From NCBI RefSeq assembly GCF_004122095.1, contig NZ_SAWZ01000005.1, forward strand, positions 310,001 through 374,000: 64,000 nt of DNA, read 5' to 3'. Below are positions 1 through 64,000 of this stretch, in pieces. The stretch comes from Pseudoxanthomonas composti. GTDB lineage: Bacteria > Pseudomonadota > Gammaproteobacteria > Xanthomonadales > Xanthomonadaceae. The notes under the pieces are model-generated. The model was not told the DNA's origin. It did not search any database and saw only the letters and a program-made list of their open reading frames with translations. Position numbers and translations under genes: made by a program. Numbering within the stretch: position 1 is the stretch's first letter; each line of letters starts with the position of its first letter.

Positions 1-1013
1 CCGATGCGGTGCACGTAGCTTTCGGTGTCGTAGGGGATGTCGTAGTTCAGCACGTGGCTGATGCGCTCAACGTCCAGGCCTCGGGCGGCCACGTCGGTGG
101 CGACCAGGATGTCCAGGCGACCGTCCTTGAGCTGCTGGATGGTCTTCTCGCGCGCGGCCTGCTGCATGTCGCCGTTGATCGCCGCCGCGGCCAGGCCGCG
201 GGCCTGCAGCTTCTGCGCCAGCTCCTCGGTGGCGGCCTTGGTGCGGGCGAAGATGATCATGCCGTCGAACGGCTCGGCCTCCAGGATGCGGGTCAGCGCA
301 TCGAGCTTGTGCAGGCCGCTGACGAACCAGTAGCGCTGGGTGATGTTGGCCGAGGTCGTGGTCTTGGCCGCAATGTTCACCTCGGCCGGGTCCTTGAGGT
401 AGGTCTGGGCGATGCGGCGGATCGCCGGCGGCATGGTCGCCGAGAACAGCGCCACCTGGCGCGATTCCGGGGTCTTCTTCAGCACCGTCTCGACATCGTC
501 GATGAAGCCCATGCGCAGCATCTCATCGGCCTCGTCTAGCACCAGCGTGGTCAGCCCGGACAGGTCCAGCGAGCCGCGCTCGAGGTGATCGATCACCCGG
601 CCCGGCGTACCCACCACCACGTGCACGCCGCGCTTGAGCGCCTGCAGCTGCGGGTAGTAGCTCTGTCCGCCGTAGATCGGCAGCACGTGGAAGCCCGGGA
701 TCTTGGCGGCATAGCGCTGGAACGCCTCGGCGACCTGAATGGCCAGCTCGCGCGTGGGCGCCAGCACCAACGCCTGCGGCGCCTTCTTGTCCAGGTCCAG
801 GCCGGACAGCACCGGCAGGGCGAAAGCCGCGGTCTTGCCGGTGCCCGTCTGGGCGGTGCCCAGCACGTCGCGCCCGGCCAGCAGCGCGGGGATGGTGGCG
901 GCCTGGATGGGCGAAGGCGACTCGTAGCCGACATCGGCCAGGGCCGCCTGCACGGCCGCGGACAAGCCCAGTTCGGAGAAAAGCACCTGGGGCGCGGCGG
1001 GATCGGATGACAT
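1..1013 (-). CDS. deaD: DEAD-box ATP-dependent RNA helicase DeaD/CsdA (C-terminus outside window)
   Basis: ATP-dependent RNA helicase that remodels structured RNA, in relatives during ribosome assembly and cold adaptation. The first 337 codons are visible from an ATG at 1013, and the reading frame is still open at base 1. Helicase motifs appear in order: the Q motif region ([10 protein letters not shown]), Walker A (AQTGTGKT), PTRELA, GTPGR, the DEAD box ([12 protein letters not shown]), [24 protein letters not shown] and HRIG. The match to E. coli DeaD is close throughout, including [21 protein letters not shown]. What is missing is the end of RecA domain 2 and any RNA-binding tail, so the final length is unknown. 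It diverges from nothing obvious; the next gene upstream is a monooxygenase on the same strand. Confidence 0.93.
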
Positions 1014-1182
1014 CTGGAAGCTCGTTACAGCAGAAAGTGACGCCTATTGTGCGCTTTTGCGCGCTATCCCGCCGGGCCCGCGTCTGAACGGGCCGTGCAT
1101 TTGGCCCAAAAGTGGCGCATGGATGCCATGCCGAACGAGAATCTAGCTGCCCGACGCCATGCAGCATCGCCCCCAGCGCGCA

Positions 1183-2382
1183 TCAGGACCTCATTGGACG
1201 CGGCATCACCTCGGCCCGCTGGGTCAGATGGGCCGCAATCGCGCGCCGCAGCGGCGGCAATCCCTGGGCCACGCGCAGCGCCGCCTGGCGCAGCCATTGC
1301 GCGGGTCTGCGGTCATCGGTGTAGAGCTTGGCAATGGCATTGGTGGCCTGGTACAGCGGCCAGGTGGCGCGCCGGTGCGCCCGCGCGTAGGCCTGCAGCG
1401 GGGCGATCCGCCCGGGATCGGCGCCGTGCGCCAGCGCAGCCTTGAGCTCCGCCGCAAGCCGCGCCTGGCCCTGCAAACCGAAGTTGAAGCCATGCGCGGT
1501 CACCGGATGCATGCCCACCGCGGCATCGCCCACCAGGGCGAAGCGCTCACCGGCGAAGCGATGCGCGTAGGTGGCCACCAGCGGATAGGCGTGGCGGGTG
1601 CCGACCGGCTGCATGGCGCCCAGCCTGCCCTCGCACAGGCCGGTCACTGCCTCGCCAAATTCCGCATCGCCCATCGCCAGCAGCGCCTGGGCCTGCTGGG
1701 GACGCAGCGTGAGCACCACCGAGCTCTGCGCGCCGGGCAGCGGCAGCAGCGCCACCGTGCGCCCATGGCAGAACCATTCCAGCGCCACCTGCCCGTGCGG
1801 CTGCGCATGCTGCATGCGGCACACCAGCATGGTCTTGCCGAAATCGCACTGCTGCGCCCCGACCCCCAGCATGCGCCGCACTTCCGAAAAGCGGCTGTCG
1901 GCGGCCACCAGCAGGCGCGCGTGCAAATGCTCGCCGGTGTCCAGCTGCAGGTCCACCTGGTCCTGCGACCGCTGCACGCTGAGCACGCGTGCCGCATCGA
2001 ACAGACCGATGCCGCCGTGGGCGTGCACTTCCTCGTAGGCGGCCTGGCGGATCGCGTGGTTGGACACCAGCCACCCCAGCGCACTGGCCTGGCCCTGTTC
2101 GGGGCGGATGTCCAGCGCGAACGAGGCATGACCATCGACGATGCGCGCCTGGCGCATCGGTGCGATCGCCGCCGGATCCAGATGGCGCCAGATGCCCAGC
2201 GATTGCAGGATGCGGCGCGAGGCATGGGTCAGCGCGATCTCGCGGCCGTCGAACGGCGCCTGCCGCAGGACCTCCCGCGGCTGCGCCTCCACCAGCGCCA
2301 CCGACAGGCCGATGCCCGCCAGCGCGCGTGCCAGGCATAGGCCCGACGGCCCGGCCCCGACGATGGCCACATCCATCCGCAT
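1183..2382 (-). CDS. UbiH/UbiM-type FAD-dependent monooxygenase, probable ubiquinone ring hydroxylase
   Basis: A 399-residue flavoprotein of the UbiH/UbiF/UbiM group, which hydroxylates ring positions during ubiquinone biosynthesis at the inner face of the membrane. The N-terminal dinucleotide-binding motif GAGPSGLCLARAL follows a beta strand (MDVAIVGAG). The second FAD motif reads LVGDAAVGMHPVTAHGFNFGL around residues 290-310, where the GD and the H-P-x-x-A-H-G-F-N run are diagnostic. The wording of this motif is closest to what I recall for UbiM (demethoxyubiquinol 5-hydroxylase), but UbiH-like specificity cannot be excluded. An internal ATG two codons later (2376) is an alternative start. 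It lies alone between deaD and a DUF4019 gene on the same strand. Confidence 0.8.
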   Translation of the reverse strand: MRMDVAIVGAGPSGLCLARALAGIGLSVALVEAQPREVLRQAPFDGREIALTHASRRILQSLGIWRHLDPAAIAPMRQARIVDGHASFALDIRPEQGQASALGWLVSNHAIRQAAYEEVHAHGGIGLFDAARVLSVQRSQDQVDLQLDTGEHLHARLLVAADSRFSEVRRMLGVGAQQCDFGKTMLVCRMQHAQPHGQVALEWFCHGRTVALLPLPGAQSSVVLTLRPQQAQALLAMGDAEFGEAVTGLCEGRLGAMQPVGTRHAYPLVATYAHRFAGERFALVGDAAVGMHPVTAHGFNFGLQGQARLAAELKAALAHGADPGRIAPLQAYARAHRRATWPLYQATNAIAKLYTDDRRPAQWLRQAALRVAQGLPPLRRAIAAHLTQRAEVMPRPMRS

Positions 2383-2477
2383 CGCAGCTCTCCCATGACC
2401 TCAGGCGTGCAGTGTGGCCCTGTCGGTGCGGCGTCGGCATTGATCCAGATCAGCCTTCGCGCATGAAGGCCGGGACC

Positions 2478-3008
2478 TCAGCGCAGGCTGTAACCGGCCA
2501 CGCGCCAGGTCTTGTCCTCGTCCAGGTGGAAGGACACCAGCTCGCGCACCGGCTTGGGCTGGTTGGCGAACTCGGTGGCGTAGACCACGGTGGTGTAGAA
2601 CCCTTCCGGCACCTTGCCGCCGGCCGGATAACGCGCACGCCCGATGTCGACCTGCTTGCGCGTGGTCACCGCGCCCAGCTTGCCGCGGTCGGCGGCGACC
2701 TGTTCGAGGAAGCGCTTGTCCGGCACCACCGCGCGTACCGCGGGCGAGGCCCCGGCCCAGACCTCGTTGGCGCGATTGCCGTCGATCAACGCCACCACCT
2801 CCTGCGCGGCACGGGCCATGTCCGCGTTCTGCTTGCGCAGCTGGATCTGCTGGTCGGCGGTCAGCGGCGCCTGCGTCGGCGCCGAGGCCCGGCTGCTGCC
2901 GACCTGCGGCTGGGCCGCGCCGGTCGCGGCCGGTTTGGCCTGCGGCGTCTGCGCCGCGGCGTGGAACGGGGCCAGGGCAAGGCACAGCAGCAGGATCCGA
3001 GGCGTCAT
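2478..3008 (-). CDS. Secreted DUF4019-like protein
   Basis: A 176-residue protein with a clear Sec signal peptide (MTPRILLLCLALAPFHAAAQ), a low-complexity Pro/Ala/Gln stretch, then a globular domain from about residue 55 to the end. That domain (RAVVPDKRFLEQVAADRGKL, then FYTTVVYATEFANQ and ending in WRVAGYSLR) looks like DUF4019, a family of small periplasmic proteins of unknown function. An upstream in-frame ATG at 3020 would add four residues; I prefer 3008 because the signal peptide then begins directly. No function is assigned. Confidence 0.72.
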   Translation of the reverse strand: MTPRILLLCLALAPFHAAAQTPQAKPAATGAAQPQVGSSRASAPTQAPLTADQQIQLRKQNADMARAAQEVVALIDGNRANEVWAGASPAVRAVVPDKRFLEQVAADRGKLGAVTTRKQVDIGRARYPAGGKVPEGFYTTVVYATEFANQPKPVRELVSFHLDEDKTWRVAGYSLR

Positions 3009-3101
3009 GGTGTCGTCCATCGATGGGAAAGAGGCAGTGTAAGCGCCGCGCGCGCCGGCATCTGCGATCATGACGCCCCCTTATCGCCAGGCCGCCGTCG
3101 C

Positions 3102-3332
3102 ATGCAAATCCTCGAGTTCGACCTGGATGGCGAGTACATCGAGCTGCACCAGCTGCTCAAGCTGTGCGGCGTGGTCGACAGCGGCGGGGCCGGCAAGGCC
3201 CTGGTGTCCGAGGGCGTGGTGCACGTGGATGGCGCGGTGGAACTGCGCCGGACCTGCAAGATCCGCCCGGGGCAGCAGGTGCAGGCGCTGGACACGCTGA
3301 TCCGCGTGCTGGCGCTGCCGCCGGAGGCCTGA
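3102..3332 (+). CDS. Small S4-domain RNA-binding protein (YbcJ-like)
   Basis: A 76-residue protein made almost entirely of one S4 RNA-binding domain. The pattern is EYIELHQLLKLCGVVDSGG, then AKALVSEGVVHVDGAVELRR and the closing KIRPGQQVQ strand, matching the E. coli YbcJ family, which binds RNA and is linked to ribosome function. The start ATG at 3102 gives exactly the single-domain length. It converges on the lipoprotein gene at 3342 with only nine bases between the two stop codons. Confidence 0.88.
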   Translation: MQILEFDLDGEYIELHQLLKLCGVVDSGGAGKALVSEGVVHVDGAVELRRTCKIRPGQQVQALDTLIRVLALPPEA

Positions 3333-3341
3333 CCGCCGCGT

Positions 3342-4430
3342 TCAGCCGCCGCGGCCGCTGCCCTGCGCGTCCTGTTCCGGCACGCGCGGGCGCAGGGCAT
3401 GGGCCAGCTGCGGCGCATCGTGCTCGGCCAGCGGAGTGGCCGCCGGACAGCGCGTGTCGGGAAAGCCGAACTGCCCGCGCAGCTCCAGCCCGCAGGCGTT
3501 GATGTCCTCCACCGCCGTGCCCGGCGACAGGCAGCGCCGGTCGAAGGCACGGATGAAGGCATCGCGGCGCTGCACGAACTCCTCGCCGCATTCGCGGGTC
3601 AGGCGGATGCGGTCCAGGTCGTCCTGTACCGCGTTGATGCCATCCAGCCCGAACTCGCGCAGCTCGGTAGCATCCAGCAAGCGCAGCTGGCGGTTGGGGA
3701 TGGTCATCATCAGGTCGGCCACCGCCACCGAGGCGCCGTTGCGCTGCAGGTAGTCGTGCATCTGGTCCTGCACGGCCTTGAGCTCCTCGGTCAGCTCGCT
3801 GCGCGAGCTGGCGCTGGAGCCGATCCGCATCATCCGGTGGACCCCGACCTTGCCGGAGATCATGCGGCTGTCGCCCGCGGCCAGGATCAGCACGCAGGAG
3901 CTGTGGCAGAGCGACTGTTCGCGCACCCACAGCGTCCAGTGGCTGCCGCCGATCACATCGCCGGCATGCATGGCATCTTCCACCTGGCCGCCGGTGGAAT
4001 TGAGATCCAGCACGCGCTTGGAGATGCCCAGCCGACGGGCCATCTCGGCCACGCGCGCCACCAGCTCGGTGAAGCTGGCGTTGATCTTGCCGCTGTAGCG
4101 CACCCGCACCACGCCGCTGTCCCTGCACGCGCCCAGCGCCTGCTCCAGCACCGGGAAGGCCAGGTCTTCCAGCGGTTCGCCATCGCCCTGGCCGGCGTAA
4201 TCCAGCGAGCAGCTGAGCTGGGCATCGCCCGCCCCGACGCTGGCCGCCGGCCACTGCGTGGTGCTGGACAGATCGCGCTTGGGCGGCGGCGCCGCCGGTG
4301 CCGGCGCACTGACCGCGCCACTGCCTTCCACCGGGGTGTCGTTGACGGTCTCCACGGCAGGCGCGGTCGGCTGCCGGCAGGCAGCCAAGGCAAGCGACAG
4401 CGTCAAGGCACACAGCAGGCGGCGCGGCAT
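3342..4430 (-). CDS. Lipoprotein with ClpP/crotonase-like periplasmic domain
   Basis: A 362-residue predicted lipoprotein. The signal peptide ends in the lipobox LALAAC, followed by a Pro/Ala-rich linker and a domain resembling the COG3904-type periplasmic ClpP-like proteins: VRVRYSGKINASFTEL, LDLNSTGGQVEDAMHAGDVI, LCHSSCVLILAAGD and KVGVHRMM. In ClpP-like folds the GG-x-V segment and the small-residue turn after the serine support the active site; here SLCHSSC places candidate serines, and VHR supplies the histidine region. Whether it is an active protease is unknown. The C-terminal third carries several cysteines (RECGEEF, RRCLSPG, ACGLEL) typical of disulfides. The start at 4430 has a good AGGAG site. 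Confidence 0.7.
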   Translation of the reverse strand: MPRRLLCALTLSLALAACRQPTAPAVETVNDTPVEGSGAVSAPAPAAPPPKRDLSSTTQWPAASVGAGDAQLSCSLDYAGQGDGEPLEDLAFPVLEQALGACRDSGVVRVRYSGKINASFTELVARVAEMARRLGISKRVLDLNSTGGQVEDAMHAGDVIGGSHWTLWVREQSLCHSSCVLILAAGDSRMISGKVGVHRMMRIGSSASSRSELTEELKAVQDQMHDYLQRNGASVAVADLMMTIPNRQLRLLDATELREFGLDGINAVQDDLDRIRLTRECGEEFVQRRDAFIRAFDRRCLSPGTAVEDINACGLELRGQFGFPDTRCPAATPLAEHDAPQLAHALRPRVPEQDAQGSGRGG

Positions 4431-4640
4431 CGGTCTCCTGTCCGTCGGTCGAAGGTGTCCAGCCAGTCTAGGCAATCGCGGCCCGGTCCTGCACAACAGG
4501 TGGTGAACCCGCCGCCGGGTCGCAAGCGCCGATCCGACACGCCATGAGGCAGCACTGTCTGGGCGATCGATGGCATCCGCTGTCATGCGCATGCTGAACA
4601 AACCTGCCAAGCTTGCCCGGTTCCAGCCCGCCTCCCCTGC

Positions 4641-5903
4641 ATGTTCCTGCGACCCGCCTCTTGTCTCGCCCTGGTCTGCGCACTGCTGCTGTGCGCGTGC
4701 CAGACGCACCCTCCCGCGCCTGCGGGGGTTGCGCCCGCCGCCCCCGCGCAAGTCCTGCTGATCTCCATCGACGGTCTGCGTGCGAGCTATCTGGGCCAGG
4801 GCGATAGCCCGACGCTGGACCGCCTCGCCGCCCAGGGCGTGCGCGCGGCCTGGATGAATCCTTCCTACCCCTCGCTGACCTTTCCCAATCACTACACCCT
4901 GGTGACCGGCCTGCGCCCGGACCACCACGGCATGATCCACAACATGATGCAGGTGGAGGCGCTGGGCCATTTCAAGGTCGCCGACACCGACACCACCGGC
5001 GATGGCCGCTGGTGGAGCCAGGCGCAGCCGGTGTGGGTCACGGCCGAACAGGCGCACCTGCCGACCGCCATCTGGGCCTGGCCCGGCAGCGCGGCGGAGA
5101 TCGACGGGGTAAGGCCCTCGCGCTACCGCCTCTACGACCACGATGTCAGTGCGATGGATCGGGCCAACGAGGTCGCGGACTGGCTGAGCACCGGGCCGGT
5201 CGCGCAACGTCCGCGCCTGGCGGCGCTGTATCTGGAGATGGTCGACAACGCCGGCCATTCCTACGGCCCGGACGCGCCGGAAACCCGCGCCGCGGTGCGC
5301 ACGGTGGATGCGGCCATCGGCCATCTGCTGGCGGTGCTGGAACAGCGCGGCCTGGCCGGCCAGGTCAATGTGATCGTGGTCTCCGACCACGGCATGGCAC
5401 CGGTGCCGCCGGCGCAGGTGCTGGCGTTGGAGGACATGGCCGACCCGGCCGATGCCCAGTGGATCAGCAACGGCCAGGTGATCGGCTTCGAACCGCGGCC
5501 GGGCCATCGCGCGCAGGCCGAGGCCCGCCTGCTCGGCCGCCACGACCACTACAGCTGCTGGAGGAAGGGCGAGCTGCCCGCGCACTGGCAGTACGGCGGC
5601 AACACCCGCATCCCCGCCATCGTGTGCCAGCTGGACGAAGGCTGGGACGCCCTGGAAGCAAGCGCGGCCGCGCGCCGACACACGGGCCGGATGCGCGGCT
5701 CGCATGGCTATGCGCCGGACCTGCCCTCGATGCGGGCGATCTTTCTCGCGCGCGGGCCAGCCTTCCGCCAGGGCGTCACCCTGCCGGCCTTCGACAATGT
5801 CGATGTCTACCCGCTGCTGATCCAGCTGCTGGGCCTGCCGCCGCGCCCCAGCGACGGCACCCTGGCCCCGCTGCAACCCGCCCTGGCCGCACCCGCTCGG
5901 TAA
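4641..5903 (+). CDS. Ectonucleotide pyrophosphatase/phosphodiesterase (NPP), lipoprotein
   Basis: A 420-residue member of the alkaline phosphatase superfamily, NPP branch, which hydrolyses nucleotide and related phosphodiesters outside the cytoplasm. The signal peptide ends at the lipobox LLCAC. Metal-binding and catalytic segments are visible: ISIDGLRASYL (first Asp), NPSYPSLTFPNHYTLVTG with the nucleophilic Thr, GMIHNMM, EMVDNAGHSYGP (Asp and His) and VVSDHGM (Asp-His). Near the C-terminus GSHGYAPDLPSMRAIFLA supplies the last His. Xanthomonas NPP is the structurally known bacterial model and this protein has the same order and length. It is divergent from the ClpP-like lipoprotein gene. Confidence 0.92.
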   Translation: MFLRPASCLALVCALLLCACQTHPPAPAGVAPAAPAQVLLISIDGLRASYLGQGDSPTLDRLAAQGVRAAWMNPSYPSLTFPNHYTLVTGLRPDHHGMIHNMMQVEALGHFKVADTDTTGDGRWWSQAQPVWVTAEQAHLPTAIWAWPGSAAEIDGVRPSRYRLYDHDVSAMDRANEVADWLSTGPVAQRPRLAALYLEMVDNAGHSYGPDAPETRAAVRTVDAAIGHLLAVLEQRGLAGQVNVIVVSDHGMAPVPPAQVLALEDMADPADAQWISNGQVIGFEPRPGHRAQAEARLLGRHDHYSCWRKGELPAHWQYGGNTRIPAIVCQLDEGWDALEASAAARRHTGRMRGSHGYAPDLPSMRAIFLARGPAFRQGVTLPAFDNVDVYPLLIQLLGLPPRPSDGTLAPLQPALAAPAR

Positions 5904-5987
5904 CCGGCGTGCGGCCCCCGGCCCACCCAGCGCATTGATGTCCGAATCCGGCCAGTCGCTGCCCAGGGCCGGTGCTAGCCTGCAGGC

Positions 5988-7523
5988 ATGGAAGCGCACG
6001 CCCCCCTGCCCGATCACCGCATCTGCGAACTGGCCCGCCTGAGTCGCGACGCCCGTTTCGACGGGCTGTTCTTCACCGCGGTCTCCAGCACCGGCATCTA
6101 CTGCCGGCCGGTGTGCCCGGCCCCGCCGCCCAAGCCGCAGAACGTCAGCTACTACGTGTCGGCGGCCGCGGCCGAAGCGGCCGGTTTCCGGCCCTGCCTG
6201 CGCTGCCGCCCGGAACTGTCGCCGGCCGATGGCGCCTGGCGACGCGGCGACCACGTGGTGGCGCGTGCCCTGAAGCTGATCGAGGCCGGCGCGCTGGCCG
6301 AGCAACCGCTGTCGGCCCTGGCCGAACGCGTCGCGCTGGGCGAACGCCAGCTGCGGCGGCTGTTCGCCGAGCGCCTGGGCGCCTCGCCCATCGGCGTGCA
6401 CGCCACCCGCCGCCTGCTGTTCGCCAAGCAGCTGCTGACCGAGACCGGCCTGCCGATCACCGAGGTCGCCCTGGCCTCCGGCTTCGGCAGCCTGCGGCGC
6501 TTCAACTCGGTGTTCAAGGAGGCCTACCGCATGGCCCCGCGCGACCTGCGCAAGCAGGAGGGCCAGGGCGCGGCCGGCGAGGTACTCACCTTGCGGCTGG
6601 GCTATCGCCCGCCTTACGACTTCACCGCCATGCTGGATTTCCTGCGCGGCCGTGCCCTGCCCGGGGTGGAGCATGTCGACGCGGTCTCGTACGCGCGCGT
6701 GGTCGGCGATGCCGCCGCGCCGGGCTGGTTGCGCGTGAGTGCGTGGCCGGGCGCTGTGCATGCGCTGAAGCTGGAGCTCAAGGGTGTGGCCGCCTCGCAG
6801 ATGCTGGGGGTGGTGGACCGGCTGCGACGCATGTTCGACCTGGATGCCGACCCGGCGGCGATCTCGCTGGCGCTGTCGGAAGATCCTCGCTTGGCACCGC
6901 TGCTGGCGCGTCGGCCGGGCCTGCGCATCCCCAGCGGCTGGGACGGCTTCGAGATCGCCATCCGCGCCGTGGTCGGCCAACAGGTCAGCGTGGCCGCCGC
7001 GCGCACGGTGACGGCGCGGCTGGCGCAGCGCTTCGGCAGCACGCTGCCCGCGCCGTGGGGCGAAGGCCCGCACACACATCTGTTTCCCACCCCGCCGGCC
7101 CTGGCCGAGGCGGACCTGGACGGCATCGGCCTGACCCGGGCCCGCGCCCAGACCGTGCGCACGGTGGCCCGCGCGGTGCTGGAAGGCGCAGTGGACTTTC
7201 GCCCGGAGACCACGCTGGAGGACTTCGTGGCGCGCTGGGTGGCACTGCCCGGCATCGGCCCGTGGACGGCGCACTACCTGGCGCTGCGTGCCTTGGGCCA
7301 TCCCGACGCCTTCCCCGCCGAAGACCTGGTGCTGCAGAAGGCCGTGCCCACCGATGGCACGCGCCTGGGCGCACGCCAGCTGGCGCAGCGCGCGCAGGCC
7401 TGGCGTCCCTGGCGCGGCTACGCCGTGCTGCACCTGTGGAAGGACGCGATGCCTGCGCCTGCCACCCCGCCCCCCGCGCCCACTTCCGTGTCACCCAAGC
7501 CCCGCACCCGAGCCTCGTCATGA
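5988..7523 (+). CDS. AdaA-AlkA fusion: methylphosphotriester-sensing AraC regulator with 3-methyladenine DNA glycosylase
   Basis: A 511-residue DNA-alkylation repair protein with three parts. Residues 20-80 are the Ada N-terminal zinc domain with Cys39, Cys43, Cys70 and Cys73 (IYCRPVC and PCLRC); by homology Cys39 accepts methyl groups from phosphotriesters and switches the protein to an activator. Residues 90-195 are an AraC-type double helix-turn-helix ([11 protein letters not shown], then [18 protein letters not shown]). Residues 200-490 are AlkA: the N-terminal domain, then helix-hairpin-helix [17 protein letters not shown] with catalytic Asp in FPAEDLVL. The Ada C-terminal methyltransferase is not in this protein but is supplied by the next gene, whose ATG overlaps this stop. 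Confidence 0.93.
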
Positions 7524-8065
7524 CAAGCGCAACCGCAACGCCGTCAACGCACCTGCCCATCGCCTATCGCCGCATCGACAGCCCGGTCGGCGCGCTGCTG
7601 ATCGCCGCCAGCGATGCCGGGCTGCACGGCATCGAGTTCCCGGAGAATCGCCACCCGCTCCGACGCACGCCGGGCTGGCACGAGGGCGATCATCCGATGA
7701 TCGATCTCGCCCGGCGCCAGCTGGAGGAGTACTTCGCCGGCAGGCGCCAGCAGTTCACCCTGCCACTGGCCCCGGCCGGCACCGACTTCCAGCGCAAGGT
7801 CTGGAACACCCTGGCCGCGATTCCCTTCGGCAGCACCTGGTCCTACGGACAGCTGGCCTTGCGCGTCGGCAAGCCCAGCGCCTCACGCGCGGTGGGCGCA
7901 GCCAATGGCCGCAACCCGCTCCCCATCGTGCTGCCCTGCCATCGCGTGATCGGCAGCAGCGGCGCGATGACCGGCTTCGGTGGCGGACTGCCCACCAAGG
8001 AATTCCTGCTGCGCCTGGAAGGCGCCTTGCCCGATCGCGGCGCCAGCAGCCGCTTGTTCGACTGA
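7520..8065 (+). CDS. ogt: Methylated-DNA--protein-cysteine S-methyltransferase
   Basis: A 181-residue suicide enzyme that removes O6-alkyl groups from guanine. The active-site segment [10 protein letters not shown] is intact (Cys acceptor, His, Arg), preceded by the recognition helix [26 protein letters not shown] and the arginine finger region. The N-terminal ribonuclease-like domain begins [20 protein letters not shown]. The start codon overlaps the stop of the AdaA-AlkA gene (ATGA at 7520-7523), so the two are translationally coupled. Together they rebuild the Ada plus AlkA functions in two polypeptides. Confidence 0.95.
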
Positions 8066-8099
8066 AGCCGCCGACGCCCGCACCGCGACGCCGCTGCGG

Positions 8100-8837
8100 T
8101 TACGAGGCCAGATGGAACAGCAGATGGGCCAGCGCATGCGCCAGCATGGCCGCCTCCAGTCCCCATCGCCAGAACAGCAGGCCGAACAACAGCCCCGGCA
8201 GCGCGTTGCCGAGCACGATGTAACCCACCACCGGCGGCGACAGCGCCGCCCCCATCGCGCGCGCGGCCGGCAGGTGGCCAAGGCCAAAGAGCAGCGCGGA
8301 CAGGACGATGGCCAGTGCGATCGAGGGCGCCAGCGCGCGTTCGCGCCTGCCTGCAAGCCTCCAGGCGACCCACGCGATCAGGGTCATCACGCCCCAGCGC
8401 ATGAGCACTTCTTCGGTGACGCCGCCATACAGCAGCTTGGCCGCCAACGGGATCTCCATGCGCGACGCGGCCACGGTGAGTTCGGTCGGCGTGACCTGTT
8501 GCAGGATGTAGAGCAGGACCGCCACGCCCACGCCCACGGCCACTGCGGGCGCAAGCTGCGGTGCAAGTGCTTTCCAGGAACCACCGCTGGAGATTGCCGC
8601 CTGCAGGGCAGGCGCACCCAACCCCAAAGGTTGGCTCAGCGCCACGCCCAGCCACACCGCGCCTGCGACCAGCACCGCGCTCTGCGCCGCGCTGAGCGTC
8701 AGGATCGCCCATGTGGGCAGCGGCGATTTGGCCGCTTCCAGCAAGCCAAGTAGCAAGGTCAACGTCACCACCAACACACCGCTCATCGCCAGGCACCACA
8801 GCAGCACACCGAGTCGTAAGCGTGGATGCCGGGACAT
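8100..8837 (-). CDS. CPBP-family intramembrane metalloprotease
   Basis: A 245-residue polytopic membrane protein of the CPBP/Rce1 (ABI) family. Several hydrophobic segments are visible. The characteristic motifs sit in the second half: TEEVLMRWG (EExxxR), LLFGLGHLP, and the C-terminal HALAHLLFH. Bacterial members cleave or mature membrane-associated peptides, but most have no known substrate. The longer upstream frame runs back to 9050 through heptamer-repeat DNA; I chose the ATG at 8837 because it directly precedes the first transmembrane helix and lies outside the repeat. It converges with ogt. Confidence 0.82.
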   Translation of the reverse strand: MSRHPRLRLGVLLWCLAMSGVLVVTLTLLLGLLEAAKSPLPTWAILTLSAAQSAVLVAGAVWLGVALSQPLGLGAPALQAAISSGGSWKALAPQLAPAVAVGVGVAVLLYILQQVTPTELTVAASRMEIPLAAKLLYGGVTEEVLMRWGVMTLIAWVAWRLAGRRERALAPSIALAIVLSALLFGLGHLPAARAMGAALSPPVVGYIVLGNALPGLLFGLLFWRWGLEAAMLAHALAHLLFHLAS

Positions 8838-8896
8838 TCGGTGGTCCTTCAGAGGTGGCGTGAGGGGGCTTGCGGTCTGCACTGTCGATGGTAGCG

Positions 8897-9018
8897 GGGC
8901 TAGGAACGAGAAACGAGGAACGAGGAACGAGGAACGAGTGAAAGCGACCTTGCCGCTGCGAGATGCGCACTGGGGAGCACTCGTTCCTCGTTCCTCTCCA
9001 CTCGTTCCTCGCCCCGCC
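8897..9018. repeat. Heptamer palindrome, class GGAACGA
   Basis: Tandem 7-base units (GGAACGA, repeated four to five times) at 8902-8940 are answered by their reverse complement at 8978-9011. The inner 19 bases at 8922-8940 and 8978-8996 are perfectly complementary, with a 37-base spacer. Outer ends are GGGGC and GCCCC. The element fills most of the space between the divergent CPBP protease and chloride transporter genes. A second member of the same class lies at 47468-47573. Confidence 0.85.
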
Positions 9019-9076
9019 CGCTTCTCGTACAGCACGCGGACCCGCCCCACACACGGCCCATGCGAAAATCCCGATC

Positions 9077-10423
9077 ATGGCCGATCCATCGTATTCCTCC
9101 TCCCTCGGCACGCTGCTCTCGCGCGACCAATGGAAGCGCCGCTGCGCACTGTGGGGGGGCGCGGTCGCCGTCGCCCTGGCCGCGCTGGTGTTCGCCAAGG
9201 CCGGCGATGCGGCCTTCGCGCTGTTCGGCGGCATCGTTTCGCATTCGCCCTGGTGGGCGCTGCTGGTCACGCCGGCGGTGTTCGCGCTGCTGGCCTGGCT
9301 GACCAATGGGGCGCTCAGGCCCACGCGCGGCAGCGGCATTCCGCAGGTGATCGCCGCGCTCGAGCGGCCGGACCAGGACTTCCGCCGCAAGAATCTCTCC
9401 TTGGGCGTCTCGGCCGGCAAGTTGGCGCTGACCGTGGTGGCGCTGTTCGGCGGCGCCTCGGTGGGGCGCGAAGGCCCGACCGTGCACGTCGGGGCCAGCC
9501 TGATGTACGTGATCGGCCGGCGCTTCGGTTTCAGCGACCCGCGCGAGGCCGCCCGCTTCCTGCTGGCCGGTGGCGCGGCCGGCATCGCCGCGGCGTTCAA
9601 CACGCCACTGGCGGGCGTGGTGTTTGCCATCGAGGAACTGTCCGACCGCTACGAGCACCGCTTTTCCGGCACGCTGCTGACGGCGGTGATCATCGGCGGC
9701 GTGATTTCGCTGGGCCTGGTCGGCAACTACACCTACTTTGGCCGCGTCGATGCGCACCTGGCGCTGGGCATGGGCTGGCTGGCGGTGCTGCTGTGTGGCG
9801 TGGTCGGCGGCCTGGCTGGCGGCCTGTTCGTGCGCCTGGTGCTGGCGGCCATGGACGGCAAGCCGCGCTGGCTGGCGGCCGCGCGCGGACGCCAACCGGT
9901 GCTGTTCGCCGCCGGCTGCGGCGTGGCGCTGGCGCTGATCGGCATCTGCTTTGGCCAAGGCGCCTTCGGCACCGGCTACGAGCAGGCGCGCAGCCTGGTG
10001 CAGGACCAGGCCACGGTCGGGCACGAATTCGGCCTGATGAAGTTCGCCGCCAACCTGGTGTCCTACCTGGCCGGCATTCCCGGCGGCCTGTTCTCCCCGG
10101 CCCTGGCGGTCGGCGCCGGGATCGGCCACAACCTGGCGGCGCTGCTGCCCGGGGTGGATCCCTCGGCCATCGTGCTGCTGGGCATGTGCGCCTATCTCAC
10201 CGGCGTCACCCAGGCCCCGCTGACCTCGGCGGTGATCTCGATGGAGCTGACCGACAACAGCGACATGCTGCTGCCGATCCTGGCCACGGTGCTGCTGGCG
10301 CGCGCCCTGTCCGCACTGGTCTCGCCCACGCCGATCTACAAGGCCCTGGCGCAACGGGTGCTGGCCGATCTACCGGCCCCTGCCCATCAGCGCGGTGACA
10401 GTCGGCCCTCCGACCGCACCTGA
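9077..10423 (+). CDS. CLC-family chloride channel/transporter (ClcB-like)
   Basis: A 448-residue CLC protein. The selectivity-filter signatures are all present: GSGIP, GREGP carrying the external gating glutamate, and GGLFSP. The internal proton-pathway glutamate is also conserved in FAIEELSDRYEH, which suggests a chloride/proton exchanger rather than a pure channel. The central tyrosine that coordinates chloride in E. coli ClcA (in TDNYQL) is replaced here by serine (TDNSDM), a feature of the ClcB side of the family. The start ATG at 9077 lies just after the heptamer palindrome; a longer frame back to 8963 would read through the repeat and is unlikely. Confidence 0.88.
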   Translation: MADPSYSSSLGTLLSRDQWKRRCALWGGAVAVALAALVFAKAGDAAFALFGGIVSHSPWWALLVTPAVFALLAWLTNGALRPTRGSGIPQVIAALERPDQDFRRKNLSLGVSAGKLALTVVALFGGASVGREGPTVHVGASLMYVIGRRFGFSDPREAARFLLAGGAAGIAAAFNTPLAGVVFAIEELSDRYEHRFSGTLLTAVIIGGVISLGLVGNYTYFGRVDAHLALGMGWLAVLLCGVVGGLAGGLFVRLVLAAMDGKPRWLAAARGRQPVLFAAGCGVALALIGICFGQGAFGTGYEQARSLVQDQATVGHEFGLMKFAANLVSYLAGIPGGLFSPALAVGAGIGHNLAALLPGVDPSAIVLLGMCAYLTGVTQAPLTSAVISMELTDNSDMLLPILATVLLARALSALVSPTPIYKALAQRVLADLPAPAHQRGDSRPSDRT

Positions 10424-10536
10424 GGTCCGGGAGCACCAACTCGGCCAACGAACCGGCGTCGTTCCGCCGCCTGCGTCACGCAGTAAGCCGCCCGCCCAAG
10501 TGGGTCCGTCTTTTAGCCAAGGGAATGCGGCTTCGC

Positions 10537-10838
10537 AGGGGCAGCAGTCCGGCGGGCGGTGGCCGCCTTTCGCTCGGTCAGGGCATCCTGCCTCGCCTCA
10601 ACCGCTCGACGTTCTGCCTCGCCTGCCTTGCCATAGCCCGCCGAACCGCTGCTGCGCGTTCAGGTCGAATGCCTTTTTCTGCCGAAGTCCAAATCCAGCC
10701 GCCGCAGGCCTGGGCCTGAGCCGGGTATGGCGGAAAGCGGGCCAGGGATGGCCCGCGGCGGCGAGTCAGCCATGGATGGCTGACCGAGCCGAGGAGCCAT
10801 GCCCGGCTCAGGCCCAGGCTGGTTGGCGAAGTCGGCTT
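10537..10838. repeat. Structured intergenic repeat, copy 1
   Basis: First of two direct copies. Four stems can be drawn. P1 pairs 10543-10563 with 10630-10653, with a three-base bulge on the 3' arm. P2 pairs 10709-10725 with 10802-10818 (17 perfect pairs). Inside P2 are hairpin P3 (10737-10744 with 10749-10756) and hairpin P4 (10765-10773 with 10776-10784, GTCAGCCAT/ATGGCTGAC). The same architecture recurs in copy 2 with changed but still paired bases. No convincing gene is present; open frames exist on both strands but lack start signals. Confidence 0.8.
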
Positions 10839-10953
10839 TTCGCGATCAGGCACATCGCGTCATGAAGACTGAAAGTCCCCGTGATTCGACGAAGGGCTGT
10901 TTCCTTATCGTGCTGCTTATCGCTCGCTCGAAGTCTGCGCGTCATGACTTCGG

Positions 10954-11256
10954 AGGGGCAGCAGTCCGGCGGCCGGTGGCCGCTCTTCCCTCGGTCAGGG
11001 CATCCTGCCCCGACTCGTGCGCTCGGCTCCTGCCTCGCTTGCCGCGGCCACCGGCCGCCGGACCGCTGCTGCACGCGTCAGGTTGAAAGGCTTCGGTCCA
11101 AGAGCGTCCAAATCCAACGCCGCGTGGCCTGGATCTGAGTCGGTATGGCGGAAAGCAAGCCCATGGTGGCCTGCGTCGGCGAGTCAGCCATGCCTGGCTG
11201 ACCAAGCCACGCAGCCATCCCCGGCTTAGATCCGCGCTGCCTAGCCAAGTCTGCTC
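10954..11256. repeat. Structured intergenic repeat, copy 2
   Basis: Direct copy of the element at 10537-10838, offset by about 417 bases and clearly diverged. P1 pairs 10960-10983 with 11044-11070 (19 perfect pairs plus five beyond the same three-base bulge). P2 pairs 11131-11143 with 11221-11233, all 13 positions paired counting two G-T wobbles. P4 is 11183-11190 with 11195-11202. P3 survives in weakened form near 11155-11174. Shared primary sequence includes GTCAGGGCATCCTGCC, GTCCAAATCCA and TATGGCGGAAAGC. Confidence 0.8.
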
Positions 11257-11306
11257 ACCACGACCGCGCGCATGCCGACCAGGGAACCGGGGGCCGGCGA
11301 TGACTC

Positions 11307-11340
11307 AAAAAAAAAACGCGACCCGGAGGTCGCGTTTTTC
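11307..11340 (-). terminator. Rho-independent terminator for the THX-like gene
   Basis: Stem CGCGACC/GGTCGCG with loop CGGA at 11317-11334, flanked by ten A on the left and five T on the right. Read on the minus strand it is a stem followed by a ten-T tract, placed 22 bases after the THX-like stop codon. It could also work in the plus direction. Confidence 0.93.
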
Positions 11341-11361
11341 AGCAGGCGCTGGCGGCGGCGA

Positions 11362-11532
11362 TCAGCCGGCCTTGGCGACCTTCTTGGCCACGGCCTTCTT
11401 GGCGGCGGACTTGACCACGGTCTTCTTGGTCACCGGCGCGGCGACGGCGGCGCTCGTGGTCTTCAGACGGGCATTGCCATAGCTGGCGTTGTAGCGCTTG
11501 CCCTTGGCGGTCTTGCGGTCACCCTTGCCCAT
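11362..11532 (-). CDS. 30S ribosomal protein THX-like small basic protein
   Basis: A 56-residue highly basic protein. The N-terminus MGKGDRKTAKGKRYNASYGN matches the THX (Thx/bTHX) family, which sits in a pocket of the 30S head and normally ends after about 25-30 residues. Here the core is followed by an Ala/Lys/Val-rich tail of about 30 residues (TKKTVVKSAAKKAVAKK), similar in composition to histone-H1-like tails, as seen in other xanthomonads. A good AGGAGT ribosome site precedes the ATG at 11532, and a strong terminator follows, so it is a single-gene transcript. Confidence 0.85.
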   Translation of the reverse strand: MGKGDRKTAKGKRYNASYGNARLKTTSAAVAAPVTKKTVVKSAAKKAVAKKVAKAG

Positions 11533-11772
11533 GTTCGGATACTCCTGAGTTGATGTTGCCGCGCAACTCCAGCCAGCCCAGGTCGGGCGCGGATGCGCGA
11601 AGGGCGCAAAGCCTACCACAGCGCCCGGCGTGCCCGAAGCGTGGCGGCGGGTGGCATGGTACGGATGGCGGATCGGCAAGGCCGGCAGCGCTGCAAATGC
11701 ATGCGCGGCTGCCGGGCAGCGCGCGCCGGACACCGCCTGGTGCTGAACCGCCGCGACTAGCCGCCCGCCGGC

Positions 11773-12177
11773 TCAGTGCGCGCAGCTGGCGTCGTGGACG
11801 TGCCAATGATTCAGGCGCAGGTTCACCAGATGCGCCAGGCCGACCAGGGTGCCCCCCAAGGTCATCACCACCGCGTGCGGGACGGTCGACAGGTGTAGCG
11901 GCTGGTACAGCAGCCCCACCCACAGCAGGGCAAGACCGGTCAGCAGCAAGGTCAAGGCGCGGAAGATGCGGTGCTGCCGATAGCCCCAGACCAGGCTGAA
12001 CAAGCCGAGCACGCTGACGAACACCACCGTGGCCCACTCCACGCCTTCGCCCAGCAGCGAGGACAGGCCCAGCGAGGGCAACACCGCCAGCAGCAGCGGC
12101 AACACCGCGCAGTGCACCGCGCACAGCAGCGAGCCGGCGGCGCCGAAACGGTCGATCCATCTCTGCAAAGGGTTCAT
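11773..12177 (-). CDS. MerC-domain membrane protein
   Basis: A 134-residue membrane protein with four hydrophobic segments. The first holds the MerC-type motif SLLCAVHCAVLPLLLAV (paired cysteines followed by Pro), which in mercury-resistance MerC binds the metal. The C-terminus ends in LNHWHVHDASCAH, rich in His and Cys. There are no other mercury-resistance genes nearby; instead the gene diverges from a zinc-type TonB receptor across a candidate Zur box, so a role in zinc handling is the better inference. Confidence 0.78.
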   Translation of the reverse strand: MNPLQRWIDRFGAAGSLLCAVHCAVLPLLLAVLPSLGLSSLLGEGVEWATVVFVSVLGLFSLVWGYRQHRIFRALTLLLTGLALLWVGLLYQPLHLSTVPHAVVMTLGGTLVGLAHLVNLRLNHWHVHDASCAH

Positions 12178-12212
12178 CAGCCTGTCACTTCCGGCACGGT
12201 TGCACTCGAGTT

Positions 12213-12236
12213 GGAACATTATAACATCTTGGTTCC
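12213..12236. promoter_or_regulatory. Candidate Zur box between merC-like and znuD-like genes
   Basis: The AT-rich core AACATTATAACAT at 12216-12228 contains the half-site TATAACAT of the gamma-proteobacterial Zur consensus and stands out in otherwise GC-rich DNA. It is flanked by GGAAC at 12213 and GTTCC at 12232. Its position in the 81-base gap between divergent metal genes, and the presence of a zur gene at 19390-19893, support the reading. It overlaps where both promoters would lie. Confidence 0.6.
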
Positions 12237-12258
12237 TGACCCTTAGGATACCAAGGAC

Positions 12259-14445
12259 GTGCAACAAACCCCCACCCTTTCCCTCCGCCCGCTCGCCGTG
12301 GCCCTCTCCCTGGCCCTGCTGCCGGTCGCCGCGCAGGCGCAGAAGGCGCATGAGCTGGATGCGGTCACCGTGACCGCCTCGCCCCTGGGGGGCGATGCCG
12401 AGAGCCAGGCCACCCCGGTGGAAGTGCTCCACGGCCAGGACCTGAACCGGGTCAAGACCGGCACCCTGGGCGAAACGGTCAGCAAGCTGCCCGGCGTGCA
12501 GACCACCAATTTCGGTCCCGGCGTTGGCCGCCCGATCATCCGCGGCCAGGAGGGCCCGCGCGTGCAGGTCCTGTCCGGCGGCATCACCGCGCTGGATGCC
12601 TCCACCGTAAGCGCCGACCACGCCGTGAGCATCGAGCCCTTCCTGGCCGACCAGATCGAGGTGCTCAAGGGCCCCTCGACCCTGCTGTTCGGCAGCGGCG
12701 CCATCGGTGGCGCGGTCAACGTGGTCGACGGCCGCATCGCCCGCACCCTGCCGCAAGAACCGCTGAGCGGGCGCGCGGAAGTGCGCGGCAATACCGTCAA
12801 CGACGAGCGCACCGGCATGTTTCGCCTGGACGGCGTCAACGGCAACTGGGTCATCCACCTGGACGGCCTGGTGCGCAACACCGACGACTTCGACATCCCC
12901 GGCTATGCCATCGCGCCGGAGGGCCACGCCCATGAAGAGGAAGGCCACGAGGAACACGAAGGCGAGGAACATGCCGAGCAGACCGGCCCGCGCGGTCGCC
13001 TCAACAACAGCGCGATCAAGACCCGCGCCGGCGCGGTCGGTGCGACCTGGCTGGGCGAGACGGCCTACTTCGGCCTGGCCACCAGCACCTATCGCAGCAA
13101 CTACGGCATCCCCGATGGCGCGCACGTGCACGCCGAAGGCCACGATCACGGCCATGAAGAAGAAGGTCACGACCACGAGGAAGAACACGAGCACGGCGAG
13201 GAAAGCGTGCGCGTGGACCTGGTGCAGAACCGCGTCGACCTGAAGGCCGGCGTCTACGAGCCGGTGAGCTTCCTCAAGAGCATCAACCTGCGCGGCGCCT
13301 ACACCGACTACGAGCATGTGGAACTGGAAGGCGGCCAGGTTGGCACGCGCTTCAACAACGAAGGCTTTGAGGCGCGCCTGGAAGCGGTGCAGCAGGAGCT
13401 GGCCGGCTGGAACGGCGCCTTTGGCCTGCAGGTGGGCAGCAGCGATTTCGCTGCGGTCGGCGAGGAGGCCTTCGTGCCCTCCACCTCCACCGACAGCGCC
13501 GGGCTGTTCGTGGTGCAGCGTCGCGACTTCGGCCCGGTCTCGCTGGAACTGGGCGGACGCCACGAGCAGGTGCGGCTGAAGCCGGATGCGCGCGCGAAGA
13601 AGACCTTCGACGCCACCAGCCTGTCCGCTGCCGCGGTGTGGAAGCTGTCACCGGCCTTCGACCTGCGCCTGGGCCTGGACAGCGCCGAACGCGCCCCGAC
13701 CAACGAGGAACTGTTCGCCGCCGGCGCGCACGTGGCCACGCGCTCGATCGAGATCGGCGATGCCGGGCTGGAGACCGAGAAGAGCCGCAGTGCCGAGATC
13801 GGCCTGCATGCGCACACCGAGCGCACCGAGTTCAAGCTGGCGCTATATGAAACCCGCTTCAAGGATTTCATTTACCTGGCCGACACCGGCGTGAGCGAGG
13901 ACGAGCTGCCGGTGCGCCTGTGGAACCAGCAGGACGCCACCTTCCGCGGCGTGGAAGCCGAGGCCAAGCTGCATCTGGTCGAGTCGGCCAGCGCCGGCGA
14001 CTGGGACCTGCGCGTGTTCGGCGACTACGTGCGCGCCAAGCTCGATGGCAGCGGCACACGCACGGTGGATTTCGAGGTCCCGCATGGCGACCACAGCCAT
14101 GCCTACTCCACCCAGATCGCCCAGAGCGGCAATCTGCCGCGCATCGCGCCGCTGCGCGTGGGGGCGGACGTGTCCTGGACCTTCGGCGGGCTCAACGCCT
14201 CGGTCGGCGCGGTGCGCTACGACAAGCAGGACGATGTGGCCCTCAACGAGGCGCCCAGCGATGGCTACACCCTGGTCGACGCGCACCTGGCCTATCGCTG
14301 GGATGTCAGCGGCGGGGCCTGGGAACTCTTTCTGGACGGCAACAATCTGACCGACCAGGAAGCCCGCCCGCACACCTCGCTGCTGCGCGATTACGCGCCG
14401 CTGCCGGGGCGTGCGGTGGCCTTCGGGATCCGCGCGTACTTCTGA
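12259..14445 (+). CDS. ZnuD-like TonB-dependent outer-membrane receptor with His-rich loops
   Basis: A 728-residue TonB-dependent receptor, probably for zinc. It starts at a GTG (12259) with AAGGA upstream, then a signal peptide (LALLPVAAQA), a TonB box region (LDAVTVTAS), a plug domain with VGRPIIRGQEGPRVQVL, and a beta-barrel ending in FGIRAYF. Two barrel loops are strikingly rich in His and Glu: about residues 221-243 (HAHEEEGHEEHEGEEH) and 290-316 (HVHAEGHDHGHEEEGHDH). A third small patch HGDHSHAY lies near 609. Neisseria ZnuD imports zinc using such loops. It is divergent from the MerC-like gene and likely Zur-repressed. A perfect 11-pair hairpin follows the stop. Confidence 0.88.
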   Translation: MQQTPTLSLRPLAVALSLALLPVAAQAQKAHELDAVTVTASPLGGDAESQATPVEVLHGQDLNRVKTGTLGETVSKLPGVQTTNFGPGVGRPIIRGQEGPRVQVLSGGITALDASTVSADHAVSIEPFLADQIEVLKGPSTLLFGSGAIGGAVNVVDGRIARTLPQEPLSGRAEVRGNTVNDERTGMFRLDGVNGNWVIHLDGLVRNTDDFDIPGYAIAPEGHAHEEEGHEEHEGEEHAEQTGPRGRLNNSAIKTRAGAVGATWLGETAYFGLATSTYRSNYGIPDGAHVHAEGHDHGHEEEGHDHEEEHEHGEESVRVDLVQNRVDLKAGVYEPVSFLKSINLRGAYTDYEHVELEGGQVGTRFNNEGFEARLEAVQQELAGWNGAFGLQVGSSDFAAVGEEAFVPSTSTDSAGLFVVQRRDFGPVSLELGGRHEQVRLKPDARAKKTFDATSLSAAAVWKLSPAFDLRLGLDSAERAPTNEELFAAGAHVATRSIEIGDAGLETEKSRSAEIGLHAHTERTEFKLALYETRFKDFIYLADTGVSEDELPVRLWNQQDATFRGVEAEAKLHLVESASAGDWDLRVFGDYVRAKLDGSGTRTVDFEVPHGDHSHAYSTQIAQSGNLPRIAPLRVGADVSWTFGGLNASVGAVRYDKQDDVALNEAPSDGYTLVDAHLAYRWDVSGGAWELFLDGNNLTDQEARPHTSLLRDYAPLPGRAVAFGIRAYF

Positions 14446-14463
14446 GTTGCAACCCGTGCATCG

Positions 14464-14491
14464 GCCGGCGGCGCTGGATGGCGCCGCCGGC
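14464..14491. terminator. Terminator-like hairpin after znuD-like gene
   Basis: Perfect inverted repeat GCCGGCGGCGC/GCGCCGCCGGC with a six-base loop TGGATG, 18 bases after the stop codon. There is no T-tract, so it may be an RNA-end-stabilising hairpin instead of a classical intrinsic terminator. Confidence 0.55.
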
Positions 14492-14517
14492 AGGTGCAGG
14501 CAGGACGACCGCAGGGC

Positions 14518-14606
14518 TGAAAGGGACTTTGGCGCGCTCCATCCATAAGAACGTGCTCAAACCAGGCGGGCGCCGATCCGGCACGCGCCATTGCAAGTCC
14601 CTTTCA
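14518..14606. repeat. Long-range inverted repeat in the leader of the second TonB receptor
   Basis: TGAAAGGGACTT (14518-14529) is exactly complementary to AAGTCCCTTTCA (14595-14606), and just inside them GGCGCG (14531-14536) pairs with CGCGCC (14584-14589). If transcribed, the fold would end 19 bases before the ATG at 14626. It may be a leader structure or a small mobile palindrome. Confidence 0.6.
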
Positions 14607-14625
14607 CTACCGTCGGTACCTCCCC

Positions 14626-16638
14626 ATGAAAACAGCAGCTGTTTTTCCCTCGCCCCTGTGCCTGGCGATCTGCCTGTCGCTGACCGCCTACGGCGCGCAC
14701 GCGCAGGACACTCGCCACGACGCGCAGACCAGCGGCGTGCACGCGCAGGACCTGGATGCGGTCCGGGTGACCGCCAACCCCTTCGGCAGCACCGCCGATG
14801 AGCTCAGCCGTCCGGTGGAGGTGCTCTCGGGCGAGCGCCTGGACGAGGTGCGTGCCGGCAGCCTGGGCGAGACCGTGGCCGCCCTGCCCGGCGTGCAGAG
14901 TTCCAACTTCGGCCCCGGCGTGGGCCGGCCGATCATTCGCGGCATGGACGGACCGCGCGTGGCCATCACCTCCGGTGGCCTGAGCTCGCAGGACGTGTCC
15001 ACCGTCAGCCAGGACCATTCGCCGGCCATTGAGCCGTTCCTGGCCAACCAGATCGAAGTGCTCAAGGGCCCCTCCACCCTGCTCTACGGCAGCGGCGCCA
15101 TCGGCGGGGTGGTCAACGTGGTCGATGGCCGCATCGCCGAGACGCCGGTCGATGGCGCCACCGGCCGTGCCGAAGCCCGCTGGAACGTGGGCGACACCGA
15201 GGGCCAGACCGACATGTTCCGCCTGGATGCCGGCAACGGCGGCTTGTCCATCCATGCCGATGGCGTGTATCGCGACAACGGCGATTACGACACCCCGCGC
15301 GGGCGCCAGGGCAACTCCTACGTCGATGCCAAGAACGGCGGCTTCGGCGCCTCGCTGTCCGGCGACTGGGGCTTCACAGGCGTGTCGGTTTCGCGCTTCC
15401 GCGACGAGTACGGCAACCCGGGCGAGCCTGGCAATCCGGCTGAGGGCGAGCGCGGGGTGTGGCTGCAGATGGCGCAGGACCGCTACGAGCTCAAGGGCGG
15501 CCTCAACGACCCGTGGGGTGAAGGCAGCGGCCTGCGCTACAGCTTCGCGCACACCGACTACAACCACGTCGAGTGGGAAGGCGACGAACCGGGCACCACC
15601 TTCGACAAGCGCGCCAACGAGGCCCGCGTGGAAGCCACCTTCGACTTCGGCGATGGCTGGAAGACCGCCTTCGGCGTGCAGGGCGGCAAGTCGCAATTCC
15701 AGGCCGTGGGCGAGGAGTCCTTCGTGCCGCGCACCGACACCCAGGCCGTGGGCGTGTTCGCCGTGGCCAAGAACACCTGGGGCGCCTTCGACGCGGATTT
15801 CGGCGCGCGCCTGGACCAGGTGAAGTACGACACCGCCACTGGCCTGTCGCCTGACTTCAAGCCGCTCAGCGTCTCGCTCAGCGGCGGCTGGCGCATCAAC
15901 CCGCAATGGCGCCTGACCGCCAACGTCGACCACGCCGAGCGCGCCCCAGCCGAGGAAGAACTGTTCGCCGATGGCCCGCACATCGCCACCCTGTCCTACG
16001 AGATCGGCGGCAATGCCTTGAAGAAGGAACAGGCCAACCAGGCCGAGCTGGGCCTGCAGTACCGCAACCGCTGGGTCGATGCCAAGGTGTCGGCGTACTA
16101 CAACCGCTACAACGATTTCATCTACCTGGTGGACACCGGCAACCAGTGGTATTTCGACGAGGAAGACGAGTACCTGCCGATCCGCCAGTGGAGCCAGGCC
16201 GATGCGGTCTTCCACGGCTTCGAGGGCGAGGCCACCTTCCACCTGCTCCAGAGCGAGCGCGGCGGCGATTGGGACGTGCGCCTGTTCGGCGACACGGTGC
16301 GCGCGCGGCTGGTGGACGGCGGCGACCTGCCGCGCATCGCGCCGGGCCGTGTCGGTGCGCAGCTGCATTGGCATGGCGATGCCTGGCGCGCCTCGCTGGG
16401 CGCCACGCGCACGATGAAGCAGGACCGCGTGGCCGTGGGCGAGACGCCCACCGATGGCTACACCTTCGTCGATGCGCATCTGGCCTACCACGTCGATGCC
16501 GGCAGCACGGCGTGGGAGATGTTCATCGACGGCAACAACCTCACCAACCAGGACGCCCGCGTGCATACCTCCTTCCTGAAGGATGACGTGATGCTCCCGG
16601 GGCGCAACGGCGCGGTGGGCGTTCGCCTGTTCTTCTGA
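14626..16638 (+). CDS. TonB-dependent receptor, ZnuD-family paralogue without His-rich loops
   Basis: A 670-residue outer-membrane receptor closely related to its upstream neighbour. Both share VGRPIIRG, IEPFLA/QIEVLKGPSTLL and the GSGAIGG-VNVVDGRIA plug segments, and both end in a typical barrel strand (VGVRLFF). The His/Glu-rich insertions are missing; the corresponding loops are short and acidic or Gly/Pro-rich (GNPGEPGNPAEGE). A signal peptide ending AYGAHAQ is present. Tandem duplication followed by loss or gain of the metal-binding loops is the simplest history. The substrate may differ from zinc. No Zur or Fur box was found upstream, only the inverted repeat at 14518-14606. Confidence 0.86.
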   Translation: MKTAAVFPSPLCLAICLSLTAYGAHAQDTRHDAQTSGVHAQDLDAVRVTANPFGSTADELSRPVEVLSGERLDEVRAGSLGETVAALPGVQSSNFGPGVGRPIIRGMDGPRVAITSGGLSSQDVSTVSQDHSPAIEPFLANQIEVLKGPSTLLYGSGAIGGVVNVVDGRIAETPVDGATGRAEARWNVGDTEGQTDMFRLDAGNGGLSIHADGVYRDNGDYDTPRGRQGNSYVDAKNGGFGASLSGDWGFTGVSVSRFRDEYGNPGEPGNPAEGERGVWLQMAQDRYELKGGLNDPWGEGSGLRYSFAHTDYNHVEWEGDEPGTTFDKRANEARVEATFDFGDGWKTAFGVQGGKSQFQAVGEESFVPRTDTQAVGVFAVAKNTWGAFDADFGARLDQVKYDTATGLSPDFKPLSVSLSGGWRINPQWRLTANVDHAERAPAEEELFADGPHIATLSYEIGGNALKKEQANQAELGLQYRNRWVDAKVSAYYNRYNDFIYLVDTGNQWYFDEEDEYLPIRQWSQADAVFHGFEGEATFHLLQSERGGDWDVRLFGDTVRARLVDGGDLPRIAPGRVGAQLHWHGDAWRASLGATRTMKQDRVAVGETPTDGYTFVDAHLAYHVDAGSTAWEMFIDGNNLTNQDARVHTSFLKDDVMLPGRNGAVGVRLFF

Positions 16639-16658
16639 GTCGGACCGGCGCGACAGTG

Positions 16659-16684
16659 GCCGTCCCCGCCAGTGCGGGGACGGC
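16659..16684. terminator. Terminator-like hairpin after second receptor
   Basis: Perfect 11-pair stem GCCGTCCCCGC/GCGGGGACGGC with loop CAGT, 20 bases after the receptor stop. No T-tract follows, as with the hairpin behind the first receptor. Confidence 0.6.
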
Positions 16685-16851
16685 TGATGAGCCAGTGCGG
16701 TTGGCCCTTGGCCGGTCCACAGCGCGTGAGGTTCCGTGCCGCAGTGAGATGGCCGATCCTCGATAGGTCATGGATCGCCTTCGGCCTCCGGATCAATCCT
16801 GTCCGCGGGCATGCACCCAGCGTTCCAGCTGTCGGGTGATTGGCCGCTTTC

Positions 16852-16876
16852 AAATACGTGCATATGCATGCAATAT
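16852..16876. promoter_or_regulatory. Candidate MarR operator/promoter
   Basis: An AT-rich palindromic patch centred on TGCATATGCA (16859-16868), 37 bases before the MarR ATG. MarR proteins usually bind palindromes of this size in their own promoters, so autoregulation of the MarR-MFS pair is a reasonable inference. Confidence 0.4.
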
Positions 16877-16904
16877 CCGGTCGACCATCGCCGGATGTCT
16901 TGCC

Positions 16905-17351
16905 ATGCCCTCGCCCCCTGCCGTGGAATCGCAGTGCACCTGCTTCCGCCTGCGCCGCGCCGCGCGTCAGGCCTCGCAGCTCTACGACCGTGAGCTGGCC
17001 GCCATCGGCCTGAGCCTCAATGAGTACTCCATCCTGCGTCGGGCCCAGAAGGGCACACGCACCCTGGGCGAGCTGGCGCAGGCCGCCGGCATGGACCGCA
17101 GCACGCTCACCCGCAACCTCAAGCCTCTGCTGGCCAACGGCCTGCTGCGCGAGGCGCGCGGCGAGGATGCGCGCCAGCGGCTGATCAAGCTCACGCCCAA
17201 GGGCGAACGCGCCATTACCCAGGCAATCCCGCTGTGGCAGCGAGCGCAGGCGCAGATGGCCGCCCTGTATGGCGCCGCGCCGATGCAGCAGCTCAACCAG
17301 GCCCTGGATGCCCTGCACGAAGCGCTGCGTCCGCTGCGGGAGGCCGCATGA
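16905..17351 (+). CDS. MarR-family transcriptional regulator
   Basis: A 148-residue winged-helix regulator. The MarR core is visible: LSLNEYSILRRAQKGTRTLGELAQAAG, the recognition helix MDRSTLTRNLKPLLANGLL, and the wing EARGEDARQRLIKLTPKG. The ATG at 16905 was chosen because the preceding frame has no sensible domain. The stop overlaps the start of a major facilitator transporter (ATGA), so this is probably its local, ligand-responsive repressor. Cys12 near the N-terminus might take part in redox sensing, but that is speculative. Confidence 0.88.
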   Translation: MPSPPAVESQCTCFRLRRAARQASQLYDRELAAIGLSLNEYSILRRAQKGTRTLGELAQAAGMDRSTLTRNLKPLLANGLLREARGEDARQRLIKLTPKGERAITQAIPLWQRAQAQMAALYGAAPMQQLNQALDALHEALRPLREAA

Positions 17352-18577
17352 ACGCTTCGGCCAATCGCACGCCATGGATGCTGCTGGTGGTGGCCTCCAG
17401 CATCCTGCTGCTGACCATGGGCGTGCGCCAGACCACCGGCCTGTTCGTCAAACCCATCGCCGCCAGTACCGGCATCGGCATCGCCTCGATCAGCTTCGCC
17501 CTGGCCATCGGCCAGCTGATGTGGGGCGCGGTGCAGCCGGTTTTCGGCGCCATCGCCGACCGCCACGGCCCCACCCGCGTGCTGGTGCTGGGTGGCCTGC
17601 TGATGGCCTTCGGCTGCGCCTTGACGCCCTTCGTCAGCAGCCAGTGGGGGCTGATCCTCACCCTGGGCGTGATGGCCGCCGCCGGGGCCGGCGCCGGCAG
17701 CTTCTCCATCCTGATCGGCGCCACCGCCCAGCACATCCCCGCCGAGAAGCGCTCCTTCGCTTCGGGCGTGATCAATGCCGGCGGCTCGCTGGGGCAGTTC
17801 GTGTTCGCGCCGCTGGTGACCCTGGGCATCGGCATGGCCGGCTGGGCCACGGCGATGTTCGGCCTGGCCGCGGCCTCGCTGCTGACCCTGCCGCTGATCG
17901 CGCCGCTGGTGAAGCCGCGCCGCGGCGACCCGGCCGCCGGCATCGCCCAGGCAGCCCAGGCCGCGCACCTGACCCTGCGCGCGCAGCTGCGCATCGCCCT
18001 GCGCGACCGCAGCTACTGGCTGCTGCACCTGGGGTTCTTCACCTGCGGGGTGCATATCGCCTTCCTGGTCACGCACCTGCCCGGGGAGATCGCCCTATGC
18101 GGCCTGTCGCCGGGGGTGGCTGGCACCTCGATCGCGCTGATCGGCCTGTTCAACGTCGCCGGCAGCCTCAGCGCCGGCGCGCTCGGCCAGCGCATGCCAA
18201 TGAAATACGTACTGGCCGGCATGTACGCCAGCCGCGCGGTCCTGATCGCGCTGTACCTGGCCTCGCCGCCGACGCCGATCACCTTCTACCTGTTCGCCGC
18301 CGCGCTGGGCTTCACCTGGCTGGCCACGGTGCCGCCCACGGCCGGCATCATCGGCAAGCGCTTCGGGCCGCGCTACCTGGGCACGCTGTTCGGGCTGACC
18401 CTGCTCTCGCACCAGATCGGCGGCTTCTTCGGCGCCTGGCTGGGCGGGCTGGCGCTGGAGCGCTCGGGCAACTACCTGTGGATGTGGTACGCCGACATGG
18501 CCCTGGCGCTGGTCGCGGCGGTGGCCAACCTGCCGATCAGGGAGCGGGCCATCGCGGTGCAGCCGGCGAGCGCCTGA
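17348..18577 (+). CDS. Major facilitator superfamily transporter
   Basis: A 409-residue twelve-helix MFS protein. Helix 1 contains TMGVRQTTGLFVKPIA, and the loop between helices 2 and 3 has the A-motif-like FGAIADRHGPTRVLVLG. The pattern (RQTTGLF, GSFSILIG, GFTWLATVPPTAG) resembles the monocarboxylate/oxalate-formate antiporter-like MFS group common in proteobacteria. Substrate unknown. It is translationally coupled to the MarR gene, suggesting induced efflux or uptake of a small organic acid or drug. Confidence 0.87.
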   Translation: MNASANRTPWMLLVVASSILLLTMGVRQTTGLFVKPIAASTGIGIASISFALAIGQLMWGAVQPVFGAIADRHGPTRVLVLGGLLMAFGCALTPFVSSQWGLILTLGVMAAAGAGAGSFSILIGATAQHIPAEKRSFASGVINAGGSLGQFVFAPLVTLGIGMAGWATAMFGLAAASLLTLPLIAPLVKPRRGDPAAGIAQAAQAAHLTLRAQLRIALRDRSYWLLHLGFFTCGVHIAFLVTHLPGEIALCGLSPGVAGTSIALIGLFNVAGSLSAGALGQRMPMKYVLAGMYASRAVLIALYLASPPTPITFYLFAAALGFTWLATVPPTAGIIGKRFGPRYLGTLFGLTLLSHQIGGFFGAWLGGLALERSGNYLWMWYADMALALVAAVANLPIRERAIAVQPASA

Positions 18578-18580
18578 GCT

Positions 18581-19291
18581 TCAGCCGGCGAGCGCTGCCA
18601 TCCGTGCGCAGAGCGCCTGCCACGACGCCCAATCGGCGACCAGGATGAAGCCCAGGTCCTGCACCAGCAGGATGGCCAGCAGCAGCGGGTACGGCAGGCG
18701 CACACGCCCCTCGAGCCCGTCGCGCACGATCAGCACCACCACCACCAACGCGCTGATCGCCATGGCGGCATGGAAGGCCGCCTCGAAGGAGTCGATGCCG
18801 GGCATGAAGAAACCCAATGCGCGCGCAAGCGCCGGCGGCAGCACCAGCACCGCGGTGGAGGCCATGTAGCGCGCATGCAGCGGCCGGTGCCGGCGGTGCC
18901 GGATGGCCATGGCATAGCAGAAGGCGAAATACCCCAACGCGATGAGGTCGACGAAGGTCAGCCGCGGCGCGAACGCTTTCTGGAAGGGATTGCCGCCGGC
19001 CAGCGAATCGCACAACAGCGCAAACCCGCTGGCCAGGAACAGCGGCACCAGCACCAGCGAGGCCCAGCCCAAGGTGCGATGCAGGGCGAAGCGGCCGCTG
19101 CGCGCCAGCAGGCCCTGGGTGACCAGCAGCAACAGCCAGGCCATCGCCAACGCGCCGTGCAGGTGGCGCAGCAGCCCGGCTTCGGCCAGCCGCGAGAAGT
19201 ACGTGGGATAGAAACCGACCACGGCCGTCAGCAGCACCAGCCCGACGTAGAACGGGGTGTTGTCGTGCGACCGGACTGCACTCATGCGCAT
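18581..19291 (-). CDS. Polytopic membrane protein of unknown function
   Basis: A 236-residue protein with about six to seven hydrophobic helices. Notable segments are FYPTYFSRLAEAG, LLRHLHGALAMAWLLLLVTQG (His in the membrane), RFALHRTLGWASL, and HRRHRPLHARYMASTAVL. The repeated conserved His residues within or next to helices recall haem-binding or DUF2306-like membrane proteins, but I cannot name the family with confidence. Start ATG at 19291, with another at 19285. It lies downstream of zur on the same strand and converges with the MFS gene three bases apart. Confidence 0.68.
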   Translation of the reverse strand: MRMSAVRSHDNTPFYVGLVLLTAVVGFYPTYFSRLAEAGLLRHLHGALAMAWLLLLVTQGLLARSGRFALHRTLGWASLVLVPLFLASGFALLCDSLAGGNPFQKAFAPRLTFVDLIALGYFAFCYAMAIRHRRHRPLHARYMASTAVLVLPPALARALGFFMPGIDSFEAAFHAAMAISALVVVVLIVRDGLEGRVRLPYPLLLAILLVQDLGFILVADWASWQALCARMAALAG

Positions 19292-19389
19292 GGCGTCGAT
19301 CCGTTCCGGGAATGACGCACTCAACGCGGCGGCCGAGCGCCGCCGGCCACGCTAAGGCCGGGACCCACCCTGCGCGGGCGGCGGCGACC

Positions 19390-19893
19390 TCAGCCTTCCG
19401 CGCAGCGCGCGCACAGCCCGTGCACTTCCAGGGTCTGCGCCTGCGGCTTGAAGCCCAGCGCCTTGGCGCGGGCCTCCAACTGGTCCACCACCTCGCGGTC
19501 TTCCAGCTCCACCGCGCTATGGCACTGGTCGCAGATCAGGAACGGCACCGAATGGGCCGCGCTGTTGGGGTGGTGGCAGGCGACGAAGGCGTTGACCGAC
19601 TCCAGCTTGTGCACGAAGCCATTGGCCATCAGGAAATCCAGCGCGCGATACACCGTGGGCGGCGCGTCGGCGCCGGCGCCCTTGGACTGGCGCACCATGT
19701 CCAGCAGGTCGTAGGCCTTGACCGGCTTGCCGGCGTCAGCGATCAGCTGCAGCACCCGCAGCCGGATCGGGGTCAGCCGCAGGCCGCGCTCGGTGCAGGC
19801 GCGCTCCACCGCCCGCACGAAGGCCTCGGCGCTGTCGACGTGGTGATGCGGATCGGTGCAGGCCTCGGCGTGGGCATGGACGTGCTTGGACAT
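19390..19893 (-). CDS. zur: Zinc uptake regulator Zur (Fur family)
   Basis: A 167-residue Fur-family repressor. The N-terminus is His-rich (MSKHVHAHAEACTDPHHHVD). The winged-helix domain reads RGLRLTPIRLRVLQLIADAG and PPTVYRALDFLMANGFVHKLES. The dimerisation domain has FVACHHP and the structural-zinc cysteine pairs LICDQCH and GLCARCAEG. Wording such as ALDFLMANGFVHKLES and the FVACHHP segment is typical of Zur rather than Fur. It follows gltX by 17 bases. Likely targets inside this window are the ZnuD-like receptor and MerC-like genes at 11.8-14.4 kb. Confidence 0.9.
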   Translation of the reverse strand: MSKHVHAHAEACTDPHHHVDSAEAFVRAVERACTERGLRLTPIRLRVLQLIADAGKPVKAYDLLDMVRQSKGAGADAPPTVYRALDFLMANGFVHKLESVNAFVACHHPNSAAHSVPFLICDQCHSAVELEDREVVDQLEARAKALGFKPQAQTLEVHGLCARCAEG

Positions 19894-19910
19894 GGAATGA
19901 CTCCGTTCGA

Positions 19911-21314
19911 TCAGGCCGCTATGACCTTGGTGAGCGCCGCATCGATGCGTTTCAAGGCCTGCGCCTGTCCGGCCAGATAAACGGTGTGGGAGATATCCGG
20001 GCTGACCTGGGTGCCGGTGATGGCCACGCGCAGCGGCTGGGCCACCTTGCCCATGCCCAGTTCCAGCGCCGCGGCCACCTCGTGCAGCGCCTGAGAGACG
20101 GTCTCCACCGTCCACTCCGGCAGCGCGGCGAGCAGCTCGCGCGCCTTGGCCAGCGGCGCCTGCGCCCCGGCCTTCAGGTGCTTGGCCACCGCCGCCTCGT
20201 CGTAGGTCTCCAGCGGCCGGTACCAGACCACCGCCTTCTCGGCCATTTCCTTCAGGGTCTGCACGCGCTCGCGCAGGGCGATGACCACGTCCGCCGGCGC
20301 CGGGCCTGCCGACACGTCCAGGCCCAGCTTCTCCAGCTGGTAGACCAGGGCCGGGGCGATGGCCATGGCGCCCTCGCTCTTGAGGAAATGCTGGTTGACC
20401 CAGCCGAGCTTGGCCATGTCCAGGCGCGAGGCCTTGGAGTTGCAGTTGCGCACGTCGAACAGCGCGATCAGCTCGTCGCGGCTGAAGATCTCCTGGTCGC
20501 CGTGCGACCACCCCAGTCGCGCCAGATAGCTCAGCAGCGCCTCGGGCAGGTAGCCGGCGTCCTTGTACTGCATCACGTCGGCCGCACCGGTGCGCTTGGA
20601 CAGCTTGGCGCCCTGCTCGTCCAGGATCATCGGCATATGGCCGAACTTCGGCACCGGCGCGCCGATGCCTTCATAGAGGTTGATCTGGCGCGGGGTGTTG
20701 TTGATGTGGTCATCGCCGCGGATGACCTCGGTGATGCCCATGTCCCAGTCGTCCACCACCACGGCGAAGTTGTAGGTGGGATAGCCGTCCGGACGGAACA
20801 TCACCATGTCGTCCAGCTCGCTGTTGGCGATCTCGATGGGGCCCTTGATCAGGTCGTCGAACACCACCGTGCCTTCCAGCGGGTTCTTGAAGCGGATCAC
20901 GCGGTTGGGGTCGTCCCGGTACGGCAGGCCGAGCTCGCGCGCCGCGCCGTTGTAGCGCGGCTTTTCCTGCCTGGCCATGGCGGCCTCGCGCATGGCGTCC
21001 AGCTCTTCCTTGGTCTCGTAGGCGTAGTAGGCCTTGCCATCGGCGATCAGCTGCTCGGCCACTTCCCTGTAGCGGGCGATGCGGTCGGTCTGGTAGATCG
21101 GGCCCTGGTCGTAGTCCAGGCCCAGCCAGTCCATCGCCTCCAGGATCGCGTCGATGGCGGCCTGGGTACTGCGCTCGCGGTCGGTGTCCTCGATGCGCAG
21201 CACGAACTCGCCGCCGCGGTGACGCGCTTCCAACCAGCAATACAGCGCGGTACGCGCGCCGCCGATGTGCAGGTAGCCGGTGGGACTGGGGGCGAAGCGG
21301 GTACGGCAGGTCAT
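19911..21314 (-). CDS. gltX: Glutamyl-tRNA synthetase
   Basis: A 467-residue class I aminoacyl-tRNA synthetase that charges tRNA-Glu. The HIGH-type motif is HIGG at residues 16-19 inside [20 protein letters not shown], and the KMSKS-type motif is KLSKR (AKLSKRTGA) near residue 240. The glutamate-binding RIEDTD is intact. The C-terminal anticodon-binding part is present at normal length. I chose the ATG at 21314 (MTCRTRF) over the one five codons earlier. Zur follows in the same transcript; the promoter side faces the siderophore receptor. Confidence 0.97.
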
Positions 21315-21408
21315 GAAGCGCTCGGGCACGACGGGAAACGATGAATTTTACCGGAGGGCGTGCGCGGGCGCCTGGATGCCCTCTCCGGTGCGTCGAGGGG
21401 ATGCATTT

Positions 21409-21427
21409 GATATCGATTCTCATTATC
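21409..21427 (+). promoter_or_regulatory. Fur box upstream of siderophore receptor
   Basis: GATATCGATTCTCATTATC matches the 19-base Fur consensus GATAATGATAATCATTATC at 15 positions by my count. It lies 34 bases before the receptor ATG and 95 bases from the divergent gltX start, so iron repression of the receptor is the natural reading. Confidence 0.85.
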
Positions 21428-21460
21428 TTAGACAAGCTTTCTACCATCCCCCCACGCCCC

Positions 21461-23542
21461 ATGACCTTCCGCTTGCCCCTCGTGCTGGTCTGCCTCTGCA
21501 GCCTGGCTTCCCCGGCCCTTGGCTCGGAAGAACGTCTCAAGGATCCAGCCATCGACCTGGACGCGGTCAAGGTGACCGGCCAGCAGGCCGCCGGCTTCCT
21601 GCCACGTGGCGCGGCCTCCACCTCCAAGGGGGACACGCCGCCCGAGCGCCTGCCCTTCTCCGTCTCCGTGCTGACCCGCGCCCTGCTGGACAGCCAGCAG
21701 ACCCGCAGCCTGGCCGACGCCCTGGGCAATGCCGCCGGCGTCACCCCGGGTGCCTTCGGTCGCCGCGGCTGGGACGATCTGATCATCCGTGGCCAGGTCG
21801 CGTCCGATTCCCTGTTCGTGGACGGCCTGCGCACGGCCTCGTCCAATCGCGTGGCCGAGCAGATGTTCGGCGTGCAGGACGTGGAGGTGTTCAAGGGGCC
21901 GGCCTCGCTGCTGTTCGGGCAGGTGCTGCCGGGTGGGCTGGTGAACATGGTCAGCCGCCGCCCGCAGGATCGGGCCTTTGTCAGCGGCGAGCTGCGCACC
22001 GGCAGCTACGGCCTGCGACAGGCCGGTGTGGATGCCAACACGCCGCTGGGTGCGCGCGCGGCGCTGCGCGTCAACGCGATGGCGATGAACAGCGAGGACC
22101 CCACCGATCACGTCACCTTCCGCGAGCGCTGGGTCGCGCCGGCGCTATCGCTGCAGCTGGGCGAGCGTACCGAGCTTATCGTGCTGGGCAGCCACCAGCA
22201 GCGCCGCTACCTGCGCCAGCAGGGGCTGCCATCGGAAGGCAGCGTGCTGGCCAATCCGAACGGCCAGATCCGCCGCGACCTGTTCACCGGCGAGCCCACG
22301 CAGCGTCCCTACGACGGCGAGCAGACCCGCATCGGCACGCTGATCGATCACCGTTTCGACAATGGCTGGCGCCTGCACAACGGACTGCGCTGGCAGGACT
22401 TCGACATCACCGGCGACTTCGTCAGCAACAACGGCATGGCCGCCAACCTGCGCACCCTGCGCCGCAGCGCGGTACATCAGGTCTGGGGCGGCGACACCCT
22501 GGTGCAGGACACTTACCTGTCCGGCACGCTGGGCCCCGAGGCGCTGCGCCATACCGTGACGCTCGGTGTGGACGCCTTCCGCACCCGTGAAATCTCCAGG
22601 CAGGCCACCTGCCGCGCCGGCACGCTGGATGTGTATGCGCCGGTCTACACCGGCATCGTCTGCCCGGCCAACTTCAGCCGCGACAACCTCAGCCAAGTGC
22701 GCTCGGGCGGCCTGTACCTGCGCGACCAGATCGAGATCGCCCGCCGCTGGCAGCTGTTGCTGGGCCTGCGCCACGATCGCAGCGAGGTGGCCACCGAGAA
22801 CCATCTGACCGACACCCGCCAAGCCAGCCGCGACAGCGCCAACACCGGCTCGGCGGCGCTGATGTTCGAGGCCGCCGACGGCGTGCGCCCGTACGTCAGC
22901 TATGCCACCTCGTTCTATCCCAACACCGGCACCGACAGCGCCGGCCAGGGCTTCGATCCCGAACAGGGCCGCCAGCTGGAAGCCGGCATCAAGCTCGACC
23001 TGGCCGGCGGCCTGGCCAGCCTGACCGCCGCGGTCTATGACCTGCGTCGCCAGAACGTGCTGCAGTCCGACCCGGTCAACGACGGTTACAGCATCGCCGT
23101 GGGCGAGCAGCGCAGCCGCGGCGGGGAGCTCAACCTCACCGCCGATCTCGGCAGCGGCCTGAGCGTCAACGCCGGCTACGCCTATACCGACGCGCGGATC
23201 ACCGACGATGGCGGCCAACCCGCCAACACGGTCGGCCAGCGCCTGAACAACGTGCCGCTGCACAGCGGCAACCTGTGGCTGCATTACGCCCCGGCGCGCG
23301 AGGGCGATGGCTGGAGCCTCAGCGGCGGCCTGCGCGCGGTGGGCCGTCGCGACACCTATGGCTACACCCTGCCCGGCTATGTCACCGCCGACTTCGGCGT
23401 GGGCTATCGGCTGGGGCGCTGGGACGCGGCGCTCAACGTGCGCAACCTGCTGGACAAGGACTACTTCGCCGGTGGCTTGCAGCGCGCGGTGGCGTTGGGC
23501 GACCCGCGCACGCTGCTATTCAAGGTGGGCTTCCGGTACTGA
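21461..23542 (+). CDS. TonB-dependent siderophore receptor
   Basis: A 693-residue outer-membrane receptor of the FhuA/FpvA-like siderophore class. After a signal peptide (LCSLASPALG) come a TonB box region (IDLDAVKVTG), a plug with PFSVSVLTRALLDSQQTRSLADALGNA and VFKGPASLLFGQVLPGGLVNMVSRRP, and a barrel that ends in LLFKVGFRY. The plug segment (GPASLLFGQVLPGGLVN) is diagnostic for siderophore receptors. No siderophore-interacting STN domain is present at the N-terminus, so signalling through a sigma regulator is unlikely. Regulation by Fur is indicated by the box just upstream. Confidence 0.93.
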   Translation: MTFRLPLVLVCLCSLASPALGSEERLKDPAIDLDAVKVTGQQAAGFLPRGAASTSKGDTPPERLPFSVSVLTRALLDSQQTRSLADALGNAAGVTPGAFGRRGWDDLIIRGQVASDSLFVDGLRTASSNRVAEQMFGVQDVEVFKGPASLLFGQVLPGGLVNMVSRRPQDRAFVSGELRTGSYGLRQAGVDANTPLGARAALRVNAMAMNSEDPTDHVTFRERWVAPALSLQLGERTELIVLGSHQQRRYLRQQGLPSEGSVLANPNGQIRRDLFTGEPTQRPYDGEQTRIGTLIDHRFDNGWRLHNGLRWQDFDITGDFVSNNGMAANLRTLRRSAVHQVWGGDTLVQDTYLSGTLGPEALRHTVTLGVDAFRTREISRQATCRAGTLDVYAPVYTGIVCPANFSRDNLSQVRSGGLYLRDQIEIARRWQLLLGLRHDRSEVATENHLTDTRQASRDSANTGSAALMFEAADGVRPYVSYATSFYPNTGTDSAGQGFDPEQGRQLEAGIKLDLAGGLASLTAAVYDLRRQNVLQSDPVNDGYSIAVGEQRSRGGELNLTADLGSGLSVNAGYAYTDARITDDGGQPANTVGQRLNNVPLHSGNLWLHYAPAREGDGWSLSGGLRAVGRRDTYGYTLPGYVTADFGVGYRLGRWDAALNVRNLLDKDYFAGGLQRAVALGDPRTLLFKVGFRY

Positions 23543-23548
23543 GCGCTC

Positions 23549-23632
23549 GGTGCGCCGTTGCCGTCGTGCCCTCCGGCAGGGCGATGCCGCTTAAGCAGGC
23601 AAAGCGTTTGCCGGCACGACGGCCAGCGCACC
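23549..23632. repeat. Interrupted long palindrome after siderophore receptor
   Basis: The left arm 23549-23570 (GGTGCGC, CGTT, then GCCGTCGTGCC) is matched by the right arm 23613-23632 (GGCACGACGGC, CA, GCGCACC), giving an 11-pair and a 7-pair stem separated by an internal loop. The centre contains smaller palindromes including GCCCTCCGGCAGGGC. It may end the receptor transcript. Confidence 0.65.
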
Positions 23633-23736
23633 GGCTGAACCTGTGGTGCCGGACTGGCGCCGCAGGGGCTGCGCCGACCCAACACGGAAACAGCTCGCCA
23701 GCATGACCAGCCTGGGACAGCGGCTAGAATGCGCCG

Positions 23737-24483
23737 ATGACCACGCTCTTCATCTCCGACCTGCACCTGGACGCCGAGCGTCCGCAGACCACCGCGCTGT
23801 TCCTGGAATTCCTGCAGCGCGAGGCCATGACCGCCGATGCGCTGTACATCATCGGCGACCTGTTCGAGGCCTGGGTCGGCGATGACGACCCTTCCGAGCT
23901 GGCCACCGAGGTCGCCCAGGGCCTGCGCGCGGTGTCCACCGCAGGCGTGCCGGTGTTCTTCATCCGCGGCAACCGCGACTTCCTGCTGCGCGAGGACTAC
24001 GCCCGCCGCTGCGGCATGCGCATCCTGCCCGACCCCTCGGTGATCGACCTGTACGGCAAGCCGGTGCTGGTGCTGCACGGCGACCTGCTGTGCACCAGCG
24101 ACGTGGCCTACCAGGCCTTTCGTGCGCAGACGCGCAACCCGGCCTGGCAGGAGCAGATGCTGTCCCAGCCGCTGGCCGTGCGCATCGGCTTCGCCAAGCA
24201 GGCGCGCGCGGCCAGCGCCGCGCACCAGGGCGGCATGAAGGACGGCGACCGCGCGCAGTACGAGACCCTCACCGACGTGACGCCGGAGGAAGTCGAATCG
24301 ACCTTCGTGCGCTACGGCGTCGATACCATGATCCACGGCCACACCCACCGCCCCGCCGTGCATGAGCTGCAGATCGAAGGCCGTACCTGCCGGCGCATCG
24401 TGCTGGGCGACTGGTACGAGCAAGGCTCGGTGCTGCGCGTGACCGCCGAGGGCGATGACCTGCAGGTGCTGCCGCTGGCGTGA
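23737..24483 (+). CDS. lpxH: UDP-2,3-diacylglucosamine diphosphatase (lipid A synthesis)
   Basis: A 248-residue metallophosphoesterase that hydrolyses UDP-2,3-diacylglucosamine to lipid X in lipid A synthesis, acting at the inner membrane. All family motifs are visible: [31 protein letters not shown]-type [10 protein letters not shown] and the C-terminal [11 protein letters not shown]. Length fits the family. It has its own start at 23737, after the palindrome that follows the receptor gene. Confidence 0.96.
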
Positions 24484-24801
24484 CTGGCCGCGTGTGGAGC
24501 TTGCATGGCGTCGCGTGTTCGGCTGCCGGGTGTTTGCAAGCGTGTGCGCCGCCTGTGCAGGCGGGAGCGGGTCGGCTGCCTTGAAACCTTTCATTCCTCA
24601 GCCGACCTCTGTGGCAGCCGACTTTTGTGGGAGCGGCTTCAGCCGCGAAGAGGCTTTCTTGGGAAAGCTTCTTCGCGGCTGAAGCCCCTCCCACAGAAGA
24701 CCCACGCACAGTCGGACCGATTCGCGCTCGACTTGCGCTTTGGGCCCCAGGTTCCAACAGTTCTTCCCAGGTCGATACCAGACAGCCCCACTCGCTTCGC
24801 A
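24484..24801. other. Intergenic interval with REP pair
   Basis: A gene-free 318-base gap between the convergent lpxH and DUF455 genes. Its only recognisable content is the REP palindrome pair at 24626-24695 and an imperfect related fragment around 24600-24622 (GCCGACCTCTGTGGCAGCCGA). Confidence 0.6.
24626..24695. repeat. REP palindrome pair (head to head)
   Basis: TGTGGGAGCGGCTTCAGCCG at 24626 is faced by its complement ending at 24695. Each arm also folds on itself (CGGCTTCAGCCG). This is the familiar GTGGGAGCGGC-type REP of pseudomonads and xanthomonads, which is mobilised in trans by REP-associated transposases; no such transposase gene is in the window. Confidence 0.88.
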
Positions 24802-25644
24802 CTAGCTCCCCGGCAAGCGCGGCGGCTCCAGCGCCACCAGCGCATCCAGCTCTTCCTGCTCGAACCCCGCCAGCAGGCGCGCCTGCACGTTGAACGGGCC
24901 ACGCAAGTAAGGCCCGGCGTAATCGCGCAGCAGCTGCAGGAAGGTCGCGCGCGGCTCCACGCCCTGGCGCGCGCAGTACCAGCGATACCAGCGCGAGCCG
25001 GCGGCCACGTGCGGCACTTCCTCGCGCAGGATCAGCTCCAGGATCCGCACCGTCTCATCGTCGCCCAGCGCGCGCAGCTTGGCGATCATGCCCGGGGTGA
25101 CATCCAGGCCGCGCGCTTCCAGCACCCGCGGCACCAGCGCCATGCGCGCCAGCCCGTCGTGGGCGGTCTTCTCGCACATCTCCCACAGGCCGTTATGCGC
25201 GTCGAAGTCGCCATAATCGTAACCAAAGGCCTGCAGGCGCCCGCGCAGCAACGCGAAATGTCGCGACTCGTCACGCGCCACACCAACCCAGTCGGCATAG
25301 AACGCATCAGGCAGGCCGCGAAAGCGATAGACCGCATCCCAGGCCAGATCGATGGCATTGAGTTCGATATGGGCGATGGCATGCAGGAACGCAGCACGTC
25401 CCTCGACGCTGCCCAGCCCGCGCTTGCGCAGATGGCGCGGGTGCACCAGCGCAGGGCGCGCTGGCCGGCCCGGCATGCCGATCGGCACAGGCGCCGGCGC
25501 GTGTGCCGGGATCGACAGCGCGCCGCGTGCGAACGCGGCGGCGTAATGCTGGGTCAGGGCCACCTTGTCCTGCGGATCGGCTGCGTCCAGGCACTGCCGG
25601 GCCGCGGAGAACACATCGCCCGCGGCCGTCTCCAGGCGCGTCAT
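24802..25644 (-). CDS. DUF455 ferritin-like di-iron protein
   Basis: A 280-residue protein of the DUF455 (COG2833) ferritin-like family, related in fold to MiaE-type di-iron enzymes. The expected metal ligands can be picked out: Glu in AIAHIELNAIDLAWDA, Glu and His in VARDESRHFALL, Glu in MCEKTAHDG, and Glu-His in REEVPHVAAGSRWYRW. The reaction is not known for this family. The start overlaps the stop of the upstream gene by four bases (ATGA), so the two proteins are made together and may function together. Confidence 0.88.
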   Translation of the reverse strand: MTRLETAAGDVFSAARQCLDAADPQDKVALTQHYAAAFARGALSIPAHAPAPVPIGMPGRPARPALVHPRHLRKRGLGSVEGRAAFLHAIAHIELNAIDLAWDAVYRFRGLPDAFYADWVGVARDESRHFALLRGRLQAFGYDYGDFDAHNGLWEMCEKTAHDGLARMALVPRVLEARGLDVTPGMIAKLRALGDDETVRILELILREEVPHVAAGSRWYRWYCARQGVEPRATFLQLLRDYAGPYLRGPFNVQARLLAGFEQEELDALVALEPPRLPGS

Positions 25645-26129
25645 TCGACCGCGAGGGACAGATCGCCCACGGTCACGCCCGGCGGCAGGGCGGCGACCTG
25701 CGCATGGATCTGCCCGCTCAGCGAGAGATAGTCGGCCAGGGCGGTGGGCTCGAGCGCCGCGGTGTCACGCGCCCCGCCCAGCACCGGCGGGACCCGGAAG
25801 GCCCACACGCTGCCCTCCGGCAGGCGCGCGCCCTCGCGCAACAGCGGCGCCACCAGGTCGTAGCGAAAGCAATGCGCGACGAAATCGACATCGCCCAGGC
25901 GCTGCAGGAACTCACCCAGGTCGTCGGCGACCTTCTCCAGCACGCCATCGACGCAATCAAGGAAATACACGTCCTGCCCTTGCCCCAGCTGCACGAAGGC
26001 ATCGCCGGCCACGCCCAGCATCAGCACCCGCGCGCCGGGCCCGGTGAGCCATTCCCAGTCCGCCAGCAAACTGGCGCGGTCCAGGTCCTGGTCCAACGCT
26101 ACGCACAGGTCTTCCAGGGTGATCGTCAT
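25641..26129 (-). CDS. DUF1851/Tdi1-like small protein
   Basis: A 162-residue acidic cytoplasmic protein. The pattern WEWLTGPGARVLMLGVAGDAFVQLG, then QDVYFLDCVDGVLEKVADDLGEFLQ, resembles the DUF1851 (Tdi1 immunity/SMI1-related) fold, in which a small beta-rich domain is followed by a segment ending in FL. In some genomes such proteins are toxin immunity factors, but there is no toxin or secretion gene near, and its coupling to purF and the DUF455 gene suggests a housekeeping role. Low certainty on the family name. Confidence 0.62.
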   Translation of the reverse strand: MTITLEDLCVALDQDLDRASLLADWEWLTGPGARVLMLGVAGDAFVQLGQGQDVYFLDCVDGVLEKVADDLGEFLQRLGDVDFVAHCFRYDLVAPLLREGARLPEGSVWAFRVPPVLGGARDTAALEPTALADYLSLSGQIHAQVAALPPGVTVGDLSLAVE

Positions 26130-26149
26130 CGCCCGCGCGGCCCGGTCCG

Positions 26150-27616
26150 TCAGGCGCGGCGCTTGTGCTTGGCTTCATCCGAGCGCAGGGCCTGGATGCG
26201 CTCGAAATAGCCCGGCTCGATGCCGGTGATGTACTCGCCGTTGAAGCAGGACGAATCGAAGCGCGTCAGGTGCGGGTTGCCCTCGCGCACCGCGCTCTCC
26301 AGGTCTTCCAGGTCCTGGTACACCAGCCAGTCGCAGCCCAGGAACTCCTGGATTTCCTGCTCGCTGCGGTTGTGCGCCACCAGTTCCTCGGCCGCGGGCA
26401 TGTCGATGCCGTAGATGTTGGGGTAGCGCACCGGCGGCGCGGCGCTGGCCAGGTAGACCTTGCGCGCGCCGGCATCGCGCGCCATCTGCACGATCTGTCG
26501 GCTGGTCGTGCCGCGCACGATGGAATCGTCCACCAGCAGCACCACGCGGTTGCGGAACTCCAGGTGGATCGGGTTGAGCTTGCGGCGCACCGATTTCACC
26601 CGCTCGCCCTGCCCCGGCATGATGAAGGTGCGGCCCACGTAGCGGTTCTTGACGAAGCCCTCGCGGTACTTCACGCCCAGCACGTTGGACATCTCCAGCG
26701 CCGCATCGCGCGAGGTGTCCGGGATCGGGATGATGGTGTCGATGTCGTGGTCCGGGCGCAGGCGCAGGATCTTCTCGCCCAGCTTCATGCCCATGCGCAT
26801 GCGCGCCTTGTGCACGGACACGTTGTCGATCATCGAATCGGGCCGGGCGAAGTAGACGTACTCGAAGATGCACGGGGCATGGTCGGTGCTGGTGGCGCAG
26901 ACCTCGGAGAACAGCTCGCCGCGGGCGGTGATCACCAGCGCCTCGCCCGGGCGCACATCGCGCACGCGCGCAAAGCCCAGGATGTCCAGCACCGAGGACT
27001 CGGAGGCGACGATGTACTCCTCGCCATCCACGTTCTCGCGCTTGCCCAGCACCAGCGGGCGGATGCCATGCGGGTCGCGGAAGGCCACCAGCCCCAGGCC
27101 CAGCACCACGCTGACCACCGCGTAGCCGCCGCGGCAACGGCGGTGCACGCCGGCCACCGCGCGGATCGCCGCTTCCGGGGTCAGCATGCGCTGCGCGTCC
27201 AGTTCGTGGGCGAACACGTTCAGCAGCACCTCGCTGTCCGAGTCGGTGTTGATGTTGCGCAGGTCGGCCTCGAACACCTGCTTGCGCAGGGCCTCGGTGT
27301 TGGTCAGGTTGCCGTTGTGCGCCAGGGCGATGCCGTAGGGCGAATTCACATAGAACGGCTGCGCCTCGTCCATGCCCTCGGACCCTGCGGTCGGATAGCG
27401 GCAATGGGCGATGCCCACCCGCCCCTCCAGCACGGCCATGCGCTTTTCGTCGAACACATCGCGCACCAGGCCGTTGGCCTTCTGCACGCGCAGGCGGGTG
27501 CCGTTGGCCGTGGCGATGCCCGCCGCATCCTGCCCGCGGTGCTGCAGCACGGTCAGGCCGTCATAGAGCTGACCGGCGACGTTCTGGTTTCCGACAATAC
27601 CGACGATGCCACACAT
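26150..27616 (-). CDS. purF: Amidophosphoribosyltransferase
   Basis: A 488-residue enzyme for the first committed step of purine synthesis: PRPP plus glutamine to phosphoribosylamine. The N-terminal nucleophile Cys2 ([10 protein letters not shown]) is exposed after Met removal, and the glutaminase region includes [12 protein letters not shown] and the [13 protein letters not shown] segment. The PRPP-binding loop is [18 protein letters not shown]. Length agrees with the E. coli type. It follows cvpA by 30 bases, as in E. coli. Confidence 0.97.
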
Positions 27617-27646
27617 GGGGCGCGTTCTCCGCTGGCTGGGCTGTTG

Positions 27647-28408
27647 CTACTGGGAAGGAGGCCTTGCCTGGCCGTTGCCCTCGACCCGTGCCGGATCGGG
27701 GTGGCCCGGACGCACCTGCGCCGGATCCGCGATCGGGGTGGGCAGTGCCGGATCGGCCTGCGTCCCCTGCGGGGAAAGCGCGCCGTGTTCCCGGACCTGT
27801 TCGAGCGTCTGCGACATCAGTCGCTTCAACCCGTCGCCCTCAAGCCCCGATGCCTTGAGTGTGTCGTTCAGGCGTGCATTATCGCCTGCCAGCGGCAGCT
27901 TGCCCAAGTCCACTTTGCGAATCTGGTCAAGGTTCATGTTCGGCGCCTCCCAGCGCGGCAGCTGGGCGCGCATCCAGCCCGCGCCCGGCTCGATCACCGG
28001 CAGGATCCGCGACTGCTGCCAGGACGCCTCCCGGGTCAGCGGCGTGAAGCTCATCAGCACCACCAGCACCGCCGCCAGGAACCCACCCCGGACCAGCCCC
28101 AGGCCCAGGCCTAGCGCCCGGTCGGCCGCGCCCAGGCGGGTGGCCTGCACCGCGGTGCGCAGGACGTAGCCGATCAGCCCCACCACCACCAGCACCACCA
28201 CGAAGGCCAGGGCGTAGCCGCCCAGGGACTGGGTCATGGTCGGGGCGCGGCCATCGGCCAGCCAGCGGGCGGCGTCGTTGCCGAACTGGAAGGACGCCCA
28301 GCCGGCCAGCAGCCAGGACGCGGTGCCCACCACGATGCCGACGAAGCCGCGCAGCAGGCCCAGCAGGGCCGAGATGCCGATGATCGCGCCCAGCAGCAGG
28401 TCGATCAT
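27647..28408 (-). CDS. cvpA: CvpA-family inner-membrane protein
   Basis: A 253-residue protein with four transmembrane segments in the first 150 residues (MIDLLLGAIIGISALLGLLRGF; ALAFVVVLVVVGLIGYVL; ALGLGLGLVRGGFLAAVLVVL). This is the CvpA family, required for colicin V production and linked to envelope integrity. A hydrophilic C-terminal tail of about 100 residues is longer than in E. coli. A GTG two codons earlier (28414) is an alternative start. Operon neighbours on both sides are as in E. coli. Confidence 0.92.
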   Translation of the reverse strand: MIDLLLGAIIGISALLGLLRGFVGIVVGTASWLLAGWASFQFGNDAARWLADGRAPTMTQSLGGYALAFVVVLVVVGLIGYVLRTAVQATRLGAADRALGLGLGLVRGGFLAAVLVVLMSFTPLTREASWQQSRILPVIEPGAGWMRAQLPRWEAPNMNLDQIRKVDLGKLPLAGDNARLNDTLKASGLEGDGLKRLMSQTLEQVREHGALSPQGTQADPALPTPIADPAQVRPGHPDPARVEGNGQARPPSQ

Positions 28409-28523
28409 GCCCACGCCCCCATGGCCGGGGCGACCGCGCGATGTGGCGATGGCAGCGGAAGCAACATGCGGGCAGGTGCGTCGTAGGCCATCTCATCCCC
28501 TCCCTGGGAACACAGCAGGCATC

Positions 28524-29489
28524 TCAGGGGTGCGGCCGGACCATGCCGTTGATGCCCAGCTTGGCCGCGATCTGCGCCTTCAGCGCGTCGGCCGCGGCGC
28601 GGTCGGCCACCGGGCCGGCCTTGACCCGGATCAGCGTGCCCTTGTCGGTGCGGACCGGCTCGGAAAAGGCGGAGAAGCCCGCGCCGCGCAGCTTGTCGCG
28701 CAGCGCATCGGCCTGGGCCTGCTGGCTGTAGGCGGCCAACTGCACGGCGAATCCGACGCCGCTGGCGGCCGGGGGAGGCGGCGGCTTGGGTGCCTCCACC
28801 GGCTTGGTCGCGGCCGGCGTACTGGCCGGCTTGGGCGCCTGCGCGGTTTCGGTCGGCGCCGGCTTCGGCGCCGGCGGCGGGGTGGCCGGCTTGGCGGCCG
28901 CCGTGGCGGCCGGCGGCGGGGCATCGGCATTGAGCGCGATCACCTGCGCGTTGACGTCGTTGCGGACCTGCACAGCCTTCAGGCGCACGATCTCGGCCTG
29001 GGCCTGGTCGGCATACGGCCCCACGCGCACGCGCCAGGCCGGCTTGCCATTGATCTGGTCCGGCGCGATGAAGCCCGGCAGATTGGCCTGGCGCAGGCGC
29101 TGGACCACCACGTCGGCGTCCTGGGCGCTGGCGTAGGCGCCAAAGCTGACCGCCCAGTTACCACCGGCGGTGGTGGCCGGCAGGGCGGGCTCGCTGGCGG
29201 CCTGGGCCTGCTGCGCCGGCTCGGCCAGGTCGGCCGCATCAGGGTTGCGCTCGGTGGTGGCCGCCGGCATGCCGGTGGCACCGCCCTGCGGCGCCGCGCC
29301 CGGCGGAGCCACCAGCGGCAATTCGCGGGTCTCGTATTCGCCCGAAGCCGGCGCGGCCGGCACGTCGGTAGACACGTTGGACACACCGCTGTCGGGCGCA
29401 GGTCCCTTGATCAGCATCGGCAGGAAGATCACGGCCAGTGCAATCAGCACCACGGCACCGATCAGGCGTTGTTTCAGCTTGGTGTCCAT
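28524..29489 (-). CDS. SPOR-domain membrane protein (DedD-like) with two SPOR repeats
   Basis: A 321-residue protein with one N-terminal membrane anchor (RLIGAVVLIALAVIFLPMLI) and a periplasmic part. Two SPOR domains are separated by a Pro/Ala-rich linker of about 60 residues. The first (NWAVSFGAYASAQDADVVVQ ... WRVRVGPYADQAQAE) and second (GFAVQLAAYSQQAQADALRD ... LIRVKAGPVADRAAAD) both show the repeat pattern that binds glycan strands stripped of stem peptides at the division septum. E. coli DedD, encoded at the same place between folC and cvpA, has only one SPOR domain. Confidence 0.9.
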   Translation of the reverse strand: MDTKLKQRLIGAVVLIALAVIFLPMLIKGPAPDSGVSNVSTDVPAAPASGEYETRELPLVAPPGAAPQGGATGMPAATTERNPDAADLAEPAQQAQAASEPALPATTAGGNWAVSFGAYASAQDADVVVQRLRQANLPGFIAPDQINGKPAWRVRVGPYADQAQAEIVRLKAVQVRNDVNAQVIALNADAPPPAATAAAKPATPPPAPKPAPTETAQAPKPASTPAATKPVEAPKPPPPPAASGVGFAVQLAAYSQQAQADALRDKLRGAGFSAFSEPVRTDKGTLIRVKAGPVADRAAADALKAQIAAKLGINGMVRPHP

Positions 29490-29550
29490 CAAGACCAGCG
29501 GCAGCGGGAGAACGCCGCACAGTATAAAGGCCCGTCCCCGGACCGCCGCC

Positions 29551-30828
29551 CTACTTGTGTGAATGCAGGGCGGCCAGCGCCTGACCCACGGTATGGAACG
29601 AGCCGAACACCAGCACCCGGCCGGCCGGGCCGGCCTGCGCCACCGCCGCCTCCACGGCCTGGGCCACGGTTTCGTGCAGCACCGCACGGCCCTGCAGCGT
29701 TGGCGCTCGCTGCAAGAGCTGCTCGGCCGACAGGCTGCGCGGGCCGGCGTCGTCGATCCCGGCCAGTTGCCAGCGGGCGATGTGCGGCGCCAGCGCCTGC
29801 ACCACCTCCTCCACCGCCTTGTCCGCCAGCGCGGCGAACACCGCCACCGTTGGTCCCTGCACCGGGTGGGCCTGCAGCCAGTCGGCCAGGGCACGCGCGG
29901 CCTGCGGGTTGTGGCCCACGTCCAGACGGATCTCCACGCCGTCGCGCTCCAGGCGCTGCAGGCGGCCGGGCACCGTGGCCTGCGCCACCCCGCTGGCGAA
30001 CACCGCCGGGGCCAGCGCTTCGCCACCGTCCAGCGCGCGCACCGCCGCGATCGCCGTGGCCGCGTTGGCCCGCTGCACCGGCGCGTCCAGCGGCAGCGCC
30101 GGCAGTTCCAGCTCGTAGCCGACTTCGCGCCAGCGCCAGCGGCCGTCCTCCAGGGGCTCATGGAAGAAATCGTTGCCGCCCTGGATGACCGCCGCGGCGA
30201 TGGCGTAGGCATGGCGCAGCACGGTGCCGGGAATGCTCACCTCGCCCAGCACCAGCGGCTTCCAGGCACGGGCAATGCCGGCCTTCTCGCGACCGATGCT
30301 GTCGCGGTCCGGGCCCAGCCACTCGGTGTGGTCCACATCCACGGTGGTGATTACCGCCACGTCCGGATCGACCACGTTGACTGCATCCAGGCGCCCGCCC
30401 AGCCCCACTTCCAGGATCGCCAGGTCCAGCGCGCTACGCTGGAACAGCCACAGCGCCGCCAGCGTGCCGTACTCGAAGTAGGTCAGCGCGATCTCGCCGC
30501 GCGCGGCTTCCACCGCTTCGAAAGCCTCCACCAGCGCGGCGTCATCGGCCTGCGCGCCGTCGATGCGCACGCGCTCGTTGTAGCGCAGCAGGTGCGGCGA
30601 GGTGTAGGCGCCCACTTTCCAGCCCGCAGCTCGGCCGATGGCCTCGATGAAGGCCACGGTCGAGCCCTTGCCGTTGGTGCCGCCCACCGTGATCACCCGC
30701 GCGGCCGGGCGCTGCAGCCCTAGTCGCCCCGCCACCGCGCGCACGCGGTCCAGGCCCATGGCAATGGCCTGGGGGTGCTGGGCCTGGATATGGGACAGCC
30801 AATCGGCAAGGGCGCGGGGTGTGGACAC
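29551..30828 (-). CDS. folC: Bifunctional dihydrofolate/folylpolyglutamate synthase
   Basis: A Mur-ligase-family enzyme that adds glutamate to dihydropteroate and tetrahydrofolate. ATP loop: [17 protein letters not shown]. Other markers are [41 protein letters not shown] and [16 protein letters not shown]. Start choice is uncertain: GTG at 30828 gives 425 residues starting [14 protein letters not shown], like relatives; GTG at 30870 would add 14 residues. Neither has a strong ribosome site. It leads the folC-SPOR-cvpA-purF operon and diverges from tdh. Confidence 0.94.
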
Positions 30829-30999
30829 GGCACGGCACGGCGGAAACTGGGCGGATATTGTGACCGCCACGCCGCCCAGGCGCGACGGCCGGCCTGGCCT
30901 GCTGCATCGCGCAAGCGATCACAGGTGAAACGATTCAAGCCCGCCCCTCTATACTTCGCCTCCTCTACGGTTGGGGTTCTTCGCACCATGGCGGACACG

Positions 31000-32022
31000 A
31001 TGAAGGCGCTGGTCAAGCGCGAAGCGGGCAAGGGCATCTGGATGGAACAGGTGGCCAAGCCCACCCCCGGCCCCAACGAGGTGCTGGTCAAGCTGGAGAA
31101 GACCGCGATCTGCGGCACCGACCTGCACATTTACCTGTGGGACGAGTGGAGCCAGCGCACCATCACCCCTGGCCTGACCATCGGCCATGAGTTCGTCGGC
31201 CGCATCGCCGAGCTGGGCTCGGCGGTGACCGGCTACGAGATCGGCCAGCGCGTCTCGGCCGAGGGCCACATCGTCTGCGGCCACTGCCGTAACTGCCGTG
31301 GCGGCCGCCCGCACCTGTGCCCCAACACGGTGGGCATCGGCGTGAACCGCAACGGCGCCTTCGCCGAATACATGGTGATGCCGGCCAGCAACCTGTGGCC
31401 GATCCCGGACCAGATCCCGTCCGAACTGGCCGCCTTCTTCGACCCCTACGGCAACGCCGCGCACTGCGCGCTGGAGTTCGACGTGATCGGCGAGGACGTG
31501 CTGATCACCGGCGCCGGCCCCATCGGCATCATCGCCGCGGGCATCTGCAAGCACATCGGTGCGCGCAACGTGGTGGTCACCGACGTCAACGACTTCCGCC
31601 TGAAGCTGGCCGCCGACATGGGCGCCACCCGCGTGGTCAACGTGGCCAACACCTCGCTCAAGGACGTGATGGCCGACCTGCACATGGAAGGCTTCGACGT
31701 GGGTCTGGAGATGAGCGGCAACCCGCGCGCCTTCAACGACATGCTGGAATGCATGTACCACGGCGGCAAGATCGCCATGCTCGGCATCATGCCCAAGGGC
31801 GCCGGCTGCGACTGGGACAAGATCATCTTCAAGGGCCTGACCGTGCAGGGCATCTACGGCCGCAAGATGTACGAGACCTGGTACAAGATGACCCAACTGG
31901 TGCTGAGCGGTTTCCCGCTGGGCAAGGTGCTGACCCACCAGTTGCCCATCGACGACTTCCAGAAGGGCTTCGACCTGATGGAAGAAGGCAAGGCCGGCAA
32001 GGTCGTGCTGAGCTGGAACTGA
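31000..32022 (+). CDS. tdh: L-threonine 3-dehydrogenase
   Basis: A 340-residue zinc-dependent medium-chain dehydrogenase that oxidises threonine to 2-amino-3-ketobutyrate with NAD. Catalytic zinc ligands begin with Cys in [19 protein letters not shown], and the structural zinc cysteines are in [16 protein letters not shown]. The nucleotide motif is [15 protein letters not shown]. The C-terminal [14 protein letters not shown] is diagnostic for Tdh. ATG 31000 (MKALVKRE) matches E. coli; an in-frame ATG at 30988 would add four residues. It is followed after one base by a heptamer palindrome and then kbl. Confidence 0.97.
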
Positions 32023-32201
32023 TGGGGCGAGGAGTGAATGGGAAAGGCGAGGAGTGAGGAGTGAGTAAATGCGGGATCGCCGCTTCGATCCGACCCGCCC
32101 ACTCAACGGCCACCTCAACCTCGCTCCCGTCTTTCCTCACTTCGCTCCACCCGCTCCTCGCCTTTACTCACTCCTCACTCCTCTTCGCTCACTCCTCGCC
32201 C
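32023..32201. repeat. Heptamer palindrome, class GAGGAGT, filling the tdh-kbl gap
   Basis: GGGGCGAGGAGTGA at 32024 begins an arm of 7-base units that ends at 32069. Its complement runs from 32163 to the base before the kbl ATG (CTCCTCGCCC). The inner 21 bases at 32049-32069 and 32163-32183 pair perfectly, with a 93-base spacer that has further CTCC-rich heptamer fragments. It occupies the entire space between the two genes. Confidence 0.85.
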
Positions 32202-33398
32202 ATGTCCCTGACCCAGCGCTACGCCGAGACCCTCGACGAAATCCGCGATGCCGGGCTGTTCAAGTCCGAACGCATCATCACCAGCCCGCAGTCGGCGCAG
32301 ATCACCCTGGCCGATGGCCGCACGGTGCTGAACTTCTGCGCCAACAACTACCTGGGGCTGGCCGATCACCCGGACATCATCGCCGCGGCCAAGGACGCGC
32401 TGGACACGCACGGCTTCGGCATGGCCTCGGTGCGCTTCATCTGCGGCACCCAGGACCTGCACAAGCAGCTGGAAGCGCAGATCGCGCGCTTCTTCGGCAC
32501 CGAGGACACCATCCTCTACGCTGCCTGCTTCGACGCCAACGGCGGCCTGTTCGAGCCGCTGCTGGGCGAGGACGATGCGATCATCTCCGATGCGCTCAAC
32601 CACGCCTCCATCATCGATGGCGTGCGCCTGTGCAAGGCCAAGCGCTTCCGCTACGCCAACTGCGACATGGCCGACCTGGAGGCGCAGCTGCAGGCCGCCG
32701 ATGCGGCCGGCTGCAAGACCAAGCTGATCACCACCGACGGCGTGTTCTCGATGGACGGGTTCATCGCCCCGCTGGATGAGATCACCGCACTGGCCGAGAA
32801 ATACGGCGCCCTGGTGCACATCGACGAGTGCCACGCCACCGGCTTCCTCGGCAAGACCGGCCGCGGCTCGGCCGAGGTCAAGGGCGTGCTGGAGAAGATC
32901 GACATCATCACCGGCACCCTGGGCAAGGCCATGGGCGGCGCGCTGGGCGGCTTTACCACGGCGAAGAAGGAAGTCATCGAGCTGCTGCGCCAGCGCTCGC
33001 GCCCCTACCTGTTCTCCAACTCGCTGCCGCCGCATGTGGTGGCCGCCGGCATCAAGGCCTTCGAGATGCTCGAGGCGGCCGGCGAACTGCGCGAACAGCT
33101 GGTGGAGAACACCCGTTATTTTCGTGAGCGCATGACCGCGGCCGGCTTCGACATAAAGCCCGGCGTGCATCCGATCAGCCCGGTGATGCTGTACGACGCG
33201 CCGCTGGCGCAGCGATTCGCCGAGCGGCTGCTGGAGGAAGGCATCTACGCCATCGGCTTCTTCTTCCCCGTGGTGCCCAAGGGCCAGGCGCGCATCCGCA
33301 CGCAGCTGAGCGCGGCGCACACGCGCGAACACCTGGATCGCGCCATCGACGCCTTCACCCGCATCGGCCACGAACTCGGCGTGCTCAAGCGCGACTGA
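32202..33398 (+). CDS. kbl: 2-Amino-3-ketobutyrate coenzyme A ligase (glycine C-acetyltransferase)
   Basis: A 398-residue PLP enzyme that splits 2-amino-3-ketobutyrate with CoA into glycine and acetyl-CoA, completing threonine breakdown after Tdh. The PLP lysine is in [15 protein letters not shown]. Other markers are [40 protein letters not shown] and [13 protein letters not shown]. The start ATG at 32202 is immediately preceded by the repeat (CTCCTCGCCC), so there is no purine-rich ribosome site where one is expected. The stop overlaps the HNH gene start (TGATG). Confidence 0.96.
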
Positions 33399-33796
33399 TG
33401 CGCAGCGCACTGCGCCGCAGGCTGCTGCTGGCGGCGCAGACCGACGCGCTGGCGCAGTTCGATGGTCAGCGCTGGCGCACGCGCTGCCTGCATTGCAGGG
33501 CGCATCTGGAGCTCAGTGCTCAGGGCGATGCCTTGGGCGTGACCTCGCTGGAACATGTCGTGCCCAGCGCCTGGTTCGGGCGACCCGCCGCACGGGCGCT
33601 GACCTCGCAGGTGGGGGACCAGGACGATGACGCCCGCAACCTCGCCCTGGCCTGCGCCAGCTGCAATCACGCCAAGGGCCGGCGCCAGGATGCGCGCGGG
33701 CCTGCCGATCCGCGCGCCTTCGAGATCGTCAGCCGTCTGCTGGCCACGCGCCTGGCGCGCTGGCGGGCGCTACCGGAGGCTGAGCGAGCGCGCTGA
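33398..33796 (+). CDS. HNH endonuclease-domain protein
   Basis: A 132-residue small nuclease-like protein. The zinc/ββα-metal pattern is CLHCRAHLE, then SLEHVVPSAWFG (the catalytic H in the DH/EH position) and NLALACASCNHAKGRRQDARG, all expected for HNH. Such stand-alone proteins are common and of unknown target. The ATG overlaps the kbl stop by one base. Its 3' end overlaps the 3' end of the pseudouridine synthase gene on the opposite strand by 68 bases. Confidence 0.86.
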   Translation: MRSALRRRLLLAAQTDALAQFDGQRWRTRCLHCRAHLELSAQGDALGVTSLEHVVPSAWFGRPAARALTSQVGDQDDDARNLALACASCNHAKGRRQDARGPADPRAFEIVSRLLATRLARWRALPEAERAR

Positions 33797-34574
33797 GCTC
33801 GCCGGCCTCGAGCAGGCGCCACTGCCCCTTCGGCAGCGCCCCCAGGTGCAGCGCGCCGATGGCCACGCGCACCAGGCGCAGCACGCCGATGTCGAAGGCC
33901 TCGAGCAGGCGGCGGATATGCCGGTTGCGGCCTTCATCCAGTACCACTTCGATCCAGCTGTTGCGTTGCCCGCTGCGCAGCAGCCGCACCGACACCGCGC
34001 GCAGCACCGCTTCATCCACACGGGCGCCTGCCTGCAGCTGTTGCAGCAGCGCCGGGTCGGGCACGGCGTCGATCTGCACGTGGTAGGTCTTGAGCACCCC
34101 GCCCTGCGCATCGGTGATGCCCGCGGCCCATTGCGGATCGTTGCTGAAGAGCAGCAGCCCTTCGCTGGCCTTGTCCAGGCGCCCGACCGGCGCCAGCCAG
34201 GGCAGGCCGGTCTCGCGCAGGCAGCTGTAGACGGTGTCTCGCCCCTGTTCGTCGCGCGCGGTGGTCACCAGGCCCCGCGGCTTGTTCAACATCAGGTAGT
34301 GGCGGTGCGGCGCGTCCAAGGCCTGCCCATCCACGCTCACCACCTGGCGCCCGGCCACCACCGGAAACTCCGGGTCGCGCACCACGCGCCCGTCCACCTG
34401 CACCCGTCCCTCGCGGACCCAGGCGGCCGCCTCGGTGCGCGAGCACAGGCCATGCTTGGAAAGCACCCGCGCCACCCCATGCCGCGGCGCCTGCACGCCC
34501 GCGGCCGCCGTGGCGCCGACAGCAGAAGGCCGCCGTCCTTGCGGACGACGGCCCTGGGGCTTGCGCGTGGTCAT
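33729..34574 (-). CDS. RsuA/RluB-family pseudouridine synthase
   Basis: A 281-residue RNA-modifying enzyme. After a basic N-terminal tail comes an S4 domain (HGVARVLSKHGLCSRTEAAAWV ... RVQVDGRVV) and then the catalytic domain, with YLMLNKPRGLVTT, the catalytic aspartate in VGRLDKASEGLLLFSND, and the closing NRHIRRLLEAFDIGVLRLVR. This order identifies the RsuA/RluB/RluE/RluF group; which rRNA position it modifies cannot be decided here. The frame continues 5' to 34688 but the ATG at 34574 fits. The C-terminal 22 codons overlap the HNH gene on the other strand. Confidence 0.9.
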   Translation of the reverse strand: MTTRKPQGRRPQGRRPSAVGATAAAGVQAPRHGVARVLSKHGLCSRTEAAAWVREGRVQVDGRVVRDPEFPVVAGRQVVSVDGQALDAPHRHYLMLNKPRGLVTTARDEQGRDTVYSCLRETGLPWLAPVGRLDKASEGLLLFSNDPQWAAGITDAQGGVLKTYHVQIDAVPDPALLQQLQAGARVDEAVLRAVSVRLLRSGQRNSWIEVVLDEGRNRHIRRLLEAFDIGVLRLVRVAIGALHLGALPKGQWRLLEAGELSALAQPPVAPASAPGAWPADG

Positions 34575-34593
34575 GCGGACCGCAGCGTCAGCA

Positions 34594-35079
34594 TCAGTCC
34601 TTCTTTTCCGGCTGTGCGGCCGGCGCGGCCTCGGGCGCTGCTGCGGCGGCGGGCTTGACCACGTTGCCCTTGGCCACGCGCACGCCACGGGACTTCATCC
34701 AGGCATCGAACTCCTCGGCCGTCATGCGCTTGCCGTTCTGGTTCATGTCAAAGCGCCACGGACCGTTGTCGAATTGGGTCTTGGGCTTGTAGCCCGCATC
34801 GGCAGTTGCCGCCGCGGCGGGTGCGGCCATCGCGACATTGCAACCCTCCAGCTTCAGCCGCTGCAACACGCGATCCACGGATTGCGATTCGTCGGCCGGC
34901 TGCGCCAGCACGCCGCTGGGTGCGCCCAGCTGGGTGGTGTTGGCGAACAGCTCGGGCGCCACCGGCTGCAGGATCGTGGTGCGGGCCGGCGTCGGCTGCG
35001 GGGACAGGGCATTGCAGGTGTCGGCGTAGGCGGCGGGCGCCATCAGGAAAAGCGAAGCAGCGAAAAGCGCGACACGCAT
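34594..35079 (-). CDS. Secreted protein of unknown function
   Basis: A 161-residue protein with a signal peptide (RVALFAASLFLMAPAAYA). Two cysteines (TCNALS and EGCNVAM) may form a disulfide. The C-terminal third contains WRFDMNQNGKRMTAEEFDAW and RGVRVAKG, a segment I recall from several xanthomonad periplasmic proteins, followed by an Ala/Pro/Glu tail (PAAAAAPEAAPAAQPEKKD). No enzymatic motif is seen. Its stop lies 19 bases before the pseudouridine synthase start, on the same strand. Confidence 0.72.
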   Translation of the reverse strand: MRVALFAASLFLMAPAAYADTCNALSPQPTPARTTILQPVAPELFANTTQLGAPSGVLAQPADESQSVDRVLQRLKLEGCNVAMAAPAAAATADAGYKPKTQFDNGPWRFDMNQNGKRMTAEEFDAWMKSRGVRVAKGNVVKPAAAAAPEAAPAAQPEKKD

Positions 35080-35250
35080 GTCGATTGATCCGGGCAGGTG
35101 GTGCCCGGAAGTGTAAGAAACCCGGGCCTCGGCGATCAACCACTGCTGCATGTTTTTTATGCAAATCCCTGAAATAAAAGGATGAATACGCTGCGCTCGC
35201 ATCGCTGTGCGCAGCAGCTCGCGCCGGGCCCGATCAAACGAACGCACAAA

Positions 35251-35280
35251 AGAAAAGCCTGGCTTGCGCCAGGCTTTTCC
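35251..35280 (-). terminator. Rho-independent terminator for ompA-like gene
   Basis: Stem AAAAGCCTGGC/GCCAGGCTTTT with loop TTGC at 35253-35278. Read on the minus strand, it ends in CTTTTC and TTTTGTG 40 bases after the OmpA stop codon. It could also stop transcripts from the other direction. Confidence 0.9.
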
Positions 35281-35319
35281 ATATCACAGCTGGGCCGGTG
35301 TGCTGGCCCGTCCGGAACC

Positions 35320-36399
35320 TTAGTTCTGGACGTTCAGCTCGGTACGACGGTTACGCGCACGGCCTTCGGCGGTGTCGTTGGTGTCGATCGGGCGGCTCTC
35401 GCCGTAGCCGATCGGACCGACCAGACGCGAAGCGTCCACGCCGTTGCTGGTCAGGTAGTCGTACACGGTCTTGGCGCGACGCTCGGACAGCTTCTGGTTG
35501 TAGGCGTCGGTACCGACCGAGTCGGTGTGACCGGCGACTTCGACCTTCAGCTCGGGGTAGCGCTTCAGGATCTCGGTGGCCTCGGACAGGATGCTGACGG
35601 CATCCGGACGCAGGGTGGCCTTGTCGAAATCGAAGTTCACGCCCTTCAGGTCGATCGAGACCGGCACCGGGCAGCCGTCCGGACCGATGGTCTGGCCAGC
35701 CTGCGAACCGGGGCACTTGTCGTCGCAGTTGTTCACGCCGTCACCGTCGTCGTCCAGATCGGCGCAGGTGGTGGTCGGCGGCGGCGGCGGCGGCGGCGGA
35801 GCGGCTTCGGCGCGGGTGCCCAGCGGGATCACGACGCCGACCGAGGCCAGCACGTCACCGAAGTAATCTTCGTCCGGAGCGGCAACGCTCTGGTCGTCAA
35901 AGGAAGCGCGGTAGGCGACCTCGGCGCGCACGCCGACACGCTTCTCCAGGGTGGTCTGCAGACCGACGCCGACCTTGGCGGCGAAGTTGCCGTCCTTGCG
36001 GTCGATCGGGCCGCCGATACCGGCCGAGTACTCTTCCTCAGAGCGCTGGTAGCCCAGGCCCATCAGCACGTAGGGGTTCCAGCCACGGCCTTCGGAGATG
36101 AAGTGGCGACGCAGATCCAGCGAGGCGCCGTACTGGCTCCAGTTCAGATCCTTGTTGGCTTCGAAGTTCGGGTTCTGATAGTTCAGTTCGAAATCCAGCG
36201 ACCAGTTCGGGCTGACGAACTTGCCCAGGCCGATGCTGCCGAACGGCGCGTCGTCGGTCAGACGGTCGCTGTCCTGGAAGTTGTAACCAACGGCGCCGGT
36301 CAGGTACCAACGATCATCGAAATCGGTCTCCTGAGCGGAGGCGGCGTGCGCAACGCTCATGCCGGCAATCAAGGCGGCGCAGAGGAGTTTCTTGTTCAT
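35320..36399 (-). CDS. OmpA-family outer-membrane protein with TSP3 calcium repeat
   Basis: A 359-residue outer-membrane protein. Signal peptide (MSVAHAASAQ), then an eight-strand barrel (DRWYLTGAVGYNF ... LASVGVVIPLG), a run of eight prolines, a thrombospondin type 3-like calcium segment (DLDDDGDGVNNCDDKCPGS), and an OmpA C-terminal peptidoglycan-binding domain (GVNFDFDKATLRPDA ... VAGHTDSVGTDAYNQKLSERRA). It anchors the outer membrane to the wall. A clear AGGAG site precedes the ATG, and its codon usage by eye (runs of GTC, GAC, CGT) suits a highly expressed gene. Confidence 0.94.
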   Translation of the reverse strand: MNKKLLCAALIAGMSVAHAASAQETDFDDRWYLTGAVGYNFQDSDRLTDDAPFGSIGLGKFVSPNWSLDFELNYQNPNFEANKDLNWSQYGASLDLRRHFISEGRGWNPYVLMGLGYQRSEEEYSAGIGGPIDRKDGNFAAKVGVGLQTTLEKRVGVRAEVAYRASFDDQSVAAPDEDYFGDVLASVGVVIPLGTRAEAAPPPPPPPPTTTCADLDDDGDGVNNCDDKCPGSQAGQTIGPDGCPVPVSIDLKGVNFDFDKATLRPDAVSILSEATEILKRYPELKVEVAGHTDSVGTDAYNQKLSERRAKTVYDYLTSNGVDASRLVGPIGYGESRPIDTNDTAEGRARNRRTELNVQN

Positions 36400-39000
<2,601 letters not shown>

Positions 39001-39315
39001 GGGCAAGCCAGCAACGCTTGGTGGGCGCGGTGAAAAGTGCGGCGCATCACGAATTCGAGGCCATCGAACGGCCACCAAGTCAAGCCGGACCGTTCAGTCC
39101 GTGTTGGGAACCGCGCCCGTACCGTGCGCCAACTTTCTCACCGGCCCGCCACCCAGTACGGCGAGCCGGTTCGGTCTCCCTCCTCGATTGAGACCGAACA
39201 CCGGGCAGCCCGCGTGTTGGCTGCCTCCCCATGACGCCCTGCCACGTCATCGGCCTTCCCCAGCTTGTTATGGGGTTGGACACGATGCTGTGGCCAAGAC
39301 GGAGCAAGGAGTCTC
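39001..39315. other. Intergenic region with two hairpins
   Basis: A 315-base gap between fadH and the SleB-like gene. Hairpin GTTCGGTCTC/GAGACCGAAC at 39169-39199 (11-base loop) is followed by GGCAGCC/GGCTGCC at 39204-39225. Neither has a T-tract. They may end the fadH transcript. No open frame is supported. Confidence 0.55.
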
Positions 39316-39774
39316 ATGAAACTGGCCTGGATCCTGTGGTTGTCGCAATTGCTGCCGCAACCCGCCGCCGATTCGCTGTGCCTTTCCACCACGGTCTACC
39401 TGGAAGCGCGCGACCAGTCCGTCCGCGGCCAGCAGGCCGTCGCCGAAGTCGCCCTGCGCCGCCTGGAAAGCGGCCTGTGGGGCAACTCGATGTGCGATGT
39501 GGTCACTGCGCGCAAGCAGTTTGCCCCCGCCCTGGTCTCGCCCGGCACGCGCCTGGGCAATTCCAATGCATGGAACCGCTCGGTCGATGTCGCCCTCAAG
39601 GCGGAGCAGAACTGGGCGCTGCCGGCGGGCGAGCGCAAGGAGATCGTGCCGGGGGCGAGTCACTTCGCCGCCCACGCCATCGCCAGCCCGAGCTGGCGTA
39701 ACTCCTACCAGGTGGCGACCATTGGCGATCACACGTTCTATCGCGTACAGAAGCTGAGCCCTCGTTCTTCCTGA
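39316..39774 (+). CDS. SleB-type cell wall hydrolase
   Basis: A 152-residue secreted hydrolase of the SleB family (lytic transglycosylase-like fold). The Glu in YLEARDQSVRGQQAVAEV is the expected catalytic residue, and the SFHFAAH-type segment (GASHFAAH) and C-terminal NSYQVATIGDHTFYRV belong to the domain. A short N-terminal hydrophobic stretch (LAWILWLSQLLPQPAADS) is the signal. Strong AAGGAG lies five bases before the ATG at 39316, and a Rho-independent terminator follows the stop. Confidence 0.88.
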   Translation: MKLAWILWLSQLLPQPAADSLCLSTTVYLEARDQSVRGQQAVAEVALRRLESGLWGNSMCDVVTARKQFAPALVSPGTRLGNSNAWNRSVDVALKAEQNWALPAGERKEIVPGASHFAAHAIASPSWRNSYQVATIGDHTFYRVQKLSPRSS

Positions 39775-39803
39775 CCCACGCCTGCGACTTGCCGCGATAA
39801 CGC

Positions 39804-39837
39804 GATGCCCGGCCTGCTTGCCGGGCATCTTCGTTTT
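39804..39837 (+). terminator. Rho-independent terminator after SleB-like gene
   Basis: Stem GATGCCCGGC/GCCGGGCATC with loop CTGCTT, followed by TTCGTTTT, 30 bases after the stop codon at 39774. Confidence 0.93.
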
Positions 39838-40288
39838 GGTCAACGTATCTTCCGCACCGAAGATCAGCCGCCTGCAAAGAGCAGCGTCGGCAGGTGCGAT
39901 GCGCATGTATCAACCCGGAGATGCCATGCAGATGCGAGTTCGCATCGGCGTCGATGCATGTCCGCACGTGTTTTCGGCGACGAGCCAAGTGCACATGCCG
40001 CATAGAAGCGGCTTCAGCTGCGCACTGACTGGCCCGGCAGAGTGACTTCGCGGCGAAGCGGAATCGAATCTGCTCTTTTCACCAAGACCAAGCTGCGTGC
40101 GCTTTGTTCTGTGGGAGCGGCTTCAGCCGCGAATGGGCTTGCCCGGTAAAGCCCCATTCGCGGCTGAAGCCGCTCCCCTAGGATGTATCAAGATGGCTTG
40201 GAACTTCCGCAACTTGCCGCGCTGGCATCGCGGTGGCAATGCCAGCGGCTATGCTCGGCAACCTTTTCCGCCATCGAGAGATTTCAGC
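39838..40288. other. Intergenic region with REP palindrome
   Basis: A 451-base region before the GST gene. It contains the REP pair at 40111-40177 and nothing else that I can support; short open frames are not convincing. Confidence 0.5.
40111..40177. repeat. REP palindrome pair
   Basis: GTGGGAGCGGCTTCAGCCGC at 40111 is complemented by an arm ending at 40177; 29 of the arm bases pair nearly perfectly around the spacer GCCCGGTA. Same family as the pair at 24626-24695. Confidence 0.9.
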
Positions 40289-40900
40289 ATGAAGCTGTAC
40301 ACCAAGCCCGGTGCCTGTTCGACCGCCGACCACATCGCGCTGCAATGGTCCGGCCTGCCGTTCGAGTTCCAGGCCTTGAATGCCGAGGAGATGAAGGCGC
40401 CGGCTTACCTGGCGATCAATCCGGCCGGCAGCGTCCCGACCCTGGTCGATGGGGACTTCGTGCTGACGCAGAACGCGGCCATCCTGGGCTACATCGCCGA
40501 TCTGGCCCCGCAGGCCGGCCTGAGCGGCGATGGCTCGCCGCGGCAGCGGGCCGAGGCGCAGCGCTGGCTGTCCTTCGTCAATGCCGATCTGCACCCGGCC
40601 TTTACCCCGATGTTCGGGCCGGCCCGGTTCCTGGCCGATGCCGCGCAGCACGATGCCTTGCGTGCCACGGCGCGCGAGCGCGTGCGCACGCTGTTCGCGC
40701 GCGCCGAGGCGCAGCTGCAGGGACGCGACTGGCTGACCGGTTTCCGCAGCGTGGCCGACCCGTATCTCTACATCACCTTGCGCTGGGCCGAGCGCACCGG
40801 CGTGGACCTGTCGGACATGCCCAACCTGGCCGCGTTCCGCGCGCGCATGGACGCCGATGCCGGCGTGCAGGCCGCACTCAAGGCCGAAGGCGTGATCTGA
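40289..40900 (+). CDS. Glutathione S-transferase, beta class
   Basis: A 203-residue GST. The beta-class active-site Cys10 is in KLYTKPGACSTADHIAL, the thioredoxin-like cis-Pro loop is INPAGSVPTLVDGD, and the glutathione-contacting segment LTQNAAILGYIADLAP follows. The C-terminal helical domain is intact (GFRSVADPYLYITLRWAE). E. coli GstA is the close model. The ATG at 40289 gives the normal length. It lies after a REP element. Confidence 0.93.
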   Translation: MKLYTKPGACSTADHIALQWSGLPFEFQALNAEEMKAPAYLAINPAGSVPTLVDGDFVLTQNAAILGYIADLAPQAGLSGDGSPRQRAEAQRWLSFVNADLHPAFTPMFGPARFLADAAQHDALRATARERVRTLFARAEAQLQGRDWLTGFRSVADPYLYITLRWAERTGVDLSDMPNLAAFRARMDADAGVQAALKAEGVI

Positions 40901-40990
40901 AGCGCGGCGTCAGCCCACGCATGAACAAGGCCGCTCACGCGGCGTTGTTCGTTTGCGCCCTGCCCGTGCGCCCGGCACGGGCCTGCCGGC

Positions 40991-43273
40991 TTATTGCACG
41001 GTGAAGCTGCCATGCGCGCCATCGGCTTCGGCCGAGGGCGCGACCCACACGTCGAACACGCCGGCTTCCACCACCGGCTTGAGGTCCCAGCCGATGAAGG
41101 CCAGGTCCTGCCCGCGCAGCGTGAAACGCACGGTCTGCGAGGCACCGGCGGCCAGGGCGACCTTGCGGTAGTCCTTCAGCTCGCGCACCGGGCGGGTGAT
41201 GCTGGCGGCGCGGTCGTGCACATAGAGCTGCACCACCTCCTCCACCGCGCGCGTGCCGCGGTTGCGGACTTCGGCCGAGACTTCGATGGTGCCGTCTGCC
41301 GCCATCGACTTGCCGCTGAGCGTGAGCTTGCCGTACTCGACATCGCCGTAGGTCAGGCCGTGGCCGAAGGGAAACAGCGCGCTGTTGGGGATGCCGCGGT
41401 AGTGCGTCTTGAACGGCTCCAGCTTCTCGCCCTCGGGGTTGGGACGACCGGTGGGCTTGTGGTCGTAGTAGTACGGCACCTGCCCCGGCTGGCGCGGGAA
41501 GCTGACCGGCAGGCGGCCCGAGGGGCTGGCTTCGCCGAACAACACATCAGCCAGCGCCTGCCCTGACGCCGAGCCCAGGAACCAGCTCACCAGGATCGCA
41601 GGCGCCTCCAGCGTGGCCCCCTCCAAGGCCAAGGCGCGGCCATTGCTGAGCACGATCACCAGCGGCTTGCCGGTGGCGGCGACCGCTTCGATCAAAGCCT
41701 GCTGCGGGGCCGGCATGACGATGGCCGTGCGCGACTGCGCCTCGCCCGATTGCTGCAGCGATTCGCCCACCGCCATCACCACCACGTCGGCATTGTTCGC
41801 CGCGGCCACCGCCTCTTCCACGCCGCCGGGCAAGGCCTCTTCGAAATCGCTGCCATCGACCACGGTCAGCTGCGAGGCATCGGCCATCAGCCCGCGCATG
41901 CCGGTGGCCAGGTCGGCCTTGCTGTCATCACCGGCGAACAGCACCCAGGGGCCGCGCGTCTGCTCCCAGTTGCGCGCCATCGGACCGATCAGCGCAATGC
42001 GCTGGCCGCTGCGCTTGAGCGGCAGCAGCTTGCGCTCGTTCTTCAGCAGCACCACCGACTTGACCGCCGCCTCGCGGGCCAGCGCCAGCGTTTCCGGCGT
42101 GCGCTGCGCAGCCTGGGCGCGCTTGCGGTCCATGCGGTGATAGGGGTCGTCGAACAGGCCCAGCGCCGCCTTGAACTGCAGCACACGGCGCACCGCGGTG
42201 TCGACCTTCTCCAGCGGCAGCTTGCCCTCGCGCACCAGTTCGGGCACGTACTTCAGGTACAGCCCGCTCTGCATGCTCATGTCCACGCCGGCCAGCAGCG
42301 CCAGGCGCGCGGCGTCCTTCTCATCGGTGGCGTAGCCGTGCAGGATCAGCTCGTTGTCGCCGGTGTAGTCCGACACCACCAGCCCGCTGAAATTCCACTC
42401 ACCACGCAGCACCTGGTCCAGCAGCCAGGCATTGCCATGCGCGGGCACGCCGGAGATCTCGTTGAAGGCGGCCATCGTGGTGAGCGCACCGGCATCGAAG
42501 CCGGCCTGGAACGGCGGGAAGTAGGTCTGGCGCAGCGTGCGCTCGGACACGTCGACCGTGTTGTAGTCCAGGCCGCCTTCAGCGGCGCCATAGGCCGCAA
42601 AATGCTTGGGACATGCTGCCACCGCGTCGTTGCGAGCGATGCCATCGCCCTGGAACCCGCGCACGCGCGCCTGGGCCATGCGCTTGCCCAGCAGCAGGTC
42701 CTCGCCACTGCCCTCCACGCTGCGCCCCCAGCGCGCGTCGCGGGCGATATCCACCATCGGCGCGAAGGTCCAGTCGATGCCGACCGCACTGGCCTCCAGC
42801 GCCGCGGCACGGGCGGTGCGGCGTGCCAGGTCCGGATCGAAGCTGGCGGCCTCGCCCAGCGGCACCGGGAAGATGGTGCGGAAGCCATGGATGACGTCGG
42901 CCGCGAACAGCATCGGAATCTTCAGCCGGCTCTTCAGGGCCTCGCGCTGCAGCTGGCGATGCCAGTCCACATCCGAGCCGTTGAACACGCCAGTCAGGTG
43001 CCCGGCACGCGCCTCGGTGAGCTGCTGACCGGTGCGCTGCTGGGCGGCGGCAGGATTGGCCGCGGCCGCTTCCTTGCTGGTGAAAGAAGAAGCCATCAGC
43101 GTCAGCTGACCGGCCTTCTCTTCCAGCGTCATCTTGGCGATCAAGCCATCGATGAAGGCCGAGCGCTCGGCGTCGGCCATCGGCCCCAGGGCCAGGCCCA
43201 TCGGCATGCGCGACATCAGGGCAAGGGAACTGGCGCCAAGCAGCAGCGAGCGGCGCGTCATACGGGCTTTCAT
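40991..43273 (-). CDS. Glycoside hydrolase family 3 beta-glucosidase (BglX-like), Tat-signal
   Basis: A 760-residue GH3 enzyme that removes glucosyl or xylosyl residues from the non-reducing end of glycans. The start at 43273 reveals a twin-arginine signal (MTRRSLLLGASSLAL). The catalytic nucleophile Asp is in GLVVSDYTGDNEL, and the substrate-binding KHFAAYG segment is intact. A fibronectin-like C-terminal domain (VEYGKLTLSGKSM ... VEEVVQLYVHD) completes the BglX type. A LacI-type operator candidate lies about 45 bases upstream. Sugar specificity is not determined. Confidence 0.93.
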   Translation of the reverse strand: MKARMTRRSLLLGASSLALMSRMPMGLALGPMADAERSAFIDGLIAKMTLEEKAGQLTLMASSFTSKEAAAANPAAAQQRTGQQLTEARAGHLTGVFNGSDVDWHRQLQREALKSRLKIPMLFAADVIHGFRTIFPVPLGEAASFDPDLARRTARAAALEASAVGIDWTFAPMVDIARDARWGRSVEGSGEDLLLGKRMAQARVRGFQGDGIARNDAVAACPKHFAAYGAAEGGLDYNTVDVSERTLRQTYFPPFQAGFDAGALTTMAAFNEISGVPAHGNAWLLDQVLRGEWNFSGLVVSDYTGDNELILHGYATDEKDAARLALLAGVDMSMQSGLYLKYVPELVREGKLPLEKVDTAVRRVLQFKAALGLFDDPYHRMDRKRAQAAQRTPETLALAREAAVKSVVLLKNERKLLPLKRSGQRIALIGPMARNWEQTRGPWVLFAGDDSKADLATGMRGLMADASQLTVVDGSDFEEALPGGVEEAVAAANNADVVVMAVGESLQQSGEAQSRTAIVMPAPQQALIEAVAATGKPLVIVLSNGRALALEGATLEAPAILVSWFLGSASGQALADVLFGEASPSGRLPVSFPRQPGQVPYYYDHKPTGRPNPEGEKLEPFKTHYRGIPNSALFPFGHGLTYGDVEYGKLTLSGKSMAADGTIEVSAEVRNRGTRAVEEVVQLYVHDRAASITRPVRELKDYRKVALAAGASQTVRFTLRGQDLAFIGWDLKPVVEAGVFDVWVAPSAEADGAHGSFTVQ

Positions 43274-43311
43274 GGGGCATCCTTGGGCAAGCGGCACGGC
43301 CGCGAGCGCGA

Positions 43312-43332
43312 CCGGTGAAAACGTTTACGGTA
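43312..43332. promoter_or_regulatory. Candidate LacI-family operator upstream of GH3 gene
   Basis: TGAAAACGTTTACGG has the central CG with AAAC/GTTT arms typical of LacI-family operators. It sits about 45 bases before the GH3 start codon. No LacI-type gene is in this window, so the regulator would be encoded elsewhere. Confidence 0.4.
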
Positions 43333-43488
43333 ACCACCGCCCCAGGCGAAGGCATGACGCACTGCAGCGAAAACGCGCCGACCTACTGTTGACAAGCGTC
43401 GAGCGCCATCGCCGGGCGGCCGATACTGCCCTACAAAGCGGCGATTCAACGAAACGCCGCTTGCGCCTGATCGAGACCGGACCTGCGC

Positions 43489-44640
43489 TCAGCGCTGGTC
43501 GATCGGCACGAAGGTCTGATCTTCCGGGCCGGTGTAGTTGGCGCTGGGGCGAATGATCTTGCCGTCGATGCGCTGCTCGATCACATGCGCGCTCCACCCC
43601 GCGGTGCGGGCGATGACGAACAGCGGCGTGAACATCGCCGTCGGCACCCCCATCATGTGGTAGCTGACCGCGCTGAACCAGTCCAGGTTGGGGAACATCT
43701 TCTTGATGTCCCACATCACCGACTCCAGGCGCTCTGCGATGTCGTACATCTTCATGCTGCCCTGCTCTTCGGACAGCTCCCTGGCGACCTGCTTGATGAC
43801 CTTGTTGCGCGGATCGCTGACGGTGTAGACCGGGTGACCGAAACCGATGACCACCTCCTTGCGCTCCACCCGCGCGCGGATGTCGGCTTCGGCCTCGTCC
43901 GGGCTGTCGTAGCGCTTCTGCACTTCGAAGGCCACTTCATTGGCGCCGCCGTGCTTAGGCCCACGCAAGGCGCCGATGCCGCCGCAGATGGCGCTGTACA
44001 TGTCGCTGCCGGTGCCGGCAACGACACGGCTGGTGAAGGTCGAGGCGTTGAACTCATGCTCGGCATACAGCACCAGCGAGGTGTGCATGGCCTTGACCCA
44101 GGACTCGGCCGGCTTCTTCCCGTGCAGCAGGTGCAGGAAATGCCCACCGATGGAGTCGTCATCGGTCTCCACCTCGATGCGCTTGCCGTTGAAAGCGAAG
44201 TGATACCAGTACAGCAGCATCGACCCGAGGCTGGCCATCAGCTTGTCGGCGATGTCGCGCGCACCGGGATGATTGTGGTCGTCCTTCTCCGGCAGCACGC
44301 AGCCGAGCACCGACACGCCGGTACGCATGACATCCATCGGATGCGCGCTGGGCGGCAGCTGTTCCAGCGCGGTCTTCACCGCCGCAGGTAAGCCGCGCAG
44401 CATCTTCAGCTTGGCCTTGTAGCCGCGCAGCTCGGCCTTGGTCGGCAGCTTGCCATGCACCAGCAGGTAGGCGATTTCCTCGAACTCGCTCTTGGCCAGG
44501 TCCAGGATGTCGTAGCCGCGGTAGTGCAGGTCGTTGCCGCTGCGTCCCACGGTGCACAGAGCGGTGTTGCCCGCCGGGGTCCCGGACAGGGCGACGGATT
44601 TCTTGGGCTTGAAGCCGGTGGCGGTGGTGGTGTCTGACAT
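43489..44640 (-). CDS. prpC: 2-Methylcitrate synthase
   Basis: A 383-residue citrate-synthase-fold enzyme that condenses propionyl-CoA with oxaloacetate. Catalytic residues are in [15 protein letters not shown] (His), [15 protein letters not shown] (His) and [16 protein letters not shown] (Asp). The N-terminal segment [22 protein letters not shown] is specific for PrpC. It is the last gene of the set prpB, DUF1003, prpC on the minus strand. The ATG at 44640 (MSDTTTATG) has a GAGG site. Confidence 0.95.
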
Positions 44641-44671
44641 GGTGTTTCCTCCCGATGGTGGCATTGACGCG

Positions 44672-45274
44672 TCAGCGCTGGTCCGACGGCGGTGTGCGCT
44701 GGGCCAGCAGCTGCTGCAGCATCTGGATCTGCTGGTTTTGCAGCTCCACCAGCGCGGCCCAGTCCTGCTCGCGCAGCTGGTTGAGCTTTTCGTGTACCTG
44801 CAGGATCTCCAGCTCGGCCTTCACGTTGACCTGGTAGTCGTTCTCCGCGCGCAGGCGGTCGGCCGAGGCCTGCCGGTTCTGGCTCATCATGATGATGGGC
44901 GCCTGGATCGCCGCCAGGCACGACAGGCACAGGTTGAGCAGGATGTAGGGGTATGGATCGAAGGCCTTGGCCAGCACCAGGCTGTTGAGCGCCATCCACA
45001 CCGCCAGGAACACGCCGAAGGCGATGATGAAGCGCCAGCTGCCGCCCACCGCGGCGACCTTGTCGGCCACGCGCTCGCCGAAGCTGCGGCCCTGATCGAA
45101 CTCCCGGTCGACATTGCGCGCGACCTGGCGCCGCGAAATGAAGCGCTCCACGATCGCGCGTTCTTCTTCCTGCAGGGTGTCCAGCTCGCGCTGCAGCAGC
45201 TGGCGGGCGGTCTGGCGCCGGTCGATGCGGCTACGGTGCCTGGATTCGGAGGTCGGCGGGTGCGGCGTGTTCAT
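44672..45274 (-). CDS. DUF1003 membrane protein
   Basis: A 200-residue protein with two adjacent membrane helices in the middle ([21 protein letters not shown] and [26 protein letters not shown]), the DUF1003 core, followed by a coiled-coil C-terminus rich in Gln, Leu and Glu ([26 protein letters not shown]). The biochemical role of the family is unknown. It sits between prpB and prpC on the same strand, 33 and 31 bases from each, which is odd because neither neighbour is a membrane protein. Confidence 0.9.
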
Positions 45275-45307
45275 GGCGTGCGCGATCGCGGGCTGGGGGG
45301 AGGCCGA

Positions 45308-46195
45308 TCATGCGCGCTTGGTGGCGAACAATGCATCCAGCTTGCCTTCGAAGGCGTGGTAGCCGATGCGCTCGTACAGCTCCTCGCGGGTCTGCATGGT
45401 GTCGATGACCGCCTTCTGGTGGCCCTCACGACGGATGCTTTCGTAGACCTGCTCGGCGGCCTTGTTCATGGCCCGGAACGCCGACAGCGGATACAGCTGG
45501 ATCCCGACGCCGACACTGGCCAGCTCCTCGCGCGTGAACAAGGGGGTGGCCCCGAACTCGGTGATGTTGGCCAGCACCGGCACCTTCACCGCCTCGACGA
45601 AACGGCGGTAGGTCTCCAGGTCGTAGGAGGCCTCGGCGAAGATGCCATCGGCACCGGCTTCAACGCAGGCGATGGCGCGCTCGATGGCCTTGTCCACGCC
45701 CTCGACCTGGATCGCATCGGTGCGCGCGATCAGGAAGAACTGCGGATCGGTCTTGGCATCGGCCGCGGCCTTGATGCGATCGACCATCTCGGCCTGGGAG
45801 ACGATCTCCTTGCCTGGGCGGTGCCCGCAGCGCTTGGCGCCCACCTGGTCCTCGAGGTGGCAGGCGGCCGCGCCAGCCTTGATCAGCGACTTCACCGTAC
45901 GCTCGATGTTGAAGGCGCTGGCGCCGAACCCGGTATCGATATCCACCATCAGCGGCAGGTCGCAGACATCGGTGATGCGGCGGGTGTCGATCAACACGTC
46001 TTCCAGCGTGTTGATGCCCAGGTCCGGCATGCCCAGCGAGCCGGCGGCCACGCCGCCGCCGGACAGGTAGATCGCCTTGTAGCCGGCGCGCTTGGCCAGC
46101 AGCGCGTGGTTGGCGTTGATCGCGCCGATCACCTGCAGAGGGGACTCGGCGGCCAGGGCGGCGCGGAAGCGCGCGCCTGCGGACGGGATGGACAT
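45308..46195 (-). CDS. prpB: 2-Methylisocitrate lyase
   Basis: A 295-residue PEP mutase/isocitrate lyase family enzyme that cleaves 2-methylisocitrate into pyruvate and succinate. The signature KRCGH (in [14 protein letters not shown]) holds the catalytic Cys, and DIDTGFG and LEDQ bind magnesium. The wording of the N-terminus ([28 protein letters not shown]) matches PrpB. It is the promoter-proximal gene of the minus-strand prp set, divergent from the regulator at 46304. Confidence 0.97.
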
Positions 46196-46266
46196 GGGGC
46201 CTCCTTCGAACTTGCACGGTGCCGCCGGTGCGGCAGGACGGCGAGGAATCTGGCACTCTTCAACAC

Positions 46267-46295
46267 GTTGATCAATCTTGATTCCATCAATCAAC
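46267..46295. promoter_or_regulatory. Candidate operator in prpB/regulator divergent region
   Basis: AT-rich palindromic DNA: GTTGAT at 46267 pairs with ATCAAC at 46290, and inside is AATCTTGATT (46274-46283). It lies just before the regulator ATG (46304) and about 80 bases from the prpB start, a good place for the regulator to act on both. Confidence 0.5.
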
Positions 46296-46303
46296 GCATC
46301 TTC

Positions 46304-47518
46304 ATGGCCGACGATCTCATCCCTGCCCGCGAAGCCTGCCGCATCCTTGGCATCAGCGCGGCCACCCTGTATGCCTATGTCAGCCGCGGGCTGCTGGAAT
46401 CGCGCCCTGGCGCCGAGGCGCGCAGCCGCATGTACCGCAGGCAGGACGTGGAGCGCCTGCTGCAGAACAAGCGCGCGGGCCGCGGCGCAGCCCGCGGGGC
46501 GGCGCAGAGCCTGGACCGCGGCCTGCCGGTGATGGAAACGCGGATCTCGCTGATCCGCCCCGAGGGGCCCTACTACCGCGGGCGCTCGGCCATCGCCATG
46601 GTGCGCGACGGGGCGAGCCTGGAGGACACCGCACGCCTGCTCTGGGATTGCGAAGACGATGACCCCTTCCAGGCGCCGCCAGCGCCGTGGCCGGCGGTGG
46701 TGCGCGCCATCGCCCAGGATGCCGCGCTGCCGGCGCTGGAACGCACGCTGGCGGTGACGCCGCTGCTGGCGCTGCAGGTGCGCCACTCGTTCAACCAGTC
46801 GGCGCAGGTGCGCCGACAGATCGCGGCGGACCTGCTGCGACACAACGCCGCCCTGCTGATCGCGCGCGCGCCCGATGCCGCGCCGGTGCATCTGCAGGTG
46901 TCCCAGGCCCTGTGCCCAGGCGATCCCCGCTTTGCCGAGCTGGTGCGCGCGGCCCTGGTGCTGTGCGCCGATCACGAACTAAATGTCTCGGCCTTCGCCG
47001 CACGGGTGGTGGCCTCCACCGGCGCGCATCTGCATGCCACCGTGTGCAGTGGATTGGCCGCCCTGTCCGGGCCACGCCATGGCGGCGCCACCGCACGCGC
47101 CTATGCCGTGATCGAAGGCGGCGCCCAGGCGCTCGCCCAGCGCTGGCAGCACGGCGAGGACCTGCCCGGTTTCGGCCACGCGCTGTATCTGCAGGGCGAT
47201 CCGCGCGCGGCCGAGCTGCTGGCGCTGCTGCGCCATGCCGACCTGCCGCGCATGGCGCAGCTGGAGGCTGTCATCGCACGGGCGGGCGAGGTCAGCGGCC
47301 TGCAGCCCAATGTCGACCTCATGCTGGCCGCGATCTGCTGGCTGCACGGCCTGCCCGCCGCGCCCGCGCTGACCCTGTTCGCTACCGGCCGCCTGGCCGG
47401 CTGGCTGGCCCACGCGCTGGAGCAGCAGAGCCTGGGCAAGTTGATCCGGCCGCGTGCGCGGTACGTGGGCGTGGAGCGAGGAACGAGTGCGGTGGAGCGA
47501 GGAACGAGGAACGAGTGA
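46304..47518 (+). CDS. Helix-turn-helix/citrate-synthase-domain protein, probable prp regulator
   Basis: A 404-residue fusion. Residues 5-65 are a MerR/excisionase-type DNA-binding domain ([24 protein letters not shown] and [13 protein letters not shown]). Residues 80-390 are a citrate-synthase domain with [41 protein letters not shown] and [10 protein letters not shown], so both catalytic His and the Asp positions are kept. Its location opposite prpB suggests it senses a methylcitrate-cycle metabolite. The final residues ([15 protein letters not shown]) are encoded by a heptamer repeat rather than by the enzyme fold. Confidence 0.85.
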
Positions 47519-47573
47519 AAAGCCGGCGCTCCTGCCTTCACTCGTTCCTCGTTCCTCTCCACTCGTTCCTCGT
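47468..47573. repeat. Heptamer palindrome, class GGAACGA, between regulator and prpE
   Basis: Units of GGAACGA on the left (47478-47519) are matched by the complementary CTCGTTCCTC run on the right (47537-47573). The inner 21 bases at 47499-47519 and 47537-47557 pair perfectly across a 17-base spacer. The stop of the regulator (47516-47518) lies inside the left arm, and the prpE stop codon (47576-47578) lies three bases beyond the right arm. It may act as a two-way terminator. Confidence 0.87.
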
Positions 47574-47575
47574 CT

Positions 47576-49477
47576 TCAACTCCCCGCATCCGGCCCACGC
47601 GACAACGCCCGGCGCACTTCTTCCAGCGCATTGGGATCGTCCAGCGTGGACAGGTCGCCGGGGTCGCCGCCCTGGGCCAGGGCCTGGATGGAACGGCGCA
47701 GCAGCTTGCCCGAGCGCGTCTTGGGCAAGGCGTTGACGATGTAGACCCGCGCCGGGCGCGCCACCGCGCCCAGGTGGTCGACCACGATCTTGCGCATGCC
47801 ATCGGCCGCGGCGCTGCGCGCCTGGGTTTCCTCCGTGACCTGGCGCAGGGTGGCGAACACCACCGGCACCTGCCCCTTGACCTCGTCGGCCACGCCGATC
47901 ACCGCCGCTTCGGCCACGGCGCCGTAGCCGGAAACCGACTCCTCGATCTCGCGCGTGCCCAGGCGATGGCCGGCGACATTGATGACATCGTCGGTGCGCC
48001 CCAGGATGAAGGTGTATCCATCCTCGTCGCGGATCGCCCAGTCCAGCGAGCTGTACAGCAGCTCCTTGAAATGGCTGAAGTAGCTGTCGACGAAACGCTG
48101 GTCGTCGCGCCAGATGGTGCTCATGCAGCCCGGCGGCAGCGGCGGCTCGATCACCAGCACGCCCTTCTGGTTCGGCCCGACGGTCTGGCCCGTTGCCTCG
48201 TCGATGACCTTCATCCTGTAGCCGAGATTCGCAAAGCCCGGCGAGCCGAACCGCACCGGCTTCATGTCCAGCCCAGGCAACAGGCACAGCGCCGGCCAAC
48301 CGGTCTCGGTCTGCCAATAGTTGTCGATCACTGGCTTGTGCAGCGCGTCGTTGATCCAGTGCGCGGTCGGCTCGTCCAGCGGCTCGCCGGCCAGGAACAG
48401 GTACTTCAACTCGGACAGGTCGTGGCGCTTGATGAAATCCACGTCGTGCTTCTTCAGCACGCGGATCGCCGTGGGCGAGGAGAACATCGTGCGCACGCCG
48501 TACTGCTCGCACAGCGCCCACCAGATGCCCGCGTCGGGCGTCAGCGGCAGGCCTTCGTACAGCAGCGAGGTGCAGCCCCCGATCAGCGGGCCGTAGACGT
48601 TGTAGGAGTGCCCCACCGCCCAACCCACGTCGGAGGTGGAGAACATCACCTGCCCGGGCGCGCAATCGAAGATGGTGCGCATCGATTGCGCCATCGCCAC
48701 CGCGTAGCCGCCGACATCGCGCTGCACACCCTTGGGCTTGCCGGTGGTGCCGGAGGTGTAGAGCAGATAGCTGGGCTCGTTGGATTCCAGCCACTCCACC
48801 GGCACCTGCGCATCGCCGACTTCCGCGCGCAGCGTGGCGTAGTCCTCATCGCGCCCGGCGACCTTGGGCTCGGCCGCGTCCAGCCCGCGCGAGACGATCA
48901 GCACCCTGGGCGGTGCGTACTCGGCCTCGGCGCAGGCCGCATCGATCATCGGCTTGTACGGGATCACCTTGCCGCCGCGGCTGCCGGCATCGGCGGCGAT
49001 CAGCAGCTTGGGCTGGGCGTCGTCGATCCGCAGCGCCAGGTTGTGCGCGGCGAACCCGCCGAACACCACCGAATGCACCGCGCCGATGCGCGCGCAGGCC
49101 AGCATGGCGAACACCGCCTCGGCCATGTTCGGCATGTAGATGACCACGCGGTCGCCGCGCTGCACGTCCAGGCGCTTGAGCACCGCGGCGAAGGCGTTGA
49201 CCTCGGCATGCAGCTGCGCATAGGTCACCTCGCGGGTGACGTTGGTCTCGGTGGAGATCGCCACCAACGCCAGCTGGTCGGCACGCTCGGCCAGGTGCCG
49301 GTCAACCGCGTTGTAGCAAAGGTTGGTGAGGCCGCCGACGAACCAGCGCCGGAACGGCGGCTTGTCGTATTCCAGGATCTGCTGCGGCGGCCTGTGCCAG
49401 TGGATGGCCTTGGCCTCCTCGGCCCAGAACGCCTCCGGCTCCTCCACCGACCTGCGATGGATCTCTTCATAGCCCAT
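47576..49477 (-). CDS. prpE: Propionyl-CoA synthetase
   Basis: A 633-residue AMP-forming acyl-CoA synthetase. ATP-binding signature: LLYTSGTTGKPKGVQRDVGGYAVAM, which in this exact form marks propionate-CoA ligases. Also seen are YWQTETGWPA, GYTFILGRTDDVINVAGHRLGTREIEE and LPKTRSGKLLRR with the acetylatable lysine. The N-terminus (MGYEEIHRRSVEEPEAFWAEEA) matches PrpE more than acetate synthetase. The ATG at 49477 was preferred over an earlier frame start. It converges with the regulator through a heptamer palindrome. Confidence 0.95.
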   Translation of the reverse strand: MGYEEIHRRSVEEPEAFWAEEAKAIHWHRPPQQILEYDKPPFRRWFVGGLTNLCYNAVDRHLAERADQLALVAISTETNVTREVTYAQLHAEVNAFAAVLKRLDVQRGDRVVIYMPNMAEAVFAMLACARIGAVHSVVFGGFAAHNLALRIDDAQPKLLIAADAGSRGGKVIPYKPMIDAACAEAEYAPPRVLIVSRGLDAAEPKVAGRDEDYATLRAEVGDAQVPVEWLESNEPSYLLYTSGTTGKPKGVQRDVGGYAVAMAQSMRTIFDCAPGQVMFSTSDVGWAVGHSYNVYGPLIGGCTSLLYEGLPLTPDAGIWWALCEQYGVRTMFSSPTAIRVLKKHDVDFIKRHDLSELKYLFLAGEPLDEPTAHWINDALHKPVIDNYWQTETGWPALCLLPGLDMKPVRFGSPGFANLGYRMKVIDEATGQTVGPNQKGVLVIEPPLPPGCMSTIWRDDQRFVDSYFSHFKELLYSSLDWAIRDEDGYTFILGRTDDVINVAGHRLGTREIEESVSGYGAVAEAAVIGVADEVKGQVPVVFATLRQVTEETQARSAAADGMRKIVVDHLGAVARPARVYIVNALPKTRSGKLLRRSIQALAQGGDPGDLSTLDDPNALEEVRRALSRGPDAGS

Positions 49478-49588
49478 GACCGCCCTCCCAGACGCCAAGA
49501 TGGGCTGAGCATAGGCCCGCGCGCAGGCTCCAACCTTCCGACCATGGTCGAACCAGTGGAGGTTCCCGTTACGACGACAGCGCCGCGA

Positions 49589-49726
49589 TTACTTGTGACC
49601 GCCGCCTGAGGACCAGCCCGAGTGACCCGAGGCACTTCCGCCCCAGGTACGATCGCTGCGCTTGGCCGCGGTGGCGACGATCAGGATCACCACGATCGCG
49701 TAGAGCACGTATAGCCATTTCCCCAC
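49589..49726 (-). CDS. Tiny membrane protein, last gene of envelope cluster
   Basis: A 45-residue protein starting at a GTG (49726). One transmembrane helix (WLYVLYAIVVILIVATAA) is followed by a short polar, Gly/Ser/His-rich tail (WGGSASGHSGWSSGGGHK). It starts three bases after the stop of the DUF4178 gene, with a strong AAGGAG ribosome site inside the end of that gene, which supports real translation. Too short and divergent to identify; the location makes a role with the SPFH and DUF350 membrane proteins likely. Confidence 0.72.
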   Translation of the reverse strand: MGKWLYVLYAIVVILIVATAAKRSDRTWGGSASGHSGWSSGGGHK

Positions 49727-49729
49727 TGC

Positions 49730-51187
49730 TCACTCCTTCATCAGGTACTGCACGGCGACGGGTGCCCAAAGGAACAACAGACCGATCATGATCGTCATCA
49801 GGTCCACATCTTCAGCGAAAGCTACCAGCGCTACGCTCGCTAGCAATGCCAACTCGATTAGGTATTTCTCCTTCTCGGCATTGACGGGAGTAGCTGCAAG
49901 CTTCCTCACCAGGTCCGGCCGATTGAACGCCTTGGCGATGGCAGCATCCGGCATCGGAACGCTCATGGACCAGGTCATCTCGTGATCGCTGACCTCGCAA
50001 GACAACACCCGCGCGCCATGCGAAAAATCCGTCACAAGAGTGATATCGCCCTTGGCCACTTGCCAGTTGAACGCCCCGCTCACGGCCGTAACCCGCGCGC
50101 GATAGCTGTACTGCTGGTGCCACGCCTGCCCCTCCAGACGCGCACTGCCACCAGGCGAATGCAAAGGCCACACATCGCAGACCAGCGTGCGTAGCCACCC
50201 CTGCTGCGACTCGATCAACCACAGGTAGCCACGTCCGGCGTTGAACAGCAGGTACTCGGACCAGATGGGCTCGGACGCATCGTCCGGCACATCGAACCGA
50301 AGCAAGCCGATGACCGTGTATTCGGCGTCGAAGAACCTTCCCTTGCTTCCCAGGGGAAGCTTTGGCCGCAGCATCTGCTGCCGATGGTGCGCCTGCACCA
50401 CCACTGCCTGCGTGTCGCTGAAATCGACCTGCGAGGAGCACGCGGCACAGGTGGCCATCGTGGTCAGCCCCGCCACGATGACGATGGGCGCGCCGCAGTT
50501 CGGACATTCGACGGGCTTGACCTGCCCTCGGTAGCGCCCTGCCGCCTCGAGGATCTCCGCCTCGCTGCGCAGGCTGCCAGGCTGCAGCACATCCAGGGAA
50601 ACCGACTTGCCGAGATAGAAGGTCGGGCGCACGCCGTCGGAGTAGTCCAGCGTCAGGAACGCCAGGCCATGGCGATAGTCCGCCACCCGCGCCTGCCAGC
50701 CGTCTGCGACAACGAAAGGAAGTTCGCCTTCGCCACCAACGCAGCGGCAGTCGCGGATATCCGCGGCCACGAACGGCGTCTTCTCGAACGTGAACGGCAA
50801 CCCGGGCCTGAGGTTCTCGAAAAGCGGACGATCCACCGACGGATGCGGATCGTCCACGCGCAAGGTCAGCGCGTACTGCCCCGAGGCGTCGGACAACCAG
50901 CCGTCGCGGCCGTCGCCGAACCACACGTACCACTCGTTCCAGTACCCGGCCTCATAGCGCATCTGCAGGCGGCCAACGACCGTGAAGTGTCGGCCTTCGT
51001 AGTCACCCACGCTGCCCAGCCGGATGGGCGAACAATCCTCCAGCACCTGCGAGAGCTGCCCGAGCAACCGCACGCTTTCTGCATCCTTGAGCAGGGTGCT
51101 GTGGCATGCGTTGCACACCACCATGACCGAGGCGGTGGACTGGAAGACGGCCTGCGCCCCGCACTGGGGACAAAGCACCTGGTGCAT
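49730..51187 (-). CDS. DUF4178 protein with two zinc ribbons
   Basis: A 485-residue protein built from a repeated unit. Each half has a zinc ribbon (CPQCGAQ with VCNACHS; CPNCGAP with TCAACSS) followed by a beta-rich DUF4178 domain (IRLGSVGDYEGRHFTVVGRLQM and LPLGSKGRFFDAEYTVIGLLRF). The C-terminal end has two hydrophobic helices (IELALLASVALVAFAE and TIMIGLLFLWAPVAVQYL). DUF4178 proteins have no known reaction but are recurrently linked with SPFH and DUF350 genes. It begins 10 bases after the SPFH gene ends. Confidence 0.87.
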   Translation of the reverse strand: MHQVLCPQCGAQAVFQSTASVMVVCNACHSTLLKDAESVRLLGQLSQVLEDCSPIRLGSVGDYEGRHFTVVGRLQMRYEAGYWNEWYVWFGDGRDGWLSDASGQYALTLRVDDPHPSVDRPLFENLRPGLPFTFEKTPFVAADIRDCRCVGGEGELPFVVADGWQARVADYRHGLAFLTLDYSDGVRPTFYLGKSVSLDVLQPGSLRSEAEILEAAGRYRGQVKPVECPNCGAPIVIVAGLTTMATCAACSSQVDFSDTQAVVVQAHHRQQMLRPKLPLGSKGRFFDAEYTVIGLLRFDVPDDASEPIWSEYLLFNAGRGYLWLIESQQGWLRTLVCDVWPLHSPGGSARLEGQAWHQQYSYRARVTAVSGAFNWQVAKGDITLVTDFSHGARVLSCEVSDHEMTWSMSVPMPDAAIAKAFNRPDLVRKLAATPVNAEKEKYLIELALLASVALVAFAEDVDLMTIMIGLLFLWAPVAVQYLMKE

Positions 51188-51197
51188 GGCGGTCGCT

Positions 51198-52202
51198 TCA
51201 GGAGGTCAGCTTGCGCAGCACGTCGGCCTTGGCTGTTTCGTAATCCTGTTGGGTGATGAGCCCCTGTTCGAGCAGGCCCTTGAGCTGCTGCAGCCTGGCT
51301 GCGAAGTCGCCCCCGGGACCGGGTGCGGTCGTGACCGGCGCCTGCCCGCTGCCCAAGGCCTGAGTCATCGCCTGCCCGAGCGCCGCTCCCGCGGCGATCC
51401 CCGCCCCGATGCCGGCGATGCCGCCCTCGTTCTGGGCCGCCAGCGGAATGGACGTGGCCGCCTGGTAGCGAGTGAAGCGGTCCATATCGCCTGCCATGCC
51501 GACCGCAATGCGGGTATCGAGGGCCTTTTGCAGTTCCTCGGGCAAGGACACGCTTTCCACGGCAAAGCTATCCAGCCGTACCCCGTACCGCGCGAACACT
51601 GGCGTGAGCTGCTCCAGCATGCGCTCGGCCAACAATGCCTGGTTGGCCGCCAGGTCAAGGAAAGGAACGCCGGACTTGCCCAGCGCATCGGCCATGCCCG
51701 CCACCACCAGGTTGCGCAGTTGGGCCTCCAGATCGTTGACGGTATACACCGCCCGCGTGCCGGCAATTTCCTTGTAGAACTGCTGCACGTCCACCACGTG
51801 ATAGCTGTAAACACCATGCGCGCGCAGGCGCACCATGCCGAACTCGCTGTCGCGCACGGTCACCGGCTGCGCGGTTCCCCAGCGCCGTCCCAGCTGCAGG
51901 CGGGTGGAGAAGAAAATGACATCGGACTTGAACGGCGATTCGAAGCCCTTGTCCCAGTGTTGCAGCGCGGTCAGAAGCGGCAACGTGCGGGTGGACAGCT
52001 TGTACATGCCCGGGCCGAAGACATCGGCCACCTTGCCTTCGTTGACGAAGATCGCTGCTTGGGAATCGCGTACGGTCAGGCTTCCGCCGTACTGGATCTC
52101 CATATCCTCCATCGGGAAGCGCCAGGCCAGCACGCCGTCGCCTTCTTCGGTCCACTGCAGGATATCGACCAGCTGCTTGCGCAGGAACGAGCCCAGACCC
52201 AT
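51198..52202 (-). CDS. SPFH-domain (band 7-like) protein with C-terminal SHOCT
   Basis: A 334-residue protein related to the YdjI/virion-core SPFH group. The first part (LVDILQWTEEGDGVLAWRFPMEDMEIQYG, then VFGPGMYKLSTRTLPLLTAL) and the segment AQLRNLVVAGMADALGKSG correspond to the SPFH core. A Gly/Ala-rich segment (GGIAGIGAGIAAGAALGQAM) follows, and the end (RLQQLKGLLEQGLITQQDYETAK) is a SHOCT motif for oligomerisation or membrane association. Such proteins scaffold membrane microdomains. Start at 52202 was chosen because the longer frame runs into the DUF350 gene. Confidence 0.87.
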   Translation of the reverse strand: MGLGSFLRKQLVDILQWTEEGDGVLAWRFPMEDMEIQYGGSLTVRDSQAAIFVNEGKVADVFGPGMYKLSTRTLPLLTALQHWDKGFESPFKSDVIFFSTRLQLGRRWGTAQPVTVRDSEFGMVRLRAHGVYSYHVVDVQQFYKEIAGTRAVYTVNDLEAQLRNLVVAGMADALGKSGVPFLDLAANQALLAERMLEQLTPVFARYGVRLDSFAVESVSLPEELQKALDTRIAVGMAGDMDRFTRYQAATSIPLAAQNEGGIAGIGAGIAAGAALGQAMTQALGSGQAPVTTAPGPGGDFAARLQQLKGLLEQGLITQQDYETAKADVLRKLTS

Positions 52203-52225
52203 CGCGAGATTCCTTTTTCGACTGT

Positions 52226-52633
52226 TTAGGTGAGGCAGGCGGCATTGACGATGCCGACCGCCAGGGAGGTGAAGCCCATCGTGCCGCCCATGGCGGCGTT
52301 GCCTTCGTGGATGGCCTTGTTGATGCCGGGCAGTCCCCTTGCCATGACCGCATACGCCATCAGCTGGATCACCATCGCCACCACGGCCCAGACCAGGAAC
52401 ATCAGCCAACCCGCATGCAGGGCGATGCTGGTGGCGAGCGTGCAGCTGAAACCCAAGGTGGCGCCGCCGAGTGACAGGGCAGCGGCCACATTGCCCTCAT
52501 GGATCAACTGCCACTCATCGAAATGCGTCACCCGCGTGTATACCGCCACGAACCCCCAGAGCAGGACCAGGGCCGAGGCGAGGTAGGCGAGATAAACCAC
52601 CGCAGGAGACAGGGCCACGTGCTTGAAATCCAT
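52226..52633 (-). CDS. DUF350 membrane protein
   Basis: A 135-residue protein with four membrane helices in two similar halves, the DUF350 signature (IHEGNVAAALSLGGATLGFSCTLA and IHEGNAAMGGTMGFTSLAVGIV). The duplicated E-G-N motif is characteristic. Related proteins such as E. coli YjfL have no proven function. It is the first gene of the minus-strand half of the cluster, divergent from the spermidine-synthase-like gene by 107 bases. Confidence 0.9.
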   Translation of the reverse strand: MDFKHVALSPAVVYLAYLASALVLLWGFVAVYTRVTHFDEWQLIHEGNVAAALSLGGATLGFSCTLATSIALHAGWLMFLVWAVVAMVIQLMAYAVMARGLPGINKAIHEGNAAMGGTMGFTSLAVGIVNAACLT

Positions 52634-52740
52634 TCCGACAGGCGTGAGCGCAGTATACCGAGCGCTTGGGACAAAGACAGGCCGATATACTGGAGCGGCC
52701 CAGGTTCCGGGCGCCCTGCTGACTGACGGACAGACGACAG

Positions 52741-54252
52741 ATGCGCGATCGCGCCCTCATCCTTTCGGTGCTGATCGTCGCCTCATGCGGCCTCGGCTAC
52801 GAGCTGATCACCAGCGCGCTTGCCAGCTACCTGTTGGGCGACTCGATCCTCCAGTTCTCTTCGGTCATCGGCTGCTACCTGTTCGCCATGGGGATTGGCT
52901 CCTGGCTTTCGCGTTATGTCGAGGACGAGGACGTCCTGGACCGTTTCATCGATATCGAGATGCTGATCGGACTCGTCGGCGGAGTTTCGGCGGCCGTGCT
53001 TTTCCTCGTATTCGCCTGGCTGTCCGCGCCGTTCCGGGCCGCCCTTTACATCACCGTCTTCGTGCTGGGCATGATGGTCGGCATGGAAATCCCGCTGGTG
53101 ATGCGCATCTTCAACCAGCGCCGCAGCGAGTTCCGCGAACTGGTCAGCCGCGTGCTCACCTTCGATTATCTCGGCGCTCTGGTGGTTTCTCTAGTGTTCC
53201 CGATCCTGCTGGCGCCACGCCTGGGCCTGCTGCGCACCGCATTTCTGTTCGGCATCCTCAACACGGGCGTGGCCCTGTGGACCATTTTGGCCTTTCGCGG
53301 GGAGATCCGTCGGGCGCGGTATCGCGGCCTCCGCGGCGTGCTGGTGATCGGATTGCTCGCGCTTGGCCTTGGCTACGCCGGCCGCATGACGACCTGGGCC
53401 GAGAACGGCATCTATGGCGACCGGGTGATCCACGCCGAGACCACGCCCTTTCAGCGCCTGGTGGTAACCCGCTGGAAGGACGACATGCGCCTGTACATCA
53501 ACGGCAACCTGCAGTTTTCCACGCGCGACGAGCATCGTTACCACGAAGCGCTGGTGCACCCTGGCCTGCAGGCGTTGCCCGGCGCGCGACGGGTGCTGAT
53601 CCTCGGGGGCGGCGACGGCCTGGCCGCGCGTGAAGTCCTGAAGTCCGCCACGGTCCAGCAGGTGACGCTGGTGGACCTGGATCCGGCGATGACGCGCCTT
53701 TTCTCGACCTCGGCCCCCTTGCGCGCGCTCAACAGGGATGCGCTGCACGACCGGCGGATCACTGTGGTCAATGAGGATGCCGGCCGCTGGCTGGAGGAAA
53801 GCCGGGACATGTTCGATTTCATCATCGTGGACTTTCCGGACCCGTCCAATTTCGGACTCGGCCGCCTGTATTCCACGCCGGTGTTCCGCCTGATCGGCCA
53901 TCACCTCGCCGAGCGCGGCTACCTGGTAGTGCAGTCCACCTCGCCGTATTTCGCCCCACGGTCCTACTGGAGCATCGATGCGACCCTGCGCGAAGCCGGG
54001 CTGCATACCTGGCCGTATCACTGCGACGTTCCCTCCTTCGGCGATTGGGGTTTCATCCTGGCCGGCAAGCGCAGCGATTATCAGCCACCGCGCAGGCTAA
54101 GCGTTCCCACCCGCTATCTCGACCCCGAAGCCCTGGCGGCGCTGTTCCGCTTTCCTGCCGACATGCCACGCTTGGACATGCCGCCCAATCGCCTCAACGA
54201 GCAGTCACTGGTGCGCTACTTCGACGAGGACTGGCGCAGGGTCGTTCGCTGA
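52741..54252 (+). CDS. Membrane-fused spermidine synthase-like aminopropyltransferase
   Basis: A 503-residue protein. The first 210 residues form about seven membrane helices (LGYELITSALASYLLG, VFVLGMMVGMEIPLVMR). The rest is a spermidine-synthase fold: MRLYINGNLQFSTRDEHRYHEALVHP, the nucleotide-binding VLILGGGDGLAAREVLK, VDLDPAM and VDFPDPSNFGLGRLYS carrying the catalytic Asp. It is a member of the membrane-spanning polyamine aminopropyltransferases. The substrate could be putrescine or another amine. It is translationally coupled to the downstream FAD oxidoreductase (TGATG). Confidence 0.9.
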   Translation: MRDRALILSVLIVASCGLGYELITSALASYLLGDSILQFSSVIGCYLFAMGIGSWLSRYVEDEDVLDRFIDIEMLIGLVGGVSAAVLFLVFAWLSAPFRAALYITVFVLGMMVGMEIPLVMRIFNQRRSEFRELVSRVLTFDYLGALVVSLVFPILLAPRLGLLRTAFLFGILNTGVALWTILAFRGEIRRARYRGLRGVLVIGLLALGLGYAGRMTTWAENGIYGDRVIHAETTPFQRLVVTRWKDDMRLYINGNLQFSTRDEHRYHEALVHPGLQALPGARRVLILGGGDGLAAREVLKSATVQQVTLVDLDPAMTRLFSTSAPLRALNRDALHDRRITVVNEDAGRWLEESRDMFDFIIVDFPDPSNFGLGRLYSTPVFRLIGHHLAERGYLVVQSTSPYFAPRSYWSIDATLREAGLHTWPYHCDVPSFGDWGFILAGKRSDYQPPRRLSVPTRYLDPEALAALFRFPADMPRLDMPPNRLNEQSLVRYFDEDWRRVVR

Positions 54253-55910
54253 TGCGACGTCGCACGTTTCTGCTTGGCGCGGGGCAGGGTTGTCTCTTGG
54301 GCGCTGCGGCCGGTACCGCCTACCATCGGCAGCGTATCGTCGAGCCCACGCCAGTGGTGTCGGTGCCGGGCATGCGCGAAGGCCATCAGTTGCGCGATCT
54401 GGTCCGCTTGCCGCCATCGGGCACCCGGGAGCTGGCAGGCATCGTCATCCTCGGGTCCGGCGTGGCGGGTCTGACCTGCGCCTGGAAACTGGCGCAGGCG
54501 GGCCGGCACGATTTCATCGTCCTGGCCGGTCCTGAGCCGGACGGCAACGCCGCGGGGGCCGATCTTGCAAGCTCAGGCGCCGCGCACGCCGACGACCTGC
54601 GTTGCCCCACCGGTGCCCACTACTTGCCGCTGCCCTCGACCGAGTCGCAGCATGTGCGTGAGCTGCTGGCCGACCTCGAACTCTTGGACGACCCCAACGC
54701 CGAACGCCCCGCGTTCGACGAGCGCGCCCTGGGTCACGCGCCACATGAGCGCCTGCTGCGCGAAGGAAAGTGGCTGGACGGCCTGCTCCCCGACATGAGC
54801 ACCGCCAGCCGGCAATCGACCCAGCAGCAGCGCTTTTTCGCCGTGGTCGAGCGCTTGCGGGAGCAGCGCGGCAGCGACGGTCGCCGGGTGTTCGCCATCC
54901 CAGCGCATCTGAGCTCACAGGACCCGCAATGGCGTGCCCTGGACCGGCAAACGTTCGCGCAATGGCTCAAAGCCGAGCGATACGACGCGCCGGCGCTGCG
55001 CTGGTACCTGGACTACTGCTGCCGTGACGATTACGGCGCGGGAAGCGAGCAGGTCTCCGCCTGGGCCGGGCTGCATTACTTCGCGGCCCGCAATGGCCAT
55101 GCCTCAAATGCCCAGGGCGACGCGGTGCTGACCTGGCCCGGCGGCCTGTCCGAGCTGACCAGGCGGATGCGCGAGCGCATCACCGCGCGGCTAGGCCACG
55201 CACGTTGGTTGAGGCCGGGCTTTGCCGTTCGCATTGCCGACACCGCCACGCATGTCGACGTGCTCTGCGCCGAAGGCGGGGCTGCTGGGTTCCCATCGCA
55301 GATCACCTCGATTCGCGCCGAGCGCGTGGTGAGCGCGGTGCCACTGCACGTCCTGCGACATCTCTGGCCTGGACTGCAGTCCAGCGGCTATCGACATGAC
55401 CAGCACGGCAGCCCGCACGCGGCCTGGCTGGTATCCAACTTCCTGATGGAAGGCCTGCCGACGGAGGCGCCGGGGCAGCCGCTGGCCTGGGACAACGTCG
55501 TGGAATACGGCCAGGGGCTCGGATACGTCGTCTCGACCCATCAGCTCCTGCGCGTGGCGCCGCCGCGTCATACCGTGCTCACCGCTTACCGTGCTTTGGA
55601 TCAACAGTCGCCGCAAGCCGCACGTCATTGGCTGCTGCAGGCCGGGCCGGACCAGCTCCGCGCGCATGCGGCCAGCGACCTGCTTGCTGCCTACGGCCAG
55701 TCACTCTGGCGCCACGTCCGCCGGCTGGAGATCACGGTGCGCGGGCACGCCATGGCCGTCCCGACGCCGGGCTTCCTCGACAATCCCGGACTGGCCGCCC
55801 TGCGCGAACTGGAAGGGCGCGTCTTGGTCGCCCACTCGGACCTGTCCGGCTATTCCATCTTCGAGGAAGCCGCCTGGTGGGGCGTGCACGCGGCGACGTC
55901 GCTGCTGTGA
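54252..55910 (+). CDS. Tat-signal FAD-dependent amine oxidase-like oxidoreductase
   Basis: A 552-residue flavoprotein. MRRRTFLLGAGQG has the twin-arginine pattern, so it is likely exported folded with its cofactor. The FAD motif is GIVILGSGVAGLTCAWKLAQAG, and the C-terminal motif GRVLVAHSDLSGYSIFEEAAWWG resembles the flavin-contacting segment of the amine oxidase family. Polyamines made by the coupled upstream synthase would be logical substrates. The substrate-binding middle region is not recognisable. The gene overlaps its partner by one base. Confidence 0.85.
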   Translation: MRRRTFLLGAGQGCLLGAAAGTAYHRQRIVEPTPVVSVPGMREGHQLRDLVRLPPSGTRELAGIVILGSGVAGLTCAWKLAQAGRHDFIVLAGPEPDGNAAGADLASSGAAHADDLRCPTGAHYLPLPSTESQHVRELLADLELLDDPNAERPAFDERALGHAPHERLLREGKWLDGLLPDMSTASRQSTQQQRFFAVVERLREQRGSDGRRVFAIPAHLSSQDPQWRALDRQTFAQWLKAERYDAPALRWYLDYCCRDDYGAGSEQVSAWAGLHYFAARNGHASNAQGDAVLTWPGGLSELTRRMRERITARLGHARWLRPGFAVRIADTATHVDVLCAEGGAAGFPSQITSIRAERVVSAVPLHVLRHLWPGLQSSGYRHDQHGSPHAAWLVSNFLMEGLPTEAPGQPLAWDNVVEYGQGLGYVVSTHQLLRVAPPRHTVLTAYRALDQQSPQAARHWLLQAGPDQLRAHAASDLLAAYGQSLWRHVRRLEITVRGHAMAVPTPGFLDNPGLAALRELEGRVLVAHSDLSGYSIFEEAAWWGVHAATSLL

Positions 55911-56082
55911 GGCAATGTCCTTGGCGGTCCTCCATGGGCCTGCACCCCTGCACGCCCACGCCTTCCATGCCGGCCGCTGCCTGCCGGAGTGCCTCGAGGA
56001 CCTGCACGGACATCAGCGACGGCCGCCCCAACAACATCGGCAACCGATTGCGCGTCCTCCAAGGCATGCCGTGAAGCCAAAA

Positions 56083-56117
56083 GAAAACGCCGGATCTTTC
56101 GACCCGGCGTTCTCTTT
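56083..56117. terminator. Bidirectional terminator between FAD oxidase and mdh
   Basis: Stem AACGCCGG/CCGGCGTT, extended by AGAA/TTCT, with a T-rich loop, flanked by A-rich and T-rich sides (AAAAGAAAA and TTCTCTTTA). Read on the minus strand it ends the mdh transcript, 36 bases after its stop. Confidence 0.85.
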
Positions 56118-56152
56118 ACATTAGCCAGCGCAGGACGCGCCGGTGCGTGGCT

Positions 56153-57139
56153 TCAGCCCAGCAGGTGGGCAACGCCGCCGCGCTCTTCTTCCAGCTCGGC
56201 CAGGGTCTTGTCGATGGCCTTCTGGCTGAACTCGTCGATCGGCAGGTCCTTGATGATGGTGTACTTGCCGTTCTCGGTGGTGACCGGGAAGCCGAAGATC
56301 ACGCCTTCCGGAATGCCGTAGGAACCGTCGGACGGAATGCCCATCGTGGTCCACTTGCCGTTGGTGCCCAGCACCCAGTCGTGGATGTGGTCGATGGCGG
56401 CATTGGCGGCCGAAGCGGCCGAGGACAGGCCACGGGCCTCGATGATCGCCGCGCCGCGCTTGCCGACCTTGGGGATGAAGTCGTTGGCGTTCCAGTCGGC
56501 GTCGTTGATCTTGTCCTTCAGCGAGGCGCCGCCCACGGTGGCGAAGCGGTAGTCCGGGTACATGGTCGGGCTGTGGTTGCCCCACACCACGAACTTCTCG
56601 ATCTCGCCCACGGCCACGCCGGCCTTGGTCGACAGCTGGCTGAGCGCGCGGTTGTGGTCCAGGCGCAGCATGGCGGTGAAGTTCTTCGGGTCCAGGTCAG
56701 GTGCGGACTTCATGGCGATGTAGGCGTTGGTATTGGCCGGGTTGCCGACCACCAGCACCTTCACATCGCGCGAGGCGACCTTGTTCAGGGCCTTGCCCTG
56801 CACGGTGAAGATCTCGGCGTTCTTCAGCAGCAGGTCCTTGCGCTCCATGCCCGGGCCGCGCGGCATGGCGCCGACCAGCAGGGCGATATCGGCGTCCTTG
56901 AAGGCCACTTCCGGATCGTCGGTGGCCACGGTGCCGGCCAGCAGCGGGAAGGCGCAATCTTCCAGCTCCATGATCACGCCCTTCAGCGCGGCCTGGGCCT
57001 TCTCGATCGGCAGCTCCAGCAGCTGCAGGATGACCGGCTGGTCCTTGCCCAGCATTTCGCCGGAGGCGATGCGGAACAGCAGGGCATAGCCGATCTGGCC
57101 GGCAGCACCGGTGACGGCAACACGGACGGGTTGTTTCAT
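56153..57139 (-). CDS. mdh: Malate dehydrogenase
   Basis: A 328-residue NAD-dependent enzyme of the TCA cycle. The nucleotide motif is [21 protein letters not shown]; substrate arginines lie in [15 protein letters not shown] and [12 protein letters not shown], and the catalytic His in [16 protein letters not shown]. This is the group found in xanthomonads and many beta-proteobacteria, not the E. coli type. The ATG at 57139 gives [11 protein letters not shown]. It is a single-gene unit with a terminator. Confidence 0.97.
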
Positions 57140-57510
57140 GGTGTGGATTCCTCGTGCATCGGGCGGCGGGCCTGATGCCCGCCTCAAGGGAAAGGCGCTA
57201 GGCGCGCCAGGCGGATGGAGGGCTCACGGGGCACGCTGTCGCCACCTCGCACGCCTGCAGCGGATGAACCGGCGCGCTGGACATGGACAACGGACTCCTG
57301 AAGGCGCCGCCGTGATTGTGCGGCGCGGAATTTTAGCATGCGGGCCGTTTTCGACGGCTTTCGACCAAATGCCTACAGACGGCCCGGCAGGCATCGGCGC
57401 AGGCCGCTGGCAGTGCCTGATGCCGCGCCGGCCCGCAACACCCGCGACAGTCCGCCGCGGGTGCCGCGCAGCTGCGCCCGGCAAGGCGCAGAGCATCGCT
57501 GACGGGTGCG
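57140..57510. other. Intergenic region between mdh and ppiB
   Basis: A 371-base gap upstream of mdh. It contains a GCGCCG/CGGCGC hairpin near 57303-57325 followed by GGAATTTT. I see no supported gene. Confidence 0.5.
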
Positions 57511-58005
57511 TCAGGCGGCCAGGTGCTTGTTCCACTCGGCCACGCGCTCGGCCTGGGCCGACAGCACGGCCTCGGCGTCGCCGTCGATCTTGACCGAATC
57601 GATGGTGTCGCCCTGCTTGACCGCATCGACCACGTCCAGGCCCGAGATCACCTTGCCGAACACGGTGTGCTTGCCGTCCAGCCACGGGGTGGCCACGTGG
57701 GTGATGAAGAACTGGCTGCCGTTGGTGTTCGGGCCGGCGTTGGCCATGGAAAGCACACCGCGGTCATGGGCCAGGCCATTGCGGGTCTCGTCCTCGAAGC
57801 GGTAACCCGGGCCACCGGTGCCGGTGCCGTTCGGGCAACCGCCCTGGATCATGAAATCCGGGATCACGCGGTGGAAGTTCAGGCCGTCATAGAAGCCGTG
57901 CTTGGCCAGGTTGACGAAATTGGCCACGGTCAGCGGGGCCTTTTCCGGGGCCAGCTCGATGACGATGGTGCCGCGGGAGGTGTTGAAGGTCGCGGTGAGG
58001 GACAT
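57511..58005 (-). CDS. ppiB: Peptidyl-prolyl cis-trans isomerase (cyclophilin B type)
   Basis: A 164-residue cytoplasmic cyclophilin that speeds proline isomerisation in folding proteins. Core signatures: [19 protein letters not shown] with the catalytic Arg, then [25 protein letters not shown]. No signal peptide. The ATG at 58005 ([12 protein letters not shown]) is preferred over one two codons earlier. It diverges from typA. Confidence 0.95.
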
Positions 58006-58065
58006 ATGCACTCCACTTTGTGAAAATAGCGTTCAGGAACCACCCGTTGGGCGGGCGCAGCCGGC

Positions 58066-58071
58066 TATAAT
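58066..58071 (+). promoter_or_regulatory. -10 promoter element of typA
   Basis: A perfect TATAAT in GC-rich sequence, 50 bases before the typA ATG. The -35 region is not clear (GTTGGG about 14-19 bases before it). Confidence 0.6.
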
Positions 58072-58121
58072 AGCGCCCTTCCCTCCCTAGCCCTGCGCGC
58101 ATTCGGCGCGCCCGCCGCCGC

Positions 58122-59951
<1,830 letters not shown>

Positions 59952-59972
59952 GGCGCCCGGGCCGCAAAAGCG

Positions 59973-60008
59973 CGCCGCGCCTGCCTGCTGGCAGGCGCGG
60001 CGTTCGTT
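59973..60008 (+). terminator. Terminator of typA
   Basis: 13-pair stem CGCCGCGCCTGCC/GGCAGGCGCGGCG with loop TGCT, followed by TTCGTT, 21 bases after the stop. Confidence 0.88.
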
Positions 60009-60047
60009 TGAGCTGCCATCATCCGGCAGGCGTATCCTTCCGACCCC

Positions 60048-60524
60048 ATGCACGACACCCAGCGCCCCTACGACCCGGATCCCCGCACGCATCCGGGCCT
60101 GCATGCGCTGGCCGTGTTTGAACTGGTCAAGGGCGTCCTGGCCCTGCTGGCCGCGGCCAGCCTGGAAGTGATGGGCCCCAACCCCATCCGCCGCTTCATC
60201 GACGATCTCATCGTCCGCTTCAATCTGGATCCGGACCGCGGCGCCCTGCCCTCGCTGCTCAAGCTGATCAATCCGCAGGCGGTCCACCTGGCCGTGGCCA
60301 TCGTCGGCTTCTATGCCGTCTGGCGCCTGGTCGAAGCCTGGGGACTGTGGCGGGCCAAGGCCTGGGCGTCCTGGCTGGGCTGTGTCGGCACCGCAGCGTA
60401 TCTGCCGCTGGACCTCTACGCCCTGTACCAGCATCACGGCTGGCATACCTGGGCGGTGCTGCTGATCAACCTGCTGGTGGTTTGGGTGCTGGCGCGCGAC
60501 CTGCTGCGGCGCCGACGCGGCTGA
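60048..60524 (+). CDS. DUF2127 membrane protein
   Basis: A 158-residue protein with about four hydrophobic helices (ALAVFELVKGVLALLAAASLE, HLAVAIVGFYAVWRLVEAWGLW, WLGCVGTAAYLPLDLYALY, AVLLINLLVVWVLARDLL). This is the DUF2127 family, function unknown. It lies between typA and a lipoprotein amidase gene on the same strand. Confidence 0.85.
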   Translation: MHDTQRPYDPDPRTHPGLHALAVFELVKGVLALLAAASLEVMGPNPIRRFIDDLIVRFNLDPDRGALPSLLKLINPQAVHLAVAIVGFYAVWRLVEAWGLWRAKAWASWLGCVGTAAYLPLDLYALYQHHGWHTWAVLLINLLVVWVLARDLLRRRRG

Positions 60525-60590
60525 GCCGCCTGGCGCGACTTGCACCTGTCACCGGGCCTGCGTAGCCTCGCCCGTGGGGACCTGATAGGG

Positions 60591-62198
60591 ATGAACATGA
60601 TGCTTCGCCCGCTGCTGCTGACCGTGGCGCTGGCCGGCTGCCAGAGCAACGCGCCGTCGGACCAGCCACCGGCGGCGACCGATTTCCGCTACGCCGAACA
60701 GGACATCGCCAGCCTGCAGCAGCGCATGCAGGCCGGGGAGCTGGACAGCCGCACGCTCACCCAGGCCTATCTCGAGCGCATCGCCCAGGTCGACCAGGCC
60801 GGGCCGATGCTGCGCGCGGTGATCGAGGTCAATCCCGATGCCATCAAGGAAGCCAGCCTGCGCGACAGCGAGCGCAAGAACGGCCTGCCGCGCGGCCCGC
60901 TGCATGGCATCCCGATCCTGCTGAAGGACAACATCGACGCGGTGCCCATGGTCAACTCGGCCGGCTCGCTGGCGCTGAAGGATTTCCGCCCGGCGCAGGA
61001 CGCCTTCCTGGTCAAGCGCCTGCGGCAGGCCGGCGCGGTGATCCTGGGCAAGACCAATCTGTCCGAGTGGGCCAACTTCCGTTCCACCCACTCCAGCTCC
61101 GGCTGGAGCGCGCGCGGTGGGCAGACGCGCAACCCCTACGTGCTGGACCGCAACCCCTGCGGCTCCAGCTCGGGCAGCGCGGTGGCGACCTCGGCCAACC
61201 TGGCGGCCGCTTCGATCGGCACCGAGACCGATGGCAGCATTGTCTGCCCGGCCGCGGTCAACGGCGTGGTCGGGCTCAAGCCCACGGTCGGCCTGGTCAG
61301 CCGCGACGGCATCATCCCCATTTCCCACAGCCAGGACACTGCCGGGCCGATCACGCGCAGCGTGGCCGATGCGGCCGCGCTGCTGCAGGTGATCGCCGGC
61401 CGCGACAGTGCCGACCCGGCCACCGGCCTGGCCACCTGGAACGCGCCGCTGGACTACACCGCCCACCTGCGCGCCGACGGTTTGAAGGGCGCGCGCATCG
61501 GTCTGCTGCGCAAGCACCTGGACATGCATCCGGACGTGGCCACCGCCATGGAGCGCGCCGCCGCCCAGCTGCGCGAGGCCGGCGCGGTGGTGGTCGATGC
61601 GCAGATCCCCACCGATGGTCAGTGGGACGAGGACGAGAACCTGCTGCTGAAGTACGAGTTCAAGGCCGATCTGGAGCGCTATCTGGCCGAACACGACGCG
61701 CCGCTGACCACGCTTGCGCAGCTGATCGGCTTCAACCAGCAGTTCCGCGACCGTGAGATGCCGTTCTTCGGCCAGGAGCTGTTCGAGCAATCGGCGGCCC
61801 TGGGCGGCCTCAACACGCCCGAATACATCAGCGCACGCACCCGCGCGCGACGCCTGGCCGGCCCGGAAGGCATCGACGCCGCGCTGAAGGCGCAGCGCCT
61901 GGATGCGCTGATCGCCCCCACTACCGGACCGGCATGGAAGACCGACCACGTCCATGGCGATGACTTCCCGGGCGCAGGCTATGGCGTGGCCGCCGTTGCC
62001 GGCTACCCCAGCCTGAGCGTGCCGATCGGCGCCAGCGACGGATTGCCCCTGGGCATGGTCTTCATCGGCAAGGCCTGGAGCGAGTCGCGCCTGATCGAGC
62101 TGGCCTACGCCTACGAACAGCGCACCCGCGCCCGGCGCCCGCCGCAGTACCTGCCTGGCGCGCCGACAGCCGCGCCGAAGGGCGAGCGCAAGCGCTGA
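60591..62198 (+). CDS. Amidase-signature-family hydrolase, lipoprotein
   Basis: A 535-residue amidase with an N-terminal signal and lipobox (LTVALAGCQ), so it acts outside the cytoplasm. The Ser-cisSer-Lys triad is visible: Lys in [13 protein letters not shown], Ser in [17 protein letters not shown], and [19 protein letters not shown]. This is the AS family, which includes GatA, fatty acid amide hydrolases and others; the substrate is not evident. The ATG at 60591 starts the signal peptide. Confidence 0.9.
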
Positions 62199-62330
62199 GC
62201 GTCCCTAGCAGCGGCGGCCGCCCTGATACGTGCCTGCCTTGAGAGAACAGAGCAAGGCCGACATCAGCTGGAAACCGGAAAGAGGAACATTGTCCAGAAA
62301 AGCGTGGTGGCAACGCTCGTTGAAATCCCC

Positions 62331-62400
62331 GTGGGAGCGGCTCTAGGTGGCCGTGGGCCATCAGCCACGAAGGGGCCTTCCCGGCGAAGCTGCTCACACA
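62331..62400. repeat. Degenerate REP-like palindrome
   Basis: Begins GTGGGAGCGGCT, then has GTGGGCCATCAGCCAC and GGCGAAGCTGCTCACAC. Arms pair only in part, so it looks like a decayed relative of the REP pairs at 24626 and 40111. Confidence 0.6.
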
Positions 62401-62463
62401 GCGCACTCCTCGTGTGCTTGCGAGCACTCAGCGCTCAGCCAAGATGAGGTTTGTAGATGGCGC

Positions 62464-63612
62464 CTACCGCGCTGCGTCGTCCGGCACCACCGGCGGTGGC
62501 CCATCCTCGGCGCCGGGCGACTGGGTATCGGCCATGCTCGGCAGGATCCGCGGACCGCGCGGCGTGTCGGCCGGGTCGGAAGACAGCTCGGCGCGCGTGC
62601 GCGGCAGCGCGTGCGGGTACTTGCGCGCCAGGAAATCGATCATGCGCTCGCGCACCACGCAGCGTAGGTCGAAAGCATCGCCGGAGTTGCGCGCACTGAC
62701 CAGCAGGCGCACCTGCATCGTGGTCTGGTCGGTCTCGGTGACCTGCGCGATGCACACCCGCCCATCCCAGCGCGGATCGCTCTTGCAGATGCTTTCCAGC
62801 TCGCTGCGCACCGCCGCCATCGGCGTGGTGTAGTCCAGCCACAGGAACGCAGTGCCCAGCATGTCGGCACTGCGCCGGGTCCAGTTCTGGAACGGATTCT
62901 CGATGAACCAGGTCAAGGGCACCACCATGCGCCGTTCGTCCCAGATGTGTACGACCACGAAGGAACTGGTGATCTCTTCCACCCGCCCCCACTCGCCCTC
63001 GACGATCACCACATCATCCAGCCGGATCGGCTGCGACAGCGCAATCTGCAGGCCCGCGATGAGATTGCCGAACACCGGCTTGGCGGCAATGCCGGCGACC
63101 AATCCCAGGATGCCCGCCGAGGCCAGCAGCGTCTTGCCGAGCTGACGCACCTCGTCGAACTGCAGCAGCACCACCGAGGCGCCCAGCAGGATCACCAGCC
63201 CCGAGGCGACGCGCCCCAGGACCCGCGCCTGGGTATGGATCTGGCGTGCAGCCAGGTTGTCGGCCACATCGATGCGGTGATCGCGCAGGATCGCCGCGAC
63301 GATGCCGCTGACCACGCGCACGCCCAGCCAGGTTACGCAGCCGACGATGCCCACATGCAGGGCCAGCTTCACCAGCGCCAACTGCGTGTCCTTCAGCGGC
63401 GTGGCTTCCAGGCCGGCCCGCAGGAACACCAGCGGCAGCAGGAAGGCCAGCGGCAGGCTGAGAATGCGGGTGATGCGCGCGCGTCGGTAATCCTTGCCGC
63501 GCGAGCGATGTGCCAGCCAGGCGAACAGGGCCCAGGCCAGCAGGCCGGTCAAAGCCGAAATGCCCAGCGGAACCGCGTAGGGGCTGATCTCGTTCCAGTG
63601 CAGGTCGTTCAT
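62464..63612 (-). CDS. MscS-family mechanosensitive ion channel
   Basis: A 382-residue channel. Five hydrophobic helices precede the pore helix, which has the Gly/Ala pattern LGKTLLASAGILGLVAGIAAKPVFGNLIAGLQIALSQPI typical of MscS TM3. The cytoplasmic beta domain (VVIVEGEWGRVEEITSSFVVVHIWDERRMVVPLTWF) and the C-terminal domain follow. A Pro/Asp-rich tail (PSMADTQSPGAEDGPPPVVPDDAAR) is unusual. Opens under membrane tension to release solutes. Confidence 0.93.
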   Translation of the reverse strand: MNDLHWNEISPYAVPLGISALTGLLAWALFAWLAHRSRGKDYRRARITRILSLPLAFLLPLVFLRAGLEATPLKDTQLALVKLALHVGIVGCVTWLGVRVVSGIVAAILRDHRIDVADNLAARQIHTQARVLGRVASGLVILLGASVVLLQFDEVRQLGKTLLASAGILGLVAGIAAKPVFGNLIAGLQIALSQPIRLDDVVIVEGEWGRVEEITSSFVVVHIWDERRMVVPLTWFIENPFQNWTRRSADMLGTAFLWLDYTTPMAAVRSELESICKSDPRWDGRVCIAQVTETDQTTMQVRLLVSARNSGDAFDLRCVVRERMIDFLARKYPHALPRTRAELSSDPADTPRGPRILPSMADTQSPGAEDGPPPVVPDDAAR

Positions 63613-63731
63613 CGACGTCCGAAACTGCCAAACCCCGTGTTCAGATCATGTCGGCAGGCGCCCGGGCCGGCCAGCCGGCGCGGCTGTGACCGAAGCAATC
63701 AGAGCGGGAGCGAAAACCGACACCTCAGCCC

Positions 63732-63762
63732 TTCCTCACTCCTCACTCCTCCCCACCCACTC
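63732..63762. repeat. Single-arm heptamer repeat, class GAGGAGT
   Basis: TTCCTCACTCCTCACTCCTC from 63732, read on the minus strand, is the same GAGGAGT array as at 32023-32201. No complementary arm is visible in the adjacent 130 bases. Confidence 0.7.
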
Positions 63763-64000
63763 CTGGCCTCAAGCCCCCAGACTGCCGCTGCTTACGCACG
63801 ATCAGCATCGCGATCTCCAGCGACTGCTCGTAGTTCAGGCGCGGGTCGACGCTGGAACGATAGGCGCGCTCCAGATCGACATCGGTCAACTCGCGGGCGC
63901 CACCGGTGCACTCGGTGACATCCTCGCCGGTCAGCTCCAGGTGCACCCCGCCCAACCGGGTGCCGGCCGCTGCATGCAGGTCGAAGGACTGCTCCACCTC
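63743..64000 (-). CDS. Class II DAHP synthase, C-terminal end only
   Basis: The last 85 codons of an ORF that runs off the right edge. GGVHLELTGEDVTECTGGARE and YRSSVDPRLNYEQSLEIAMLI are the C-terminal signature of class II 3-deoxy-7-phosphoheptulonate synthase, first enzyme of aromatic amino acid synthesis. After the normal end the frame continues RKQRQSGGLRPGVGGEE and stops inside heptamer repeat sequence, so the last six residues are repeat-encoded. Confidence 0.88.
   Translation of the reverse strand, partial: EVEQSFDLHAAAGTRLGGVHLELTGEDVTECTGGARELTDVDLERAYRSSVDPRLNYEQSLEIAMLIVRKQRQSGGLRPGVGGEE

Follow-up and report, generated by a model that had tools for sequence, protein, structure and literature searches.

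A repeat dispersed over the chromosomes of Lysobacteraceae, each unit of which has a conserved branched fold, occurs as two tandem copies in the window (the 64,000-nucleotide stretch of the Pseudoxanthomonas composti genome that was analyzed, contig NZ_SAWZ01000005.1, positions 310,001 to 374,000). The feature is real and is selected as a fold, and this fold most likely acts as RNA. The sequences suggest that its best-supported function is a predicted docking of the protein RsmA (CsrA), and we consider it rather likely that the repeat is a multicopy RsmA-binding RNA element of Lysobacteraceae similar to the Rfam family TwoAYGGAY, whose binding and transcription we infer. A preliminary description of this DNA had noticed the tandem copies and a fold; it missed the dispersed family, the nature of the structure that it called P1 as an inverted relative of its P2–P4, and the GGA loops.

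The two diverged direct copies that had been described are present at about 10530–10855 and 10947–11273 (matching blocks 10531–10855 and 10948–11273, 416–419 bases apart and 74–93% identical by block); the element begins a few bases upstream of 10537 and stops slightly past 11256. A full element is an inverted doublet in which a left (L) unit with its sense on the minus strand is followed by a linker and by a right (R) unit with its sense on the plus strand. Since the two units are related and inverted around a linker of about 50 bases, there is one sense unit per strand. A unit measures about 112–130 bases and consists of a basal stem that closes two hairpins, in the order hairpin A, hairpin B on a stem with tandem G-A, and a junction that usually includes GGA. 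Units were identified with R1, a covariance model of the right unit, and R2, a model matching L units. The features of the window are the following:

10490..10505, plus strand: weak terminator-like hairpin of the upstream plus-strand gene (hairpin scan)
10530..10659, minus strand: copy 1 L unit, previously P1 (R2 match of 105.8 bits, L001 1511-1641; row 1 of alignment A2; fold)
10656-10672, plus strand: weak terminator-like hairpin overlapping the start of the copy 1 linker (hairpin scan)
10660..10706, no strand: copy 1 linker between the divergent units (alignment of 21 full copies)
10707..10819, plus strand: copy 1 R unit, P2 enclosing P3 and P4 (R1 match of 119.4 bits, G000:C20:320707-320819; arms; fold)
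10737..10756, plus strand: copy 1 R hairpin A (P3), GCGGGCC-AGGGAT-GGCCCGC, predicted RsmA site with GGA at 10746-10748 (fold)
10765..10784, plus strand: copy 1 R hairpin B (P4), GTCAGCC-ATGGAT-GGCTGAC, predicted RsmA site with GGA at 10774-10776 (fold)
10791..10796, plus strand: GAGGAG of the copy 1 R unit, a third GGA at the junction of hairpin B and the basal stem (sequence, fold)
10947..11077, minus strand: copy 2 L unit (R2 match of 137.6 bits, L001 1928-2058)
11126..11237, plus strand: copy 2 R unit (R1 match of 83.6 bits, G000:C20:321126-321237)
11311..11340, minus strand: strong terminator-like hairpin of the downstream minus-strand gene, facing the element (hairpin scan)

The copy 1 R unit has a 24-bp basal stem and two hairpins, with hairpin B on the stem that includes tandem G-A. 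The copy 1 L unit retains the basal stem; its hairpin A has no GGA (AGAAC), and its hairpin B keeps AGGAT on a weakened stem. GGA is retained in both loops of the copy 2 L unit (11003-11005 and 11028-11030, minus strand). The stems of the copy 2 R unit are preserved by compensation, and both its loops are devoid of GGA (CATGGT and ATGCCT), so this unit probably has no working RsmA site. The upstream flanking gene (8963-10423, plus strand) we take to encode a ClC-type chloride channel, on account of its GSGIPQ, and the downstream one (11362-11533, minus strand) presumably encodes a small basic ribosomal-protein-THX-like protein.

The multi-branched fold proposed earlier holds for P2 enclosing P3 and P4, but the "P1 hairpin" is itself a branched unit, the opposite-strand relative of P2–P4. 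The replacement of a G-C by a C-G pair in P1 (GGCGGGC/GCCCGCC to GGCGGCC/GGCCGCC) is present in the sequence, as is the change of P2 from GGGCCTGAGCC/GGCTCAGGCCC to GGATCTGAGTC/GGCTTAGATCC, although the P2 positions said to be still paired include two G-U wobbles. What had been taken for a three-base bulge is better read as a single A-C mismatch, with GCAGC-A-GTCCGG pairing with CCGGAC-C-GCTGC in the fold.

Selection on the fold, which the preliminary description had deduced from the two copies, is supported by covariation over 88 homologous units from 13 genomes, the test set beforehand. In the alignment of these units (A3), which was fitted to model R1 using only matches with E ≤ 1e-6 and thus favors the structure, 96.7% of 3134 paired cells are standard pairs, and the proportion falls to 26–40% when the partners are shifted by 1–3 columns. 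Both sides vary in 31 of the 36 pairs; 443 cells do so against a shuffled mean of 122, a value that none of 500 shuffles reached. A3 omits units weaker than E 1e-6 and hence the L units of the own genome, which were counted separately in a structure-free MAFFT alignment of L units (A2). There, 95.5% of 1044 cells pair and 30 cells are double-changed against 8.3 expected (0/500 shuffles), while further pair types are not in excess over the shuffles (25 versus 24.1; 204/500). The tandem G-A arrangement around hairpin B, GGC-GA-GTC...GAC-CGA-GCC, occupies columns with full or at least 90% conservation among 35 R units, the G-A pairing being judged by eye. A conserved protein frame, the alternative named at the outset, is unsupported: the changes follow base pairs, and every reading frame is interrupted in some of the 35 R units (a given frame is open in 13 to 32 of them), a weak test in GC-rich DNA.

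Copy 1, used as a query against the own genome, produced 39 matches, and 28 extend over 121 bases or more (full elements, left or right halves). There R1 found 24 sites above 70 bits, the weaker rows being mostly antisense echoes. Matches to R1 were obtained in 4 of 38 genomes of Pseudoxanthomonas; the lack of a match in the other 34 shows a patchy distribution and indicates that the element is not essential. Under strict filters, 16 of the 54 genera sampled from the family included genomes with R1 matches, 113 out of 395 in all; a sample of 369 genomes spanning the class yielded two, each of them from Lysobacteraceae. A GGA-containing pattern found 43 stretches over the named genomes. R1 scores 40 bits or more on 37 of them, from Luteimonas, Lysobacter, Pseudoxanthomonas and other Lysobacteraceae; the other six, which score at most 19.2 bits, belong to Bacteroidales, Acidobacteria (three), Magnetococcales and Mycobacteroides, all of them unrelated taxa. 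Tandem repeats at 375–420 bases recur in the window and in genomes that we call Xanthomonas-type, an assignment by inference (one stretch holds the Xanthomonas sRNA sX9). A description of this repeat was not found in full-text literature searches, judged by titles and the beginnings of abstracts.

The kinship of L and R units is apparent in other genomes. In several elements of Luteimonas suaedae and P. wuyuanensis, each strand has one unit that R1 recognizes (L units at 62–75 bits, R units at 96–110 bits), and the order GCGGAGAGC-hairpin A-GAGTC-hairpin B-GACCGA is common to R units and the L units of L. suaedae. The L units of the own genome score 26–38 bits on R1, within the range that antisense echoes of R units reach (up to 40.2 bits); the relation rests on units of other genomes at 45–75 bits and on the shared sequence. 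The outer ends of full elements (e.g., L136 and L137) read GCTTCGGA ... TCCGAAGC, a possible short terminal inverted repeat, and no target duplication was established there. In Xanthomonas-type arrays (L173, L174 and L179) a second recurring hairpin, CCCCTCTCCCG.CGGGAGAGGGG TTGGGGTGAGGGTACGG, is located near the units; its match to Antizyme_FSE is below cut-off and probably due to chance. An adjoining inverted structure, whose loops read CATGGATG and ACAAGGATGT and whose outer arms read GGGGCAGGAC (L173:120-240 and L179:1360-1470), is apparently another GGA-loop unit beyond the reach of R1.

On the sense strand, most hairpin loops read A-N-GGA-U. A census of 119 distinct units from A3 and A4, with one antisense echo removed from A4, found hairpin A in 112, of which 109 keep the loop GGA. 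Hairpin B was found in 115 units, with GGA in 60/69 at loci fetched without the GGA pattern and in 41/46 at loci fetched with it. Of the 32 L units in A2, most of which are not part of A3, 26 retain GGA at hairpin A and 26 at hairpin B. The second position of ANGGAU varies freely (T 52, G 29, A 9, C 2 and absent 8 among 100 hairpin-A loops of the CANGGANG form) and the closing pair is usually C-G, while the outer stem is rewritten between genera, as illustrated by the 5′ arms of hairpin A (GCGGGCC, GCAGGCC, GCTGCAC, GCTGACC, GTCGGCC, GCGCGCC and GCGGAC). The Xanthomonas-type hairpins are GGCACA[N]GGATGTGCC and GACAGGATGTC, the first being also written CACANGGATGTG. In a census of hexaloops over 274 kb of contigs, which were chosen for holding the element, loops of the form A.xyzT had GGA most often; with the known units masked (some were left unmasked), GGA was counted 8 times against at most 2 for loops other than its reverse complement. 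By eye, a second GC-rich repeat starting with GGTGAGC interrupts the GGA loop at its GG in L as well as R units of Luteimonas and P. wuyuanensis (R hairpin A in L130, L156 and L161; L hairpin B in L126, L135, L136, L138 and L141), as if the GGA loop were targeted.

These loops resemble those to which CsrA proteins bind. The SELEX consensus for CsrA is RUACARGGAUGU and the loop in the NMR structure of RsmE is ANGGAN, as given in an extract of PMC7652899; the Xanthomonas-type loops (ACANGGAUGU) agree with the SELEX consensus, which fits GGCACA[N]GGATGTGCC where N is R. For Xanthomonas, the consensus ACARGGAUG is stated for RsmA in an excerpt of PMC3937308, and the Xanthomonas-type hairpins agree with it and with the ANGGAN loop as well. 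CsrA dimers bridge sites separated by 10–63 nt, according to a passage of PMC4066749; the two GGA of the copy 1 R unit start 28 nt apart (10746 and 10774), and at least two ANGGAN-loop hairpins at such a distance are found in copy 1 R and are missing from copy 2 R. The gene csrA was identified in the own genome and three other carriers (G004, G017 and G052). Counting against the RsmA reading, the stems are of 7–8 pairs, longer than those of most SELEX ligands, which have four or fewer contiguous pairs; very stable stems may disfavor binding (PMC7652899, same extract).

The constraint is stronger on the GGA strand. When the 88 units and their complements were folded by the same procedure, 222 G-U pairs were counted on the GGA (sense) strand and 129 on the complement, the sense strand having more in 56 units, fewer in 13 and equal numbers in 19. 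Folding energies favor the sense strand by 7.8 kcal/mol on average, a difference to which loop energies contribute and whose mean has the same sign in 13 of 13 genomes. A second set of 32 further units behaved similarly (65 G-U pairs versus 29; 23 units above, 6 below), and the excess is absent in G017 (16 versus 20), G004 (13 versus 13) and NML93-0793 (2 versus 4). These counts are to be read with the reservation that units within one genome are related and are not independent events, and that this alignment-free test was made after a column-based count of wobbles on the alignments had been weak (23 versus 19 and 29 versus 24 columns). Because G-U pairs are more numerous on the GGA strand than on its complement, we favor RNA over duplex DNA; single-stranded DNA, in place of RNA, could also give rise to this asymmetry.

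Crude GC-codon gene calls placed 20 of 45 element gaps between convergent genes and 2 between divergent ones, with the upstream gene directed into the element at 34 of the 45 loci. At the named loci, 7 of the 21 R units with both neighbors called lie in convergent and 1 in divergent gaps (8 more are at edges), compared with 5 convergent and 8 divergent among 34 comparison gaps, and the upstream gene points in for 14 of the 21. The pair of copies in the window is flanked by terminator-like hairpins facing each other, with a weak third one in the copy 1 linker (three found versus 0.8 expected). No sigma-70-like promoter was found in 10380-11400, linker included. A run of five T is present within about 75 nt upstream in 10 of 21 full copies, so that many may lie beyond a terminator. 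This context suits a 3′-end RNA or a tolerated repeat alike. One R unit of the own genome (G000:C1:47935-48043) is about 680 nt downstream of csrA (G000:C1:48722-48877) on the same strand; no R1 match was listed within 5 kb of csrA in G004, G017 or G052, and the proximity was therefore treated as a coincidence.

We propose that a transcript containing a sense unit would present two GGA hairpins to one RsmA (CsrA) dimer, which would clamp both of them. Many copies jointly, or each copy locally in a 3′ untranslated region, could then sequester or recruit RsmA, the sequestration being of the type exerted by RsmX/Y/Z, CsrB and RsmU. Besides the long stems, several results count against this proposal: the promoter search without a hit, the terminator-like hairpins around and within the pair of copies together with the T-runs, the outcome of altering the GGA motifs of RsmU, the weak column count of wobbles and the three genomes lacking a G-U excess, the patchy distribution, the TwoAYGGAY scores below cut-off, and the units whose loops have lost GGA. 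A stronger version, which we regard as tentative, is that of a distributed sponge: dozens of inverted doublets, each sense unit docking one dimer, with the copy number setting the level of free RsmA.

Several observations would also be expected from a repeat acting at the DNA level, of the REP/REPIN/BIME or MITE kind, that is, a palindrome doublet spread by a transposase between convergent genes, the hairpins being needed only as single-stranded DNA or cruciforms. The element is dispersed, multicopy, an inverted doublet and patchy within the genus; it prefers convergent to divergent gaps (on crude gene calls), and its outer ends show, by eye, a GCTTCGG/CCGAAGC similarity. Against this stand the size of the units, 112–130 rather than 20–40 nt, the strand asymmetry of the wobbles, and the survival of the GGA loops through turnover of the stems. 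A link with RAYT/Y1 transposases was rejected, as G017, whose genome is 100% complete, has no Y1/RAYT match yet 19 R1 matches (other carriers have one Y1 match in G000, one in G004 and four in G052). Spread by plasmids or phages was rejected as well, since blastn found nothing in plasmids with two queries, nor in phages with the single query used there, a Xanthomonas-type unit. We hold this explanation to be rather unlikely.

Less probable still is an element of 3′ untranslated regions or of convergent genes that protects transcript ends, terminates transcription or insulates, its GGA loops serving another protein or none. The upstream genes pointing into the element, both over the 45 loci and for R units, and the facing terminator-like hairpins of the window are in its favor; it leaves unexplained why ANGGAU, with a free N, is kept across loops and genera. 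That the window holds a decaying duplicate with chance pairing is very improbable. The copy 1 L unit and the copy 2 R unit are indeed degraded, and two copies taken alone are weak evidence, but the many homologues and their covariation (0/500 shuffles) bear out the earlier view that the element is more than that.

Control of RsmA in xanthomonads is poorly known, and a 2014 paper states that they lack the inhibitory RNA rsmB. A family supported by covariance, with paired CsrA-type hairpins in 113 of 395 genomes of the family, is a direct list of candidates for this control. If the sponge were true, it would supply the RsmA antagonist missing from bacteria that are said to have no rsmB, and multicopy repeats serving as a protein sponge would make an unusual repeat family tied to a global regulator.

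As the preliminary description had supposed, no Rfam family reached its gathering score in the window, which led us to reject membership in any of them, and among 20 further loci only the adjoining sX9 did. Like REP, REPIN and BIME sequences, the repeat consists of dispersed, intergenic, inverted palindrome pairs. It differs from them in unit size, in its branched fold and in having no link with Y1 transposases. A REP/REPIN is a 20–40 nt palindrome with a GTAG/CGTC-type tag, according to extracts of the literature on them, and such tags are absent here, as judged by eye.

The likeness to RsmX/RsmY/RsmZ, CsrB/CsrC and RsmW resides in the several GGA hairpins and in the logic of sequestration, whereas those are sRNAs present in one or a few copies (RsmX in up to five) and this is a multicopy repeat. 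No significant Rfam match to RsmX/Y/Z or CsrB/C was obtained in the window or the further loci; RsmW, of the same clan as TwoAYGGAY (CL00106), gave a non-significant 21.3 bits on copy 1 (E 0.37). RsmU of Xanthomonas campestris, reported in 2020 as an RsmA-binding RNA processed from the 3′-UTR of the ComEA mRNA, belongs to the same bacterial family and sequesters RsmA; changing all four of its GGA motifs abolished neither RsmA binding nor function (extract of PMC7694677). In a positive control, two Xanthomonas-type genomes had GGACAGGATGTCC and an CACTTGGATGTG hairpin in the stretch that follows ComEA, presumably the RsmU orthologue, so that the RsmU locus type has a hairpin of the same kind (GGACAGGATGTCC). 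RsmU was rejected as a member of the repeat family, since R1 has no match in the ComEA 3′ region and two weak ones (32.4 and 25.9 bits) more than 1 kb away, and it is reported as a single locus, unlike the multicopy repeat.

The nearest Rfam family is TwoAYGGAY (RF01731) of clan CL00106, which groups CsrA-binding RNAs. A search of 15 genomes produced 33 TwoAYGGAY matches with E ≤ 0.1 in 10 of them, the best at 40.8 bits and none over the cut-off of 43; the other five genomes and 14 control genomes had none. Among the R1 units listed, 21 of the 33 matches fall on one, and cmscan detected three units in 19 loci at 28.7–35.4 bits. The copies in the window were not matched, either in a scan that kept only the best of a clan or in the search of 15 genomes. 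Sub-threshold matches outside the R1 family (G000:C8:19262-19326, G000:C1:263170-263234, G007:C1:1497931 and 3640516, G014:C1:1767861 and G001:C42:29814), some in genomes without R1 units, are possible further RsmA-binding RNAs. Motif matching led to the proposal that TwoAYGGAY itself binds CsrA (PMC4333381), and it is recorded from the human gut, gamma-Proteobacteria and Clostridiales. As every score is under the cut-off, the repeat is called TwoAYGGAY-like and is not filed as a member. Most units have two GGA loops, and position 2, a Y in the A-Y-GGA-Y of that family, is G or A in 38 of the 100 CANGGANG hairpin-A loops. The repeat also differs in its basal stem, which is long and conserved, the external stem of TwoAYGGAY being described as poorly conserved (PMC4333381), and in its multicopy inverted doublets in Lysobacteraceae. 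What the two have in common is a pair of hairpins with GGA terminal loops and tandem G-A in one stem.
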